From: Rhodanobacter sp. ANJX3 | GTDB taxonomy: Bacteria; Pseudomonadota; Gammaproteobacteria; Xanthomonadales; Rhodanobacteraceae | Direction: 5' to 3' | Length of the DNA: 64,000 bases | Assembly (NCBI RefSeq): GCF_014200755.1 | Contig: NZ_JACHCM010000002.1 | Location: 124,001 to 188,000 of the forward strand | In this document: positions 1-64,000 of the stretch, in pieces | How positions within the stretch are numbered: the first letter of the stretch is position 1 | Layout of the letters: the number at the start of each line of letters is the position of its first letter | Translations under genes and position numbers: made by a program | Notes under the pieces: model-generated | What the model saw: only the letters and a program-made list of their open reading frames with translations | Databases searched by the model: none | What the model was told of the DNA's origin: nothing

Positions 1-1
1 C

Positions 2-685
2 GGCTTGCGGCTTACGCAGATTCGCGCGGGGCATGCGGTAGCCGGCCAGCCGATCGAGCTGACCCTGACCTTCGAGACGCTGCGCACACGCAGCGCGATC
101 CGCCTCGATATCGATGACGCGTTCACTGCGTTTGCCATCGACGCCAACGGCACCGCTGCCGTGAAGCTGACCCTGCAGACCTTTGATCGCGGCTGGCTGC
201 CGCTGCCGCGCATCCGCCTTTGGACGACCTGGCCGCTGGGGCTGTTTCGCGCGTGGAGCTGGCTGCATCCGGATCAATCCGTGCTGGTGTGGCCGCGATC
301 GGAATTGTCCGGTCCGCCGCCGCGAGCGCCAGCGGACGATGCGCGGCACATGCGGCTCTACCGCGGCGATGAACTCGCGGCGTTGCGCGAGTACCGCCCC
401 GGCGACCCGCAGCGCCACATCGCGTGGAAGGCCAGCGCACATCACGACAACCTGCTGGTCAAGGACTTCGAGCAGCCGCAGAACCGCCCGCAGTGGCAGC
501 TCGACTGGCGGCTGCTCACGAGCATGGACAGCGAGTCGCGGATCGCCCGGCTGGCGCGCTGGATCGGCGAGGCGCAGGCCGAACGACGCAGCTACAGCCT
601 ATGGGTGCCGGGCACCGAAATTGCCGCCAGCAGCGGCCCACTGCACTATGCCAACTGCATGAGCACGCTGGCGCAATTGCCATGA
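2..685 (+). CDS. DUF58 domain protein, C-terminal part (gene starts before the window)
   Basis: About 226 residues of the C-terminal part of a DUF58-family protein are visible. The frame is open to the window edge and the TTG at 5 has no ribosome site, so the true start lies upstream. The run YRPGDPQRHIAWK (from about residue 130 of the visible part), followed by KDFEQ, is the family core. DUF58 genes usually sit between a MoxR-type AAA+ ATPase and a transglutaminase-like membrane protein. The following gene is exactly that and overlaps by four bases (ATGA, 682-685), so the two are translationally coupled. The biochemical role is not established; an envelope-associated function is inferred from the family context. 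Confidence 0.85.
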   Translation, partial: GLRLTQIRAGHAVAGQPIELTLTFETLRTRSAIRLDIDDAFTAFAIDANGTAAVKLTLQTFDRGWLPLPRIRLWTTWPLGLFRAWSWLHPDQSVLVWPRSELSGPPPRAPADDARHMRLYRGDELAALREYRPGDPQRHIAWKASAHHDNLLVKDFEQPQNRPQWQLDWRLLTSMDSESRIARLARWIGEAQAERRSYSLWVPGTEIAASSGPLHYANCMSTLAQLP

Positions 686-2679
686 TGGCCGTCGACCTGA
701 CGTCCTGGATACGACGCAAGAAATCCGTCGAGCCGGCGATCGACAACCGTACATTCGACCTGCTCAGCATCACCGTTGCGCTGGTGCTGGTGGTACACGC
801 TTCGCATCTGCCGTGGTGGCTGAGCATCGGGTTGGCGTTGATCCTCGGCTGGCGCTGGTGGCAGCGGCGACAACAGACGGGTCGCGTGCCGGCGTGGCTG
901 AAGATACCCGTGCTGGCCTTGCTCACCCTGGCGGTGATCATCAGCTACGGCAACATCTTTGGGCGTGAACCGGGCACGGCACTGGCTGTTGGCCTGCTTG
1001 TCCTGAAGTTGCTGGAGACGGAAACACCGCGCGACATACGCGTCGGCGCCGGCTTTGCCTGCTTCGCACTGATGAGTGCGCTGCTGATCGACCAGGGTCT
1101 GGTCGTCACCTTCGTGGTGGCGATCGGTCTACTGCCGGCGCTGGCGACGCTGCGTGCGCTGGAGCCGGCGCAGCAACAAACCAGTCTGCCGCACACGCTG
1201 CTGCCCGGGCTGGGATTGCTGGCTGCGGCGCTGCCGATGGCGCTGCTCGCCTTTCTGCTGGTGCCGCGTTTGAGCGAGCCGCTGTGGGGCGCGCCCACAC
1301 CGGACGAGGCTCACACCGGCTTGAGCGACAGCATGTCACCGGGCAACTTCACCGATCTGCTGACCGACGATCGCCCCGCCCTGCGTGTGACGTTCGACCG
1401 CGAGGTGCCGCCGCCGGACCTGCGCTACTTTCGTGCCTACGTCATGTGGGAGTTCGACGGCCGCAGCTGGCGCCGCCCGTTTGTTCGGCGCGGCGAGAAT
1501 CAATCGGCGACACCGATCGAGGCCGCCACCACAATCGGTTACAGCATCAGCCTCGTGCCCACGCATCAGCGGGTGCTGCCCGCTCTCGATGTGGCGCTGA
1601 ATGCACCGGCGCAGGCGCAGTTATTGTCGGACCACGAAATAGTGGCCGACAAACCGGTCAACGACCAACTCAGCTACACGCTACGTTCGGCCCTGCGCTA
1701 TCGCCTGCAACCCGAGCTGGACGATCGCGCACGCCGGCTCGGGCTGCAGCGGCCGATCGGTTTCAATCCGCGCACGCTCGCGTTGGCGACGCAGTGGCGG
1801 CAGCAATTCGGCCATAACGATGCTGCCATCGTGCAGGCGGCTTTATCGCTTTTTCACGACGGCGGCTTTCGCTACACGCTGGCGCCGGCATCGCTGGGCC
1901 GCGATTCGATCGATGATTTTCTTTTCTTTACACACGAAGGTTTTTGCGAGCACTACTCCTCGGCCTTTACGATGCTGATGCGCGATGCGGGCATTCCTGC
2001 GCGCGTGGTCACCGGTTATCAGGGCGGCTTTTGGAACAAGCTAGGTAACTATCTGTTGGTGCGCAACTCCGACGCGCACGCGTGGAGCGAGGTGTGGCTG
2101 GAAGGTCGCGGCTGGGTGCGTGTCGACCCCACCGGCGCGGTGCGTCCGGAACGTGTCTCATTGGGCGCGGCAGCGGCGGCCGGCGATCAGCTTTCCTGGT
2201 ATCGCAACGATTGGCTGCAGGGCGTGCGCAATCGCTGGGACATCGTCAACCGCTGGTGGGATCAAGGCGTTATCGGCTTCGACTCGCTGCGTCAGCGCGG
2301 CTTGCTCACTCCGTTTGGCGTGCGCGACATGGATACGGCGACGCTAGGTTTGCTGCTGGCGATCGGCAGCGTGGTTTTTATCGCCATCGGACTGGGTTGG
2401 GCGCTGCTGCGTAGAAAGCCACGCGACGAGCTGCGCGAAGCATTGCGCGAGCTGGAAAAAACGCTGGCGCGAAAGGGAATAGTGCGGCGGCCTAGTGAAG
2501 GTCCGCAACATTACCTGAGCCGCGCTGCACGCGCGCTGCCGCACCAACGTGATGAACTTGCGACGCTGATGACGCATTACCTTGAACTACGTTATGCAAA
2601 TGACATACCGGCACCTGAACCGCTGCGCGCCTTCCAGCGCGCGGTGAGGGATTTTCGAGTCGTTAGCGTGGTCAAATGA
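682..2679 (+). CDS. tgpA: TgpA-like transglutaminase-core membrane protein
   Basis: The 665-residue protein starts at the ATG inside the ATGA overlap with the DUF58 gene; a longer frame upstream lies inside that gene and is ignored. The N-terminal ~200 residues contain several hydrophobic helices (DUF3488/TgpA N-terminal domain). The periplasmic transglutaminase core carries the triad Cys422 (GFCEHYSSAF), His466 (SDAHAWSEVW) and Asp482 (RVDPTGA). A last membrane helix around residues 555-575 precedes a short cytoplasmic tail with a DUF4129-like end. TgpA of Pseudomonas aeruginosa is the characterised relative and is important for viability. The substrate is unknown. Confidence 0.9.
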   Translation: MMAVDLTSWIRRKKSVEPAIDNRTFDLLSITVALVLVVHASHLPWWLSIGLALILGWRWWQRRQQTGRVPAWLKIPVLALLTLAVIISYGNIFGREPGTALAVGLLVLKLLETETPRDIRVGAGFACFALMSALLIDQGLVVTFVVAIGLLPALATLRALEPAQQQTSLPHTLLPGLGLLAAALPMALLAFLLVPRLSEPLWGAPTPDEAHTGLSDSMSPGNFTDLLTDDRPALRVTFDREVPPPDLRYFRAYVMWEFDGRSWRRPFVRRGENQSATPIEAATTIGYSISLVPTHQRVLPALDVALNAPAQAQLLSDHEIVADKPVNDQLSYTLRSALRYRLQPELDDRARRLGLQRPIGFNPRTLALATQWRQQFGHNDAAIVQAALSLFHDGGFRYTLAPASLGRDSIDDFLFFTHEGFCEHYSSAFTMLMRDAGIPARVVTGYQGGFWNKLGNYLLVRNSDAHAWSEVWLEGRGWVRVDPTGAVRPERVSLGAAAAAGDQLSWYRNDWLQGVRNRWDIVNRWWDQGVIGFDSLRQRGLLTPFGVRDMDTATLGLLLAIGSVVFIAIGLGWALLRRKPRDELREALRELEKTLARKGIVRRPSEGPQHYLSRAARALPHQRDELATLMTHYLELRYANDIPAPEPLRAFQRAVRDFRVVSVVK

Positions 2680-2724
2680 ACCCAATCTGACGGCGTATGC
2701 CGTCGTCCTTCCGGAGATGCCGCC

Positions 2725-3312
2725 ATGTCACTCTATCGTCCGCTCGCTCTTGTCGCTGCCATCGCCCTGCTGGGCGGTTGCGTGACGGTGCCGCAGCCGC
2801 TGCAAGGCAACTACACCAACATCACCACGGCCAGCGCCCAGCAGGGCGGCGCTGGCGGCACCCGCGTACGCTGGGGTGGCGAGATCATCAAAACCGAACC
2901 GGGTCCGCAGGAAACCTGTTTCTATATTCTGTCGCGGCCGTTGGACAGCGAGGCGCGCCCGACACGCGGCGCCAATGATGGCGACAACCAGGGGCGTTTC
3001 GTCGCCTGCCGTACCGGCTTCTACGATCCGGAAGTATTCACTCGCGGCCGCGAGCTGACCATCACCGGCACGTTGCACGGCACCGTATCGCAGAAGGTCG
3101 GCAACTTCGACTACGCCTATCCGCGCGTCGAGGCCGACGTGGTTTACCTGTGGCCCAAGCGCGTGGCCAATTACGGCTACCCGGGCTACTACGACCCGTT
3201 CTGGGGTGGCCCTTGGGGCCCGGGTTACTACGGTGGCTACTGGGGCGGTGGCTGGGGTGGCTACGGCTGGGGCGGCCCGCGCGTCATCGTGGTGCGCCCA
3301 GTCCACCACTGA
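2725..3312 (+). CDS. Slp-family outer-membrane lipoprotein
   Basis: The 195-residue protein has a lipoprotein signal ending in LLGGC, so lipidation is expected at Cys19. The body resembles the Slp (starvation lipoprotein) family: an early PxxLQGNY segment, RVRWGGEI, and a central VEADVVYLWP motif. The last ~45 residues are rich in Gly, Tyr and Trp and look disordered, an extension typical of xanthomonad members. It stands alone 45 bp after the tgpA stop and is closed by a strong hairpin terminator. A role in outer-membrane stress or acid tolerance is known only for E. coli Slp and is inferred here. Confidence 0.8.
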   Translation: MSLYRPLALVAAIALLGGCVTVPQPLQGNYTNITTASAQQGGAGGTRVRWGGEIIKTEPGPQETCFYILSRPLDSEARPTRGANDGDNQGRFVACRTGFYDPEVFTRGRELTITGTLHGTVSQKVGNFDYAYPRVEADVVYLWPKRVANYGYPGYYDPFWGGPWGPGYYGGYWGGGWGGYGWGGPRVIVVRPVHH

Positions 3313-3330
3313 ACGCGTCTCGCTCAATTA

Positions 3331-3358
3331 AAAACGCCGGCTCGATGCCGGCGTTTTT
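3331..3358 (+). terminator. Rho-independent terminator, probably bidirectional
   Basis: A GC-rich 7-bp stem (CGCCGGC/GCCGGCG) with a 5-base loop is flanked by AAAA on the left and TTTTT on the right. It can therefore end the lipoprotein transcript (+) and the recR-HIT transcript arriving from the other side (-). Confidence 0.85.
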
Positions 3359-3441
3359 CATTGCCATGTATGATCATTACGCGGGAAATGCAGGAGCCAT
3401 TTCGGCGAGCGTTGAATCGCCCCACTCGGCTCGGCAGCAGT

Positions 3442-3786
3442 TCAACCCGGCGGCCAATGCATGTGACGCCCAGCGAGCAAATGCACGTGCAGATGAAACA
3501 CCGTCTGTCCCCCATCCTCATTGCAGTTGATCACCGTCCGATAGCCCTGCTCGGCAAAACCCTCCTGCTTAGCGTAAGCGGCAGCAGCGAGCAGCAGTTT
3601 GCCCAGTAGTTCGGAGTCTGACACTGAGACATCGTTGAGCGTGGCGAACGGTTTTTTCGGAATAAACAACACGTGCACCGGGGCCTGGGGGTTCACGTCG
3701 CGAAAAGCCAGCACGTCGTCGCTCTCGAAGACGATGTCCGCGGGAATTTCGCGCCGGATGATTTTGCTGAAAATGGTGTCGCTCAT
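3442..3786 (-). CDS. HIT-family (histidine triad) nucleotide-binding protein
   Basis: At 114 residues it has the usual length of HinT/PKCI-type hydrolases. The triad HLHVH lies at residues 98-102 and is followed by LLAGR. The N-terminal FSKIIRREIPADIVFESD and the central HVLFIPKKP are typical of the family. The start was set at MSDTIF because the eight upstream codons have no family counterpart. The family hydrolyses purine nucleoside phosphoramidates and acyl-adenylates. It lies 20 bp after recR on the same strand and is the last gene of the dnaX-ebfC-recR cluster. Confidence 0.93.
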   Translation of the reverse strand: MSDTIFSKIIRREIPADIVFESDDVLAFRDVNPQAPVHVLFIPKKPFATLNDVSVSDSELLGKLLLAAAAYAKQEGFAEQGYRTVINCNEDGGQTVFHLHVHLLAGRHMHWPPG

Positions 3787-3806
3787 GGCCGGGTTCCTTG
3801 GTGGGT

Positions 3807-4400
3807 TCAATCCAGCAGCTGTCGGCTGCCAAAGGCGTGCGCGAGCGTGCCGCGATCGACATATTCCAGTTCACCGCCAAGCGGCACGCCGTGGGCGAGG
3901 CGCGTCGGACGCACCCCGCCCGCCCGCGCCAGCTGGGCGAGATAGTGCGCGGTCGCCTCGCCTTCCACCGTGGGATTGGTGGCGATGATCATTTCTTCGA
4001 TCTCGCCCTCGCCGAGGCGCTGGGTGAGCTGCGCCAGGCCGAGCTCCTCCGGTCCCAGACCGTCCAGCGGCGACAGCCGGCCCATCAGCACAAAGTACTG
4101 ACCGCGAAAGCCGGTGGCCTGTTCGATCGCGGCCAGATCCGTCGGCGACTCCACCACGCACAGCACCTGACGGTCGCGGCTGCTGCTGGCACACAGTGGG
4201 CACAGCGGGTCCTCGCTGAAGTTTCGGCACTGCGTACAGCGGCCGATGCGCTGCATCGCCTGCTCCAGCGTCGCAGCCAATTTCAGCCCGCGCTCGCGTT
4301 CGCGCTCCAGCAAATGGAAGGCCATACGCTGCGCGCTCTTATTGCCTACGCCGGGCAGACAGCGCAGTGCTTCGATCAAATCATTCAGCAGCTTGCTCAT
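3807..4400 (-). CDS. recR: Recombination mediator RecR
   Basis: The protein has 197 residues, full family length. It shows an N-terminal helix-hairpin-helix ([20 protein letters not shown]), a four-Cys zinc finger ([16 protein letters not shown]), and a Toprim domain with the [11 protein letters not shown] and [12 protein letters not shown] signatures. RecR works with RecO and RecF to load RecA on gapped DNA. It follows ebfC and dnaX in the standard dnaX-ebfC-recR order, with 75 bp between ebfC and recR. Confidence 0.97.
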
Positions 4401-4475
4401 GAATGCGCGTAGTCAATCAATGGATACGTCGGGCTCGAACGATCGCAGCTCGATAGGGAATCGATGGCCGAAAAA

Positions 4476-4799
4476 TCAGAACGGCATCTTGAAGCCGGCC
4501 GGCAGATTCATCCCTGCCGTCACGCCGCCGAGCTTGTTCTTGCTGACTTCGGCGACCTTGTTCACTGCGTCGTTGATCGCCGCAGCGACCAGATCCTCGG
4601 CCATTTCCGGATCATCGGCGAAGGTCTGCCGATCGATCTGCACGCGACGCACTTCATGCGCGCCGGTCATCACGATGCTGACCAGACCGCCGCCGGCGCT
4701 GCCGGTAACCTCGAGTTGGGCAATCTCTTCCTGCGCGCGCTTCATGTCTTCCTGCATGCGCTGCGCCTGTTGCATCAGCTGACCGATCTGACCTTTCAT
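4476..4799 (-). CDS. ebfC: YbaB/EbfC family nucleoid-associated protein
   Basis: The 107-residue protein begins with a Met/Gln-rich amphipathic helix (GQLMQQAQRMQEDMKRAQ). A beta-sheet core (VSIVMTGAHEVRRVQID) and a second helix (EDLVAAAINDAVNKV) follow. These are the hallmarks of the dimeric YbaB/EbfC DNA-binding protein. It lies between dnaX and recR, 23 bp from the dnaX stop, as in most gammaproteobacteria. Confidence 0.95.
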   Translation of the reverse strand: MKGQIGQLMQQAQRMQEDMKRAQEEIAQLEVTGSAGGGLVSIVMTGAHEVRRVQIDRQTFADDPEMAEDLVAAAINDAVNKVAEVSKNKLGGVTAGMNLPAGFKMPF

Positions 4800-4822
4800 G
4801 GGTGATACTCCAACGTCGTTAT

Positions 4823-6523
4823 TCAGGGGTTTGGGCTAAAGGGCTTGACGGACTGCGGCACCACGCGGGCGCCGAATTCGCGCTTGAGCGACTGCACCAG
4901 TGGATCGCCTTCGATCGACCGCTCCGCCTCGGACTGCGCCGTGTCGCGCGCCTGCGCCGCGCGTGCCGCCGGTGTTTCTGCGATGACGTCCGCGGTAATG
5001 CTTACAAAGCGCAAACGAATGCGCTCGCCGAGCGCGTGGCCGATGCGTTCTTCCATCTGGCTGACCATAGGCTCCACCGCCAGGCTCATATGCGCCGGCT
5101 GCAGAGCCAGTACCAGCGTATTGCCGTCGCGCTCGCGCAGCAGCGCATTCTGCGCCAGCAGTCCGAACGGACCGCGCAGATTGGCGCGCTCGATCAGGCT
5201 TTCCCAATGCGGCAGCCCTTGATCGTCGGTGGCGATGGGCGCGACGGATACTGGCGCAGAAGCTGCCAACGGCTCCGCGCGCGCGACCGGCGCAGGCCCG
5301 ACTTCCGCCGGCGATGGTGCAGCCGGTGCGGAGCGCGGCGGCGACGCGGACGCACCGGCGGCACGCGGGGGCGCCACGACCGGTGACGACACCGCTGCCG
5401 CGGGCCGCTCGGCACGCGTTGCCGACGTACCACCATCGTCAGGCCGAAACGCCAACATGCGCAGCATCGCCATCTCGAAGCCGGTGCGCGCGTCCGGAGC
5501 CATCGACAAATCGCGCCGGCCCGAAGTAGCTATCTGGTAATACAGCTGCACGTCTTCCGGCGTCATGCGCTCGGCCAGCGACACCAGCGCGCTATCGTCG
5601 GCACCACCCTCTTCGGGCTTGTAACCGGGAATCAGCTGGATCAGCTGCAGGCGATGCAGCACGCTGGCCAGATCGTCGAGCACGCCGCCGAAGTCCGGGG
5701 AGTACGAGGCGATCTGCGTGCATTCGGCCAGCAGCCGTTCGCCATCGCCCGCGGCCAGCGCGTCGAGCACGCCGAGCACCTGACCGCGCGCCACGCTGCC
5801 GAGCATCGTGCGCACATCGTCGGCATGCAGCGCACCCCCGCCATAGGCAATCGCCTGATCGAGCAGCGACAAACCATCGCGCAGCGAGCCGTCGGCCGCA
5901 CGCGCCAGTTCGCCGATGGCGCTGTCGTCGTAGGCAATGTTTTCAGCACCCAGAATGTGCCGCATCTGGCCGGAAATCTGTTCCGGCAACAGCCGCTTGA
6001 GGTTGAACTTCAGGCAGCGCGACAGCACCGTCACCGGCAGCTTCTGCGGGTCGGTGGTGGCGAGCAGAAACTTCACGTGCGGCGGCGGTTCTTCCAGCGT
6101 CTTCAGCAACGCGTTGAACGCATTGCGCGAAAGCATGTGCACCTCGTCGACCAGGTACACCTTGAAACGTCCGCGCGAGGGCGCGTACTGCGCGTTTTCG
6201 ATGACCTCGCGTACGTCGTCCACGCCAGTGTTGCTGGCCGCGTCGATTTCCAGCAGGTCGACGAAGCGACCCTCATCGACCGAGGTGCAGACCGAGCATT
6301 CGCCGCAAGGGTCCGCCGACTGCCCGCGTTCGCAGTTCAGCGACTTGGCGAAGATGCGCGCGATCGTGGTCTTGCCGACGCCACGCGTGCCGGTGAACAG
6401 ATAGGCGTGGTGCATGCGGCCGGTATCGAGCGCATTGGTGAGCGCGCGCACCACGTGCTCCTGGCCGACCAGTTCGGAGAACTTGCGCGGGCGCCATTTG
6501 CGTGCGAGTACCTGATAGGACAT
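4823..6523 (-). CDS. dnaX: DNA polymerase III subunit tau/gamma
   Basis: The start was moved to MSYQVLARKWRP, the conserved N-terminus, giving 566 residues. Visible are Walker A (GTRGVGKTT), a four-Cys zinc module (CERGQSADPCGECSVC), Walker B (LVDEVHML) and sensor 1 (LATTDPQKLP) followed by the SRC motif. A Pro/Ala-rich linker (about residues 375-440) leads to the tau C-terminal region. The product is the clamp-loader ATPase of the replisome. No A-rich slippery run like that of E. coli dnaX is apparent around the domain junction, so production of a short gamma form is not predicted from the sequence. Confidence 0.97.
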   Translation of the reverse strand: MSYQVLARKWRPRKFSELVGQEHVVRALTNALDTGRMHHAYLFTGTRGVGKTTIARIFAKSLNCERGQSADPCGECSVCTSVDEGRFVDLLEIDAASNTGVDDVREVIENAQYAPSRGRFKVYLVDEVHMLSRNAFNALLKTLEEPPPHVKFLLATTDPQKLPVTVLSRCLKFNLKRLLPEQISGQMRHILGAENIAYDDSAIGELARAADGSLRDGLSLLDQAIAYGGGALHADDVRTMLGSVARGQVLGVLDALAAGDGERLLAECTQIASYSPDFGGVLDDLASVLHRLQLIQLIPGYKPEEGGADDSALVSLAERMTPEDVQLYYQIATSGRRDLSMAPDARTGFEMAMLRMLAFRPDDGGTSATRAERPAAAVSSPVVAPPRAAGASASPPRSAPAAPSPAEVGPAPVARAEPLAASAPVSVAPIATDDQGLPHWESLIERANLRGPFGLLAQNALLRERDGNTLVLALQPAHMSLAVEPMVSQMEERIGHALGERIRLRFVSITADVIAETPAARAAQARDTAQSEAERSIEGDPLVQSLKREFGARVVPQSVKPFSPNP

Positions 6524-6653
6524 GGCTACCAACGTGGGGGCAAAGGGGGATTGTGCCAAGTCGGCGATGGCAAGTCAGTAGCTGTCGCCGTGCAGTGGCA
6601 GGCATTCTGCACCCTGGGTGTCGCACGGGCTGCGAGGCGGCCCAAAAGGCGGC

Positions 6654-6758
6654 GGCCCCGCCAGCCACACCCCGGCACCCGAATCATTCGCTACCGTTGC
6701 TTCCTTCCGGACCTGGCGGAGTTTGCGAACTATCGTCGCGGGGGGACCGACGGGGCCA
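6654..6758 (-). ncRNA. ffs: 4.5S RNA (bacterial small-type signal recognition particle RNA)
   Basis: Read on the minus strand, the region contains the near-invariant SRP RNA tip CAGGTCCGGAAGGAAGCA (6703-6722 area). Long complementary arms flank it: GGCCCCGTCGG at the 5' end against CTGGCGGGGCC at the 3' end, forming the single extended hairpin of the ~100-nt class. The RNA scaffolds Ffh. It lies between dnaX and tRNA-Ser, a common gammaproteobacterial position. Ends are estimated from the pairing and may be off by a few bases. Confidence 0.93.
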
Positions 6759-6820
6759 CCATAGACGTTACTTCTACATGCGCCGAACCTGAAGTTCGTC
6801 GCACTTCACTTCTCAAAAAT

Positions 6821-6910
6821 TGGCGGAGAGAGCGGGATTCGAACCCGCGATACGTTTGACCGTATACACACTTTCCAGGCGTGCTCCTTCAACCACTCGG
6901 ACACCTCTCC
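6821..6910 (-). tRNA. tRNA-Ser (anticodon GGA)
   Basis: On the minus strand the 90-nt sequence starts GGAGAGGTGTCCGAG and ends CTCTCTCCGCCA, with an encoded CCA. The acceptor stem pairs over seven positions with one G-U. The anticodon loop CTGGAAA sits on a CACGC/GTGTG stem, giving GGA. A long variable arm (GTATACGG...) confirms serine class II. The T-arm reads GCGGGTTCGAATCCCGC. The first 72 nt are duplicated exactly 196 bp upstream. Confidence 0.97.
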
Positions 6911-7034
6911 ACTTGATGTAACTAAAACGATTGCAACCTTTACGAGCGGGATATGTTCGGCTCATCCTGAGCCTCACCCCTCACTACGTTCGGGGCCAGC
7001 CTGCGGCTGTCCAAATTCGTTCCAGACGAATTTG
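6911..7034. other. Spacer between tRNA-Ser and its truncated copy, with a small palindrome
   Basis: These 124 bases hold no credible gene. They contain a perfect 8-bp inverted repeat, AAATTCGT tccag ACGAATTT, at about 7012-7032, directly abutting the point where the truncated tRNA copy loses homology. Neither an integrase nor any other mobility gene is present. Confidence 0.5.
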
Positions 7035-7106
7035 TCGAACCCGCGATACGTTTGACCGTATACACACTTTCCAGGCGTGCTCCTTCAACCACTCGGACAC
7101 CTCTCC
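7035..7106 (-). pseudogene. Truncated duplicate of tRNA-Ser(GGA), lacking the 3' acceptor half
   Basis: This 72-base block is identical to 6839-6910, that is, from the 5' end of tRNA-Ser through the T-loop GGTTCGA. The following 15 bases of T-stem and acceptor plus CCA are absent, so no functional tRNA can form. It lies upstream of the intact copy on the same strand. Recombination within the T-loop, where many tRNA attachment sites lie, or a local duplication later overwritten would both explain it. Confidence 0.9.
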
Positions 7107-7195
7107 TTGCAACCTCTTCGCCCGGACATCCAGCCCGACAAAGAATCGGAAGGATAACGTCCGGGGCCATTACAGGCAAGCAAACCTCACATGAT

Positions 7196-7954
7196 TCAAC
7201 CGGCATCGGCCCTCGGCGGGGCGGGCTGAGCCAGCGCTACGCGTTCGTCGGTGCCCACAACAAGGAATCCGCGGGAAGCGAGCGCAGCCCCATCGGCGGC
7301 GCTGCCGTAGTGGTAAAGCAGGCACTGCGCGCGCAGCGAAGCGGTGTATTCGCGTTCGAGATCGTCCACGCCCGTGTGCGAAGGATTGCCGATCAGACCG
7401 CAATCGTGCGCGATCAGCTCCGGCCCGCCGGCATACCGGCCCAACACCTCGGGAATCGGCCGCGTGTCGCCCGTATAGACAAAGCTGCCGTCCAGCGCGA
7501 CACCATACGAGGTCCCCGGCGCATGATGCCGCGTGGCGAACACGTCGAACCACAGCCCCTCCAACCAGAATCCCCGCGTACAGGGAACCAGCCGGAAAGC
7601 CTCCCAGTAATTGACGCCACCTTCGGCCAGCGCGCCCGGATAGTCCGCCACGCGCGCCTGCAGCCACGGCAGCAGCGCGGCATGCAGGAAAACCTTGGTA
7701 TTGCCGCGCAGGCTCTCGTCGAACCACAGCCGAAAAAACAACCGCTCCAGCCCCGCCACATGATCCATATGGGTATGCGTGATGAAGAGTGCATGTGGCG
7801 GCTTGCCGTAAGCTGCCTGATAGCGGTCCAGCGTGTCGGGGCCGCAGTCGATCAGCAACAGCGGCTCGCCGTCACGCTCGATCACCGCCGACGAGGAGCC
7901 CAGTTCGACCGCATGCGCGGCGCCGACGCCGAGAAAATGCAGATGCCAGTTCAT
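7196..7954 (-). CDS. MBL-fold metallo-hydrolase
   Basis: The start was set at MNWHLHFLGVG, giving 252 residues; its ATG overlaps the kdkA stop (ATGA). The metal-binding motif THTHMDH places His60, His62, Asp64 and His65. A further His sits in RHHAPGTSYG, and a conserved Asp in the VYTGDTRP strand. The fold resembles RNase Z/PhnP-like phosphodiesterases, but substrate-specific features are not clear. It is co-transcribed behind kdkA. Confidence 0.85.
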   Translation of the reverse strand: MNWHLHFLGVGAAHAVELGSSSAVIERDGEPLLLIDCGPDTLDRYQAAYGKPPHALFITHTHMDHVAGLERLFFRLWFDESLRGNTKVFLHAALLPWLQARVADYPGALAEGGVNYWEAFRLVPCTRGFWLEGLWFDVFATRHHAPGTSYGVALDGSFVYTGDTRPIPEVLGRYAGGPELIAHDCGLIGNPSHTGVDDLEREYTASLRAQCLLYHYGSAADGAALASRGFLVVGTDERVALAQPAPPRADAG

Positions 7955-8679
7955 GCGCCAAATGTACGCTGATAGGCCTGCAGCAGGGGCTGCCAGATGG
8001 CCTGATCGAATGCCGCATCGCTCGGCACGGCGGCGCCGAGCTTTACCAGCGAACGCCGCAGACGCTGCAGATTGGCAAGCCGCCACGCCTCGGCGGGCAC
8101 GCGCAGCTCACCGCGATCGAAGTCGATCAGATACAGCTGCGCTGGCGTCACCAGCATATTGTGTGCGTTCAAGTCGGCGTGCCAGATGCCTGCCCGATGG
8201 AATCGTGCGATCAGCACGCCGACCTGAGCCGCCATCCCCCCATCGAGTTGCCCGGCGGCGAGGCATTCGGCCAGCGTGCGCGCATCGGCAATACGACGCG
8301 TCATCAGGTCGGCGCAATAGTAAAAGCCCCGGCGCCGATAACGCGCGGCCACCGCCTGCGGCCCGGGCAGACCGAGCCGCGCAATGTCGCCGAGCAGGCG
8401 AAACTCGGCAAACGCGCGCGTTCGGTCCGCGCCTGTCCACAGGTAACGGTCGCCGAGCAGTGCAGCCACCATGCCGCCGCGACGATAATGCCGCAGCACG
8501 CAGTCGCCCGCCGGCGTACCGATCACCGCGACGCCACCGCGCCCGCCGGATTGCTCGTGCAGCGCGCCGCGCGCGCGCCAGTAGTCGGCGGAAAACCAGT
8601 CGGCATCGATCGCCGGCGATACATCGGCATCGAACAGGATCACATCGGCTGTATCTTTGAGCGTTCGTTCCTGCATCAT
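7951..8679 (-). CDS. kdkA: 3-deoxy-D-manno-octulosonic acid (Kdo) kinase
   Basis: With the start at the MMQERT pair the protein has 242 residues, the normal size of KdkA. Kinase-like signatures are present: HADLNAHNML for the catalytic loop, LIDFDRGE for the metal-binding Asp, and an N-terminal YRRGG segment. KdkA phosphorylates Kdo at the 4-OH on lipid A precursors in bacteria with a single Kdo. The divergent neighbour is a family-9 glycosyltransferase, so the locus serves LPS inner-core assembly. Two adjacent ATGs (8679 and 8676) are possible starts. Confidence 0.92.
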   Translation of the reverse strand: MMQERTLKDTADVILFDADVSPAIDADWFSADYWRARGALHEQSGGRGGVAVIGTPAGDCVLRHYRRGGMVAALLGDRYLWTGADRTRAFAEFRLLGDIARLGLPGPQAVAARYRRRGFYYCADLMTRRIADARTLAECLAAGQLDGGMAAQVGVLIARFHRAGIWHADLNAHNMLVTPAQLYLIDFDRGELRVPAEAWRLANLQRLRRSLVKLGAAVPSDAAFDQAIWQPLLQAYQRTFGA

Positions 8680-8722
8680 CCTGCCTGGTGGCGTCGGTCT
8701 GTGACGCCTTGCATGCGCGCCC

Positions 8723-9829
8723 ATGTCAGCCTCCGATTCTAGCCCACGTCCGCCCAATTCAAGCCCGATGACCGCCTCCTCCGCCCTCTCCACGCCATCA
8801 TCTATCTGTCTGCTGCGTACCTCGGCCATCGGTGACGTCACGCATGTTGTGCCGCTGGTGCGCACGCTGCAGCAGGCGTGGCCGCAAACGTCACTGACGT
8901 GGGTCGTCGGCAAGCTCGAGCGCAAGCTGGTCGGCGACCTGCCCGGCGTGGAGTTCGTCACGTTCGACAAAAGCGCGGGCTGGGCCGGCATGCGCGAGGT
9001 CCATCGCGCTTTGCACGGGCGGCGCTTCGATGCGCTGCTGCAGATGCAGGTAGCGATGCGATCGAACCTGCTGAGTCTGGGGATCAAGGCTCCGCAGCGC
9101 ATCGGCTACGACGCGGCGCGCTCGAAAGATCTGCACGGTCTGGTGATCAACCGGCGCATTCCCGCGCGCCGCGGCGAGCATGTCCTCGACGCACTGGGCA
9201 GCTTCGTCGAGCCACTGGGTTTGAAACAGACGAAGGTGCGTTGGGATATTCCCGTTCCAGACGAGGCGCACGCCTGGGCGGCCGAGGTATTGCCCGGCGA
9301 CACGCCAACCTTGCTGATCAGCCCGACCTCCAGCCACGCGCTGCGCAACTGGCGTCCCGAGCGCTACGCCGCCGTCATGGACTACGCTGCCGCGTGCGGC
9401 TGGCGTGTAGCCCTGATCGGCGGCCCGTCATCCGGTGAACGTGAGATGGCCGACGCCGTACTGGCCGCTTGCCGGCGCGCGCCGCTGGACCTGACCGGCA
9501 AGGACACGCTCAAACGCCTGATGGCCATGCTGGCTCGGGCGCAGCTGGTGCTGACCCCGGACTCGGGCCCGATGCATATGGCCAATGCCGTCGGCACGAA
9601 GGTGCTCGGCCTGCACGCCGCGAGCAATCCAGATCGCTCCGGCCCGTATTCGGACCGGCGCTGGTGCGTCGACAAATATGACGCGGCGGCGCAAAAATAC
9701 TTCGGCAAATCCGCCAGCGAACTGGCCTGGGGCAGCAAGATCGAGCGGCCCGGCGTGATGGACCTGATCGGCGTGGACGACGTGATCGAGCGCTTCGACG
9801 CGGCCGCGCTAGACCTAGGCCTGAGCTGA
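8723..9829 (+). CDS. Glycosyltransferase family 9 (LPS heptosyltransferase-like)
   Basis: The 368-residue protein opens its domain with ICLLRTSAIGDVTHVVP, the LPS heptosyltransferase motif. It continues with TWVVG and a sugar-nucleotide half containing LLISPTSSHALRNW, LTPDSGPMHMANAVGTKVLGLH and a final GPYSD. Members add heptose or related residues to the LPS core. The gene runs divergently from kdkA with about 40 bp between starts, so both promoters must share or overlap that gap. An alternative start at 8768 would remove a poorly conserved 15-residue lead. Confidence 0.92.
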   Translation: MSASDSSPRPPNSSPMTASSALSTPSSICLLRTSAIGDVTHVVPLVRTLQQAWPQTSLTWVVGKLERKLVGDLPGVEFVTFDKSAGWAGMREVHRALHGRRFDALLQMQVAMRSNLLSLGIKAPQRIGYDAARSKDLHGLVINRRIPARRGEHVLDALGSFVEPLGLKQTKVRWDIPVPDEAHAWAAEVLPGDTPTLLISPTSSHALRNWRPERYAAVMDYAAACGWRVALIGGPSSGEREMADAVLAACRRAPLDLTGKDTLKRLMAMLARAQLVLTPDSGPMHMANAVGTKVLGLHAASNPDRSGPYSDRRWCVDKYDAAAQKYFGKSASELAWGSKIERPGVMDLIGVDDVIERFDAAALDLGLS

Positions 9830-9850
9830 TGGCACGGCTCGGATACGCCG

Positions 9851-10249
9851 TTAGACCGCGCGATAATGCTGGTACGACTTCTCTTCGACCAGCTCCGAAC
9901 CCAATTTGAGATTGATCTCGCGCTTAAACGCGGCACGCTCGTCGTTGCGGAAATACACCGCGCGCGCCAGCTCGATGAACTCCTGATCGAAGGCCTGCGC
10001 ACGCTCCTTCATGCGGATCGCGTCCTCGATATCCCACAGCGTCTCGTTGACCGTGTGCAGGCGCTCGCGCTCGTCGGCAATATCGATCTGTGACGCCGAG
10101 TCGTTCGCCCACGTCGCGTTGAGCATGTCCAACTCGTTGCGTACGTTGGCCAGCTTGGCGTCGTCGGTGATGCGGCGCGACTTGATTTCGAGAATGGTGA
10201 TCTTGTCGATCAGCTCGCCGTAGGACACCGGGGTCTGGATAAGGCTCAT
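9851..10249 (-). CDS. DUF6165 family protein
   Basis: The start was chosen at MSLIQTPVSYGELIDKITIL, giving 132 residues. The strongly charged all-helical sequence, with ITILEIKSRRITD near the N-terminus and an ERERLHTVNETLWDIED helix, matches the DUF6165 family. That family has no assigned function but is often next to LPS glycosyltransferase genes. It lies 22 bp downstream of the ammonia-lyase gene and is convergent with the glycosyltransferase. Confidence 0.8.
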   Translation of the reverse strand: MSLIQTPVSYGELIDKITILEIKSRRITDDAKLANVRNELDMLNATWANDSASQIDIADERERLHTVNETLWDIEDAIRMKERAQAFDQEFIELARAVYFRNDERAAFKREINLKLGSELVEEKSYQHYRAV

Positions 10250-10271
10250 GGTAAAACTCCGCAGTAGGGAT

Positions 10272-12188
10272 TCAGTGCGATCGACGAAACGCGCCTTGCT
10301 GGACCAGCTCGCACACGGTGCGTACCTCGCCATCCATCGCACGATCGCGATGCATAAAATCGATATGTCGACGCAGCACGGCATGGGCCTCGCGCACGCG
10401 CGTCCCCGCGTGGAAATCACCCACCTCGGCCAGCGCGGACGTGAGCTGCTGCACCTCCGCCACAAACTGGGCGTAGTGCGCGTGACCTTCGCGCGGCGCA
10501 TTGGCAATCTTTTCCGCAATCGCCTGCCAGCCGGCGCGTCCGGCCAGCCGGCGCGCAGCGTTCAGCATGGCCTGACGAAAATCGAGCGCCTGCGCGGCGG
10601 TGTAGATCTCCAGGGCCAGCACGTGACTGAGGTCTTCGGTCATTTCCAGCACGTGGCGTGCTTCGTTGGCGCCCATCGAGACATGGTCTTCGGCGTTCGA
10701 ACTGGTCGGTATCGAATACACGCTGGCCGGATGCGCACGCGTGGCCAGGTCGTTGACCAGGGCCGCCGCCGTGTACTGCACGATCATGAAGCCGGAATCC
10801 GTGCCGTCCTCGTTGCCGGTCAGAAACGCCGGCAGGCCGTCGTTGGTGGCCGGATCGACCAGCTTGTTGAGGCGCCGCTCGGAAATCGACGCCAGCACGG
10901 GAATCGCCGCCTTGACGTAACTCATCGCCAACGCCAGCGGCATGCCGTGGAAATGGCCGGCCGAGATCACCTGATCCTCGATGAACTGCGCATCTTCCGC
11001 ATCGGGGAAGATCAGCGGGTTGTCGGTGACCGAGTTCAATTCGATATCGATCACCCGACACGCCTGCGCCCACGCGTCGCGCACGGCGCCGTGCACCTGT
11101 GGCATGCAGCGCAGGCTGTAGGCGTCCTGCGGCTGATGCTTTTTGCCGCCCTTGAACGGCAGAAAACGGCTGTAGAACGCCTCGCGACCGTGCCGCTGGT
11201 TGGCCGGCACCCAGTCCCAGCCGATATCGAAGCTCAGCGCCTGATCGTCCGGCTCGCTCCAGGCTTCGGCGCTCCACGGTTTGAAGCGCGGTACCAGGTG
11301 ATACGGAATATCGACCAGCGTGGAGCCGACCAGCAGCTCGCGCACGTTGGCCGCGGTTTCCACCTGCCCCGGATGCGGGCGCAGCGCGTGCACTTCCGGT
11401 CGCAATGCCCCGCTGCGGCCGGCGAACGCGTCGAGCGTCATCGACGCAGCGAGATCGGCGGTGTCCAGCAATTGTTCCAGCGTGTCCAGCGCCAGCGCGG
11501 CAGTTGCCAGCATTTGCGCGGTGCCGTTGTTTAGCGCAAGACCTTCCTTGAAGGACAGGCGGATCGGCGAAAGCCCGGCGCGCTTCAGCGCCTCGGCACC
11601 AGACACGCGTTCGCCCTGGTAAAACGCCTCGCCGCCGCCCAGCAGCACGATCGCCAGATGCGACAGTGGCGCGAGGTCGCCGCTGGCGCCGACCGAACCT
11701 TTTTCCGGCACCACCGGCACCACGCCGGCGTTGAGCATCGCGGTCAGCGCTTCCAGCGTGCTGACCCGAATGCCCGAATGACCGCGCATCAGCGTGTTGA
11801 TGCGGATCAGCAGCATCGCCCGCACCACTTCCTCGCTGAACGGCTTACCCACGCAAACCGCATGGGTGATGATCAGGTTGTGCTGCAACTCTTCGAGAAG
11901 CGTGCCTTCGGTGTCATGCGGCCCGCGTTTGATCAGAGCCGCCCCGGGCAGCTCGTCGCGCAGACGATGCGCGCCGAGCAGCTTGTCGGCGTTGCTGCCG
12001 AAGCCGGTCGTGACGCCATAGGTCGGCTCACCGCAGCTGACCTTTTCAGCCAGAAAATCCGCGGCGCGCTGTACGCGCTTGAGCCCGGCAGGGTCCAGTG
12101 AAACCTTGTTGCCGGAACGCGCGACGGCGACCAGCTGCGCGCGGCTGAGATGGTTGCCATCGAGAAGAATGGTGTCGGAGTGGCTCAA
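10272..12188 (-). CDS. HAL/PAL/TAL-type aromatic amino acid ammonia-lyase, histidine-lyase-like, unusually long
   Basis: The MIO prosthetic group would form from Ala168-Ser169-Gly170 in GSVGASGDLAPLSH, the family signature. A TTG start at 12188 was chosen: GAGG lies five bases before it and no ATG is available near the conserved N-terminus. This gives 638 residues against ~510 for ordinary HutH. The extra length comes from a ~22-residue insert before the substrate loop and a long C-terminal tail rich in His/Arg. The selectivity pair is Thr108-His109 where HutH has Ser-His and TAL has His-Leu, favouring a histidine-lyase-like pocket. No other hut gene is nearby, so the pathway is uncertain. 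Confidence 0.85.
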   Translation of the reverse strand: MSHSDTILLDGNHLSRAQLVAVARSGNKVSLDPAGLKRVQRAADFLAEKVSCGEPTYGVTTGFGSNADKLLGAHRLRDELPGAALIKRGPHDTEGTLLEELQHNLIITHAVCVGKPFSEEVVRAMLLIRINTLMRGHSGIRVSTLEALTAMLNAGVVPVVPEKGSVGASGDLAPLSHLAIVLLGGGEAFYQGERVSGAEALKRAGLSPIRLSFKEGLALNNGTAQMLATAALALDTLEQLLDTADLAASMTLDAFAGRSGALRPEVHALRPHPGQVETAANVRELLVGSTLVDIPYHLVPRFKPWSAEAWSEPDDQALSFDIGWDWVPANQRHGREAFYSRFLPFKGGKKHQPQDAYSLRCMPQVHGAVRDAWAQACRVIDIELNSVTDNPLIFPDAEDAQFIEDQVISAGHFHGMPLALAMSYVKAAIPVLASISERRLNKLVDPATNDGLPAFLTGNEDGTDSGFMIVQYTAAALVNDLATRAHPASVYSIPTSSNAEDHVSMGANEARHVLEMTEDLSHVLALEIYTAAQALDFRQAMLNAARRLAGRAGWQAIAEKIANAPREGHAHYAQFVAEVQQLTSALAEVGDFHAGTRVREAHAVLRRHIDFMHRDRAMDGEVRTVCELVQQGAFRRSH

Positions 12189-12250
12189 AGCTGCCTCACA
12201 AAAATCGAATACGGTAACCGCCGGCCGCTCGGCCCGCGGTGATAACAAGT

Positions 12251-12333
12251 TAGGTTGGAGTGAGCGAAGCAAACCCCAACAAATACCTCAACATCCGCAA
12301 AGCGTTGGGGCTCGCTTCGCTCACCCCAACCTA
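12251..12333. repeat. Large intergenic inverted repeat (REP/MITE-like palindrome)
   Basis: Two 30-base arms, TAGGTTGGAGTGAGCGAAGC... (12251-12280) and its complement ending CTCACCCCAACCTA (12304-12333), are complementary except at three positions. They enclose a 23-base loop. The element sits between hisS and the ammonia-lyase gene and could fold into a very stable hairpin in either transcript. It may act as terminator or mRNA stabiliser. The three mismatches are all A in the left arm where the right arm predicts G. Confidence 0.9.
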
Positions 12334-12386
12334 CGACACTGCTGTTGCAAATAACTGCCTTTTCTCGCGGAATTGGAAAGCGAAAC

Positions 12387-13769
12387 TCAACCCATCGCCG
12401 CGGCCTGCTCCAGTTCCACCCGCAGCGTCTTGACAAGCTCGCTGCGCGCCACTTCGAACTGGTCTTCACGGCGCAGATCCTTCACCGTGACCACGCCTTT
12501 GGCAATCTCGTCTTCGCCCAGCACGATCACGAAGCGGATGCCTGCGCGATCGGCGTATTTGAACTGCTTGCCGAGCTTGCCACCTTCCAGCACCACTTCG
12601 GTGGCGATGCCTGCAGCGCGCAGCTCACCGGCCAACGCGAGATACGCCGGCAACTGCGCCTCGTCCATCTGCGTCACCAGCACATCGACCGTGCTCTTGG
12701 CGGTATCGATCAAACCGGCGTCGCGCAGCTGCCAGTAGAGCCGCGTCAGTCCGATCGAAATGCCGACGCCCGGCAAGTGCGACTTGGTGTACTGGCCGGC
12801 GAGATTTTCATAACGGCCGCCCGAGCAGATCGAACCGATCTGCGGATGATCGTTGAGCGTGGTTTCGTAAACGGTGCCGGTGTAATAGTCGAGGCCGCGG
12901 GCGATCGACAGGTTCAGTACGAAATGCGTCTCCGGCACGCCGAAGGCATGGATCAAACCCAGCACCTCTTTCAGCTCCGCGCGCCCCTGCTCCAGCGCTT
13001 CCGGCCCGGCACCTAGCGCATCGAGATGCTCGAAGGCATTTTTCAGCGAGGTCGAACGAATCTGCACGAAGGCAAGAATCTTTTGCGCCACGTCGGCGCT
13101 CAGATTGAAGGTCTCGCCGGTCAGCGTATCGCGCACGTAATCGGCGCCGCGCTTGTCCAGCTTGTCCACCTCGCGCAGCACCAGCATCTGCTGCTCGCTG
13201 TCGACGATGCCCAGGCTCTCGAAATAACCGCGCATCAGCTTGCGGTTGTTGAGCTGGATGGTGAACGCACCGATGTTCAGCTCGCGGAATACGCTGTAGA
13301 TCACCGCCGGAATCTCGGCGTCGTAACGTACCGACAGCGCGTCTTTGCCGATCACATCGATATCGCACTGGTAGAACTCGCGGAAGCGACCGCGCTGCGC
13401 GCGCTCGCCGCGGTAGACGCGCTGCATCTGATAGCGGCGAAACGGAAAGCTTAGCTCGCGCTCATGCTCGGACACATAACGCGCCAGCGGTACGGTGAGG
13501 TCGAAGCGCAGCGCCAGCTCGGGCATGCCTTCTTTGTCGGCCGCATTCAGCGCGCCGGTAGACTGCACGAAGTACACCTGTCGCTCGGTCTCGCCACCGG
13601 TCTTGGTGAGCAGCACGTCGGAGTACTCGATCACCGGCGTTTCGATCGGCAGAAAGCCGAAACGCTCGTAATTGCGACGGATCACGTCGAGCATGCGCTG
13701 AAATGCGATCTGGTCGAGCGGCAGCAGCTCGAGCACGCCGGGCATGGTGCGGGCCGGGGTAAGCGCCAT
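12387..13769 (-). CDS. hisS: Histidine--tRNA ligase
   Basis: The start was set at [11 protein letters not shown], giving 460 residues. Class II motifs are visible: motif 1 region near [21 protein letters not shown], motif 2 ([16 protein letters not shown]), the histidine-specific [12 protein letters not shown], and [12 protein letters not shown]-terminal anticodon-binding domain follows ([13 protein letters not shown] to [11 protein letters not shown]). The enzyme charges tRNA-His. It probably starts its own transcript, since tRNA-Pro upstream runs on the opposite strand. Confidence 0.97.
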
Positions 13770-13932
13770 GAAATCCTCTGCTGACAATAGGGAACGCATG
13801 CCGCGCAACGCGCGCGGCGGCAGCCGTCAAGATTAACAGAAGGCAGAGTCCGTTCCGAAGCGATCCTGTACACCTTGGCGTCGCCGGCTGTTGCCAAGGT
13901 TGCCGAGCGCCATTAAGATACGCGGCTTACCA

Positions 13933-14009
<77 letters not shown>

Positions 14010-14023
14010 AAATTCGATGATCG

Positions 14024-14047
14024 AGCCGGCCCAGCGCCGGCTTTTTT
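14024..14047 (+). terminator. Terminator of tRNA-Pro
   Basis: A perfect AGCCGGC/GCCGGCT stem with a 5-base loop is followed by five further T residues, directly after the tRNA. Confidence 0.88.
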
Positions 14048-14073
14048 ATGGCCGCCGCTTGCCTCTCGCCAGC

Positions 14074-14346
14074 TTACTCTGCCGTGGCCGGATCGATGAT
14101 GGCGTGAATCGGCGTGACCTTGTTGGCCGGAAAGCCGCCCTGCCTGGCGTGTTCACGCACGGTCGCTTCGTCCGGCGCGATGTAGACGCAGTAGATCTTG
14201 TCGTCGGTCACGTAGCTCTGCACCCACTGAATGCTGGGACCCATCGCCTGCAGCACCCCGCAGGACGTCTGCGAAATACCTTTCAGTTCGGCGGCGTTTA
14301 GCTGGCCGGCCCCAGGGATTTCGCGCTCGATCAGAAATTTTGGCAT
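14074..14346 (-). CDS. DUF4242 domain protein
   Basis: The 90-residue protein starts at MPKFLIEREIPGAG. The phrases QTSCGVLQAMGP, VQSYVTDDKIYCVYIAPDEA and EHARQGGFPANKV are characteristic of the small DUF4242 alpha/beta (ferredoxin-like) family. Its role is unknown. It stands alone. The 174 bp to the next gene hold nothing recognisable. Confidence 0.82.
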   Translation of the reverse strand: MPKFLIEREIPGAGQLNAAELKGISQTSCGVLQAMGPSIQWVQSYVTDDKIYCVYIAPDEATVREHARQGGFPANKVTPIHAIIDPATAE

Positions 14347-14520
14347 GGGTCTGGATTCCACGATAGATGGCGGAGGTGCCGCGAGATACGCCGACTTCGC
14401 CAACGCGGGTATGCGTGCGAGGCATCGGACTGGCCGTTTGAACGTACTCGCCCGCCACGCCTGAAAAAAGCTGCAGTGCAGCGTTGCAATCCCACCTCAC
14501 CGCCTCGCCGCAAGGCGAAG

Positions 14521-15324
14521 CTACGGCATCAAGGCCAGCAGCTGGTCGAGTTCATGCTCGTCGAAACCCGCCTCGCGTCGCGCGGGCAGATTGAACGGGC
14601 CGCGCAGGCTGACGCCCATGTATTCGCGCAACAATTCGAAAAAATGCTCGGCGGGATCGACACCGTCACGTTCGCAGCAATAGCGGTACCAGCGCGTACC
14701 GGCAGCGACGTGGGCGACTTCCTCACGCAAGATCACTTCGAGGATGGCGACCGTGCGGGTGTCGCCGAGGTGGCGCAGGCGATCGATCATCCCCGGCGTC
14801 ACATCCAGCCCGCGCGCTTCAAGTACGCGCGGCACCAGCGCCATGCGGGCGGTATCGTTATCCGCGGTTTTCTCGGCCATGGCCCACAGGCCGTCGTGCG
14901 CGTCGAAATCGCCATAGGCATGACCGAGCTCGGCGAGCCGGCCGGCGAGCATGGCGAAATGCCGCGCCTCGTCATTGGCGCAGCTGGCCCAGTCGCGGTA
15001 GTACGCATCAGGCTTGCCGCGAAAGCGGTACACCGCGTCCCAAGCCAGGTTGATGGCGTTGAATTCGATATGCGCAACGGCATGCACCAACGCGGCACGG
15101 CCTTCGGGGCTCCCGAGTCCACGCTGCGGCACCTGGCGCGCGTTGACCAGCCGAGGTTTGGCCGGACGACCCGGTGCACCGATCGGTTCGGGCGCACGCG
15201 ATGAAGGATCCGCGCGCAGCTGACCGGCCAGCAATGACTCCCAGGTGGTGCGGCTCAGGCAAAGCTTTTCAGCCGGGTCGGCCGCATCGAGGCAGCGCTT
15301 GGCGGCGGCGTGGAGATCGGTCAT
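14521..15324 (-). CDS. DUF455 ferritin-like di-iron family protein
   Basis: The protein has 267 residues. It carries two ferritin-like metal motif sets: AHIEFNAINLAWD and CANDEARHFAML in the first helix pair, EVILREEVAHVAAGTRWY in the second. The N-terminal CLDAADPAEKL and later RLVNARQVPQRGL are standard for DUF455. The substrate is unknown, but the four-helix di-iron centre suggests an oxidase or oxygenase. It follows purF on the same strand after a 58-bp gap. Confidence 0.85.
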   Translation of the reverse strand: MTDLHAAAKRCLDAADPAEKLCLSRTTWESLLAGQLRADPSSRAPEPIGAPGRPAKPRLVNARQVPQRGLGSPEGRAALVHAVAHIEFNAINLAWDAVYRFRGKPDAYYRDWASCANDEARHFAMLAGRLAELGHAYGDFDAHDGLWAMAEKTADNDTARMALVPRVLEARGLDVTPGMIDRLRHLGDTRTVAILEVILREEVAHVAAGTRWYRYCCERDGVDPAEHFFELLREYMGVSLRGPFNLPARREAGFDEHELDQLLALMP

Positions 15325-15382
15325 GGAAATTTTCGCAAGCGCCCTTCTCGATCCTCTCCCCGACGGAAGAGGATGCCGAGCA

Positions 15383-16858
<1,476 letters not shown>

Positions 16859-16872
16859 GGTCGTAGCCTGCT

Positions 16873-17538
16873 TCAGTAATTCGTAGAGGATGGGGCCACG
16901 CTGGTCGCGGGGGCCGGTAACGCTGTGCGTGCTGACGAGGGGCTCAGGGGCGAGCCGAAAGTGGGGACGTGCGGCAGCTTGGACAAGTCGGGCATGTGAT
17001 CGAGCATTTCGGACGGGTGAATCTTATCGAGCACGGCTTCGGGGTGAACGCGATCGCGCAGGCTGGCGGGAATGCTGGTCGGAACCGCCTGCCCCAACCA
17101 GGACGCCAAGCCCTGAAACTGCGGTGCCAGCGTCGACTCCCGCCACCACGATTCCTTGGTGAACCCGGTCAGGTCGACCAGAAAGACCAGCACCGCAACG
17201 ATCAGCACGCCACGGACAAACCCGAACAGCGTGCCGAACAGGCGGTCGACGCCGGACAGGCCTGCGCTCCAGATCAACCGCCTCACCGTAAATCGGATGA
17301 TCGCGCCCAGTATCAGTACCACCACAAAACAGACGCCGTAGCCGACAAAGGTGCGCAGCGGCACTGAACTGATCGAATGCGCCAGCTGCGCCGTCACTAT
17401 CGGACCGAAAAGCGCGGTCGCCCAGAATGCCGCCACCCAGATCACCAGCGACAGCACCTCGGCGATCAGCCCGCGGAACAAGCCGATCAATACAGAAAGG
17501 GCCAGTACGCCGAGAATGATGCAGTCGGTCCAGTTCAT
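16873..17538 (-). CDS. cvpA: CvpA family membrane protein
   Basis: The 221-residue protein has four hydrophobic helices in the first ~125 residues ([37 protein letters not shown], a third ending LILGAIIRF, and [17 protein letters not shown]). The segment [16 protein letters not shown] between the last two is diagnostic for CvpA. The C-terminus is soluble and Pro/Ser-rich. E. coli CvpA is needed for colicin V production and envelope tolerance. It lies between dedD and purF. Confidence 0.95.
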
Positions 17539-17598
17539 CCCTTCACCTGAGCTGATGACGCATTAGTTGACTGCAACCACCCAAAGCAACGACAAAGC

Positions 17599-18666
17599 TC
17601 AGGGAACCGGAACGATATTGCCCGCGATACCGAGCTTGGCCTTGATCTGGTCGCGAATACGCTCCGCATCGGCACGCTGCGTCTGCGGACCGGCGCGCAC
17701 ACGCCACAGCTGCTTGCCGCCGGCCAGCACCGAATCCACGAAGCCATCGAAGCCGGCGCCACGCAGTTTGTCGCGCAGCGCAGTCGCGTCGCCTTGGTTG
17801 CTCATCGCGGCCAGCTGCACGGCAAAACCGCCGGCCCGGGACTTTGTCGTGGCCGGCACAGCGGCGGCCACAGCCGCTTTACTCGCCGAAGCGGAAACAG
17901 GTGCCGCGGCGGCGGTAGCGCTCTCCTCGCTGGCATCCTGCTGCAGCCGCGCCGGCACACCCGGCACCGACTGGGTGATCTTCAGACGCGCGGCTTCGGC
18001 GGCCGTGCGCGTTTCGAACGGCCCGGCGATCACCACCGTGCGCGGCTGCCCGCCCTGGGTGATCGCGTGGCTGCTTACCGGATAACCCAGTGCCTGTACG
18101 CGGCGCTGCAGGCTGGCTGCACCCGCTGCACTGGCATAGGCGCTGAGGTTGATCTTGTAACTGCCGCGCCCACCGACCGGAGCCGCATCATTCGCCAGCG
18201 CGGTCTTCGGCGCTTTTTGCGCCGCGGCGCTCACGGCAGCCGGCTTCGCCGCCGGCACGCTGGCCGGCGCCCGGTTCTGCATCGGAATCACCGGCTCGGT
18301 CGAGCTGGCGCCGGAACCCGTGATGACCGTGGTCGGCGCCGGCTTTTTGCCGGCCAGCGGGTCGGTTTCCACGTCGCGCGGTCGGCGTGAGCCGATATCC
18401 ACGGTAGGCAGCTGGCCACTCGCTCCAGGCGGCACCTTCGACGCGCTCGTTTGCGCTGTGGAAGCCGCACTGCTCGGCGCGCCAACGGCGGCGTCGGGGT
18501 TGAGGCTCATGGTTTTGGTCTGGAGATCCCGATCCGGTGCGGGCGGAATCGCCAGGCTTACCGCCTGATCACCGCCGGGAGCCGGCGGCTTGCTGGAAAA
18601 AAGCATCGGTACGAACAGAACCAGCAGTGCTAGCAGGACGGCGGCACCCAGCAGGCGTGTTTTCAA
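17599..18666 (-). CDS. dedD: DedD-like SPOR-domain protein
   Basis: The chosen TTG start (18666) has GGAG seven bases upstream and gives KTRLLGAAVLLALLVLFVP, the usual DedD N-terminal membrane anchor, for 355 residues. An earlier TTG at 18693 lacks a ribosome site. After a Pro/Ala-rich periplasmic linker there are two SPOR-like repeats: one around GSYKINLSAYASAAGA, and the C-terminal one, GGFAVQLAAMSNQGDA to RVRAGPQ. SPOR domains bind denuded septal peptidoglycan. A doubled SPOR is unusual, since DedD normally has one. Confidence 0.88.
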   Translation of the reverse strand: MKTRLLGAAVLLALLVLFVPMLFSSKPPAPGGDQAVSLAIPPAPDRDLQTKTMSLNPDAAVGAPSSAASTAQTSASKVPPGASGQLPTVDIGSRRPRDVETDPLAGKKPAPTTVITGSGASSTEPVIPMQNRAPASVPAAKPAAVSAAAQKAPKTALANDAAPVGGRGSYKINLSAYASAAGAASLQRRVQALGYPVSSHAITQGGQPRTVVIAGPFETRTAAEAARLKITQSVPGVPARLQQDASEESATAAAAPVSASASKAAVAAAVPATTKSRAGGFAVQLAAMSNQGDATALRDKLRGAGFDGFVDSVLAGGKQLWRVRAGPQTQRADAERIRDQIKAKLGIAGNIVPVP

Positions 18667-18736
18667 GACGTGGCTCCAAAGCGGCAAACGCAATACGAAA
18701 CACGGCGATTATACCTGCCCGCGTCGCCCACCACGT

Positions 18737-20065
18737 TCAATCGGCTAACGCGGGTTTATCCAGCGCCGCCGCCATCACGGCGCTGGCCACGAAAAACGAG
18801 CCGAACGCCAGAATGCGCTCGCCCGGCTGCGCAAGCCCCCGAGCTGCCGACAGTGCGCTCGCTACATTGGCATGCGCGTCGAACGACGCCTGCGGTAGCG
18901 CCAGATCGAGCCGCTTTACCAGCTCTTCCGCCGACAGGCCGCGGGGCGTATCGGCATCCAGGCCGGCCAGGTGCCAGTGATCGATACGCCGGCCCAGCGC
19001 CGTTAGCACACCATTCACATCTTTATCGGCCAGCGCACCGTACACCGCATGCACGCGGGCTCGCGGCTGTGCATCCAGCCACTGCGCCAGCGCCCGTGCC
19101 GCCTGCGGATTGTGGCCTACATCCACCAGCAAGACCGGATTGCCACCCAGCGACTGCAGTCGGGCAGGCACGCGAACCGATCGCAGGGCCAGACTCACCG
19201 CCGCGAAAAAATCCTTCGACGGCAGCGATACGTCATCGGCGAACAGGGCATACAGCGCTGCAATCGCCGCCGCCGCGTTCGCATATTGAACCGGGGCCGC
19301 CAGCGCCGGATCGGGCAAGACCATCGCCAGACCATCGCGGTGCTGCCAGCGCCAACCGGTGTCCAGACGCTGCGTCGAGAAATCGATGCCCGCGCGCTGC
19401 ACGTTCGCTCCGATGCCCGCCAGCGCATCAAGAAGGCCCGCCGGCGGATCGATCTCGCCGACGATGACCGGATGCCCGGCCCGCGCGATGCCCGCCTTCT
19501 CGCGGCCGATACTGTCGCGGTCGGGACCCAACCAGTCCATGTGATCGAGGTCCACCGTCGTCACGATGGCGACGTCGGCATCGACGATGTTCACCGCATC
19601 GAGGCGTCCGCCCAAACCCACCTCGAGAATGGCCACGTCCAAATCGGCGCGGGAAAAAATATCGAATGCGGCCAGCGTGCCGAATTCGAAATAGGTCAGC
19701 GGGATTTCCGTTTGCTTTGCGCCGTCGTGCGTAAGCGCCAGACGCGCCGATTCGATGCGCTCGAACGATGCCGTCAACGTCGCATCATCGGCATCCACCC
19801 CGTCGATGCGCACGCGTTCGTTGTAATGCATCAAATGCGGCGACGTGAAGCTTCCGACGCGCATGCCGGCCGCCCTCAGCATCGCTTCAAGAAATGCTAC
19901 CGTCGAGCCTTTGCCATTGGTGCCACCGACCGTGATCACCCGACGCGCCGGCGCCACCGCGCCCATCCGCTGCCATACCGCGCGCACCCGATCGAGCCCC
20001 AGCTCGATGCTGCGCAGGTTGACCTGTTCCTGATACGACAGCCATTCGGCGAGAGTGCGGGTCAT
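18737..20065 (-). CDS. folC: Bifunctional folylpolyglutamate synthase/dihydrofolate synthase
   Basis: The 442-residue protein shows the Mur-ligase-type P-loop VGGTNGKGSTVAFLE, the TSPHLMHYNERVRIDG motif, LEVGLGGRLDAVN, and TTVDLDHMDWLG. These are the classic FolC signatures. It adds glutamate to dihydropteroate and folates. It is the first gene of folC-dedD-cvpA-purF and lies 32 bp after the GNAT stop, so co-transcription with the two upstream genes is possible. Confidence 0.96.
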   Translation of the reverse strand: MTRTLAEWLSYQEQVNLRSIELGLDRVRAVWQRMGAVAPARRVITVGGTNGKGSTVAFLEAMLRAAGMRVGSFTSPHLMHYNERVRIDGVDADDATLTASFERIESARLALTHDGAKQTEIPLTYFEFGTLAAFDIFSRADLDVAILEVGLGGRLDAVNIVDADVAIVTTVDLDHMDWLGPDRDSIGREKAGIARAGHPVIVGEIDPPAGLLDALAGIGANVQRAGIDFSTQRLDTGWRWQHRDGLAMVLPDPALAAPVQYANAAAAIAALYALFADDVSLPSKDFFAAVSLALRSVRVPARLQSLGGNPVLLVDVGHNPQAARALAQWLDAQPRARVHAVYGALADKDVNGVLTALGRRIDHWHLAGLDADTPRGLSAEELVKRLDLALPQASFDAHANVASALSAARGLAQPGERILAFGSFFVASAVMAAALDKPALAD

Positions 20066-20097
20066 GCAACGATCTTTATGGAAAGCCTGCGTACAGT

Positions 20098-20715
20098 TTA
20101 GCCTTCCGGCCGCGTGCTTCGATCATCCAGCGGCCGAAGCCAGAAACGAAGACGGTGCAAAGTCGGCGTGATATCCCCGATCTCTGTCCAATCCAGATGG
20201 CAGAACATCGTCTCCTGCCGCCGATAGCCGCGCTTGCGCCAGAACGCGTCATTGGATCGATAGTGCGGCGGGCGCCGAGGATCGTCGGCGTCACGCTCGA
20301 CCGCGCAGAACGCCGTGCAGCGAAATCCGCCAAGCCGACGCGCATGCGCCTCGCGCTCGTCGAAAAATCGATGGCCGAGGCCCTGACCGCGATACGCGTT
20401 CAACAGCACCGATTCGCCAAAGTAGAAAACCTCGTCCACCGCCATGCCTTGCTCGCGAAACGGCCGCTGGAACGGGTCGCCGTCATCGGCCAAAGGGAGG
20501 CCGCTGGAAGCGCCAACCACCCTTTCGCCATCGAACGCCAGCACGAATAGGCTGCGCGGCGAACGCGCGTAAGCGGAGAGATAATCACGCTCGTATGCGG
20601 CATCCCCTTCATACAGATACGGATAGTCGCGAAACACGGCAGTGCGCAAGCGCGACAAGTCATCCAGGTAGGGCGCGACGGCTTCACCCACGCACGTAGT
20701 CACGCTAACGGCCAT
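20098..20715 (-). CDS. GNAT family N-acetyltransferase
   Basis: The 205-residue protein has a GNAT core with AFDGERVVGASSGLPL (beta4 area) and the acetyl-CoA pyrophosphate loop in NAYRGQGLGHRFFDER. Its C-terminal ~60 residues, containing PPHYRSNDAFWRKRGY, match a GNAT subgroup of unknown substrate. It starts three bases after the stop of the SnoaL-like gene, so the two are one transcription unit. Confidence 0.85.
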   Translation of the reverse strand: MAVSVTTCVGEAVAPYLDDLSRLRTAVFRDYPYLYEGDAAYERDYLSAYARSPRSLFVLAFDGERVVGASSGLPLADDGDPFQRPFREQGMAVDEVFYFGESVLLNAYRGQGLGHRFFDEREAHARRLGGFRCTAFCAVERDADDPRRPPHYRSNDAFWRKRGYRRQETMFCHLDWTEIGDITPTLHRLRFWLRPLDDRSTRPEG

Positions 20716-20718
20716 GGG

Positions 20719-21126
20719 TCAGCCGCCTGTAACCTGGGCGATCCAGTCATTGAGGTTGTAATAGTTGCTGACGCGGGAAATACGACCATCCCGAATGTCG
20801 AAGAACGCGCCGCCCGGCAACACGTAGCGCTGGTTTTTCGCCGGGGGAAGCCCCTCGTCGTCGGCCAGATAAACCCCGTGCACTTCGTACTCGGCCGCGG
20901 CGCGCAGACCGTCGGCGGATGCCATGACCACGATCTTCTGCAGCTGCTCGCTGTAGCTGCCCTGCATGCGCCCGAGAAACGCGCGAAACGCGTCGAGTCC
21001 CTGCTCACGTGGCCCCTGGTTGAGATCGTGCGCCACATCATCGGTGAGGCAGGCCAGCATCGCTTCCCAGTCGGCGCGATTGAACGCGTCGTAATAGTGC
21101 TCGATCAGCGCCTTGGTATCGGACAT
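20719..21126 (-). CDS. SnoaL-like / NTF2-fold protein (ketosteroid isomerase-related)
   Basis: The 135-residue protein begins with the helix KALIEHYYDAFNRADWEAMLACLTDDVAHD, followed by GLDAFRAFLGRM. It ends RISRVSNYYNLNDWIAQV. This order of helix, cone-shaped sheet and final strand is that of SnoaL-like polyketide cyclase or limonene-epoxide hydrolase relatives. Catalytic function cannot be assigned. It is translated just before the GNAT gene. Confidence 0.82.
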   Translation of the reverse strand: MSDTKALIEHYYDAFNRADWEAMLACLTDDVAHDLNQGPREQGLDAFRAFLGRMQGSYSEQLQKIVVMASADGLRAAAEYEVHGVYLADDEGLPPAKNQRYVLPGGAFFDIRDGRISRVSNYYNLNDWIAQVTGG

Positions 21127-21235
21127 GCTTTCAGCCTCCGTCTTGGTCGGACGAACAGCTTAAAGCATCGAGAGACTCAGGTAAGACGCGGCTTGCGTTC
21201 TGCGGGCATCCGACCAGGCGCGCCGTTCGGCGCAC

Positions 21236-21427
21236 TCAGCCGAACAGATGGATACCGCTGTAGTGCAAGGCCATATACATGCCGAACGCGGTCCAGAACA
21301 TTTTCTTCAGCGCCTTGCCAGCGAGAAACGCGATCAGCAGGGCAAACATCAGCGGCACATACTTTTCCAGCTTGCCGAACAGGTCGTTGACGCGAGTGTC
21401 GCTGCCGCCGTTATTGAATACGTTCAT
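21236..21427 (-). CDS. Small membrane protein, 63 residues
   Basis: An excellent ribosome site (AGGAGA, seven bases before ATG) supports this short gene. The protein has a soluble lead with NNGGSDTRVNDLFGKLEKY, then a hydrophobic stretch (PLMFALLIAFLAGKALKKMFWTAFGMYMAL) that could form one or two helices split by a Lys-Lys pair. No family is recognised. It is preceded by another tiny membrane protein gene with the same GGAGAAC leader, suggesting a two-gene unit. Confidence 0.7.
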   Translation of the reverse strand: MNVFNNGGSDTRVNDLFGKLEKYVPLMFALLIAFLAGKALKKMFWTAFGMYMALHYSGIHLFG

Positions 21428-21517
21428 GCGTGTTCTCCTGCACCGTACCCGTTGCGTATGGCGCCTTGATGGATGAAGAAAAGCGGTTTGTTCGCGAGAT
21501 CACCGAAATGGCGTCGA

Positions 21518-21637
21518 TCAGCCCGGCAACAGCAAGCTGGCCTGCCAGAGGGCGAACGTGATCGACGCCGTGATAAAGCTGGCGCCCAGCATGGCCAGGG
21601 GCTTATTGAAGATCGGATGAGCAATGAGGGTTTTCAT
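21518..21637 (-). CDS. Very small membrane protein, 39 residues
   Basis: The 120-base frame starts with ATG preceded by GGAG at seven bases. It encodes a Lys/His-containing lead (MKTLIAHPIFNKP) and one hydrophobic helix from about residue 14 to 37, ending LLLPG. The gene lies 90 bp upstream of the 63-residue gene on the same strand. Its leader GCCGGAGAAC resembles that gene's leader. No homologue is recognised; the ribosome site and the clean helix are the evidence. Confidence 0.55.
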   Translation of the reverse strand: MKTLIAHPIFNKPLAMLGASFITASITFALWQASLLLPG

Positions 21638-21818
21638 GGAAGTTCTCCGGCACCACCGTGGTACGTGGAGAAATAATCCATCTTCCATCCCGGCGAAAGC
21701 AGAGGCAGCCGTCAGTCATCGGCAGTGACACTCGTCATCACGATGGCGCACACCGTATTGAACCAATGACGACATACGCTAGTCTCAAAAGAAACCTACT
21801 GCCCCGTTTGTGTTGCTC

Positions 21819-22889
21819 ATGATCAAGCCAGACATTCCTCTCAATGAAAACGAGCGTATCGCTGCCCTGAAGCGCTACCGCATTCTCGATACGCTGGCTG
21901 AGGACGCCTACGACGACTTGCTAAACATCCTCGCCGGCATTTGTGGGGCACCGATGGGGGCCGTTACCCTTGTTGACGAGGATCGCCAGTGGTTCAAAGC
22001 CAAGCTGGGCCTTGAGGTATCGCAAACGCCGCGAAGCGACTCGTTTTGCGCCCACGCCATGTTGCAGCCCAGCGAGCTGATGGTGGTGGAGGATGCAGAA
22101 AGAGATCCGCGCTTCTTCGACAATCCGCTGGTCACGGGCGAAACGAATATCCGCTTCTACGCCGGCGCGCCGCTGACCAGCAGCGACGGCCATGCGCTCG
22201 GGGCGTTGTGTGTAATGGATCACGAACCGCGGAGGCTCACTTCGTTTCAGAAATCGGCGCTTAGCGCCCTGTCACGTCAGGCCAGCGCGCTGATGGAGCT
22301 TCGCCTCAGCACGCGGGAGCTGCGCCATCAGCTGAGCGAGCGCGAATGGTACGAGCAGCGGCTGCAGGAACATCGCGACGCGCTGGAATTGCAGAATGCC
22401 CAGCTGATCGCACAGACGCGCGCCGACCCACTCACCGGCCTGGCCAACCGGCGCGCCTTCAACGCCCAGCTGGACGCCGAGCTGGCGCGCTCGAAGGCGC
22501 TCGGCAGCCCGCTCGCGCTAGCCATGTGCGATATCGATTATTTCAAAAAAATCAACGACACGTTTGGCCACCCCGCCGGCGATCAAGTGTTGATCGAGTT
22601 GGCGCTGATGCTCCAGCAAGCGCTTGGCGAGGGCGCGATGGCCGCACGCTGCGGCGGCGAGGAATTCGCCCTGCTGCTTCCCCAGTTCGATATCGCAGAT
22701 GCCTCAGCGCTGTGCGAATCGATACGACTGACTACGCCGATGCTGCCGGTGATGACGCCGATCACACTGAGTCTAGGGCTCGCCATAGCGCATGCGGACG
22801 ACACGCCTGAAAACCTCTACAGGCGAGCCGACAAACTGCTTTATGCCGCCAAGGAAAGCGGACGCAATCGGCTCATGCTGGACTCGTAA
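21819..22889 (+). CDS. GAF-GGDEF diguanylate cyclase
   Basis: The protein has 356 residues from the ATG at 21819; a GTG at 21810 is an alternative. A GAF domain (about 25-165) contains DRQWFKAKLGLEVSQTPRSDSFCAHAM and an AGAPLTSSDGHALGALCVMD strand. A short coiled coil (ELRHQLSEREWYEQRLQEH) leads to a GGDEF domain with DPLTGLANRRAF, DIDYFKKINDTFGHPAGDQ and the active-site GGEEF. No RxxD inhibitory site precedes GGEEF (AARC is found), so product inhibition may be absent. The signal sensed by the GAF domain is unknown. It is convergent with the ABC exporter. Confidence 0.93.
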   Translation: MIKPDIPLNENERIAALKRYRILDTLAEDAYDDLLNILAGICGAPMGAVTLVDEDRQWFKAKLGLEVSQTPRSDSFCAHAMLQPSELMVVEDAERDPRFFDNPLVTGETNIRFYAGAPLTSSDGHALGALCVMDHEPRRLTSFQKSALSALSRQASALMELRLSTRELRHQLSEREWYEQRLQEHRDALELQNAQLIAQTRADPLTGLANRRAFNAQLDAELARSKALGSPLALAMCDIDYFKKINDTFGHPAGDQVLIELALMLQQALGEGAMAARCGGEEFALLLPQFDIADASALCESIRLTTPMLPVMTPITLSLGLAIAHADDTPENLYRRADKLLYAAKESGRNRLMLDS

Positions 22890-22908
22890 ACAGCGACGCC
22901 TTAAACGC

Positions 22909-24753
22909 TCAGACCAGAGCGTCCTCGGCCGCCACGAAACCACCGGTCTGGCGCTGCCACAGTCGGGCATACAGGCCGCGTTGGGCAATCAGCTCGGCAT
23001 GCGTACCGGTTTCGACGATGCGTCCTTTGTCCAGAACCACCAGCCGGTCCATTCGCGCGATGGTGGACAACCGGTGCGCGATGGCGATCACGGTCTTGCC
23101 CTGCATCAAAATATCCAGGCTGTCCTGGATCGCCGCTTCGGCTTCGGAATCGAGCGCGGAGGTGGCTTCGTCCAGCACCAGGATCGGCGCGTCCTTCAGC
23201 AGCACGCGCGCAATGGCGATGCGCTGACGCTGACCGCCGCTGAGTTTGACGCCGCGCTCGCCCACCAGCGCGTCATAACCGAAACGGCCTTCGCCATCGA
23301 CCAGCTGCGGAATGAATTCATCGGCGCGCGCTTTGCGAACCGCCTCGAGCACCTGCGCCTCGCTCGCATCTGGACGTCCATACAGGATGTTGTCGCGGAT
23401 CGAGCGGTGCAGCAGCGAGGTATCCTGGGTGACCACGCCAATCTGCGAGCGCAGGCTCTCCTGCGACACCTGCGCAATGTCCTGATCGTCGATCAGAATG
23501 CGACCGCTCTCCAGGTCGTAGAGGCGTAGCAACACGTTGACCAGCGTCGACTTGCCCGCGCCGGACGGCCCGACCACGCCGATCTTTTCACCGGCACGCA
23601 CGGCGAGATTCAGGCCCGCAATTACACCGCCCTGCTTGCCGTAGTGAAAGTGGATGTCCTCGAAGCGCACGTCGCCGCGCGTCACCGCCAGCGGCTTCGC
23701 GCCCTCGTTATCCTGCACCGCGCGCGGCTGCGAAATCGTGGTGATGCCGTCCTGCACCGTACCCACGTTTTCGAAAATGCCGTTGACCACCCACATGATC
23801 CAGCCGGACATGTTGTTGATGCGGATCACCAGCCCGGTCGACAGCGCGATCGCACCGACGGTGACCTTGCCTTCGCTCCACAGCCAGATCGCCAGCCCGG
23901 TCGTACCCACGATCAGAAACCCGTTGAGGATGGTGATGCTGGCATCCATCGCCGTGGTAAGCCGGGTCATGTGGCGCAGCTTGCCGGTCTGCTCGCCCAT
24001 CGCATCGGCGACGTAAGCCTCCTCGCGCCGGGTATGCGCAAAGAGTTTCAGCGTGAGGATGTTGCTGTAGCCGTCGACAATACGACCCATCATCTTCGAG
24101 CGCGCCTCGGACGCCAGCCAGGACCGCTGCTTGATGCGCGGAATGAAATACGCCATCAGGCCGATATAGGCGAGCAGCCAGACCAACAGCGGCACCGCAA
24201 GCCACGTGTCGGCCTTGGCGAACAGCACGATCGCGCTGCCGGTGTAGATGGTCACGTACCAGAGCGCGTCCACGATCTGCACCGCCGACTCGCGCAGGCT
24301 GGAGCCGGTCTGCATGATGCGATTGGCAATGCGTCCGGCAAAATCGTTCTGGAAGAAGCCAAGGCTCTGCCGGATCACGTAACGATGGTTCTGCCAGCGA
24401 ATGCGATTGGTCAGGCTAGGCACGATGGCCTGATTCACCAGCAAGTCGTGCAGGCTGCTCAATACAGGCCGTGCGACCAACGCCACCAGGCCCATCAAGA
24501 TCAGCTCATGCCCGTGCAAGCGGAAAAAATCCGGTCCCGGCAGGCCCTTGGTCATATCGACAATGCTGCCGATGAAGCCGAACAGCGAGACCTCGACGAT
24601 CGCCACACCGAAACCGACGACGATCGCAGCCAGAAACACCGGCCACACCTGGCGCAGATAGAACGCGTAAAAACGCCACACCGGCTTCGGCGGCATGCCG
24701 TCGGAGGGCTCTTTGAACGCATCGATCAGGGATTCGAACCAGCGAAAAATCAT
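22909..24753 (-). CDS. ABC exporter, fused permease and ATPase
   Basis: The 614-residue half-transporter has an N-terminal six-helix domain (about 35-330) and a C-terminal ATPase. The ATPase has Walker A GPSGAGKST, Q-loop VVTQDTSLLHRS, signature LSGGQRQRIAIARV, Walker B ILVLDEATSALDSEAE and the switch His in IAIAHRLST. It belongs to the MsbA/multidrug exporter class. The N-terminal ESLIDAFKEPSDGMPPKPVWRF lead is seen in a proteobacterial subgroup whose substrate is unknown. It functions as a homodimer. Confidence 0.93.
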   Translation of the reverse strand: MIFRWFESLIDAFKEPSDGMPPKPVWRFYAFYLRQVWPVFLAAIVVGFGVAIVEVSLFGFIGSIVDMTKGLPGPDFFRLHGHELILMGLVALVARPVLSSLHDLLVNQAIVPSLTNRIRWQNHRYVIRQSLGFFQNDFAGRIANRIMQTGSSLRESAVQIVDALWYVTIYTGSAIVLFAKADTWLAVPLLVWLLAYIGLMAYFIPRIKQRSWLASEARSKMMGRIVDGYSNILTLKLFAHTRREEAYVADAMGEQTGKLRHMTRLTTAMDASITILNGFLIVGTTGLAIWLWSEGKVTVGAIALSTGLVIRINNMSGWIMWVVNGIFENVGTVQDGITTISQPRAVQDNEGAKPLAVTRGDVRFEDIHFHYGKQGGVIAGLNLAVRAGEKIGVVGPSGAGKSTLVNVLLRLYDLESGRILIDDQDIAQVSQESLRSQIGVVTQDTSLLHRSIRDNILYGRPDASEAQVLEAVRKARADEFIPQLVDGEGRFGYDALVGERGVKLSGGQRQRIAIARVLLKDAPILVLDEATSALDSEAEAAIQDSLDILMQGKTVIAIAHRLSTIARMDRLVVLDKGRIVETGTHAELIAQRGLYARLWQRQTGGFVAAEDALV

Positions 24754-24907
24754 GAAAGCTCCATAGGCTGCAGGCGCCCATTGTGCTGGAAGCGCTCCAC
24801 TGCAGAAGTGACGGATATGGGGTCGACGCCCCGAAAATCACGCGGCGATGCCACGCGCGAACTTCGGCGGCAAGTTGGCATTGCGCGGGCAGGATCGAAC
24901 CCAACTA

Positions 24908-25651
24908 TCAGCCCAATGGCAAAACCTGCTGTCCCGATCGATCGCGCCGCGATGCCAGCCGATCGGCCAATCGCGTCGGCTCGGGCAATTTGTAGCGCGT
25001 GCAGCAGGCCAGCACGAGATCCGGCGCGCTTGCCTGACTCACACGATGCCCGGGCGAAACGATCAGCGGCTTGATCCGATCCTTGCTGCGCAACACGGTG
25101 CCAATGCGTTTACCGCGATAGATAAGATCGGTGCGATCCCCGCGCAGCGGTCCCAGTTCGGCGTGATGCCCGACCAGAATTGATTTGGCCACGCCGATGG
25201 TGGGCAAACCGGTGATCACGCCCAGATGCGCCGCGATGCCCAGACCGCGCGGATGCGCCACGCCAAGACCGTCAACGAAAATCAGGTCCGGCGGCTGCGG
25301 CAGTTCGGCCAACGCATGGAGTACCGCGGGCAGCTCGCGAAACGACAGCAGCCCCGGGATATACGGCATCCGCGTCGGCCGTCGGGCAATGACCTCCGCC
25401 AGCGGCTGCAGGGTTTGCGCATTGATCAGCACGGCGGCGGCCCTTGTGATCGCACCGTCCTCCTCAAAGCCCACGTCGACGCCGGCTAGCAGGCGCAACG
25501 GCGGATAGTCGTCCTCAAGACGCACGCGATGCGCAAGTTCGGTTTGGAGCGCGCGGGCGCGCGCGACGTCGCCGTCCCAGGCCAGCGTTTCGCCGGTGTC
25601 GAAGTGTGGCCAGCCGTGTGGGCTCGACGCATCGTCGTCTTGCTCGGTCAT
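24908..25651 (-). CDS. nfi: Endonuclease V (deoxyinosine 3' endonuclease)
   Basis: The protein has about 247 residues from MTEQDDD. Metal ligands and core motifs are present: [13 protein letters not shown] (first Asp), [13 protein letters not shown] (Glu), [21 protein letters not shown] (Asp), and [11 protein letters not shown]. The enzyme nicks DNA one base 3' of deoxyinosine. The N-terminal ~25 residues are acidic and poorly conserved, so the exact start is uncertain. It is divergent from the MscS gene across about 100 bp. Confidence 0.93.
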
Positions 25652-25754
25652 ATCCGCGAGACTGAGCAAACGAGTCTGAACGCGGCGTCAAAGCGAGCGC
25701 CTCACGACCGTCATTTCGGTTGACCGACCGCGGCCAGGACCGGATCATCGCCGG

Positions 25755-28178
25755 ATGCCCAACTCGCTTCGCTATCTTTTCATTCTTCTGCTGACCTTTT
25801 CAGGCAGCATCGCCGTGGCGCAGGATGCGCCGGCCAGCAGCGCGTCCGCCGCCCAGCCTGCGCTGACGCCGGTGCAGACGCTGACCCAGCTACGCAGCGA
25901 ACTGGACAACATCAAGAGTTCGGTCGATGCGAAAAAACCGGACACGCCACTGAACGATCTGCGCACCAGCGCACTCGCCGTGCAGCAGAAAGCCGAACAG
26001 CTTGCCACCAGTCTGGCACCACAGGATGCCAGCCTGCAGACGCGTCTGGACGTGCTTGGCCCCGCACCAGCCAAGGGTGCACCGCCGGAATCGTCGGAAC
26101 TCAGCGCCCAAAGGCGGCAGCTGACCAAGGCCAAGAACGAACTGGACGGCCAGATCAAACAGGCCAATTCACTCAGTACCGAAGCGACGCAGCTGGCCGC
26201 GCATGTGTCCGATATGCGCCGCGATCAATTCCAGGCCTCGCTGGCATCGCGAACGGCCACGCCGTTCAGCGGTGCGTTCTGGGCCGATCCGGCACAGGCG
26301 TTCCCCGACGATCTGGCGCGTGCGAAACTCTTGAAAAGCAATGTCGCCGATGCCGTATCCACGGCGTGGCAGCTGCCCAACCGCACCCCGTTCATCCTGT
26401 GCCTGATCTTTGCCGTGCTGCTGATGACGGTGGTGCGCTGGCTGATCGAAAGAACGCTGGTGCACCTGACCACAAGCAGCATGCCCGCGGGGCGTCTGCG
26501 CCGCAGCGCGCTGGCCGTGACGATCGCTCTGGCCTACACCCTGACCGTCGGACTGGCAGCGCATTTTGCGTACGAGGCGCTGAACTGGAACGACACCCTC
26601 AGCGACGACCTTGCCGACCTGGGCCAGAAGCTGGCGCGCCTAGTGACGTTCGCGGCGTTTCTTACCGGCCTTGGCCGCGCCATATTGTCGACGCAGCGAC
26701 CGTCATGGCGATTGCCTTCGCTATCTGATGACGCTGCGCAGCGCCTGCGCCTGTTCCCCTGGCTGTTGGGTGCCGCGGCGTTTCTACTGGGCCTGCTGGA
26801 AAGCGTGATCAGCGCCATCGGTTTGAGCCTGCCGGCCACCGTGGCGACGCGCGGGTTTGTCGCCACCTTGATTGCCGTGCTGTTTGCCGATGCGCTGATT
26901 CGGCTGGGCAAGTCACGCCGCGTCATGCTGGCCTCGGGTGAAGAACCGAGCCAGCGGCCGGTCTGGGTAGGACTGATTGTGGCGGCGGCCTTCGTTTCCG
27001 TCGGCCTCACCTTGCTCGGCGTTGCATCGGGCTATATCGCGTTCGCTTTTTTCATGGCGCGGCAGATGCTATGGGTCGGCGTGATCCTCACGGCGCTGTA
27101 TCTGGTGATGCACCTGGTCGACGATATTTTCGACACGATTTTTGCGCCCAAGGGGCGCACCGGGAAACGCCTGCAGGCCAGCTTCGGCATGCCTGCCAGA
27201 GCGCTCGAACAGATCGGCACGGTGCTGTCCGGCATCACCCGCGCGATTTTGTTGCTGATGTCGATTGCGTTCGTGCTGGCGCCCTTCGGCGCGGGCCCAT
27301 CGGAACTGGCCGATCGTGCCGGCGCGCTGCTGTCGTCGGGAGGTTCGCTGGGCGAGCTGAAAATTGTCCCGGGCAATATTTTTGCGGCACTGCTGGTATT
27401 CGGTACCGGCTGGGTGGTGTTGCGCATCGTCAAGCGCTGGCTGAGCGAACAGCTGCTGCCGAAAACCTCGTTCGATCTGGGCATGCAGAACTCGGTGCTC
27501 ACCCTGATCGGCTACGTCGGCGGCGTGCTCATTTTCGTACTGACCCTGGTCGAGCTGAAGGTCAATCTGACCAGCATCACCTGGATGGCCAGCGCCCTTT
27601 CGGTCGGTATCGGTTTCGGCCTGCAGGCGATCGTGCAGAACTTCATCTCCGGCCTGATTCTGCTGGCCGAGCGCCCGGTGAAGGTGGGCGACTGGGTCAG
27701 TATCGGTGGCGTGGAAGGCGACATCCGCCGCATCAATGTGCGCGCCACCGAAATTCAGATGGGCGATCGTTCGACCATGATCGTGCCGAACTCGCAGTTC
27801 ATCACCCAGAACGTGCGCAACGTGACTCTCGCCAACGCGCAGGGCCGCGTACACATCACGCTGCCTATGCCGCTGGATACCGATGCCGGCAGGGCGCGTG
27901 AAATCATTCTCGATGTGCTCAATGCGCATGCTTCGACCCTGGCGACGCCGGCACCCGTGGTGCGGCTGGACAATCTCGATGCGGGCACCATGACCTTCGA
28001 CTGCACGGCCTATGTCAACAGTCCGCGCGACGTCAGCGCGGTGAAAAGCGATCTGCTGTTCGAAACACTCGAACGTCTGCGCGACGCCAAACTGCCGATG
28101 ACCAGCCCGCAAAGCATGGTGGTACGCACGCTTCCCTCTCCACAGGTCGGCGACGACAACCACGAGGACAAGGATTGA
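25755..28178 (+). CDS. DUF3772-MscS mechanosensitive channel protein
   Basis: The 807-residue protein has a cleavable signal (LFILLLTFSGSIAVAQ). A periplasmic coiled-coil DUF3772 region (about 40-185) follows, then roughly ten membrane helices. The C-terminal MscS pore and vestibule contain ITWMASALSVGIGFGLQ, IVQNFISGLILLAERPVKVGDW and NSQFITQNVRN. It is the large MscK/YbiO-like type. The channel would release osmolytes on hypo-osmotic shock; the long periplasmic part may tie it to the cell wall. It stands alone. Confidence 0.92.
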   Translation: MPNSLRYLFILLLTFSGSIAVAQDAPASSASAAQPALTPVQTLTQLRSELDNIKSSVDAKKPDTPLNDLRTSALAVQQKAEQLATSLAPQDASLQTRLDVLGPAPAKGAPPESSELSAQRRQLTKAKNELDGQIKQANSLSTEATQLAAHVSDMRRDQFQASLASRTATPFSGAFWADPAQAFPDDLARAKLLKSNVADAVSTAWQLPNRTPFILCLIFAVLLMTVVRWLIERTLVHLTTSSMPAGRLRRSALAVTIALAYTLTVGLAAHFAYEALNWNDTLSDDLADLGQKLARLVTFAAFLTGLGRAILSTQRPSWRLPSLSDDAAQRLRLFPWLLGAAAFLLGLLESVISAIGLSLPATVATRGFVATLIAVLFADALIRLGKSRRVMLASGEEPSQRPVWVGLIVAAAFVSVGLTLLGVASGYIAFAFFMARQMLWVGVILTALYLVMHLVDDIFDTIFAPKGRTGKRLQASFGMPARALEQIGTVLSGITRAILLLMSIAFVLAPFGAGPSELADRAGALLSSGGSLGELKIVPGNIFAALLVFGTGWVVLRIVKRWLSEQLLPKTSFDLGMQNSVLTLIGYVGGVLIFVLTLVELKVNLTSITWMASALSVGIGFGLQAIVQNFISGLILLAERPVKVGDWVSIGGVEGDIRRINVRATEIQMGDRSTMIVPNSQFITQNVRNVTLANAQGRVHITLPMPLDTDAGRAREIILDVLNAHASTLATPAPVVRLDNLDAGTMTFDCTAYVNSPRDVSAVKSDLLFETLERLRDAKLPMTSPQSMVVRTLPSPQVGDDNHEDKD

Positions 28179-28257
28179 GAGAAACGAAGGCCTGCTCGAC
28201 GCCACCTTCGCTCGTGGAATTTGAAGAAAATCCCGCCACTCACCGTGGAGATTGTGC

Positions 28258-28392
28258 GTGACGACCGCTACGCCCGACGGCAGCTCTATCATTCCCTGCC
28301 TACGCTACCGCGACGTGCGCACCGCATTCGCAAAGGGTTTGGGGTCGCACCCGCCATGCGATCTATCAAAACGACCACGGTTAGGCAATCCA
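28258..28392 (+). pseudogene. Relic of a VOC-superfamily (glyoxalase/PhnB-like) gene
   Basis: A GTG codon with GGAG seven bases upstream begins TTATPDGSSIIPCLRYRD, the usual N-terminus of VOC proteins. The frame then breaks after VRTAF. About 15 bases later another frame reads WGRTRHAIYQNDHG, matching the next conserved VOC strand. It then ends in a stop (TAG at about 28383). Nothing of the remaining ~90 residues is recognisable. The gene has at least one frameshift and a large 3' loss, so it is dead. The stretch from 28179 to 28451 contains no other gene. Confidence 0.6.
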
Positions 28393-28451
28393 AAGGGCCA
28401 TGCGGAGACGTTGAACAGGCTCTTAATCAGCCGGCGGCCGTTCGCCACGCC

Positions 28452-30122
28452 TCAGTCGACGTGCTGTGCCACGGTGGACGCAGGTGCGACCATCAGCGCC
28501 TGCGCCGGCGCTTTAATCGAGGAGTCAGGTCGCGCCTGGGCGTACATTTCCCAGCTGATCTGCTTGAGCAGGGCGCGCGGGTCGTCGCCGTGCATATACA
28601 AATCCGCGTGCGTTTTCCCGGGCAGATAGCGAAAGTCGGTTTTGGCGTGCAGCCCGTCCAGCACCGCCTGCAGTCTGTGCACCGCGCCGTCCAGATAGTA
28701 CGTGTCGGCGGTACCGACCATCACGTGGATTTTGCCTTCGAGGTCGGGCTCGAGCTTTGGCCAGTCGGCCTGCAGCCGATGGGCAATGTCGTAGTGATCC
28801 CGCCAGTACGCGGCGACTGCCGGATCGACCGTGCCGGTGTCCCGATCGAACAGCAGGGCCGGCCGACCATCGTCGTTGCGCGGCGAAAACACCCATTCGT
28901 AAGACGACATCTGGCCACCGTACGCACCCAGCACGCGCTCCAGCCTGACCGAATCCTCGAAGGTCCCCTGCACTTTTCCGTTCAGCCGCTCCAGCGGCCA
29001 CAGCGTGCCGTCCGGCCGACGATAGACGTTGGCGTGCGGCGCGTACAAATTGACGCCTGAGAAATCATGAAAGTCCACCGGGTCCGGCGACGTCGACCAG
29101 GTACCGCCAAATAGTTTCGGGTAATTGATCTGCAGCCACAGCGTTGCCCAGCCGCCGGACGAGTGGCCGGTGAGAAACCGTCCTGATGCTTTCGCATCCA
29201 TGCGGTAATGCGATTCGAGCGCGGGAATCAGCTCGGTTGTCAGCGCCTTGCCCCACGGTCCGTTATTGACCGAGTCGGCAAATTCATGCGTGCCGGTGGG
29301 GCCGGACTCATCCAGAAAAACCCAGATCATCGGCGGCATCTGTCCCTTGACCATATCCAGATGTACGCCAACCAGGGTGTTGATCAGCCGCTCCTCGCTG
29401 CCGCCGAAGCCGTGGGTGTAATAGACCGTGGGAAAATGGGCGTTACCGCTGGTTTCATAACCCGGCGGCGTCAGCACCCAGCCGCGCATATGGATGGGCC
29501 GGCCCCAGAACGCGGATAGCACCGTGCTCACCCTATCGATCGGCTTGGTATGCGCACGCGCGTCCGGCGCGGCTGCCTGCAGATCGGGCGCCGACGTCAT
29601 CTGCCACGGGTACGGCTCGGACTGCACGCGCACCAGCCTGAGCGTCGAGGGCGTGATGGCGGGCAGATGCACGCTGATCACCGGGCTGACCAGATCGCCG
29701 GCGCTGCGTCCGCTGTAATTGTAGTTGTGATCCAGATCGAGCACGGCCTGCAAGAGGTATTCGCCCGGCGGCAGGCTCGAGAAGCTCCTGGGAAACGCCT
29801 GATTGTCCGTGTCGATGGTGACGCTTTGCCGCGGCGCCAGCCGGCTCACTTCACGCGACGCCACCGCCGTGCGCATGGGGTAGAGCGGATCGGCGTCGAC
29901 GCTTTCGACCTTGCCATTTTTGGCTGCCTTGCGCGCCGCCGTGGCTTCGGTAGCGAACAACAGCAACCGGCCGGACACCGGCTGCGTCGCCGCCCCGTCC
30001 AGTTCCACCTTGAAGATCGGCGGGGTCACCCCGGCATGCCAGCGCAGCGCCAGGGCCGACGCGAGCATGGCCAGTACGACCACCAGGGACAACGTCAGAG
30101 CGATCCATACCGACTTGCGCAT
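28452..30122 (-). CDS. Exported alpha/beta-hydrolase (putative esterase), paralogue A
   Basis: The start was set at MRKSVWIALTL, giving 556 residues with an N-terminal membrane anchor (ALTLSLVVVLAMLASALAL). An N-terminal beta-rich region (VSGRLLLFATEA to LLQAVLDLDHNYNYSG) precedes an esterase domain. That domain has PTVYYTHGFGGSEE, PPMIWVFLDESGPTGTHEFA and the nucleophile elbow GHSSGGWATLW. A late His in GKTHADLYMHGDD probably completes the triad. The next gene upstream is a close paralogue with the same motifs throughout. The substrate is unknown; the location is periplasmic or membrane-bound. Confidence 0.85.
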   Translation of the reverse strand: MRKSVWIALTLSLVVVLAMLASALALRWHAGVTPPIFKVELDGAATQPVSGRLLLFATEATAARKAAKNGKVESVDADPLYPMRTAVASREVSRLAPRQSVTIDTDNQAFPRSFSSLPPGEYLLQAVLDLDHNYNYSGRSAGDLVSPVISVHLPAITPSTLRLVRVQSEPYPWQMTSAPDLQAAAPDARAHTKPIDRVSTVLSAFWGRPIHMRGWVLTPPGYETSGNAHFPTVYYTHGFGGSEERLINTLVGVHLDMVKGQMPPMIWVFLDESGPTGTHEFADSVNNGPWGKALTTELIPALESHYRMDAKASGRFLTGHSSGGWATLWLQINYPKLFGGTWSTSPDPVDFHDFSGVNLYAPHANVYRRPDGTLWPLERLNGKVQGTFEDSVRLERVLGAYGGQMSSYEWVFSPRNDDGRPALLFDRDTGTVDPAVAAYWRDHYDIAHRLQADWPKLEPDLEGKIHVMVGTADTYYLDGAVHRLQAVLDGLHAKTDFRYLPGKTHADLYMHGDDPRALLKQISWEMYAQARPDSSIKAPAQALMVAPASTVAQHVD

Positions 30123-30262
30123 GCCAAGCTTTTCCAATGATTTCCATCTACTCAACGCGGCATGTCGCACGTTGGGATACGAGAAACCTCAGGATAACGG
30201 GCGCCGAGTCATCTTCGCGTCAGCAGAGCCCTCGCGGGTCGGCGCATTTTGCGGCGGCAGTC

Positions 30263-31903
30263 TCAATGGGCCGGTGGCTTGAGCGGCGAGTCAGGCCGCG
30301 CCTGCGCATACATCTCCCAGCTGATCTGTTTCAGCAAGCCTTGTCGATCCTTGCCCTGTACGTACAGATCCATATGCGTGCGGTTGGGCAGGAAACGAAA
30401 ATCCGATCTGGCATGCAGCCCGTCCAGCGTCGCCTGCAGCTTGTGCGCGGCGCCGTCGAGATAGAACGTATCGGCCGTGCCGACGATCAGATGGATCTTA
30501 CCGTCCAGATCGGGTTTCAGCTGCGGCCAGTTGTGCTGCAGCCGCCAGCTGATGTCGTAGTGATCGCGCCAGTAGTCAACGACGGCGGGGTCGATATCGC
30601 CGGTGTCGCGATCGAACATCGGCAGCGGCAGGCCGTTCTTGCCGCGCGGCGAAAACACCCACTCGAACGAACCGAGCTGGCCGCCATAGGTGCCGAGCAC
30701 GCGCTCAAGCTTGGCGAACTGTTCGAACGTGCCCAGCACCTTGCCGTGATCGCGCACCAGCGGATAGGCCGAGCCGTCCGGCTTGCGATAGACGTTGGCA
30801 TGCGGCGCGTACAGATCGATGCCGGTGAAATCGTGGAAATCGCTCGGGTCGGGCGACGTCGACCACGTACCGCCGAAAATTTTCGGGTAGCGCGTCTGCA
30901 GCCACAGCGTGGCCCAGCCGCCGGAGGAGTGGCCGTTGAGGAAGCGCCCGCTCGGCTTGGCATCCATCCGGTACTGCGTTTCCAGCTGCGGAATCAGCTC
31001 GGTCGTGAGCGCCTGTCCCCACGGCCCGTTGTTGACCGAGTCGGCGAACTCGTGCGTGCCGGTGGGGCTGGACTCGTCGAGAAATACCCAGATCATCGGC
31101 GGCATCTCGCCCTGCTTCATCGCCGCATACACCGTCGTCAGAGGACCGGCAACGCGATCGTTGTTGCCGCCGAAGCCCTGCGTGTAATACACGGTGGGAT
31201 AGCGCTTGCCGGCCTTCGCATCGTAGCCCGGCGGCGTCAGCACCTGACCGCGCATGGTGATGGGGCGGCCCCAGAAGGCGCTCAGCGAGGGACTCACGAA
31301 CTGGATCGCCGTGGCGTGCTGGCGCGCCTCCGGCAACGCATCACGGGCGGCCGCAGGCGCAGACGCCGACAGCTTCCACGGATCGCGCGCCGGCAGCGCC
31401 TTGCTCAGCGCCAGCGTCGGGATGCTGGCAACCGGCAGATGCAGCTTCACCACGTTGCTGACCAGATCGCCCGCGCCGCGCCCGAGGTAGTTGTAACTAT
31501 GCTCGGTATCGAGCACCGCCTGCACGTAATAGTCGCCCGGCGGCAGCTGGGAAAAGCCGGCGGGGAAAGCCAGCTGGTCGGCGTCGATATCGTTGATCTG
31601 ACCGGGCGTCCAGCGGCTGATCTCGCGCGCGGCCACCGAGGTCTGCGTGGCGCTGAAGGGATTGGCGTCCACGTCATCGACGGTGCTGCTCTTGCCGTCG
31701 GATTCGGTCTTCGCGTCGGCCTCGGCCGCCTTGGCCTCGACGGCGAACAGCAGCAGCCTGCCGGAGGTCGGCGTGGCCGACGCCGAGCTGTCTAACTGCA
31801 CGTGGAAAAAGCGGTGCGCGGGGAGCGCGTCGGTCTGCGCATCGGCCGAACCGACAAGAAACGCGGACAGCAACACGGCAGCAGCAACATGGCGATAACG
31901 CAT
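30263..31903 (-). CDS. Exported alpha/beta-hydrolase (putative esterase), paralogue B
   Basis: The 546-residue protein has a cleavable signal (VAAAVLLSAFLVGSADAQ). The layout equals that of paralogue A: SGRLLLFAVEA, PPMIWVFLDESSPTGTHEFA, GHSSGGWATLW for the nucleophile Ser, TWSTSPDPSDFHDF, and NRTHMDLYVQG for the likely catalytic His. Both paralogues keep identical blocks such as FADSVNNGPWG and LLKQISWEMYAQARPDS, showing a tandem duplication. This copy is freely secreted, whereas paralogue A has an uncleaved anchor. It lies 70 bp after the beta-lactamase-like gene on the same strand. Confidence 0.87.
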   Translation of the reverse strand: MRYRHVAAAVLLSAFLVGSADAQTDALPAHRFFHVQLDSSASATPTSGRLLLFAVEAKAAEADAKTESDGKSSTVDDVDANPFSATQTSVAAREISRWTPGQINDIDADQLAFPAGFSQLPPGDYYVQAVLDTEHSYNYLGRGAGDLVSNVVKLHLPVASIPTLALSKALPARDPWKLSASAPAAARDALPEARQHATAIQFVSPSLSAFWGRPITMRGQVLTPPGYDAKAGKRYPTVYYTQGFGGNNDRVAGPLTTVYAAMKQGEMPPMIWVFLDESSPTGTHEFADSVNNGPWGQALTTELIPQLETQYRMDAKPSGRFLNGHSSGGWATLWLQTRYPKIFGGTWSTSPDPSDFHDFTGIDLYAPHANVYRKPDGSAYPLVRDHGKVLGTFEQFAKLERVLGTYGGQLGSFEWVFSPRGKNGLPLPMFDRDTGDIDPAVVDYWRDHYDISWRLQHNWPQLKPDLDGKIHLIVGTADTFYLDGAAHKLQATLDGLHARSDFRFLPNRTHMDLYVQGKDRQGLLKQISWEMYAQARPDSPLKPPAH

Positions 31904-31973
31904 GGATCATCTCCGAAAAAGAAGGACAGACAAGCGGAATTTCACTCGCCACCGCAGCGTGGCGTCCAGCGTC

Positions 31974-33668
31974 TTACTCGTTCGCCATAGCCGGCTTCAC
32001 CGGCGCCAGCCGCAGGTCCTGGAAGTCGAAACTGAAATCCGTCAGCGGCGAGATAGGCTCCATCCGCGCCTCGCGGATATGGCCGTCCATATCGAGGCTG
32101 AAGCTGATGAAGGCATCGGCATTCAGGTCGCGATCGTCCCAGCGCACGGTGAACGTGTCGTGCTGCCACGGCGACAAGGTACCGATCAGCTGAGCGGTCT
32201 TGCTGAAGCGCAAGCGCAGCTTGCCGCCTTCGTTGCTAATGATCACGTCGCCATACCAGGGGTCGCGATAGATGCCGGCATATTGCGCCAGCGGCAGCGA
32301 CGGCTTGCTGCTCTTGTCGCGCGCCTTTTCATGGGCGGCGAAGCTGCCGTCGGCCTTCGACTCGGCCTGCTTCACCGCCTTGTCGTAAACCGCTACCCAG
32401 TTCGTCTTCTGCGTCGGGTTGAGGTAGGCATCGAGCGCCCGGTAGGTCACCGCGTTGAACGCCGCGCCGGATTCCTGATTGGTCAGCACCACCACGCCCA
32501 GATGCAGCTCGGGCACCAGGGTGACGCGCGACACCATGCCCGGCCAGCCACCGGTATGCCAGACCAGCCGCTGATTGCGGTAATCGGACAGGAACCAGCT
32601 CTCGCCGTAGCCGTAGAAGTGCGGCGTCAGCGGCGCCAGCTCGGGGATCGGCGGTTTGTTGATGGTGATCGGCGTGAGCATCGACCACATCTGCTGCTGG
32701 CTGTCCTCGGAGAACAACCGCACCGGCTTGCCGTCTTTTCTCGAACCCGGCAACACGCCGCCGGCCAGCTGCACGTTCATCCACTTGGCCAGATCGTGCA
32801 CGCTGGCGTAGATGCCGCCCGCGCCCGGATCGTTCAACCAGGCCATCGGCGGCACCGGCTCCAGATTCTTGAAATTGGCCCGCGCGTGGCCGGTCGCCAC
32901 GTCCATCCCCGGCTTGAGATAGGTCTTGTCGATCAGCGACTCGTCCATGCCGACCGGCTGGAACAGGTGGGTGCGCACATAGTCGGCGTAGCTCTGGCCC
33001 GACGCCTGTTCGATCACCAGGGTGGCCACGGCGAACAGGATGTTGTCGTAGGCGTAACCGCTGCGAAAGCCGTTCTTGATCGGCACGTAGCGCAGGTGCT
33101 CGACGACCTCTTTCGTGGTGTAGGAGGTCGGCGGCCAGTACAGCAGATCGCCCGCGCCCAGACTCAGGCCGCTGCGATGCGCCAGCAGGTCGCGGATGCG
33201 CATCTCGTGCGTAACGTAGGGATCGGACATGCGGAACCACGGCAGGTGATCGATCACTCGATCGTCCATCTTCAGCTTGCCCTGTTCGGCCAGCTGCTGC
33301 AGCGCCGCGGCGGTGAACGCCTTGGTATTGGACGCGATGGCGAACAGCGTGTGCGCATCGACCTTGTCCGGCTTGCCAACCTCGCGCAGGCCGAAGCCCT
33401 GCTCCATCACCACCTTGCCGTCCTTGACGATGGCCACGGCGATGCCCGGCACGTCGAAGGTCTTGCGCGCGCTCTCGACGTAGGCGCCGAAATCCTGCAA
33501 CTGAGTCGGCAATGCCGCGGAGTCTTGAGTATTTGACGAGGCCGCTCCGGCGTCGGCGAGAGCCGGTGCGGGCGAGGTCTGCGCGCTGGCGGATCCAGCC
33601 AGCGCCAGCAGCACGAAAAGACTTACCGTCCCGAGAGAAAGCGATGGGCGGGAAAAGGTCTTTGGCAT
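31974..33668 (-). CDS. Serine hydrolase, class C beta-lactamase/PBP4* family
   Basis: The 564-residue protein has a signal peptide ending near SASAQ30. The catalytic motifs are Ser113-x-x-Lys116 (ASNTK), Tyr207-Asp-Asn209 (YDN) and WHTGGWPG. The C-terminal ~110 residues (LAQYAGIYRDPWYGDV onward) form a DUF3471 lipocalin-like domain, usual in esterase- or peptidase-type members rather than true beta-lactamases. It is first in a same-strand row with the two esterases, suggesting a shared extracytoplasmic degradation role. Confidence 0.9.
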   Translation of the reverse strand: MPKTFSRPSLSLGTVSLFVLLALAGSASAQTSPAPALADAGAASSNTQDSAALPTQLQDFGAYVESARKTFDVPGIAVAIVKDGKVVMEQGFGLREVGKPDKVDAHTLFAIASNTKAFTAAALQQLAEQGKLKMDDRVIDHLPWFRMSDPYVTHEMRIRDLLAHRSGLSLGAGDLLYWPPTSYTTKEVVEHLRYVPIKNGFRSGYAYDNILFAVATLVIEQASGQSYADYVRTHLFQPVGMDESLIDKTYLKPGMDVATGHARANFKNLEPVPPMAWLNDPGAGGIYASVHDLAKWMNVQLAGGVLPGSRKDGKPVRLFSEDSQQQMWSMLTPITINKPPIPELAPLTPHFYGYGESWFLSDYRNQRLVWHTGGWPGMVSRVTLVPELHLGVVVLTNQESGAAFNAVTYRALDAYLNPTQKTNWVAVYDKAVKQAESKADGSFAAHEKARDKSSKPSLPLAQYAGIYRDPWYGDVIISNEGGKLRLRFSKTAQLIGTLSPWQHDTFTVRWDDRDLNADAFISFSLDMDGHIREARMEPISPLTDFSFDFQDLRLAPVKPAMANE

Positions 33669-33819
33669 ATCGATTCCTTCAGGTCAATCGACCAACTATC
33701 GCGGCAAAGCAGGCGCGAAGCCAGCGCTGGAAGTCATGGTTCTTCACGCCACCCCCGACAGCGACCCGGCATCGTCTTAGCCGGTTACCATATTTCCTAC
33801 CCGTAGGACGTTGCCCCCG

Positions 33820-34668
33820 ATGCCATCGACCACCGACGATCTATTCGCCAGCCCGGCACCCGCTGCCGGGACCTCGCCGATTCGCGTCGGCATCGGCGGC
33901 TGGACGTTTGCACCCTGGCGCAAGAATTTTTATCCCGAGGGTCTCGTGCAGCGACGTGAGCTGGAATACGCCAGCCGGCAGCTGCGCGCCATCGAGATCA
34001 ACGGCACCTTCTACCGGGCGCAGACGCCAGCCGTCTACGCGAAGTGGGCCGCCGAGACGCCGGAGGACTTCGTGTTTTCGCTGAAGGCGCCCAAGACGGT
34101 AACCCAAGGTAGACGGCTGGCCGAGTCGACCGCCGCTGCGAAGCGTTTCATCAGCGGCGGCCTGGACGAATTCGGTGCACGGCTCGGACCGATCCTGTGG
34201 CAGCTGCCGCCCTCACGCACATTCGATCGCGACGATCTCGATGCCTTTCTCGACGCGCTGCCGCGCACATTGAACGGGCGCCCGTTGCGCCACGTGCTGG
34301 AAGTGCGGCACGAGAGCTTTCTGTGCGATACCTACCTGCAGCTGGCGCGCGCGCAGAACGTGGCCACGGTGTTCACCGACTCGACCACCTATCCGTCGAT
34401 GGCCGATATCACCGGCGATTTCGTCTACGCGCGGATGATGCGCAGCCACGCGGATATCGCCACGGGCTACTCGGCCAGCGCACTCGGCCAGTGGGCGAAA
34501 CGCGCGAGCGTCTGGGCACGTGGCGGCGATCCGGACGACCTTCCGCATGTGGGCCAGCCCACCGCCAAGGCAAAAGCGCGCGATGTGTTTGTGTTCTTTA
34601 TCAGCAGCGCCAAAGAGCGCAATCCCGCCGCCGCCATGGCGATGCAGGCGCGCGTCGACGCCGCTTGA
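33820..34668 (+). CDS. DUF72 family protein (YecE-like)
   Basis: The start was set at the ATG at 33820, giving 282 residues. The TIM-barrel-like DUF72 family is recognised from VGIGGWTFAPWRKNFYP, LRAIEINGTFYRAQ, FSLKAPKTVTQGRR, GPILWQLPPS and EVRHESF, with VYARMMRSH near the end. Biochemical function is unknown. It is divergent from the serine hydrolase and has no operon partner. Confidence 0.92.
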   Translation: MPSTTDDLFASPAPAAGTSPIRVGIGGWTFAPWRKNFYPEGLVQRRELEYASRQLRAIEINGTFYRAQTPAVYAKWAAETPEDFVFSLKAPKTVTQGRRLAESTAAAKRFISGGLDEFGARLGPILWQLPPSRTFDRDDLDAFLDALPRTLNGRPLRHVLEVRHESFLCDTYLQLARAQNVATVFTDSTTYPSMADITGDFVYARMMRSHADIATGYSASALGQWAKRASVWARGGDPDDLPHVGQPTAKAKARDVFVFFISSAKERNPAAAMAMQARVDAA

Positions 34669-34752
34669 TCCACGATAGCCGCGAGAGATTGTCGCTACGC
34701 GCACGGCCAACGGACTAAGCTTTCGGTCTATCAACCCTGCGTGTGAATTCCG

Positions 34753-35163
34753 ATGCGCCAACTCAAGCCACTGATCCTGCTTATCGCGCTAGCGGCTGCC
34801 GCGATCTTCTGGTCGGGACACGGGACATCGATCGGCGGAAGAACGAACGTTTTTCCCACAACCCGCAGCGCCAGCACCGATGCCGGCCTGCCCAGCTTTC
34901 TCCCGGCGGAAGCTAGCGCCACGCTGGACCGAATCGCCAGCGGCGGCCCTTTCACGCATCGGCAGGACGGCGTGGTGTTCGGCAACTACGAAAACCTGCT
35001 GCCGCAGGAGCCGCGCGGCTATTACCACGAGTACACGGTGGAAACACCCGGTGCGGACACGCGCGGCGCACGGCGCATCATCACCGGCGGTACGCCGCCG
35101 CAAATCTATTACTACACCGACGATCACTACCGCAGCTTTCGCGCGTTCAAGGTGGCCCAATGA
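34753..35163 (+). CDS. Secreted barnase-like guanyl-preferring ribonuclease
   Basis: The 136-residue protein has an N-terminal signal or anchor (LKPLILLIALAAAAIFWSG). The RNase fold shows DRIASGGPFTHRQDGVVFGN, the catalytic Glu93 in GYYHEYTVETPG, Arg107-Arg108 in RGARRII, and catalytic His125 in YYTDDHYRSF. These correspond to Glu73, Arg87 and His102 of barnase. The next gene is a barstar-like inhibitor overlapping by four bases, so the pair is an RNase with its cytoplasmic inhibitor. Whether it serves nutrition or competition is not shown. Confidence 0.92.
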   Translation: MRQLKPLILLIALAAAAIFWSGHGTSIGGRTNVFPTTRSASTDAGLPSFLPAEASATLDRIASGGPFTHRQDGVVFGNYENLLPQEPRGYYHEYTVETPGADTRGARRIITGGTPPQIYYYTDDHYRSFRAFKVAQ

Positions 35164-35612
35164 GCCTGTATCGCTCGTACGGCCCGCGCGAGATCGACCC
35201 GAACCTCACGCAGCCGACGCAGAGCGGAATCTACTTCGTGGGCAGCGACGACCTTGCGCGGCTGGCCAGAACCGCGGCGCGCGACGAGCTGCGCGTTTGC
35301 CATACCGACCTTTCCGGTTGCCACGGCAAGGCTGATTTACTGCGACGGCTGAGCGTGTCGCTCGAACTACCCGCCACGTTTGGCGACAACTGGGATGCGC
35401 TGGCCGACAGCCTGCGCGATCTGCGCTGGATGCCGGCCTGGGGCTATGTGCTGCTGTTCGACCACGCCGACGATTTGCGGCGCTCTGCGGCAGCGGACTT
35501 CGACATCCTGCTTGGTATTCTCGACGACGCCGCCACCTTTGCCAGTGACAACGACATGCCGTGGTTCGCGTTTCTCGCGTTGCCTGACGCGGCCACCGAA
35601 GCCGCGGGCTGA
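35160..35612 (+). CDS. Barstar-family ribonuclease inhibitor
   Basis: The ATG lies in an ATGA overlap with the RNase stop. In the 150-residue protein, the barstar core runs from VCHTDLSGCHGKADLLRRLS through LPATFGDNWDALADSLRDLRW, where the acidic and Trp residues match the barnase-binding helix region. The final helix is DFDILLGILDDAATF. The ~35-residue N-terminal extension is common in xanthomonad barstars. It protects the cell from the RNase before export. Confidence 0.92.
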   Translation: MSLYRSYGPREIDPNLTQPTQSGIYFVGSDDLARLARTAARDELRVCHTDLSGCHGKADLLRRLSVSLELPATFGDNWDALADSLRDLRWMPAWGYVLLFDHADDLRRSAAADFDILLGILDDAATFASDNDMPWFAFLALPDAATEAAG

Positions 35613-35688
35613 CGTTTCCCGCTCCAACACCTTATTCATCACTCCAAACATTCATCACCCACGCATTCATCACCTCAGCCGGAAAATC

Positions 35689-35913
35689 ATGCAAACCCAG
35701 GATTTCGAACTCGAAGGCGACTACGTCGAACTCAACATGCTGCTCAAACTCACCGGCATCTGCGACAGCGGCGGTGCCGGCAAGGCGATTGTGGCCAGCG
35801 GCGCCGTGCTGGTCGACGGCACGATGGAACTGCGCAAGACCTGCAAGATCCGTGCGGGTCAGGTCGTCACCATCGACGACATGGAAATCCACGTGCTGGC
35901 GGACGCCCGCTGA
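35689..35913 (+). CDS. S4-domain RNA-binding protein, YbcJ-like
   Basis: The start at MQTQDFELEG gives 74 residues, the length of YbcJ-type proteins. The S4 fold is visible in YVELNMLLKLTGICDSGGAGKAIV and VNG-like ASGAVLVDG, followed by CKIRAGQVVTIDD. It is likely an RNA-binding protein with a role near the ribosome, by family only. Three ATTCATCAC copies spaced 15-16 bases (35634-35673) lie just before its start. Confidence 0.9.
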   Translation: MQTQDFELEGDYVELNMLLKLTGICDSGGAGKAIVASGAVLVDGTMELRKTCKIRAGQVVTIDDMEIHVLADAR

Positions 35914-36121
35914 AGCGCGGCGACGATCGAGGCCGGAAGGGTAACCCGCGCCGGCCGGTGAGCGAATAACGTGTATCCGGGGCATCCGGATGCTGCAGGA
36001 ACGCCGGGCCAGAGCCGTAAGAAACGAAGGCCAGGCACCTTCCCGCTGCATCCGCTGCCGTCGTCACCACGTAACTGGATGCATCGCGACCTGCCGCATC
36101 CTTACCGCTAGCGAGGCCACC

Positions 36122-36835
36122 ATGAATCGTCGCACCCTGTTCAAAGCCCTGCCCCTGGCCGCCGCCCTGATGATGGCCGGCCTGAGCGCCTGCCAGTCCG
36201 CGTCTGCGGCCAGCGATGCCGGCGTTGTTCCCGCACCCACCATCGATGCCCCGAAAACCGCGGCGTCGAAAGACCAGATCGCCGTGCTGGCCGGCGGCTG
36301 CTTCTGGGGCATGCAGTCCGTGTTCGAGCACGTCAAAGGCGTGCAAAAGGTCGAGGCTGGCTACTCCGGCGGCGCGGCCAACACCGCGCACTACGACCAG
36401 GTGAGCGATGGCGATACCGGCCACGCCGAGTCGATCCGCGTGGAGTTCGATCCCAGCCAGATCAGCTACGGCCAGCTGCTGCAGGTGTATTTCTCGGTGC
36501 CGGTCGATCCGACCGAGCTGAACCGGCAGGGGCCGGACAGCGGCACGCAGTACCGCTCGGCAATCTTCTACAACAGCCCGGAGCAGCAGAAAATCGCCAG
36601 CAGCTATATCGCGCAACTGACCGCGGCCAAAACCTTCCACGGATCGATCGTGACGCAGGTGGTGCCGCTGAAGGCGTTCTATCCGGCCGAGGCCTACCAC
36701 CAGAATTATGCGCAGCTGCATCCGGACAATCCGTACATCGCCTACAACGATGCGCCGATGGTCTCGAAGCTGAAAAAGCTCTATCCGACGATCTACAAGG
36801 ACGAGCAACAGGTCGTCGAAGTTCAGCTGCACTGA
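36122..36835 (+). CDS. msrA: Peptide methionine (S)-S-oxide reductase, exported
   Basis: The 237-residue protein starts MNRRTLFKALPLAAALMMAG and has a lipobox-like LSAC (Cys24), so it is probably a lipoprotein or periplasmic. The MsrA domain has the catalytic Cys60 in AGGCFWGMQS, then GYSGGAANTAHYDQV, GHAESIRVEFDP, RQGPDSGTQYRS and AYHQNY. Exported MsrA repairs oxidised Met in envelope proteins. It stands alone between the S4 gene and a hairpin preceding the ABC exporter. Confidence 0.94.
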   Translation: MNRRTLFKALPLAAALMMAGLSACQSASAASDAGVVPAPTIDAPKTAASKDQIAVLAGGCFWGMQSVFEHVKGVQKVEAGYSGGAANTAHYDQVSDGDTGHAESIRVEFDPSQISYGQLLQVYFSVPVDPTELNRQGPDSGTQYRSAIFYNSPEQQKIASSYIAQLTAAKTFHGSIVTQVVPLKAFYPAEAYHQNYAQLHPDNPYIAYNDAPMVSKLKKLYPTIYKDEQQVVEVQLH

Positions 36836-36868
36836 GTCATTGGCAACGCGTCACGATAGGTTCGACTT

Positions 36869-36940
36869 GCGTGAGGCGTCACGATCCCCATCTCTGGACT
36901 TCTGCGCGCGCCGCGCGGCTGGCTGGAAGACTCTCCCCTC

Positions 36941-36954
<14 letters not shown>
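36869..36954. repeat. Perfect 16-bp inverted repeat around the ABC exporter start
   Basis: The left arm GCGTGAGGCGTCACGA (36869-36884) and the right arm TCGTGACGCCTCACGC (36939-36954) are exact complements, with 54 bases between them. The GTG taken as the exporter start (36941) lies inside the right arm. A partial third copy, GCGTCACGAT, occurs at 36849-36858. In mRNA the stem would bury the start codon. As DNA it could be a paired operator. Confidence 0.75.
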
Positions 36955-38791
<1,837 letters not shown>

Positions 38792-38878
38792 AAAACACCC
38801 CTGCAGCTTGACCCTGCCCGCCCCCGCGCCCCATGCTTCGCTGTCCGCTAGACGTCCCACCCCGGTTGAAACACACGC

Positions 38879-40768
38879 ATGAGCAGTCGCTACAACGCCG
38901 CCGATATTGAAGTCCTCTCCGGTCTCGACCCGGTCAAACGCCGACCCGGCATGTATACCGATACCACCCGCCCGAACCATCTGGTGCAGGAAGTGGTCGA
39001 CAACTCGGTGGATGAAGCCCTGGCCGGCCACGCGCGCAGTATCGAAGTGGTGCTGCATGCGGACGGCTCGGTCGAGGTGAGCGACGACGGCCGCGGCATG
39101 CCGGTGGACATCCATCCGGAAGAAGGCGTGTCTGGCGTCGAGCTGATCATGACGCGACTGCACGCCGGCGGAAAATTCAGCGGCAAGAACTACAACTTCT
39201 CCGGCGGCCTGCACGGCGTCGGCGTGTCGGTGGTCAATGCGCTGTCCGATCGCGTCGAGGTATCGATCCGCCGCGATGGCAACGAATACCGCATGGCCTT
39301 CGAGCACGGCGACAAGGTCAGCCCGCTGGAGATCGTCGGCTCCGTGCCGAAGAAGCGCACCGGCACCACCCTGCATTTCTGGCCCGAGGCCAAGTATTTC
39401 GATTCGCCGAAGGTGTCGCTGGCGCGGCTGCGGCATCTGCTGCGGGCCAAGGCCGTGCTGTGCGCCGGCCTCAGCGTCAAGCTCACCGACGTTGCCAGCG
39501 GCGAAGTCAACGACTGGTACTACGAGGACGGCCTGCGCGACTATTTGCGCGGCGAACTCGACGGCGCCGAGGCCCTGCCCAGCGAGCTGTTCGTGCATCA
39601 CATGGCGCGCGATGTCGAAGGCATGGAGGTCGCGCTGGCCTGGCTGCCGGAAGGCGAACTGGTGCAGGAAAGCTACGTCAACCTGATCCCCACCGCGCAG
39701 GGCGGCACGCATGTGAACGGCCTGCGCACCGGCCTGACCACGGCCATCCGCGAGTTCTGCGACATCCGCAACCTGCTGCCGCGTGGCGTGAAGCTGGCGC
39801 CGGAAGACGTATGGGAACGGCTGGCGTTTGTGCTTTCTGCACGCTTGCAGGATCCGCAGTTCGCCGGCCAGACCAAGGAGCGACTGTCGTCACGCCAAAC
39901 CGCCGGCATGATCGAAAACGTCATCCACGACGCCTTCAGCCTGTGGCTCAACCAGCACGTCGACATGGGCGAGCGGATCGCGCAGCTGGCGATCGAACGC
40001 GCCAGCGCGCGCTTGAAAGCGGCCAAGCAGATTGTCCGCAAAAAGATCACCCAGGGCCCGCAGCTGCCCGGCAAACTGGCCGACTGCACCGCGACCGACC
40101 TCACCCGCACCGAACTGTTTCTGGTCGAGGGCGACTCCGCCGGCGGCAGCGCCAAGCAGGCGCGCGACAAGGAGTTCCAGGCGATCCTGCCGCTGCGCGG
40201 CAAGATCCTCAACACCTGGGAAGTCGAGTCCGGTTCGGTGCTGGCGTCGGAAGAGGTGCACAACCTCGCCATCGCCATCGGCTGCGATCCAGGCAAGAAC
40301 GATCTCTCGGGGCTGCGCTACGGCAAGGTGATCATTCTGGCCGACGCCGATTCGGACGGCCTGCATATCGCAACTTTGTTGACTGCACTTTTCCTCAAGC
40401 ACTTCCCAACCCTGGTCAGCGAAGGCCACGTCTTCGTGGCGATGCCGCCGCTGTTCCGCGTCGACGTGGGCAAGCAGGTGTTCTACTGCCTCGACGAGAG
40501 CGAGAAGGAAGCGATGCTGCAGCGGATCGAACGCGAAAAAATGAAGGGCGCGGTCAACACCACGCGTTTCAAGGGCCTGGGCGAAATGAATCCGCCGCAG
40601 CTACGCGAATCGACCATCCATCCCGATACGCGTCGGCTGGTGCAGCTGACCATCGGCGATGAGGACGGCACCTCCAAACTGATGGACATGCTGCTGGCAA
40701 AAAAACGCGCCGGCGATCGCAAGGCCTGGCTGGAAGAGAAAGGCGACCTGGCGACGCTGGAAGTCTGA
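38879..40768 (+). CDS. parE: DNA topoisomerase IV subunit B
   Basis: The 629-residue protein starts [20 protein letters not shown]. The GHKL ATPase shows [24 protein letters not shown] and [15 protein letters not shown]. The Toprim domain has [30 protein letters not shown] and [13 protein letters not shown]. The AKQARD form and the length favour ParE over GyrB. It decatenates chromosomes together with ParC, which is encoded elsewhere. Confidence 0.96.
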
Positions 40769-41019
40769 GCCAGCCAAACGGCGGCTGCGTTTTTCAATGC
40801 GGCCCGCCGTGTGTCGAATCGCTTCGTGGTTCGAACGAGCCCCGCGTCCTCATTACCACCGGTCGCGATCCCGCGTTATCCGGCAGATACAGACATGCGG
40901 CGTTGACGCACACCCTGACGCCGCATCGGTTTTGTTCGTGGTCCCGTGCATCCGACCCACGACTCGCGCCGTATCTCCTCACGCTTCCAATCCGCGAAGC
41001 GGAAAATCTGGAGTTACAC

Positions 41020-41613
41020 ATGAACAAGAATCAGCGTCTGCGTGGTATCGCCCTTGGACTCTCGCTGGCTTTTGCCACTGTCGCCGTGGCGCCGATGGCG
41101 ATGGCCGACTCGATGAGCAACATGAGCATGGGCAAGACCGTCGAAGTGGGCGGAGCACCGATGTACCCGAACAAGAACATCATCGAAAACGCGGTGAACT
41201 CGAAGGATCACACCACCCTGGTTGCCGCCGTCAAGGCTGCCGGCCTGGTCGATACGCTCTCGGGCGCCGGCCCGTTCACCGTGTTCGCGCCGACCAATGA
41301 AGCGTTCGCTGCACTGCCTGCCGGCACCGTCGACACCCTGCTGAAGCCGGAAAACAAGGCGGATCTGACCAAGATCCTCACGTACCACGTGGTGCCCGGC
41401 AATGTGACCTCGGCCGACCTGCTCAAGCTGATCAAGAAAGGCGGCGGCAAGGCTTCGGTAAAGACCGTCGAAGGCGACTCGCTGACGTTCAGCAAGGATG
41501 CGCAGGGCGTGGCCATTACCGACGACAAGGGCAACGTCGCCCACGTCACCATCGCCAACGTGAAGCAGTCCAACGGTGAGATCCACGTCATCGACAAGGT
41601 TTTGATGCCGTAA
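41020..41613 (+). CDS. Secreted fasciclin (FAS1) domain protein
   Basis: The start at the ATG at 41020 has GGAG seven bases upstream, giving 197 residues. A signal peptide ([21 protein letters not shown]) precedes a single FAS1 domain. That domain has [31 protein letters not shown] (H1 area), [12 protein letters not shown], and a final [13 protein letters not shown] (H2 area). FAS1 proteins mediate adhesion or surface attachment. The Met-rich MSNMSMG after cleavage could bind metal. A terminator follows. The 250 bases before it show no gene. Confidence 0.93.
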
Positions 41614-41650
41614 TCCGCATCGCCGTTTTAAAACGCGAGTGTTTCACCAG

Positions 41651-41683
41651 CGCCCCGACTCCCTCATCGGGGCGGCTTTTTTT
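41651..41683 (+). terminator. Terminator of the fasciclin gene
   Basis: An 8-bp stem, CGCCCCGA/TCGGGGCG, with an 8-base loop is followed by GC and seven T residues, 38 bp after the stop. Confidence 0.9.
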
Positions 41684-41733
41684 GTGCGCTCGACCGGGCT
41701 AAGGTGACGACTGGTTATTACCGAGCGACACCC

Positions 41734-42255
41734 ATGTCCTTGCTGCCACCTCTCGATCTGCAGCGCTGGATCGACGACAACCGCCACCTGCTCAAGCTAC
41801 CGGTAGGCAACAAGTGCATCGTCGATGGCGACTTCATCGTCATGATCGTCGGCGGCCCCAACGCCCGCACCGACTATCACTACGACGAAGGCCCGGAGTT
41901 CTTCTATCAGCTTGAGGGCGAGATGGTGCTGAAAGTGCAGGACGACGGCCGCGCACGCGATATTCCAATTCGCGCCGGCGAACTTTTCTATCTGCCGCCG
42001 CGCACGCCGCATTCGCCGCAGCGCATGCCCGCATCCATCGGCCTGGTGATCGAGCGCAAGCGCCTGCCGCACGAACAAGACGGGCTGCTGTGGTTCTGCG
42101 AAAACTGCAATCACAAGCTCTACGAAGAATTTTTCGTGCTCGGCGACATCGAGCAGGATTTTCCGCCGGTGTTCGATCGTTTCTACCGTTCGCGCGACGC
42201 GCGCACCTGCGGCCAGTGCGGCCATCTGAATCCGGCACCAGCCAAATACGGCTGA
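41734..42255 (+). CDS. nbaC: 3-hydroxyanthranilate 3,4-dioxygenase
   Basis: The 173-residue protein starts [14 protein letters not shown]. Cupin iron ligands are His49, Glu55 and His93 ([24 protein letters not shown]). Substrate-binding Arg residues fall in [10 protein letters not shown] and in [10 protein letters not shown]-terminal rubredoxin-like metal site is formed by WFCENCNH and TCGQCGHLN. It opens the ring of 3-hydroxyanthranilate in the kynurenine route to quinolinate/NAD or in nitrobenzoate degradation. No other kynurenine gene is adjacent. Confidence 0.94.
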
Positions 42256-42303
42256 GATAAAGCTGATGCCGCCGTACGCGACAAACCTATCGCGCGGCTG
42301 ACT

Positions 42304-42855
42304 CTATTTACCGCGCGCCAGCCACTTGCCTGCCATTCGCCGCAGCGAGTCATCGGCCGACGCATCGTTCGCGATGTCGAGGATCGATTTCCACGCCAGC
42401 GCCAGCGACTCCTCGCTGATCGCAAACTGTTCGCTGCCTGTGGCGCGCACCACGTAACGCACGTCGTAATGCCAGTGCTCCGGCTCATCGCCGCGTGCGG
42501 GAATACGGTGACGGTCGAGATCGAAAATAGCCGGCTCGACCACCAGATCGGTCAATCCGGATTCTTCCTCGGCCTCGCGCAGGGCCACGTTGGCCAAGTC
42601 GGTATCACCATCGGCATGCCCACCTAACTGCAGCCAGCGACCGAGCTTGCGGTGATGAGTCAACAGCACGCGCTCGCCGTCCGCGCTGACCAGCCACGCC
42701 GAGCCGGTGAAGTGGCCTGCACTGTGGGTTCGCTCAAACGTCTCGAAACCGCCGAGCGAAAAATCGACAAATTGTTGCGCCAGCCATGCGTGCTCGGGAT
42801 AGCTTGCCGCGTAATTTCGAAAGAGGGGAGCGGTGTCGGGCGAACGGAAGGTCAT
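42304..42855 (-). CDS. NUDIX hydrolase
   Basis: The 183-residue protein has a Nudix box reading GHADGDTDLANVALREAEEESGL, with the REAEEES core and the preceding Gly intact. After it comes a segment with DLDRHRIPARGDEPEHWHYDVRYVV, a His-rich stretch typical of a Nudix subgroup often annotated as CoA- or dNTP-pyrophosphatase-like. The substrate is unresolved. It is convergent with the dioxygenase. Confidence 0.88.
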   Translation of the reverse strand: MTFRSPDTAPLFRNYAASYPEHAWLAQQFVDFSLGGFETFERTHSAGHFTGSAWLVSADGERVLLTHHRKLGRWLQLGGHADGDTDLANVALREAEEESGLTDLVVEPAIFDLDRHRIPARGDEPEHWHYDVRYVVRATGSEQFAISEESLALAWKSILDIANDASADDSLRRMAGKWLARGK

Positions 42856-43016
42856 GGCGGGATTAGCTTAAAACCAGAGCAGATCATAGCCGCAGCGCAG
42901 CTTGTACCCCCACGATGGCTCGGCTATGGTTCCAGATTGACACAAACGAGCGGCAAGGCCCACGCAGCAGCCTGTGCCTGCCAGCAAAAGCCGCCACTCT
43001 CTCAGGGGACCCACGC

Positions 43017-44516
43017 ATGCTCAAACAACTTTTCGCGAAGCATCCCATCAGTGCGACGCCGCAGATCGATGCGGCTTTCGACAGCGTCACCGGCGAGCCT
43101 TCGCTCAAGCGCGTGCTCACCGCGCGGCATCTGGTCACCCTGGGCATCGGCGCGGTTATCGGTGCGGGTATCTTCGTGATCACCGGACAGGCGGCGGCCG
43201 AGCATGCCGGCCCGGCGGTGATGATCAGCTTTATCGTCGCGGGCATCGCCTGCGCCTTCGCAGGCCTGTGCTACGCCGAGTTCGCGGCGATGATTCCGGT
43301 TTCCGGCAGCGCCTACGCGTATTCCTATGCCACGCTCGGCGAGATCGTGGCCTGGTTCATCGGTTGGAACCTGGTGCTGGAATACATGTTCGCCGTCGCC
43401 ACGGTGGCGGCCGGCTGGTCGGGGTATTTCAACGAGTGCCTTTCGATCATCGGACACTGGACGGGCATGTCGCTGGCTCTGCCCGAGTCGCTGGCCTCGG
43501 CGCCGTTCAAGTTTGCCGGTCATAGCATCGTCGGTACCGGCACGCTGATCAATCTTCCGGCCATGGCCATCGTGGGCGGCCTGACCTGGCTGTGCTACAT
43601 CGGCATCCGGCAGTCGTCCTTCGTCAACGCGATCATCGTGTCGATCAAGCTGATCGTGATTTTTCTTTTCCTCATCTTCGCGTTCCGTTTCATCAACCCG
43701 GCCAACTGGCATCCGTTCATTCCGCCGGCGGAAGGCCCGGGGCAGTTCGGCACCAGCGGCATCTTCCGCGCGGCAGTTCTGGTGTTCTTCTCGTACGTGG
43801 GTTTCGATGCGGTATCGACCGCCGCCGGAGAAGCGAAAAATCCGCAGCGTGACATGCCGATCGGCATCCTCGGCTCCCTGGCGATCTGCACCGTGCTGTA
43901 CATCGCCATGGCGCTGACGCTGACAGGCATTGCGCCGTATCGCGCCCTGGGCACGCCGGAACCGGTCGCCACCGCGCTCAGCTTCTACCCGCAGCTGCTG
44001 TGGCTGAAAGCGATCGTCTCGTTCGGGGCGCTGGCCGGCCTTTCCTCGGTGATCCTGGTGATGCTGCTGGGCACGTCGCGCATCTTTTTCAGCATGTCCA
44101 AAGACGGCCTGCTGCCGGTGGCGATGGGACGGGTCCACCCCGTTCGCCGCTCGCCTTCCGTCGCGACGATCGTTTCGGGCGTGGTTGCCGCCGTCACTGC
44201 CGGCCTGTTTCCCGTGAGCATTCTCGGCGAGCTGGTATCGATGGGCACGCTGCTGGCCTTCACCACGGTCTGCATCGGCGTGCTGACGTTGCGCTATACC
44301 CGCCCCGAACTGCCGCGAGCGTTTCGCGTACCGGGCGGCATGGTCGGCGTTTGGCTGGTCAGCGGGCTGGGTTCGTTGATCTGCCTCTACCTGTTCTGGC
44401 AGTCGTTCCAGGTCAACTGGCCGCTGATCGTCGGCTGGACCGCCATCGGCATGGCGATCTACTTCGGCTATGGCCACTGGCACAGCAAGATGCGCGGCCC
44501 CAGCAGCCGCGCCTGA
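43017..44516 (+). CDS. APC-family cationic amino acid permease, copy 1
   Basis: The start at MLKQLFAKHP gives 499 residues and about 12 to 14 hydrophobic helices. The family motif LGIGAVIGAGIFVITGQAAAEHAGPA marks helix 1. Further conserved points are CYAEFAAMIPVSGSAYAYSYATLGE and FFSYVGFDAVSTAAGEAKNPQRD. It resembles the YfnA/CAT subgroup of amino acid permeases. The next gene is a tandem paralogue sharing these motifs. A terminator-like hairpin lies between them. Confidence 0.92.
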   Translation: MLKQLFAKHPISATPQIDAAFDSVTGEPSLKRVLTARHLVTLGIGAVIGAGIFVITGQAAAEHAGPAVMISFIVAGIACAFAGLCYAEFAAMIPVSGSAYAYSYATLGEIVAWFIGWNLVLEYMFAVATVAAGWSGYFNECLSIIGHWTGMSLALPESLASAPFKFAGHSIVGTGTLINLPAMAIVGGLTWLCYIGIRQSSFVNAIIVSIKLIVIFLFLIFAFRFINPANWHPFIPPAEGPGQFGTSGIFRAAVLVFFSYVGFDAVSTAAGEAKNPQRDMPIGILGSLAICTVLYIAMALTLTGIAPYRALGTPEPVATALSFYPQLLWLKAIVSFGALAGLSSVILVMLLGTSRIFFSMSKDGLLPVAMGRVHPVRRSPSVATIVSGVVAAVTAGLFPVSILGELVSMGTLLAFTTVCIGVLTLRYTRPELPRAFRVPGGMVGVWLVSGLGSLICLYLFWQSFQVNWPLIVGWTAIGMAIYFGYGHWHSKMRGPSSRA

Positions 44517-44525
44517 TACGCGATC

Positions 44526-44557
44526 GAAGGGCCGGCCCTCTCCCGGCCCTTCGTTTT
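44526..44557 (+). terminator. Hairpin terminator between the two permease genes
   Basis: GAAGGGCCGG pairs with CCGGCCCTTC across a 7-base loop and is followed by GTTTT. The short T run makes it a likely attenuating rather than complete terminator. Confidence 0.7.
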
Positions 44558-44604
44558 ACCGATGCACCACGAACCGTCCCACCTCATGCTGGCAAGGCGA
44601 CTCG

Positions 44605-46065
44605 ATGCTTAAACAGTTACTCGCGCGCAAGACCGATTTTTCGCAAACCGACGATGGCCAACACGGCCCGGCGCTGAAGCGAACGCTGGGACCCTGGGGA
44701 CTGACGGCGCTGGGCATCGGCGCAGTGATTGGCGGCGGCATCTTCGTGATTACCGGTCAGGCCGCGGCCGAGCATGCGGGCCCGGCAATCATTCTTGCCT
44801 TCGTCATCGCGGCGATCTGCTGCAGCTTTACTGCGCTGTGCTACGCCGAGTTCGCCACGCTGATTCCCATGTCGGGCAGCTCGTATTCCTACGCCTACGC
44901 CACGCTGGGCGAGCTGGTGGCGTGGTTCATCGGCTGGAACATGGTGCTGGAATACGGCGTATCGGCATCCGCGGTAGCGGTGAGCTGGACGGGATACTTC
45001 GTGAGCCTGCTCGACCATTTCGGCATCCATCTTCCGGCCGTGCTGACCAATGCGCCGCTTGCCTATACCGACGGGCATCTGGTGACCACGGGAGCACTGT
45101 TCAATCTCCCTGCCGTCGCCATCGTGATGGCGCTGACCTGGCTTTGCTACGTCGGCATCCGGGAGTCCAGCGGCGCCAATCTGGTGATGGTAATTTTCAA
45201 GGTCGCGCTGATCGTGCTGGTGATCGCTGCCGGCTGGCATTACGTGAACCCCGCGCTCTGGCATCCGTTCATTCCAGCCAGCCAGGGGCCGGAAAAATAC
45301 GGCTGGGCCGGCATCATGCGCGCCGCTACGCTGGTGTTCTTTGCCTATATCGGTTTCGAGGCAACGTCCACGGCGGCGCAGGAGGCGAAGAACCCGCAGC
45401 GCGATCTACCGATCGCCACGCTCGCCTCGCTGGCGATCTGCACGATTCTGTATATCGGCATCGCTGCCGTGATCACCGGCCTGCTGCGCTTCGACCAGCT
45501 CGACACGGCCGAGCCGGTGGTCACCGCCGTGCGCGCACATCCGCAGCTGTTTATTCTGCGCTGGGCCGTGGAGATCGGTGCCTTGATCGGCCTGTCGTCG
45601 GTGATCCTGGTGATGATCATCGCGCAGCCGCGCATCTTCATGATCATGGCTCGCGACGGTCTGCTGCCGCCGGTGTTCGCCAAGATCCATCCGAAATATC
45701 ACACGCCGCATATCAACACGGTCATTACCGGCGTGGGCATCGCCGCGCTGGCGGCGGTGTTCCCACTCGACGTGCTCGGTGACCTAGTGTCCATGGGTAC
45801 TCTGATCGCCTTCGTCGCGGTCTGCGCCGGCGTGCTGATTCTGCGCAAGACGCGGCCCGATTTGCCGCGTACCTTCCGTGTGCCTTGGGCACCGGTGACC
45901 TGCGTGCTCGGCGTGCTCAGCTGCCTGGCACTGCTGTACTGGGAGAACTGGTACCAGTGGCTGCTGCTGGGCATCTGGACGGTCGTCGGCATGGCCATCT
46001 ACTTCGGCTACGGGCGCCGGCACAGCCATCTGCGCCAAGAGCAGGCGCTGAGCTCAAAGACCTGA
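44605..46065 (+). CDS. APC-family cationic amino acid permease, copy 2
   Basis: The 486-residue protein starts MLKQLLARKTDFSQ, nearly the same lead as copy 1. Shared motifs include IGAVIGGGIFVITGQAAAEHAGPA, CYAEFATLIPMSGSSYSYAYATLGELVAWFIGWN and FFAYIGFEATSTAAQEAKNPQRD. Divergence is strongest in the loops, such as LPAVLTNAPLAYTDGH, so substrate ranges may differ. The pair arose by tandem duplication. A 440-bp gene-free stretch follows. Confidence 0.92.
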   Translation: MLKQLLARKTDFSQTDDGQHGPALKRTLGPWGLTALGIGAVIGGGIFVITGQAAAEHAGPAIILAFVIAAICCSFTALCYAEFATLIPMSGSSYSYAYATLGELVAWFIGWNMVLEYGVSASAVAVSWTGYFVSLLDHFGIHLPAVLTNAPLAYTDGHLVTTGALFNLPAVAIVMALTWLCYVGIRESSGANLVMVIFKVALIVLVIAAGWHYVNPALWHPFIPASQGPEKYGWAGIMRAATLVFFAYIGFEATSTAAQEAKNPQRDLPIATLASLAICTILYIGIAAVITGLLRFDQLDTAEPVVTAVRAHPQLFILRWAVEIGALIGLSSVILVMIIAQPRIFMIMARDGLLPPVFAKIHPKYHTPHINTVITGVGIAALAAVFPLDVLGDLVSMGTLIAFVAVCAGVLILRKTRPDLPRTFRVPWAPVTCVLGVLSCLALLYWENWYQWLLLGIWTVVGMAIYFGYGRRHSHLRQEQALSSKT

Positions 46066-46506
46066 ATTTCGCCGAATGGCTAGAAAAATGCCGAATTGCC
46101 GCCGATAATTGCATTTCCTGGCCACGCATGCTTCCTCACGCTGAGTCGCTGAAAGTCTCAACGCTAACTGAGAATTTTTTCGTAAGTCTTTGTTTTAAAA
46201 GTACTTAACGAGATTTTTTCGAGAGAAATTTTCGTACCAGCCGCCCATTCGTGCTGCTCGGGAGTATCATCCCCAGTCCGGGGATATCACTTGGCAGTGG
46301 GCCTTCGGATCGCCGCCCGGCGCATCGAGTGGGGTCAGCTCCTCAGCTTGGTGCGTCGGGCAGCACTTTTATCGCGATGACTGAATTCTGCAGGCTGAGT
46401 TTGCGCCGATGTGTTTTGCGCGATCCGCCATGCAAAAAGGCCGGCAAGATGCCGGCCTTTTTATTTCACGCTCTACCCTGCGCGCATCGAAGATACGTTG
46501 CGAAGG
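46066..46506. other. Gene-free intergenic stretch, partly AT-rich
   Basis: No credible coding region is visible. Bases 46160-46235 are AT-rich with T runs (AATTTTTTCG, GATTTTTTCG, AATTTTCG), which may include termination of the permease transcript. A short palindrome, ATCCCC agtc CGGGGAT, occurs near 46266-46283. The stretch ends in a clear bidirectional terminator at 46434-46462. Confidence 0.5.
46434..46462 (-). terminator. Bidirectional Rho-independent terminator after the HiPIP gene
   Basis: AAAAAGGCCGGC pairs with GCCGGCCTTTTT across the 5-base loop AAGAT. The A and T runs make it functional from either side; on the minus strand it ends the HiPIP transcript. Confidence 0.85.
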
Positions 46507-46839
46507 TCAGCCCGCTTTCGGGTTATGCGAAACGCACCAGCCCTTCGCGTTGACCGACTTGCCCGGGAACAGCTGGCACGGTCCACGACCCGTCGCACTG
46601 CCGGAGTAGAACTGGCAGTTGGAGCAGTTGTCGCCCGCCTTGTGTTTCGGATCGGTCGCCTTGCTGCCATCTTCCACATAGCCCAGCGCCTTGGCCGTGG
46701 GATCGTCCACACTGACCGGCGGCAGGTCGGCGGCGCGCGCGAAGCGCGGCAGGCCACCCATGATGGCCACCGCGGCCGTGGTACCGGCAGCAACCTTCAA
46801 AAAACGACGCCGTGATTCGATGTTCTTCTCATTTGACAT
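46507..46839 (-). CDS. High-potential iron-sulfur protein (HiPIP), Tat-exported
   Basis: The chosen ATG has GGAGG seven bases upstream and gives 110 residues. A twin-arginine signal (SRRRFLKVAAGTTAAVAIMGG) ends near ARAAD. The mature ~70 residues carry four Cys for the 4Fe-4S cluster: CSNCQFY, GPCQLFPGK and GWCVSH. HiPIPs shuttle electrons in the periplasm between cytochrome complexes. Tat export fits a pre-folded cluster protein. It is monocistronic. Confidence 0.94.
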   Translation of the reverse strand: MSNEKNIESRRRFLKVAAGTTAAVAIMGGLPRFARAADLPPVSVDDPTAKALGYVEDGSKATDPKHKAGDNCSNCQFYSGSATGRGPCQLFPGKSVNAKGWCVSHNPKAG

Positions 46840-46967
46840 GGGCAAGCCTCCGTCATGTATCCCACGCCCTTTGCGGTGGATTGCGGCGATAGTACGCCTG
46901 TTTCGTCAATCATTCGTGACTGGCGAGAATGGCTCTCATTCAAGACTGGGCGGGCGTTTGTGCGTGA

Positions 46968-46997
46968 TATGATGATCTTCCATTTGGACGTCCAAAT
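46968..46997 (+). promoter_or_regulatory. Likely promoter -10 and palindromic operator of the methionine-salvage genes
   Basis: A TATGAT hexamer (46968-46973) is followed by the perfect 16-bp palindrome ATTTGGACGTCCAAAT (46982-46997), which ends three bases before the mtnB ATG. Its GACGTC core equals the centre of the MetJ met-box AGACGTCT. No Shine-Dalgarno is visible, so the operator occupies the place of the leader and ribosome site. The regulator is not identified. Confidence 0.6.
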
Positions 46998-47000
46998 CCC

Positions 47001-47651
47001 ATGAGCCAGCAGCTACCCGCTACGATATCGACCAGCCTGTTCGAGGCGCGCGCAGACTCGATCGCGAACACCGCGCGCGAGCTCGCAGCGCTGGGCTGGA
47101 CGCCGGCGACCAGCAGCAATTTTTCCGCCCGCATCGACGCCGACTACGCGGCGATCACCATCTCCGGCCGCGACAAGGGCAAGCTCGGTCGCGACGACAT
47201 CATGTTGATCGACATGCACGGCAATGCCGTCGGCACCGATGCGAAACCGAGCGCAGAGACCGCGCTGCATACGCAAATCTACCGTCGCTGGCCTGAGATG
47301 GGCGCCGTGCTGCATACGCACTCGCGCACGCAGAGCGTCGCCTCGCGCCTGTACGCCGACGATGGCGTCATCCGCCTGCAGGGCTGGGAGCTGCAGAAAG
47401 CGATTACCGGCTACACCACGCACGAAAGCCTGCTGGAGATACCGGTATTCCCCAACACCCAGCACATGCCTGAGCTGGTCGATAAGGTCGACGCCTGGAT
47501 CGACAGCGGCAAACCGCTGCACGCGTATTTGATCGACGGCCACGGCATCTATACTTGGGGCCGCGACATGAAGGAAACGCACCGCCATCTGGAAGCACTC
47601 GAATTCCTGCTGGGCTGCGAACTGGATCTGAAAAGGTTGAGGGCATCATGA
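47001..47651 (+). CDS. mtnB: Methylthioribulose-1-phosphate dehydratase
   Basis: The 216-residue protein belongs to the class II aldolase fold. It shows [43 protein letters not shown], metal ligands in [12 protein letters not shown], and [17 protein letters not shown] with the last His ligand. It dehydrates methylthioribulose-1-P in methionine salvage. It overlaps mtnD by four bases (ATGA at 47648) and is first of mtnB-mtnD-mtnC. Confidence 0.95.
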
Positions 47652-48211
47652 GCCAACTACGCATCTTCGACGAAAGTCATCCCGACGCCGAGCTCGCGCT
47701 GCACCGCGATTACGCCGCCATCGCCCGCGAGCTGGGCAAGGTCGGCATCCGCTTCGAACAGTGGGAGGCCAGCCAGCCGATTTCGCCCGGCGCCAGCCAG
47801 GACGAGGTCATTGCCGCCTATAAAACGGATATCGATCGGCTGATGGCGGAAACCGGCTACCAGGCCGTCGATGTGATCAGCCTCACGCCCGATCATCCCG
47901 ATCGCGCCATGCTGCGGCAGAAGTTTCTCAGCGAGCACACCCACAGCGAGGACGAAGTGCGCTTCTTCGTCGCCGGCGCCGGCCAGTTCACCCTGCACAT
48001 CGACGGCAAGATCTACGACGTGCTGTGCGAATCCGGCGACCTGATCGGCGTCCCCGACGGCACGCGCCACTGGTTCGACATGAGCGAAGCGCCCTACTTC
48101 GTGGCCATTCGCTTCTTCACCAACAAGGAAGGCTGGGTCGCCAACTTCACCGGCGACGGTATTGCCGAGCGTTTCCCGCGGATGCAGCCCTACTCGCCAG
48201 CAACTCGCTGA
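47648..48211 (+). CDS. mtnD: Acireductone dioxygenase
   Basis: The 187-residue protein starts in the ATGA overlap with mtnB. The cupin metal site is [14 protein letters not shown] (two His and Glu), with the final His in [10 protein letters not shown]. It oxidises acireductone to the ketoacid of methionine plus formate (Fe form). The order mtnB-mtnD-mtnC, with about 100 bp before mtnC, fits one operon. Confidence 0.96.
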
Positions 48212-48308
48212 ATAGAACCCGCCGTCGCTGACACGGCCAAGCCGAACGTTGACCGGCCAGATCGCCCGGTCGTTTATGCTGGGCGCCTTTTCCAGGCAAC
48301 GCCAAACC

Positions 48309-48995
48309 ATGACCGATATCCGCGCCATCGTCACCGACATCGAGGGCACCACCAGCTCGATCAGCTTCGTTCGTGATGTGCTGTTTCCCTATGCCCGCGA
48401 GCGCCTGCCCGCCTTCATCGAAACGCACGGCGACACGCCCGAGGTGCAGCACTGGCTGCACGAGGCGGCGAAAGAGGCCGGCCTGGTCGAGGCCAGCCGG
48501 CAAGAGATCATCGAACTGCTGATCCATTGGGTCGACGAGGACCGCAAGTCGACCGCGCTCAAGGCGCTGCAGGGCATGATCTGGAAAGACGGCTACGAGG
48601 CCGGCGATTACCAGTCCCACATGTACCCCGAAGTCGCCGCTCGTTTGCGGGCGTGGCAGGCCAGCGGCCTTTCGCTCTACGTCTACTCGTCCGGCTCCGT
48701 GCCGGCGCAGAAGCTGCTGTTCGGTTTCAGCGAAGCCGGCGATCTGACGCCGCTCTTTTCCGGCTACTTCGACACCGAAACCGGCCACAAGCGCGAGGCC
48801 GACTCTTACACGAAGATCGCTGAAGCCATCAGCCTGCCGCCGCATCAGATCCTGTTTCTGTCGGATATCGTGGAAGAGCTCGACGCCGCGCAGACGGCCG
48901 GCTTGCAGACCGCGTGGCTGATCCGCGAACCGCTGGCCTGGCCGAACGCGCCGCGCCATGCGGCGTATCGCGATTTCAACGCCATCCAACCCTGA
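48309..48995 (+). CDS. mtnC: Enolase-phosphatase E1
   Basis: The start at [20 protein letters not shown] gives 228 residues. HAD motifs are IVTDIEGTT (motif I), [15 protein letters not shown] (motif II), and [16 protein letters not shown] (motif III/IV). The [18 protein letters not shown] segment is specific to E1. It enolises and dephosphorylates diketo-methylthiopentyl-phosphate to acireductone, feeding MtnD. mtnA and mtnK are not in the window. Confidence 0.96.
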
Positions 48996-49018
48996 CGCCA
49001 CCGCGTACGAGCCCTGCC

Positions 49019-50059
49019 ATGCGAACTGCACTGATCACCGTCCTCGCGTTCGCTGCCGGCGTCCTCGTGATGCTGTGGCTGCCGCGTCATTCCGCCCTCA
49101 ACTTAGGTAACGGGCAATCCGGTTCGACGACTGCCACGGCGACCGGTTCCAGCAGCGGCGAACCGGCGTCATCATCGTCGGCCGACGACGACCCGGATGA
49201 AAACAACGACGCCGACTGGCCGAGCAGCGGCCCGTCACCCGAGCAGGTGATGTATGCGCAGCCGAAGATGGTCGCCGATGCGCTGGCCAAACTCACCCCG
49301 CGCGTCGCCGGCAAAACGAATCTCTACCTGGTGACCTTTGCCGGCGACGGTGGCGAAGACGTGTTCCGCAATGAGGCCGAATACGCCGCGCAGCTTTTCC
49401 CGCAGCGCTTCGGCCCCACCGCGCACACGCTGGTGCTGGAGAACAATCCCGATACCTTGTCCAGCCACCCGCTGGCCAGCTGGAGCAATCTCGAAGCGGC
49501 GCTCGATGGGGTGGCCAAAGTGATGAAGCCCGATCAGGACGTGCTGATGCTCTACATCACCAGCCACGGCGACGAGGATCACAACCTGCTGGTGGATATG
49601 GACCCGCTGGCGCTGGACCAGATCGGCGCACCGGACCTTGCCGGCATCCTGGCCAAACGGCCCTTCAAATGGAAGGTGCTGGTGGTCAGCGCCTGCTATT
49701 CGGGCGGCTTCGTGCCGCCCCTGCACGGCGCCGGTACGCTGGTGATCACCGCGGCCCGCACCGACCGCAGCTCGTTCGGCTGCGGCAGCGATTCGGACGC
49801 CACTTACTTCGGCAAGGCCTGGCTGGTGGATGCGCTGAACCAGACACCCGATTTCATCGCCGCCTTCAAACAGGCCAGCGGTGAAATCAGCCAGTGGGAG
49901 CAGCGCGACAAACTCACGCCATCAGAGCCTCAGATCGATGTCGGCAGCGGCATCGCCGAACAGCTCGCGCTGTGGCGCCAGGGTTTCACGCCGGGCCCCG
50001 CCGTGCCATTCAAGCCGGCGGCGCCGGCGCCAGCCAGCACGACGGCGCTGGCGCAGTAG
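49019..50059 (+). CDS. Peptidase C13 (legumain-like) family, membrane-anchored
   Basis: The 346-residue protein has an N-terminal anchor (MRTALITVLAFAAGVLVMLWL), then a low-complexity Ser/Thr/Asp-rich linker (residues 33-70). A caspase-fold domain follows. The catalytic dyad is probably His183 (YITSHGDEDHNL) and Cys226 (VLVVSACYSGGF), with the C13 trait of GG after the Cys motif. The C-terminus is Ala/Pro-rich. Bacterial C13 proteins are little studied. The gene follows mtnC by 23 bp but is functionally unrelated. It is convergent with the DUF2894 operon. Confidence 0.87.
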   Translation: MRTALITVLAFAAGVLVMLWLPRHSALNLGNGQSGSTTATATGSSSGEPASSSSADDDPDENNDADWPSSGPSPEQVMYAQPKMVADALAKLTPRVAGKTNLYLVTFAGDGGEDVFRNEAEYAAQLFPQRFGPTAHTLVLENNPDTLSSHPLASWSNLEAALDGVAKVMKPDQDVLMLYITSHGDEDHNLLVDMDPLALDQIGAPDLAGILAKRPFKWKVLVVSACYSGGFVPPLHGAGTLVITAARTDRSSFGCGSDSDATYFGKAWLVDALNQTPDFIAAFKQASGEISQWEQRDKLTPSEPQIDVGSGIAEQLALWRQGFTPGPAVPFKPAAPAPASTTALAQ

Positions 50060-50077
50060 CTCGAAGCTCGCTTGGCT

Positions 50078-50734
50078 TTACGGTGCCCGCGGAGCTTTGG
50101 CACGCGTGCGCTTTGACGGCACCCGCGCCCCGTCCTTGGGTGAAGGAGCGCCGCCATCGCTCATCTGTTCCATCCACGACAGCGTGTCGATGTAGGACAG
50201 AAAATGCTGCAGATAGCCTGGCGAAAGCTCGTGCATGAGGGTGAGCGACCGATGCACCAGGCTGCCCGAGTTGAGCGGTCCGGCATCGGCAGGCACCTGC
50301 TCCAGCGACTGGCGTATCTGGCTCTCGATGCGCACCTCGGACCAGATGTTTCTGAACTCATCTAGCGCCTCCAGCGTTGGCAATGCGGTGGTCCCAGGCG
50401 TCGCGTCAGTCGTGGCGAGATCGTCAACACGAGTGGCTGCACGGTTGGCGATGTCATCGAGCAATTCGCCTAACGCGCCACGAGCCGGCGCCGATGGCGC
50501 GGACACGCCGTCGGCATCGCCAGCGCAGGATGCCGCATTGTCGAGATCCGCCGCATACGCCTCGACAAGCTTGGTCAGCCGCTTATCCAGCAGCTGCCGC
50601 GTCGCACCGTCATGGCCTGCCGCACGCTGCTCCAGCACTTCGATGAAATGAAATCGCCACGGACTCAGGCGATCGGCGTTCTGCTGCCGCCACGCGTCGA
50701 GGATCTTGCGGATGCGTGATGCGCTATCACTCAT
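50078..50734 (-). CDS. DUF2894 family protein (last gene of the motor-like operon)
   Basis: The start at MSDSASRIRKILDAW gives 218 residues and overlaps the OmpA gene by eight bases. The N-terminal helix DAWRQQNADRLSPWRFHFIEVLEQRA and the C-terminal LTLMHELSPGYLQHFLSYIDTLSWMEQM match DUF2894. It ends with a basic Lys/Arg tail. There is no signal or membrane helix, so it is cytoplasmic. Family members occur beside DUF802/OmpA genes; function is unknown. By position it could be a soluble regulator or effector of the channel complex. Confidence 0.82.
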   Translation of the reverse strand: MSDSASRIRKILDAWRQQNADRLSPWRFHFIEVLEQRAAGHDGATRQLLDKRLTKLVEAYAADLDNAASCAGDADGVSAPSAPARGALGELLDDIANRAATRVDDLATTDATPGTTALPTLEALDEFRNIWSEVRIESQIRQSLEQVPADAGPLNSGSLVHRSLTLMHELSPGYLQHFLSYIDTLSWMEQMSDGGAPSPKDGARVPSKRTRAKAPRAP

Positions 50735-51374
50735 GAGCCGCCACGGCTGCCGTCGGCTGCTTCGGGATCGGCGAAATTTCCACGCGCCGGTTCTTCGCCC
50801 GTCCCTCGTCGTCGGCATTCGAGCCTACCGGCTGCTCGGCACCGAACGCCGCGGCAAAGACCGACGAGGCCGGCAAACCATCGGCGATCAAGGCTCGCGT
50901 CACGGTCAGCGCGCGCTCGGCGGACAGCTCCCAGTTGTCGGCGAATTGCCGGTTGCCGTCGCGCACTTGCCGGTCATCGGTGAAACCGCTAACCATCAGA
51001 ATCTCGTCGCGCGACTTGAGGTAGTCGGCCAGCGGGGCCGCCAGGCTCCTCAATACCTCATGCCCCTCGGGCTGCAGCTGATCGGAGTTCAGCGCGAACA
51101 ACACGCTGCCGCGGATACCGATGCGCCCGTTGACGAGGGTCACCCGGCCAGCGGCCAGCGGAACCGCCAGCGCCTGCTCCAGAGTCATGCTGCGCTTCGC
51201 CTCGGCCTGCTGCTGTTTGACCGCTTCATCCAGCTTGTTCGACAGCTGCAGCTGCACGCCGATCACGCCCACCAGGATCAGCACGAACACACCCAGCAGC
51301 ACCGACATCAGGTCGCCGAAGGCCGCCCAGATCGGCGCCGTCGACTCCTCGACGCCATCCACTTCGTCGCTCAT
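50727..51374 (-). CDS. MotB/ZorB-like OmpA-family peptidoglycan-binding protein
   Basis: The 215-residue protein has a short cytoplasmic lead and one membrane helix, IWAAFGDLMSVLLGVFVLILVGVI. The Asp of FGDLM sits where MotB and ZorB carry the proton-binding Asp. A short coiled coil (VKQQQAEAKRSMTLEQ) leads to an OmpA_C domain: GIRGSVLFALNSDQLQPEG, VSGFTDDRQV, NWELSAERALTV and RAKNRRVEI. It starts in an ATGA overlap with the DUF802 gene, so stator partners are made together. It would anchor the complex to peptidoglycan. Confidence 0.9.
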   Translation of the reverse strand: MSDEVDGVEESTAPIWAAFGDLMSVLLGVFVLILVGVIGVQLQLSNKLDEAVKQQQAEAKRSMTLEQALAVPLAAGRVTLVNGRIGIRGSVLFALNSDQLQPEGHEVLRSLAAPLADYLKSRDEILMVSGFTDDRQVRDGNRQFADNWELSAERALTVTRALIADGLPASSVFAAAFGAEQPVGSNADDEGRAKNRRVEISPIPKQPTAAVAAHE

Positions 51375-53467
51375 GTCGCTTCGGCCCCGGCGAGCGCCCG
51401 CTGGCCGGCGAGCTGCTGCATTTCCTCGATGATCTGCTTCTGCGACAGCATGCTCAGATCGATCACTTCCCTCGCCTGCGCGACGTAATAGGCGAGCTGC
51501 TCGTCGCTGCGCGCGAGCGACTTGTCCAGCGCCGCTTCGATGCGCTGCAGGTGCTCCATCAGCAGGCCGTTCGACTCGCCGAACGTCTGCACGGCCGCAC
51601 CGAAGACTTCGCCCAGGCTGGCCACCTCGACGGCACTGCCGGTGACCTGCGCAGCGACGGCACCGAGCTTGCCGGTTTCCGCCTCGATATGGTCGGTGAA
51701 GCGCGTGCCGACACGATCCAGCAGATCCGCCGAGGTGGTCACCAGCGCATCGACGGCCACGCGTTGCTCGGTGGACGCGTGGTTCACCGCATCGAGCAGG
51801 GTATCGAGTGTGGCCATCAGGCGGCTACGTTCCTCCAGCATGGCGGTATCGCGGACCATGCTGTCGGAGAGTTTCTGGCGCATCTCCGCGACGACTTCGG
51901 CAGCGGCCCTGGGCGCTTCGGACGCGGCTTGCACGAGCCGGGAAATTTCGGCGATCGTGTCGCTGGCGTGTGCCTGGGTCTGTGCCGAGATGTCGTGCGC
52001 GGTCTTCGCCAGCGTGTCGCAAATCGCCTGCTGCCGGGTTGCGGCCTGCTCGCCCGTCTGCTCCCACTGGTTGCTCAGCACCGCGGTCATCGCAGCGAAC
52101 GCATCCGTCCAGGTCGTCAAACGATTCTTGTCCCGCGATTCCAGCAACGTCTGCAAGTCCGCATGCGACTGATGCACGCGCTGGACCAGCGACGTGGCGT
52201 GTTCATCGAACGTCGCCGCTGCCGCACTCAACGCCTGCTGATGGCGGGTCGCCAGATCGGCGTTGACGGCATCCTGCCGCGACAGCGCATCGTTCCACGC
52301 GCTCGCCGCGCCGTCCGCCGTGGCGTCGAGGCGTGCAGCGACGCCTTCCAGCAAGCCGGCCGAGCGTTGCTCGAAGGTCTCGCTGAATTGCTGCAGTGAG
52401 CGGCGCAAATCCTCGGCCAGCGCCTCGTTCGTCCGCTGCTGCTGCGCCAGTGCCTCGTTCCAGACCGCGGCCATGGTCGCGGTGGTCGTCTCCAAGCCGG
52501 TCGACACGCCATCCAACTGACGCGCCACGGCCTGCGTCACCGTCTCGTGCAGCGATGCCGTTTCGCGTGCGAGACCGGCCATGGTGGCTTCCACCGCTGG
52601 CTGCAGCGCCGTCCCGACCGCAGCAGCACTCGCGGCCACGCTCTCCTGCAACGACGCCTGCACGGCGCTGGCAAGGCGCGTATAGGTAGCCTCGGAACTC
52701 GCGTGGAAGGCTTCATGGCTGGCCACCTGCCGCTCGCTGGTGGCCACGCTGTGTTGTTCGATGGTCGCCATCATCGTCTGCAGACGATCGACCAGAACCG
52801 GCATCAGTTCGGTCTGCTGCTGCAGCAACTTGAACGACTCCTCGCGCTGATGGCTCTGCGAATGAATGCGCAAGGTCGTCGCGATATTCGCGTCCAGCAC
52901 CTGCACCGCCTGCAGCCGCTCGCGCCGGCAAAGCGCCGACAGCAGCCCGAGCATCGCCGAGCTGGCCACGCCGGCGATCGAGGTGCCGAACGCAAATCCC
53001 AGCCCCTTGACCGGCGCGGCGAGCGAGCCGCGGATCGCCTGCAGATCCGTCGCGCTTTCCAGCGCCATGCCGGTGCCCCGAAGCGTCGCCATCATGCCCA
53101 GCAACGTGCCCAGCATGCCGAGCAGCACGAGCAAGCCCACCAGATACGACGTCAGCACCGGCACCGGCAAGGCCACGCGCTCACCCTCGATGCGCAGGCG
53201 CGTCGCGTTGCGCAGGCTCGGATGCAAACCGCCGAGCCAGTCGCTCAGGCTGGCCGGTGCGGAGGACAGATCCGTTACCGCGCGCGTCAGCGTGAACGTG
53301 GCCTGCCGATAACGATGCAGCTCCAGAGCGCCCGCCAGATAGCACACGCCAATCACCAGCGTAACGGCGGTCGCCAGCGGATTGGCTCCGACGTAGCCGG
53401 CGCCGATCCAGCACACCGCGGCCAGACCGACGAAAAACACCGCGAGATGAAGCAGATTTCTGACCAT
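51371..53467 (-). CDS. DUF802 protein: MotA/TolQ/ZorA-like channel with a ~500-residue coiled-coil tail
   Basis: The 698-residue protein has two N-terminal helices (about 6-27 and 31-50) and a MotA/ExbB/ZorA-type pair. The first of the pair is LTSYLVGLLVLLGMLGTLLGMMATLRG (105-131); the second is around PVKGLGFAFGTSIAGVASSAMLGLLSAL (152-179). From residue ~185 to 698 it is almost entirely Ala/Gln/Glu-rich amphipathic helix, ending IDLSMLSQKQIIEEMQQLAG. A motif AxWN(E/D)AL recurs with Trp at 336 and 391 and a weaker copy at 453. This matches the architecture of Zorya ZorA, whose tail enters the cytoplasm. Confidence 0.88.
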   Translation of the reverse strand: MVRNLLHLAVFFVGLAAVCWIGAGYVGANPLATAVTLVIGVCYLAGALELHRYRQATFTLTRAVTDLSSAPASLSDWLGGLHPSLRNATRLRIEGERVALPVPVLTSYLVGLLVLLGMLGTLLGMMATLRGTGMALESATDLQAIRGSLAAPVKGLGFAFGTSIAGVASSAMLGLLSALCRRERLQAVQVLDANIATTLRIHSQSHQREESFKLLQQQTELMPVLVDRLQTMMATIEQHSVATSERQVASHEAFHASSEATYTRLASAVQASLQESVAASAAAVGTALQPAVEATMAGLARETASLHETVTQAVARQLDGVSTGLETTTATMAAVWNEALAQQQRTNEALAEDLRRSLQQFSETFEQRSAGLLEGVAARLDATADGAASAWNDALSRQDAVNADLATRHQQALSAAAATFDEHATSLVQRVHQSHADLQTLLESRDKNRLTTWTDAFAAMTAVLSNQWEQTGEQAATRQQAICDTLAKTAHDISAQTQAHASDTIAEISRLVQAASEAPRAAAEVVAEMRQKLSDSMVRDTAMLEERSRLMATLDTLLDAVNHASTEQRVAVDALVTTSADLLDRVGTRFTDHIEAETGKLGAVAAQVTGSAVEVASLGEVFGAAVQTFGESNGLLMEHLQRIEAALDKSLARSDEQLAYYVAQAREVIDLSMLSQKQIIEEMQQLAGQRALAGAEAT

Positions 53468-53480
53468 GACGCCTCAATAA

Positions 53481-54221
53481 TTAGGTGCGAAGCGCTGCGA
53501 GCAGGCCTTCCACCGGATGAAAACGAACGTCCAATTCGGCGAGCAACACGCTCTGCACATCCTGGCGAAACACGTCCAGCCATGCGCCAGGCGTTGTCGC
53601 CGGGACAACTTCCGACACCTGCGCCTCGGCCAGCGCCTTCTGCTCGGCCTGACGCAAGCGTTCGAAACGATCGCCGAGCAGCGCTGGCACGCGAGCCAGT
53701 AACGCCTGCTCGCGCGGACTCAGCACACGCTCCATGACCGCATCCACGTCCGCCAGCCGTGCCATGTCGACCGACTTCTGCGCAAGCATGTCGCGCAAAC
53801 GGCCGCGCAGATTACCAGTAGCCGCCTGCATCGACCGCTGAATGGCCAGATAGCGCTGACGAAACACCGAGTAATCGACCGCTTCAGGCGCGCCCTCTTC
53901 CTCGGTCGACACGTGCGCGACCGCGCGCTGGCGCGACGCGGCGAATGTGCCATCGGTGGCAATGGCGCTGACCAACGCGCGACGCACGAGGGCGCACTCG
54001 CGCTCTTCCGCGCTGCCAAAGGCCTGCGCATCCACGTCCACCTCGGACGGCTTGCCATCGAGCGCCGTGGACAGCGCCACCGCGTGCGTCCAGTCGAGCC
54101 ACTGGCCCAACCGGTCCGACAACGATTGCCTGGATGGTCGAACGTCGACGTCCGTCAGGCGGGCAAGCAAGCGAATAAACGTCGGGCCACGGACACTGGT
54201 CCGGTGAGTAGCTTGCGGCAT
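53481..54221 (-). CDS. DUF3348 family protein (first gene of the motor-like operon)
   Basis: The 246-residue soluble protein begins TSVRGPTFIRLLARLTDVDV and has SLSDRLGQWLDWTHAVALSTAL, the DUF3348 core. A C-terminal helical part follows, with MERVLSPREQALLARVPALLGDRFERLR and FRQDVQSVLLAELDVRF. No signal or membrane segment is present. It lies 13 bp before the DUF802 gene and starts the operon, so expression of all four products probably begins from its promoter near 54240-54300. Function is unknown. Confidence 0.83.
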   Translation of the reverse strand: MPQATHRTSVRGPTFIRLLARLTDVDVRPSRQSLSDRLGQWLDWTHAVALSTALDGKPSEVDVDAQAFGSAEERECALVRRALVSAIATDGTFAASRQRAVAHVSTEEEGAPEAVDYSVFRQRYLAIQRSMQAATGNLRGRLRDMLAQKSVDMARLADVDAVMERVLSPREQALLARVPALLGDRFERLRQAEQKALAEAQVSEVVPATTPGAWLDVFRQDVQSVLLAELDVRFHPVEGLLAALRT

Positions 54222-54350
54222 ATTTCTGGCTGAAAAACCGCTATTTTACATGCTAACCGCTTGGAGGCGGTTGGGTGTCGGCGGGCAGGCAAAGGTCACA
54301 ACAGCCGGCCATCTCATGGGCATCGTCAATAGATCGGTACAGGAGGGTTC

Positions 54351-55087
54351 ATGAAGCGCTTAGCGTCCTCAATATTTTTATTAGTTGCCCTAATTCCTAC
54401 ATTTTGTATTGCAGGAATCACGTCGGATCAGGCTAGAACGATGTCTCTGCCTAAAATTGCTCACAGACTTTTGGGCGAATCTGGCGCAATCATGATCGAC
54501 GTCGATCGCCCGAGATTGAGTAACTTGGCAGATGACCCCATTAGGTTTTATACCCACGCAATGGCTACTGGCTCGCAATTCGGTCTCTGCGCAGCAGATT
54601 GGGTCACCGTCGGGTTCAATGCGAAACAAACCATTGAGTCGCTATCGGCCGAGCGTCGGTACGGCATAGCGGGTGATATGTATCATCCGCCCGAAGCGCA
54701 GGACGATTCCAGAAAACTTTGCGCTTCTGTTAAGTCAACAAAAACTACTATCCCTCGCCTGATGCGCAAACCGCGTTGAGCGTCGCTCTATATGTGGATG
54801 CAATAGCGGGTAACGGTCCATTTTCAAATCAAAATTTCAGTTACGAGTGCACGGGCAGATGCGCTGAAGGCCGAGACGATCTCAAGTGGCTTAAGTTAGA
54901 TAAAATCGACTCGGTTCGATTGATCGACTGTCCAAAATCTCAGCGCGGAGCCGTTTGCGTCGAGGTGACGACTGGAAGCTACGAAGTCGGCCCGTTTCCG
55001 AAGGTTTTCGATATCTACGGGACCGCTTGGTACAAGTCAGTTGTCATATCCAAAGTTGTTGTCTGGGTCGGATCCGCTGTTGCGTAG
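54351..55087 (+). pseudogene. Secreted protein of unknown family, split by a one-base frameshift
   Basis: A strong ribosome site (GGAGG, four bases before ATG) starts a protein with signal MKRLASSIFLLVALIPTFCIAG. The first frame stops at 54779 after 142 residues (end RLMRKPR). From the five-A run at 54740-54744, the next frame continues sensibly as NYYPSPDAQTALSVALYVDA and runs to 55087. Adding one A to the run joins both parts into ~245 residues with paired Cys (CTGRCAEGRDD, DCPKSQRGAVC). So it is one gene with a one-base deletion, either real decay or a sequencing error. No family is recognised. Codon use is less GC-rich than in neighbours. Confidence 0.7.
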
Positions 55088-55224
55088 CGAAGTTCGAGCG
55101 ACAAAGTCGCCTCTCCGTCGATCTGATAAGTGAGGTCTGCGTTCTACCCCGAGGTTACTAAGAGTCGTTTCTGTGCGGCGCTGAGCCAACATAGTGCCGG
55201 CTGCTGCGAGAGCGAGGTATTGCC

Positions 55225-56309
55225 ATGAAAGGCTGGTTTGAGGCGTGCTGCAATCGCTTAATCACCGCTCTCTTGATCGGCGTCTTTGCTTCGCCATTGT
55301 CGGCAGCTACGACTGCCGAGCAAATACCTTTAAGTGCATACGAACAAGCGCAAACGTTGGTGCGACTGACTGATGGTCGACGCGTAAATTTACTGTGCAT
55401 CGGACAGGGCTCGCCTACCGTAGTCCTTGAAGCTGGGGGCGGCGACGACAGCCTTACCTATCGCATCCTGCAGGCGCACGTCGCTCACTTCACTCGCGTG
55501 TGTAGCTATGACCGCGCGGGCATGGGCTTCAGCGATCCTTCGTCTCATCCTAGTAGCGCGGAGTACGTGCTTCAGGATTTGCATGAACTATTGCGCCAAG
55601 CCGACATTCCACTGCCTATCGTGCTGGTCGGCCACTCCGATGGTGGTCTTTACGTCAGCATGTACGCATCGCGCTGGCCGGATGACTTCGCCGGGATGGT
55701 GCTGATTGATCCCTTTCAAGTTGGCGCAGAAGAAAATGCCGAACGCGTTCTTACGCCCTCTCAGCTCAAAGCCTGGTTGGCCGACGATCAAAACGACATC
55801 GCGCAAGCGAGGAAGTGCCTCGCGCTAGCCCAGTCCGAAGAATTAAGGCACCAGCCCCAAAAACATCGGGACTGCTTGGACGAACCGGCCAATCCCGATC
55901 CCGCATTACATCGCTTGCTCGACGAGCAAATGGCGCGACCGGGCGAAGCGGCCACCAAACTGAGCCAGCTGCTGGATACCTATCCACCCGCTGAGGGCGG
56001 CATGTCACCTGCAGAAAAGCTGGCGATACAAACGCCACGGAAGATGGGCAACAAGCCGCTGATCATTCTAGATGCTACGCATGAACAGTTTGACTATGGG
56101 CAAGATCTGCAAGATCGCCTCCTGCTTGCGATGTGGCAAGCCCAAGATGCTGCTATTGCGCCTCCTCTACCCGCGGTCGCCGAATCATTGTTGACGGCAG
56201 TACCCATTACATCCACCAGGAAAGGCCGGAGCTGGTAGCGCAGGCTATTCATGACGTTATCGACGAGGCGCGTTGCAGTCCACATATTGACTGCGCGGCT
56301 ACGCACTGA
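55225..56309 (+). pseudogene. Alpha/beta-hydrolase, frameshifted before the catalytic His
   Basis: The intact-looking frame (55225-56238, 337 residues) has signal NRLITALLIGVFASPLSAA, oxyanion region VVLEAGGGDDSLTYRI, SYDRAGMGFSDPS, and nucleophile elbow GHSDGGLYVSMYASRWP. Its tail after PPLPAVAES is out of frame. The neighbouring frame reads RGRRIIVDGSTHYIHQERPE, the expected strand with the catalytic His, and continues to a stop at 56307-56309. One extra C in the CCC run at 56170-56172 restores the full ~361-residue protein. As written, the enzyme lacks its catalytic His and is dead unless the base call is wrong. Confidence 0.8.
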
Positions 56310-56564
56310 GATTGGGCAACCCTGTAAGTTGCGTGCTAATTGGTGGAAATAGTCTGCTTTCGACCCATTTGAGCCGGTCGCGAGCGTCCGTTTTCGGGAG
56401 GGCTGGTGGCCAGATTGCAAAGCCGCGCTTTTTGCGCAGATCTAGGCGTGGCCCCGCTTGCGGTGTGAGGAGGGGCCGAACGCCTGTCGGATTCGGCGAT
56501 CCCGAGCATGACGTCACTACTTCAGCAAGAGCTGACTGGTGTGAGGCCAACACTGAACCGGCAG
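56310..56564. other. Intergenic stretch without a recognised gene
   Basis: About 255 bases lie between the broken hydrolase gene and the end of the PLD-like gene. A segment around 56350-56400 (GTCTGCTTTCGACCCATTTG, then GCGTCCGTTTTCGG) resembles short phrases near 60412-60440 and 62381-62445, hinting at a degenerate intergenic repeat family. No terminator is obvious. Confidence 0.35.
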
Positions 56565-59500
56565 CTATTTAAGTTTGCTTTCCGACTCGTGACTTGAGGT
56601 TAGGAGCTCATCCACCTGGTCGAGGAACGCGGCAAGCTCACCCTCCTTGCCGGCGCCCTCCGCTCGCCATTCGGCCATGGGTCTGACCATCGCAAGATCG
56701 CGGGCGCTCTGCGAAAGTTCATCCAGCCCTCTGTCGGTCATACCGCGTCCGCGCAGATAGTACTGCCCCCATCGAATAAAGGTCAGAAGCCACATCGAGA
56801 CCGCTAGGGAGCCGTCCCATCGAGTCCAGTCGGAAGTGCTGGCGAGGGGTTGTTGTACGATTCGCTTGTGCCGATTCAGGATTACCCGTACCGCCTGCAG
56901 ACTAGACTTCTGTCGCTCGGGGCTGCTGTAGGCGAAAAGGAACGCGGTGATGTTGGTCGTCTGGCCCTCGCGTGCGCGGTCAAACAGCATAGATTGCTGT
57001 TTCGATTCAGGCTCCAGCAAAGCAGCCAGCTCCTCAACCCATATCTCGCAGGCATCGTCCGTGTTGGCGCGGTCACTCCGCAACAGGGGAAAAACCACGT
57101 CCTGGAATAGCCACGGCTCGGCCCAGGCCAGTTGCCGCATGTGCCCCCGCATCGAGTCCACCAAAAGCCTCAGCTCTTTGCTTGGGATCGTCGTCGGCAG
57201 AGCGTCGCGCAGTGCCGCTAACAGACCGTTGTAGATATTCGCATTCGTCGGATTTTTTGCCGCTCGTTGAACCAACCAGCCTAGGACCCGCACTTGCTCT
57301 GTGTGGGAGAGGGAGGCGATCAACTGGAGGGCGGTGATGAGCCCTCCGTGCTTTTCCAGCTGTCGCTCGATCGCATTCAGTCCCATCCATTGGAGTAGCC
57401 CGTTGCTGCTACGAACGAGGCGTTCTCGATTCATCTCGCTGATATCAAACTGGATTGATAGCGAAATATCGCTGACGATCTGGCTCAACAGGGCCAGTCG
57501 CACCACTTCTCGGCCTTGAGGCTCCATTGGCACACTGGCCATCTGGGCTTCGGCCATTTCAAGCAGTGTATCGGGCGAACACCTCCACAAAAACTTGACG
57601 CAGAAGTACTCCGGCCAGGTCAGAGCCGCATATTTTATCGGATGGAATAAGTGATGCAGGTTATAGGCGCTGTGCAGCAGGGTCTCTACCGGTTCGCGAA
57701 AGAACCGGGCATCCAGAGTGGCCAATCCCTTGTCCACCTCGCTATGCGCGCGATTGAAAGATGCCTCGAGGAATCGCGCTAAAAGTTCCAAAAATCCACG
57801 CTTGGATTCAAGCTCGCGAATGCAGCTGTCTTCGGTGTGTGAATGAGCGAGTATCTCGCCAAGTACCTCCCAGGTCTCTGTGAAGTCCGCAAAGTCGCCC
57901 GCCTGATGATCCACGCATTTGAGCAGGCCAACTGTCTCGGGCAGTGCGAGCGACTCATCCTTCAGCAGATTCAACGCCGACATTCGTTCCCTCAACGAAT
58001 CGCCGCTCAAGCCTTTTAGCGACGGCTCGCCGGTCCACATGCCCAGCACGTTGCCAGCCCGCTCCTTCTGGAGAAAGAGCAGCGGCTCGTAACGCCTCGG
58101 CGCTGTAGGCGACGCCTTAGAGTCAAAGAGAAGCCGCATGGAGGAATTTTCGATATCACCTTTGAGCTGCGCGGCGTCTGCCTCCTGCACCAACTTGGAC
58201 TTGTATTGCTCAACCTCGAGCAGGACATCCGCCGGGATCGGGGTGACCAGTAAAGGATAATTTTCCGCGGCCTTCTGAAACGAGTTGGACAGGTTGAAAC
58301 CCGCGAGCGGTAGCCTGTCCGGCCCCATTATCAGGATGTAGCGATCGTGCAGTCTGCCCTCCTTCAGGCCGTAGATGCGCAACTTGATGCGATCTAGTAG
58401 ACGTTGGTTCTGATCACAGTTCGCCAGCAGATTGTTAATTCCTTCGTAGGCGGCTTTGTCGGATTTGCGACGCAGGGGTTTGCCTTCCTTGACGGGCTTT
58501 GGCAGAGACCTGAAGACAATGTAGTCGGCCGACGAGGCCGCACAAAGCAACACAAGCCCCAAGCCGGCGGCCTCGAAATAAGGATCAAAAATGACTATTT
58601 GTTGCCGCTGGTACTTAGCCAACAGCGCCCTGAACCACTCGACGAATTTGAGCCGCCCCTCGCCGTCGTCTTGGCCCCAGCGCAGAAAGAAATGCCCCTC
58701 CGACTGCGGTGGATGGAGTCGCGTAAAGAGGGATACGAGATCGCGATTGGCCGAGACCCAGGGATCCGCCTCACGCCCGCCAATGCTGTTGGTGAATCGC
58801 TGATTGTCGAGATTGATCGTTAAGGCTGCCTTTACCCGCGCCGACACGGACGGCCGAGTGGCATTTTCCAGCCAATCGAATTTGACTGGCCTGGTCCCGT
58901 GATCAGCCACATGCATCTGAAGATGAAGATCTCGAAAGTACCCAATCCGCCATCGGCAACACAACGTGCCCTCATGGGAATTCTCGTCATGGAAGGCAAA
59001 GATCTCCAATTCGGTGCTGTCAGTCGTTGCGCGCAACTGCTCGCTCAGCTCGAACTTGCACTCGAACACGTCTTCCGAGTTCCGGGCAGCTGTGGCAACG
59101 CCCGAGTAGACGATTTGGCCGTCATTCGCAATGCTCAGCCGGAACAGGAAGCCGCTGAAGTGCGGCACTTGCATCGGATTGAATCGGGCGACCAGTGCGC
59201 GCGGAGCGTCGGTCCAGCTCACGCTCAGCAAGTCCCGCTCTAGATCGTCCAACGCGGGAAAGACCAGCAACTCAAGGTCCCCGAATCGGACCGAGTCGGC
59301 GCCACCGAAGTCTAGTCCTGTATCCGCATCTAGTTGCTTGATCACCGATGACGTCAAGGCGACGTCGTAGTCCTGACCAAGCCGAAACAGCGCTGCTTTG
59401 TTGGCTTGGGTGATGGAAGCGCTGAAGGCACCGGCTCCGCTATGCGGGCTGGAGGGCGAACGGCGGTCATGCGCGTCGCGATTTAGCAGGTAAGCGACTG

Positions 59501-59903
59501 GGCGGTAAACCAGATCATCGGTAGCGAGCGCCGCCGCTCCGAACCGCGCTTTCAACTTGGCCGAGAGCTTGAGCTTCAGTTCTTCGCTTATGGCCGAGAT
59601 GGTTCGGCCAGTGCTCAATTGCTGTAAGAGGTCCGCGCAACTGACGCTTTTGACGTACAGATTGAGGCGGCTAACCTGCGCCTGAACTTGGCCGAAGGTT
59701 TGAAAGTTATCATCGTCGCTGGAGGACCAGGTATTGCTGGAATAGCTGTAGGGGAGCAGGCGGCCGTAGACGATGCGACTTTCAATCGATTGCTCGGACT
59801 TGATCTGCAATACCCACATTTGTAACGCGCAGTGGCGGACATCCTCCGAGAAAAGTCGCGCTAGCCGGCGGTCATTTAGCAGGTCATCTAGTACGGGAGC
59901 CAT
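56565..59903 (-). CDS. Very large PLD-like protein, possibly VPA1262-type, candidate conflict-system protein
   Basis: The start at MAPVLDDLLN has AAGGA four bases upstream and gives 1112 residues; an in-frame extension upstream to 59963 is possible. There is no signal or membrane helix. Residues 1-400 are a mixed domain of unknown fold. About 430-550 is phospholipase D-like: IVIFDPYF (437-444), then GRLHDRYILIMGPD with His519, Arg521 and Asp529, and GFNLSNSF. That is a single HxR/K-D motif, so two chains or a second diverged half would form the site. The C-terminal ~500 residues are helical and repeat-like. It recalls the VPA1262 family from memory only. It is monocistronic. Confidence 0.65.
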   Translation of the reverse strand: MAPVLDDLLNDRRLARLFSEDVRHCALQMWVLQIKSEQSIESRIVYGRLLPYSYSSNTWSSSDDDNFQTFGQVQAQVSRLNLYVKSVSCADLLQQLSTGRTISAISEELKLKLSAKLKARFGAAALATDDLVYRPVAYLLNRDAHDRRSPSSPHSGAGAFSASITQANKAALFRLGQDYDVALTSSVIKQLDADTGLDFGGADSVRFGDLELLVFPALDDLERDLLSVSWTDAPRALVARFNPMQVPHFSGFLFRLSIANDGQIVYSGVATAARNSEDVFECKFELSEQLRATTDSTELEIFAFHDENSHEGTLCCRWRIGYFRDLHLQMHVADHGTRPVKFDWLENATRPSVSARVKAALTINLDNQRFTNSIGGREADPWVSANRDLVSLFTRLHPPQSEGHFFLRWGQDDGEGRLKFVEWFRALLAKYQRQQIVIFDPYFEAAGLGLVLLCAASSADYIVFRSLPKPVKEGKPLRRKSDKAAYEGINNLLANCDQNQRLLDRIKLRIYGLKEGRLHDRYILIMGPDRLPLAGFNLSNSFQKAAENYPLLVTPIPADVLLEVEQYKSKLVQEADAAQLKGDIENSSMRLLFDSKASPTAPRRYEPLLFLQKERAGNVLGMWTGEPSLKGLSGDSLRERMSALNLLKDESLALPETVGLLKCVDHQAGDFADFTETWEVLGEILAHSHTEDSCIRELESKRGFLELLARFLEASFNRAHSEVDKGLATLDARFFREPVETLLHSAYNLHHLFHPIKYAALTWPEYFCVKFLWRCSPDTLLEMAEAQMASVPMEPQGREVVRLALLSQIVSDISLSIQFDISEMNRERLVRSSNGLLQWMGLNAIERQLEKHGGLITALQLIASLSHTEQVRVLGWLVQRAAKNPTNANIYNGLLAALRDALPTTIPSKELRLLVDSMRGHMRQLAWAEPWLFQDVVFPLLRSDRANTDDACEIWVEELAALLEPESKQQSMLFDRAREGQTTNITAFLFAYSSPERQKSSLQAVRVILNRHKRIVQQPLASTSDWTRWDGSLAVSMWLLTFIRWGQYYLRGRGMTDRGLDELSQSARDLAMVRPMAEWRAEGAGKEGELAAFLDQVDELLTSSHESESKLK

Positions 59904-60550
59904 AGATTCCTTGTAAGGATCTTTCCGCATTCTCATGGTTGCGCCGACGCTGGAGTAAGCCACCTTTACGGATTTATACCCACGCCAGCGGGCATCGTGC
60001 CCTTAGGCTCCAATCTCGCATGCTTGCAGGGCCCGCACACCGATCGGGTGTTTCACTCAATTGTCGGCGCAGCGACTCAAAGCTTAGTCTGTGCCAGCAG
60101 TGTACTGTCCTCCTTGGCCGGCAGCGCAGATTGCTTTATTCCGCGTCAAGTCAACCCTAACTTGCATGGCGCTCCTTCTTGCTGGCCTACCAGCACCACC
60201 TGATCTTTGCCACGTCGTGTAAGCAGTCAGGTCGGTACTCCCAACGGCCAATTCAATCCGGTATTGAACAATTGCCAGCTTCGTGAAAAGCATGCGTCGA
60301 TCACAGTCGGCTGGTCGACCCAGCTCTGCCGTGCACGAACAATTTGCCGGGCGCGGTGCTGCAGTCTATCCGGCGAGCGGCAGCTTTCTGGCAGCTCAAT
60401 TGAGACCTCGACTGGCCGCTTTTGGCCGATCGCAGCCTTTGCACGCTCGATAGCGGCCGGGCAAGCCGCGATGGATCCGCTACAGTCAGTCGCACAGGCA
60501 TAATCTCTTGCAACGCAAAAGCTGCACATCAACGCGAGGTACGCCATGAA
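59904..60550. other. Long gene-poor stretch, with a weak open frame 60227-60547 (-)
   Basis: This ~645-base interval has no convincing gene. A minus-strand frame at 60227-60547 encodes 106 residues starting MAYLALMCSFCVARDYACA, which could be a signal peptide, followed by Cys pairs. It lacks a ribosome site. Its middle (AIGQKRPVEV) derives from a TGGCCGCTTTTGGCCGAT phrase that looks like a repeat, so it may be spurious or a relic. The promoter of the PLD-like gene should lie within 59904-60000. Confidence 0.35.
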
Positions 60551-61306
60551 CTAAGCGTGCAAGATCGTAAGGCCTAGGGCAGCGAGAGGATCAGTCAATG
60601 CCCTCGGGGTTTTGCGCTCGACCACGACGGTGTTTGCGGCCGTTACTTCCGCGATGACATAGGCGGAGGCAGCGTTGACCTTCTCGGTCGAAGCAAGCAC
60701 TACGACTTCCGCGGCGCGTGCGGCGAGCGCCCGTTTGATGTAAGCCTCTTCCAGATCACCCGTACTCAATCCTGCGGTTGGATGAATGCCGGTCACTCCC
60801 ATGAAATAGACGTCGGCACGAATATGCGTGATCGCTTCAATAGCCGCAGCACCGACCGCGACCATAGAATGCTTGAACAGGCGGCCGCCGATCATTACGA
60901 CCTCAATACCAGGATGATTTACCAATTCCACCGCGACGCTCGGGCTATGCGTAACGATGGTCGCCTCAAGTGTCGGCGGCAGGTGGCGCGCCAGTAGAAC
61001 GCATGTCGTTCCCCCGTCGAGAATCGCAACCTGTCCCGGCAGCATGAGTTCTACTGCCTTACGAGCAATCGCCAATTTGGCAACGGTATTGATCTGCTGT
61101 CGCTGAACGAAATCTCCCACTGCCGGCGATGATGGCAACGCGCCACCATGCACCCGTTGAAGCAGGCCTTCTGAAGCCAACTCACGAAGGTCGCGGCGGA
61201 TCGTGTCTTCCGACACTTCAAACGATGCGCTGAGCGCTTTGGCGATGACCTGCCCATCTCGTTTGAGCGCGGCAAGAATGGATTGCTTGCGATGTTTGGT
61301 CAGCAT
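60551..61306 (-). CDS. DeoR/GlpR-family transcriptional repressor
   Basis: The start at MLTKHRKQSILAALKRDG gives 251 residues. The N-terminal winged helix contains VSEDTIRRDLRELASEGLLQRVHGGA, the DeoR signature. The C-terminal DeoRC sensor domain shows ILDGGTTCVLLARHLP, IVTHSPSVAVELVN, VMIGGRLFKHSMVAVG and YFMGVTGIHPTAGLSTGDLEEAYIKRAL, which normally binds a sugar phosphate. It is divergent from nudK. Tandem ATTGCACGAT repeats lie between them, so it probably represses both itself and the nudK operon. Confidence 0.92.
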   Translation of the reverse strand: MLTKHRKQSILAALKRDGQVIAKALSASFEVSEDTIRRDLRELASEGLLQRVHGGALPSSPAVGDFVQRQQINTVAKLAIARKAVELMLPGQVAILDGGTTCVLLARHLPPTLEATIVTHSPSVAVELVNHPGIEVVMIGGRLFKHSMVAVGAAAIEAITHIRADVYFMGVTGIHPTAGLSTGDLEEAYIKRALAARAAEVVVLASTEKVNAASAYVIAEVTAANTVVVERKTPRALTDPLAALGLTILHA

Positions 61307-61308
61307 GA

Positions 61309-61348
61309 AATGCACGAAAGTAATTGACATTGCACGATATTGCACGAT
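61309..61348. promoter_or_regulatory. Direct-repeat operators in the deoR-nudK divergent promoter
   Basis: ATTGCACGAT occurs twice in perfect tandem (61329-61338, 61339-61348). An 8-of-10 match, AATGCACGAA, lies at 61309-61318. The spacings of 20 and 10 bases put all three on the same helix face. A TTGACA hexamer (61324-61329) abuts the pair, so a repressor on the repeats would block it. DeoR-family proteins often bind such direct repeats. Confidence 0.65.
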
Positions 61349-61388
61349 ACGGTTTTTGTCACTTTTTGTCCAGCCGTGAGTGGGTGCC

Positions 61389-61991
61389 GTGACCGAAACC
61401 GCCGAGCGAGTCCGCGTAATCCAGAGCCAGGTGCTGTCCGATGACTGGTATTTGCTGAAGAAAACCACCTTCGACTTTCGCCGCGCTGATGGCAGTTGGC
61501 AGCGTCAGCAACGTGAGACCTACGACCGCGGCAATGGCGCCGCCTTGCTGCTCTATCAACTAGCCTCGAGAAGAGTGGTCTTGACCCGTCAGTTCCGCTT
61601 TCCTGCCTACGTCAACGGCCATGACGGCATGCTGGTTGAGGCGCCGGCCGGTTTGCTCGACCATGCAACGCCGGAGCAGCGAATTCGGGCGGAAGTGGAG
61701 GAGGAGACCGGTTATCGCGTGGGTGATGTACGCAAGGTCTTCGAGGCGTTCATGAGCCCCGGATCCGTGACAGAGAAGCTATATTTCTTCGTTGCCGAAT
61801 ACGACAGCGCGTCAAGAGTCAGTGCCGGTGGCGGCATTGAGTCTGAAGGCGAGGACATCGAGGTGCTGGAGCTGCCATTCGAGGAGGCTCTGGCGATGGT
61901 TTGTCGTGGCGAAATTGCTGATGGAAAAACCATCATGCTGCTCCAATATGCCGCGCTGCATCTGTTTGTTAGAGCGGAGGCCTCACCATGA
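61389..61991 (+). CDS. nudK: NUDIX hydrolase, NudK-like (GDP-mannose/sugar-nucleotide pyrophosphatase)
   Basis: The protein has 200 residues from the GTG at 61389 (another GTG at 61380 is possible). NudK hallmarks are [29 protein letters not shown], the Nudix box [59 protein letters not shown] and [15 protein letters not shown]. coli NudK hydrolyses GDP-mannose and related nucleoside diphosphate sugars. It overlaps the next gene by four bases (ATGA at 61988). Confidence 0.9.
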
Positions 61992-62371
61992 CACCGCTCC
62001 TCGTCCTCATCGCGGGCCCATTTCGGAGTGGCACTGACGGTGATCCAGTCAAGGCTGCCCGAAACCTGCAAGTTCTTGAACAGGCAGCCCTCGCGGTATA
62101 CCTGCGAGGCCACGTACCCATGATCGGCGAATGGCTCGCCCTTCCGTTGGCACGCGAGGCAGGTTCGAGCGAACCAGGTGACGAGATCAGCGAGGCCTTT
62201 CTGTATCCGGCAGCAGAGCGATTACTCAGTCGCTGTGACGCGCTATGGCGCATTGATGGCCCATCCAGAGGCGCCGACGAAGATGTACGCCGAGCAATGG
62301 AAATGGGGCTGCCGGTCTACCGCTCGTTGAGCGAAATACCAATGACCGTACATTCCCCTGAGATCAATTAA
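61988..62371 (+). CDS. DUF4406 family protein (nucleoside 2-deoxyribosyltransferase-like fold)
   Basis: The 127-residue protein starts in the ATGA overlap with nud[24 protein letters not shown] is the phosphate-loop-like N-terminus, [16 protein letters not shown] follows, and [31 protein letters not shown] ends the fold. These resemble DUF4406 and the nucleoside deoxyribosyltransferase superfamily. Coupling to a Nudix sugar-nucleotide hydrolase under a DeoR regulator suggests removal or recycling of a nucleotide-sugar-type metabolite. The substrate is unknown. Confidence 0.8.
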
Positions 62372-62504
62372 ATCTTTTTTGACCGTCCGCTTCTGGCCGC
62401 GCAATTGGATCAGCCGACCGGCCGTTGTTGGCCGAAAACGGATACTCAAAAACTCAGCTAATTCAGACTAATTGACTCGCAGCCGCTACCTTGCGATGTT
62501 TCCC

Positions 62505-62685
62505 TCAATGCCCGACGCGCGCAGCGTGCCGCTCAGCCCGCAACGTCGCCACATCCGCCGGCGATAGCCCGCGTGCCCGCAACACCACCGTAAGGTGATA
62601 GTTCACGCCCAGCAGTTCGGCATCTTCCTACGCTACGGCTGCTGCCGCCTTTTGGACACCTTCTTCGCCGACTTTCTTTGGCATT
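62505..62685 (-). pseudogene. hisE: Relic of hisE/hisIE (phosphoribosyl-ATP diphosphatase), C-terminal end
   Basis: Read on the minus strand from about 62682, the translation is KKVGEEGVQKAAAAVA, then a TAG, EDAELLGVNYHLTVVLRARG and LSPADVATLRAERHA. This follows the HisE order: KVGEE metal-binding helix, acidic loop, YHLxVLLxARGLS, RHA end. The in-frame stop at about 62629 and a missing segment between ELLG and YHL (normally several residues with the second metal-binding Glu/Asp) make it inactive. Upstream coding is unrecognisable. The rest of 62372-62730 holds no gene. Confidence 0.75.
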
Positions 62686-62730
62686 TGGCAGATGCTGCAC
62701 TCAAGCAACCATTTGGTTTCAGAGAGTTGG

Positions 62731-63939
62731 TTAGCGCAAAGCGCCCGCATCGCGCAACGATTGCTTCAGCGTCTGGACGTCAAACCAGCCCCTGAATTTC
62801 TTCGCCAGGCGGCCGTGGCGGAATACGTAGAACGTCGGCATCGACCAATCGTCCAGCATCGACCACTCGCTGTCTTGCCAGGCAACGTGGATCGGCTGAT
62901 CGGGAAGCTTGCGGTTCCACTCTGCCACCGATTGAAATGCTTCGCTCTGGCTGGCGAGCCAGATGGCGTGCTGGGCGAACAGTGGCCGCAGTTGTGGGTC
63001 CGACTCCACAGCGCGCGCTGCATCCTCCGAAAAATGGCAGGAAGCCACGATCACAATACGTAAGGGCTGCGAAAGATCGAAGGCTTCCCGGCGCATTGTG
63101 TGAGCTTGCGCATCCAGCGAGAGCGCGGTCGGCTGCCCTTTCAGTAGCACGCTGCCTGTAACCAAGGTCGGTGCAGCATCCACACCCAGAGCCGGGTGCT
63201 GCCTTGCCACCGTTTCAGCATTCGCGAACTGCCGACTCGTCACCAGAGCCTGATAGAGGCCGGCGTAGTCCTGGTCCTCCGCCATGTGACGCTGCTGCAT
63301 CTCATCGAGATCATTCCGGAGATCGTCGAGATGCGAAGCTGTAGGGGAGTAACTGACCACCCTGTCACCTGCACGCTTCAACAGCCGCAGATCTGGACTG
63401 CTGACCGCACGCAGTTTTGCTGGCGTCTGATAGCTTTGGAAGAGGCGATCGTACCGCTGCCCGTCCAGCAAAAATCGTCGAGCATCCGGCAGGGAAAAAT
63501 CAGGTTTTGCCAAAACCAGTTGGTCGTAGCGCTTTTCGATGTCGCTTTCCGGGCAGTCTTTGATGCCACAACCGCGCGCGGCAGCATCGGCAAGCCGCTC
63601 TTGCTGGATGCGAGCCTGCCGCTCCGGGGAAATCCCCGACCCTTGCGCAAATTCCTCAACACCAAACAAGGCAAAGAGCCGAACAACCTGCGGATGGGTA
63701 AGCTCGTTTGAAGGATCGTCTAGCGGTACTGAGCCCAGGCCAAGTCTGCCGAATGCGAGCTCTCCTAGAAAACGTCTGCGCCCGCCGGGTGACAAAGCAT
63801 CCAGAGGTGATTGCCCCTGCGGCGTATCTGTCAAATACTGCTTCAATTCCGCGTCAGTGGCGATACGACGATCCGCTGCCTGCACAGCAAACGCCGCAAA
63901 GAAACACCAAAGCCACACCACCCAAACAACGCGTCGCAT
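62731..63939 (-). CDS. Exported protein with C-terminal thioredoxin-like domain, function unknown
   Basis: From the ATG at 63939 the protein has 402 residues; a GTG at 63954 is an alternative. A signal peptide (MRRVVWVVWLWCFFAAFAVQA) precedes an Ala/Arg/Leu-rich helical region of ~250 residues with one Cys pair (GCGIKDCPE). The C-terminal ~110 residues resemble a thioredoxin fold: LRIVIVASCHFSEDAARAV where CxxC would be, and a cis-Pro-like SMPTFYVFRHGRLAKKF. Only one Cys remains in the active-site position (SCHFS). No family is recognised with certainty. The bases after 63954 hold no complete gene. Confidence 0.65.
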   Translation of the reverse strand: MRRVVWVVWLWCFFAAFAVQAADRRIATDAELKQYLTDTPQGQSPLDALSPGGRRRFLGELAFGRLGLGSVPLDDPSNELTHPQVVRLFALFGVEEFAQGSGISPERQARIQQERLADAAARGCGIKDCPESDIEKRYDQLVLAKPDFSLPDARRFLLDGQRYDRLFQSYQTPAKLRAVSSPDLRLLKRAGDRVVSYSPTASHLDDLRNDLDEMQQRHMAEDQDYAGLYQALVTSRQFANAETVARQHPALGVDAAPTLVTGSVLLKGQPTALSLDAQAHTMRREAFDLSQPLRIVIVASCHFSEDAARAVESDPQLRPLFAQHAIWLASQSEAFQSVAEWNRKLPDQPIHVAWQDSEWSMLDDWSMPTFYVFRHGRLAKKFRGWFDVQTLKQSLRDAGALR

Positions 63940-64000
63940 ACGCCGGATGAACACGAGAATGACCGTCCTGTTGTCGTTGTGTTTGGCACCGCGAAGAGAG

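Follow-up and report, generated by a model that had tools for sequence, protein, structure and literature searches.

The large open reading frame analyzed here, located in a 64,000-nucleotide stretch of a Rhodanobacter sp. ANJX3 contig (hereafter the window), encodes a further member of a named but uncharacterised bacterial family, VPA1262, and is a putative and probably one-protein phage defence. On balance, we favor the view that it is a stand-alone effector against phages or mobile elements, in which a PLD-type domain, probably a nuclease, is controlled by an alpha-solenoid. What is new here is a corrected active-site motif, a structural parse, a counted defence context and single-gene segments at guaA. 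The coordinates of all features are shown in the table below.

The protein matched the NCBIfam model NF040699 (VPA1262_fam) with 1249 bits over its full length (model positions 1-1026; cut-off 325) and the N-terminal domain model NF040700 with 462.9 bits (model positions 2-478; cut-off 80). Thus, the VPA1262 identity that a first-pass annotation had suspected proved correct. The protein shares its length and invariant residues with 34 homologues, and no difference from the family could be found. Pfam gave no match, no sequence similarity to any PDB chain was detectable, and PDB sequence searches with either the single protein or a PLD profile returned nothing useful. Our literature search found no functional report or experiment on any family member; in a 2006 study, VPA1262 served only to detect the Vibrio parahaemolyticus island VPaI-6 by PCR (PMC1464126).

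The reading frame is continuous, and the ribosome-binding site is spaced from the ATG in a way that supports the 1112-aa start, which also agrees with where the closest homologues begin; an alternative GTG at 59963 would give 1132 codons (1132 aa). Comparison with six homologues yielded an overall pN/pS of 0.28-0.32 (0.22-0.28 for residues 1-399, 0.26-0.33 for the PLD part and 0.31-0.38 for the C-terminal half). Thus, the protein is intact and subject to purifying selection, and the 1112-residue frame originally proposed is real and not a chance ORF. No membrane segment was found (the best 19-residue hydropathy, 1.77, falls inside the PLD core). A sigma-70 promoter scan gave no site.

Table. 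Features of the VPA1262-family gene, its surroundings in the window and selected homologous loci
Feature	Location	Strand	Remarks
VPA1262-family CDS	56565..59903	minus	Uninterrupted ORF, 1112 aa; ATG at 59903, stop ends at 56565
Ribosome-binding site AAGGA	59908..59912	minus	4 nt before ATG 59903
Residues 1-220, predicted N-terminal alpha/beta region	59244..59903	minus	AlphaFold2 secondary structure; within NF040700
Residues ~226-321, predicted beta-rich segment	58941..59228	minus	AlphaFold2 strands
Residues 400-606, predicted single PLD-superfamily domain	58086..58706	minus	AlphaFold2 and Foldseek
IVIFDPYF, residues 436-443	58575..58598	minus	D440-P441 invariant
H519-D520-R521, HxR active-site half	58341..58349	minus	Invariant, 35/35
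Asp529	58317..58319	minus	Not conserved: D 24, N 6, S 3, H 1, Q 1 of 35
L538-S539-N540-S541, counterpart of GSxN half	58281..58292	minus	S, N and S in 35/35; from fold position
Residues 608-1112, predicted all-helical ARM/HEAT-like solenoid	56568..58082	minus	AlphaFold2; Foldseek
Zorya type III operon (ZorG3, ZorA3, ZorB3, ZorF3)	50078..54221	minus	PADLOC E 1e-78 to 0
Small ORF pair	54351-54779 / 54776-55087	plus	Together read as a single exported protein broken by a frameshift
Secreted alpha/beta hydrolase	55225-56310	plus	Frameshift near 3' end
guaA segment, Herbaspirillum	L026:9737-13455		
guaA segment, Atlantibacter	L027:9722-13455		
guaA segment, Cobetia	L031:9745-13575		
PglZ fragment-BrxA-VPA1262	L002		Each overlaps the next by 4 nt; closest operon-like case
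Avs3a	L041		392 nt upstream
TmtA	L010		
PifA	L005		
DpdF-like helicase and SIR2-type protein	L038		
HmaC	L014		
Type I REase (type I RM)	L034		
PD-Lambda-4_A	L024		
Helicase	L006		
LmuB	L037		
PDC-S39	L043		
DpdF-like	L045		
PD-Lambda-4_A-like gene	L049 (E. coli)		
Type I RM	L012, L016, L022, L047		Deduced from shared operons and from clusters that include annotated HsdM/HsdS

A full-length AlphaFold2 model built from 30 homologues (mean pLDDT 73.9) begins with an N-terminal alpha/beta region, for which no known relative could be found; a beta-rich segment comes next, then a PLD-like block and finally some 500 helical residues. The block modelled alone (residues 400-606) reached a pLDDT of 85.9 and a pTM of 0.84, and each of the 25 PDB entries that Foldseek matched to it at E<=1e-3 is a PLD superfamily or PLD-fold protein. 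These include FAM83A, which was the best match (E 4.5e-5), phosphatidylserine synthases (E 1e-4 for those of H. influenzae and E. coli), Tdp1 and polyphosphate kinase (PPK1); BfiI, Zucchini and Streptomyces PLD come next in the ranking, and all 42 best-ranked PDB matches have the PLD fold or belong to the superfamily. The PLD fold postulated at first is therefore present in the prediction, and is as well established as a predicted structure permits. The beta-rich segment is probably a C2/Ig-like beta-sandwich: with the full model as query, synaptotagmin C2B and exo-chitosanase were matched over about 107 columns (prob 1.00), with TM-scores of 0.33-0.36 of target and in a region modelled at pLDDT 55-79, and these matches most plausibly fall on residues ~226-321. 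Residues 608-1112 were predicted to be entirely helical, as the first-pass annotation had claimed for some 500 C-terminal residues, and resembled solenoids of the beta-catenin/importin/transportin type (prob 0.5-0.89, E 1e-2). It should be noted that every full-model match, whether to solenoid, PLD or C2-type proteins, had an E-value of 1e-2 or weaker. A distant gammaproteobacterial relative (L125:9413-13070) consists of the N-terminal and PLD part only (529 aa, without the solenoid) and is followed by an overlapping 700-aa ORF, which shows no detectable relationship to the solenoid (hhalign probability 0.1%). The N-terminal/PLD half and the C-terminal half may be separable.

Residue conservation was counted over 35 homologues, down to 23% identity. 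The invariant set comprised D440-P441 within QIVIFDPYF (residues 435-443), H519-D520-R521, G535, S539-N540-S541, Q543 and D559. This does not correspond to the canonical HxK(x)4D(x)6GSxN: the protein has H-x-R, no conserved D, and GxxLSNS in place of GSxN, and the canonical acidic site at H+7 (residue 526) is occupied by M, R, V, I, F or L in homologues. Of the features annotated earlier, IVIFDPYF, His519 and Asp529 lie where they were placed, but Asp529 is unconserved; the HxR-D motif is to be written as HxR ... LSNS, and it is not a textbook HKD. The PLD nuclease AgaP, which belongs to an Argonaute system, stayed toxic when its acidic residue was mutated, and HxK and a remote GSxN were needed (PMC11442185); for BrxL, an HRD variant has been argued to remain active (PMC12839542). 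An absent Asp therefore need not mean inactivity. In SauUSI and BfiI, two protomers form one active site (PMC7913695).

Likeness to BfiI, SauUSI, AgaP and the HKD domain of BrxL lies in the predicted PLD fold (BfiI TM 0.46 of query), one HxK/R motif per chain and an SxN-type second half. In contrast to these proteins, the VPA1262 protein has Arg for Lys and no acidic residue at H+7, and it combines a beta-rich N-terminus with a solenoid of about 500 residues, whereas they carry a DNA-binding domain or an ATPase. The pseudo-PLD domain of FAM83 (DUF1669), although the best structural match, is eukaryotic, only 12-13% identical and set in another architecture. A link to Menshen NsnC, for which PADLOC gave one weak match over the PLD region (E 0.0097), was dropped, nine other VPA1262 homologues having no NsnC match; no NsnA or NsnB partner was seen in the window.

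The Zorya-like operon reported 2.3 kb away was borne out by PADLOC as a complete type III set, at a distance of 2.34 kb from the VPA1262 gene. Zorya type III has been shown to defend against phages (PMC8565338). The VPA1262 gene is not one of its components (zorAB-DUF3348-DUF2894), being separate from the operon, and a shared operon was also rejected since Zorya type III is common in the genus without VPA1262. Of 35 congeners sampled, 13 had ZorA (66-92% identity), which in one of them was syntenic with mtn genes; thus, the Zorya operon may predate VPA1262 in the genus. One congener (G014) has the same Zorya operon and the same left-hand neighbors (permease, HiPIP, mtnBCD-like genes and C13 peptidase) and lacks the VPA1262 block; the DeoR-Nudix pair, which flanks this block at its other end, sits elsewhere in other congeners. 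The interval of 54.2-60.5 kb thus looks like an accessory insertion adjoining Zorya. The 'broken genes' described there were confirmed as a frameshifted alpha/beta hydrolase, whose likely missing C-terminal stretch sits in another frame, and a split small gene with a GC content of 0.50 (window 0.63). The GC3 of the VPA1262 gene (0.69 versus 0.84 for ZorA and 0.81 for the neighboring permease) fits recent acquisition. When the surroundings of the window copy were searched for att-like repeats, only chance-level matches came up.

The gene is rare and horizontally acquired. It was present in 1 of 45 genomes of the genus and 1 of 100 relatives, and class-wide 2 of 369 genomes were above the cut-off of the N-terminal-domain model. 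Counts above the cut-off in four families were 2/392, 10/398, 4/394 and 1/201, each including the genome used as centre; most groups sampled had homologues in about 1% or fewer of their genomes, and one family in 2.5%. By DNA similarity, 2 of 5426 E. coli genomes carried the gene. No homologue could be identified in 50,697 phage records, and five plasmids had one, four of which were typed as conjugative. The closest relatives (71-75% identical) belong to Gallionellaceae, Azonexus and a Myxococcota MAG, the last being the nearest (75%), and the tree, whose rows are mostly Pseudomonadota, gives no usable count of between-phyla transfers. Near-identical copies in Pseudomonas fluorescens C8 (L039) and Xanthomonas sp. 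LMG 31884 (L045), with branch lengths of 0.018 and 0.045, represent a recent transfer between orders.

Of the 48 homologous loci, at least 17 adjoin known defence genes, including BREX, type I RM, Avs3, Tmn, Hma, PifA and PD-Lambda-4, compared with 1 match among 57 ORFs in four stretches of the window's own genome. The scan covered mainly large genes, with one genome as control; as it favored large neighbors, the count supports association and gives no measure of its strength. Instead of being confined to conserved housekeeping contexts, homologues of this gene, rare as it is within the genus, occur in islands, plasmids and defence gene clusters, and the reading of the protein as a large conflict-system effector is well supported by association. 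A role as a BREX accessory gene was rejected because BREX linkage was found at one locus only (L002). In Azonexus, a HEPN/RES-domain toxin gene (L011:8721-9986) overlaps the VPA1262 start by 4 nt, and the two are possibly a coupled pair.

In Herbaspirillum, Atlantibacter and Cobetia, guaA lies directly upstream of VPA1262, and the core of its 3' end, AGTGGGA(A/G)T, is repeated 101-105 nt past the VPA1262 stop. The two core copies are about 3.7 kb apart with VPA1262 as the only ORF between them; in Cobetia the repeat extends over 135 nt. In E. coli VCSW5 (L049:4887-23457), this core flanks an 18.6-kb island that encodes a tyrosine integrase and in which VPA1262 is the last gene, and at the Pseudomonas locus L039 a 33-nt imperfect repeat (18 nt exact) surrounds the VPA1262 gene alone. 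Most homologues are not at guaA and have no close direct repeats. The guaA segments look like integrase-less, CIME-like single-gene cassettes, and in these segments a single gene seems to suffice as a unit of selection, a statement that does not extend to the window copy. With VPA1262 as the sole cargo of att-flanked segments in several lineages, sensor and effector are probably combined in one protein.

In the mechanism that we consider most plausible, the solenoid and the N-terminal region would recognise an infection cue, either a phage protein or nucleic acid, and this recognition would release or dimerise the PLD domain. One active site might then be assembled from two protomers, in the manner of BfiI and SauUSI, and His519 would attack a phosphodiester by metal-independent phosphohistidine chemistry. 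The most likely substrate would be DNA or RNA; either the phage genome would be cut directly or the host killed. More tentatively, VPA1262 proteins might form a self-contained defence class, in which a sensing alpha-solenoid is joined to a divergent HxR/SNS PLD nuclease and which spreads as integrase-less single-gene cassettes, borrowing att sites from larger islands (guaA). Against the effector reading, the motif lacks the catalytic Asp and has Arg in place of Lys, and many genes in defence islands are not defence genes.

Among the alternatives, lipid hydrolysis ranks before an inactive scaffold, and both rank before a mobile-element function. The phosphatidylserine synthases score as well against the PLD domain as the nucleases do, so that the substrate is not settled by the fold. 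Together with the C2 matches next to the PLD domain, this would suit a membrane-directed abortive infection, in which the C2-like sandwich docks on the membrane and, once infection has been sensed, the PLD domain acts on phospholipid by hydrolysis or transphosphatidylation; in eukaryotic PLDs, too, a C2 domain is known to precede the PLD part. However, the C2-like TM-scores are low and the region is modelled with limited confidence, the same PLD model also matches the nucleases BfiI and Zucchini as well as Tdp1, and the protein has a single motif whereas lipid PLDs carry two HKD motifs. We regard this explanation as unlikely, though it is the strongest of the competitors. Slightly less probable still is a catalytically dead PLD scaffold that binds nucleic acid or a partner and senses or blocks without cutting. 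Such a role could be read from the missing Asp, the Lys-to-Arg change and the top match to FAM83A, a family generally regarded as non-enzymatic, yet the active-site H, R, S and N are invariant in 35 divergent homologues, which is hard to explain without chemistry.

Two further possibilities appear much more remote. The gene might serve the mobile element, in excision, integration or the exclusion of rival elements, and not the host. This would suit the single-gene segments between att repeats at guaA in three genera, and the covalent phosphohistidine-DNA links formed by PLD enzymes could in principle support strand transfer; on the other hand, the guaA island of E. coli brings a tyrosine integrase of its own, and most homologues lie away from guaA without close direct repeats, making this role very improbable. 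A secreted or contact-delivered toxin is the least credible: the contexts of homologues are dominated by intracellular defence genes, and the window locus shows neither an immunity gene nor a delivery marker or signal peptide, although the type gene VPA1262 lies in VPaI-6, an island that also has colicin-like genes (PMC1464126).

The VPA1262 family has so far been annotated across bacteria by name only. If the gene is indeed a one-gene phage defence based on a PLD nuclease, it would add an uncharacterised effector architecture and would account for a recurrent large protein of defence islands, and the guaA single-gene segments offer a clean natural experiment on whether a single gene suffices.
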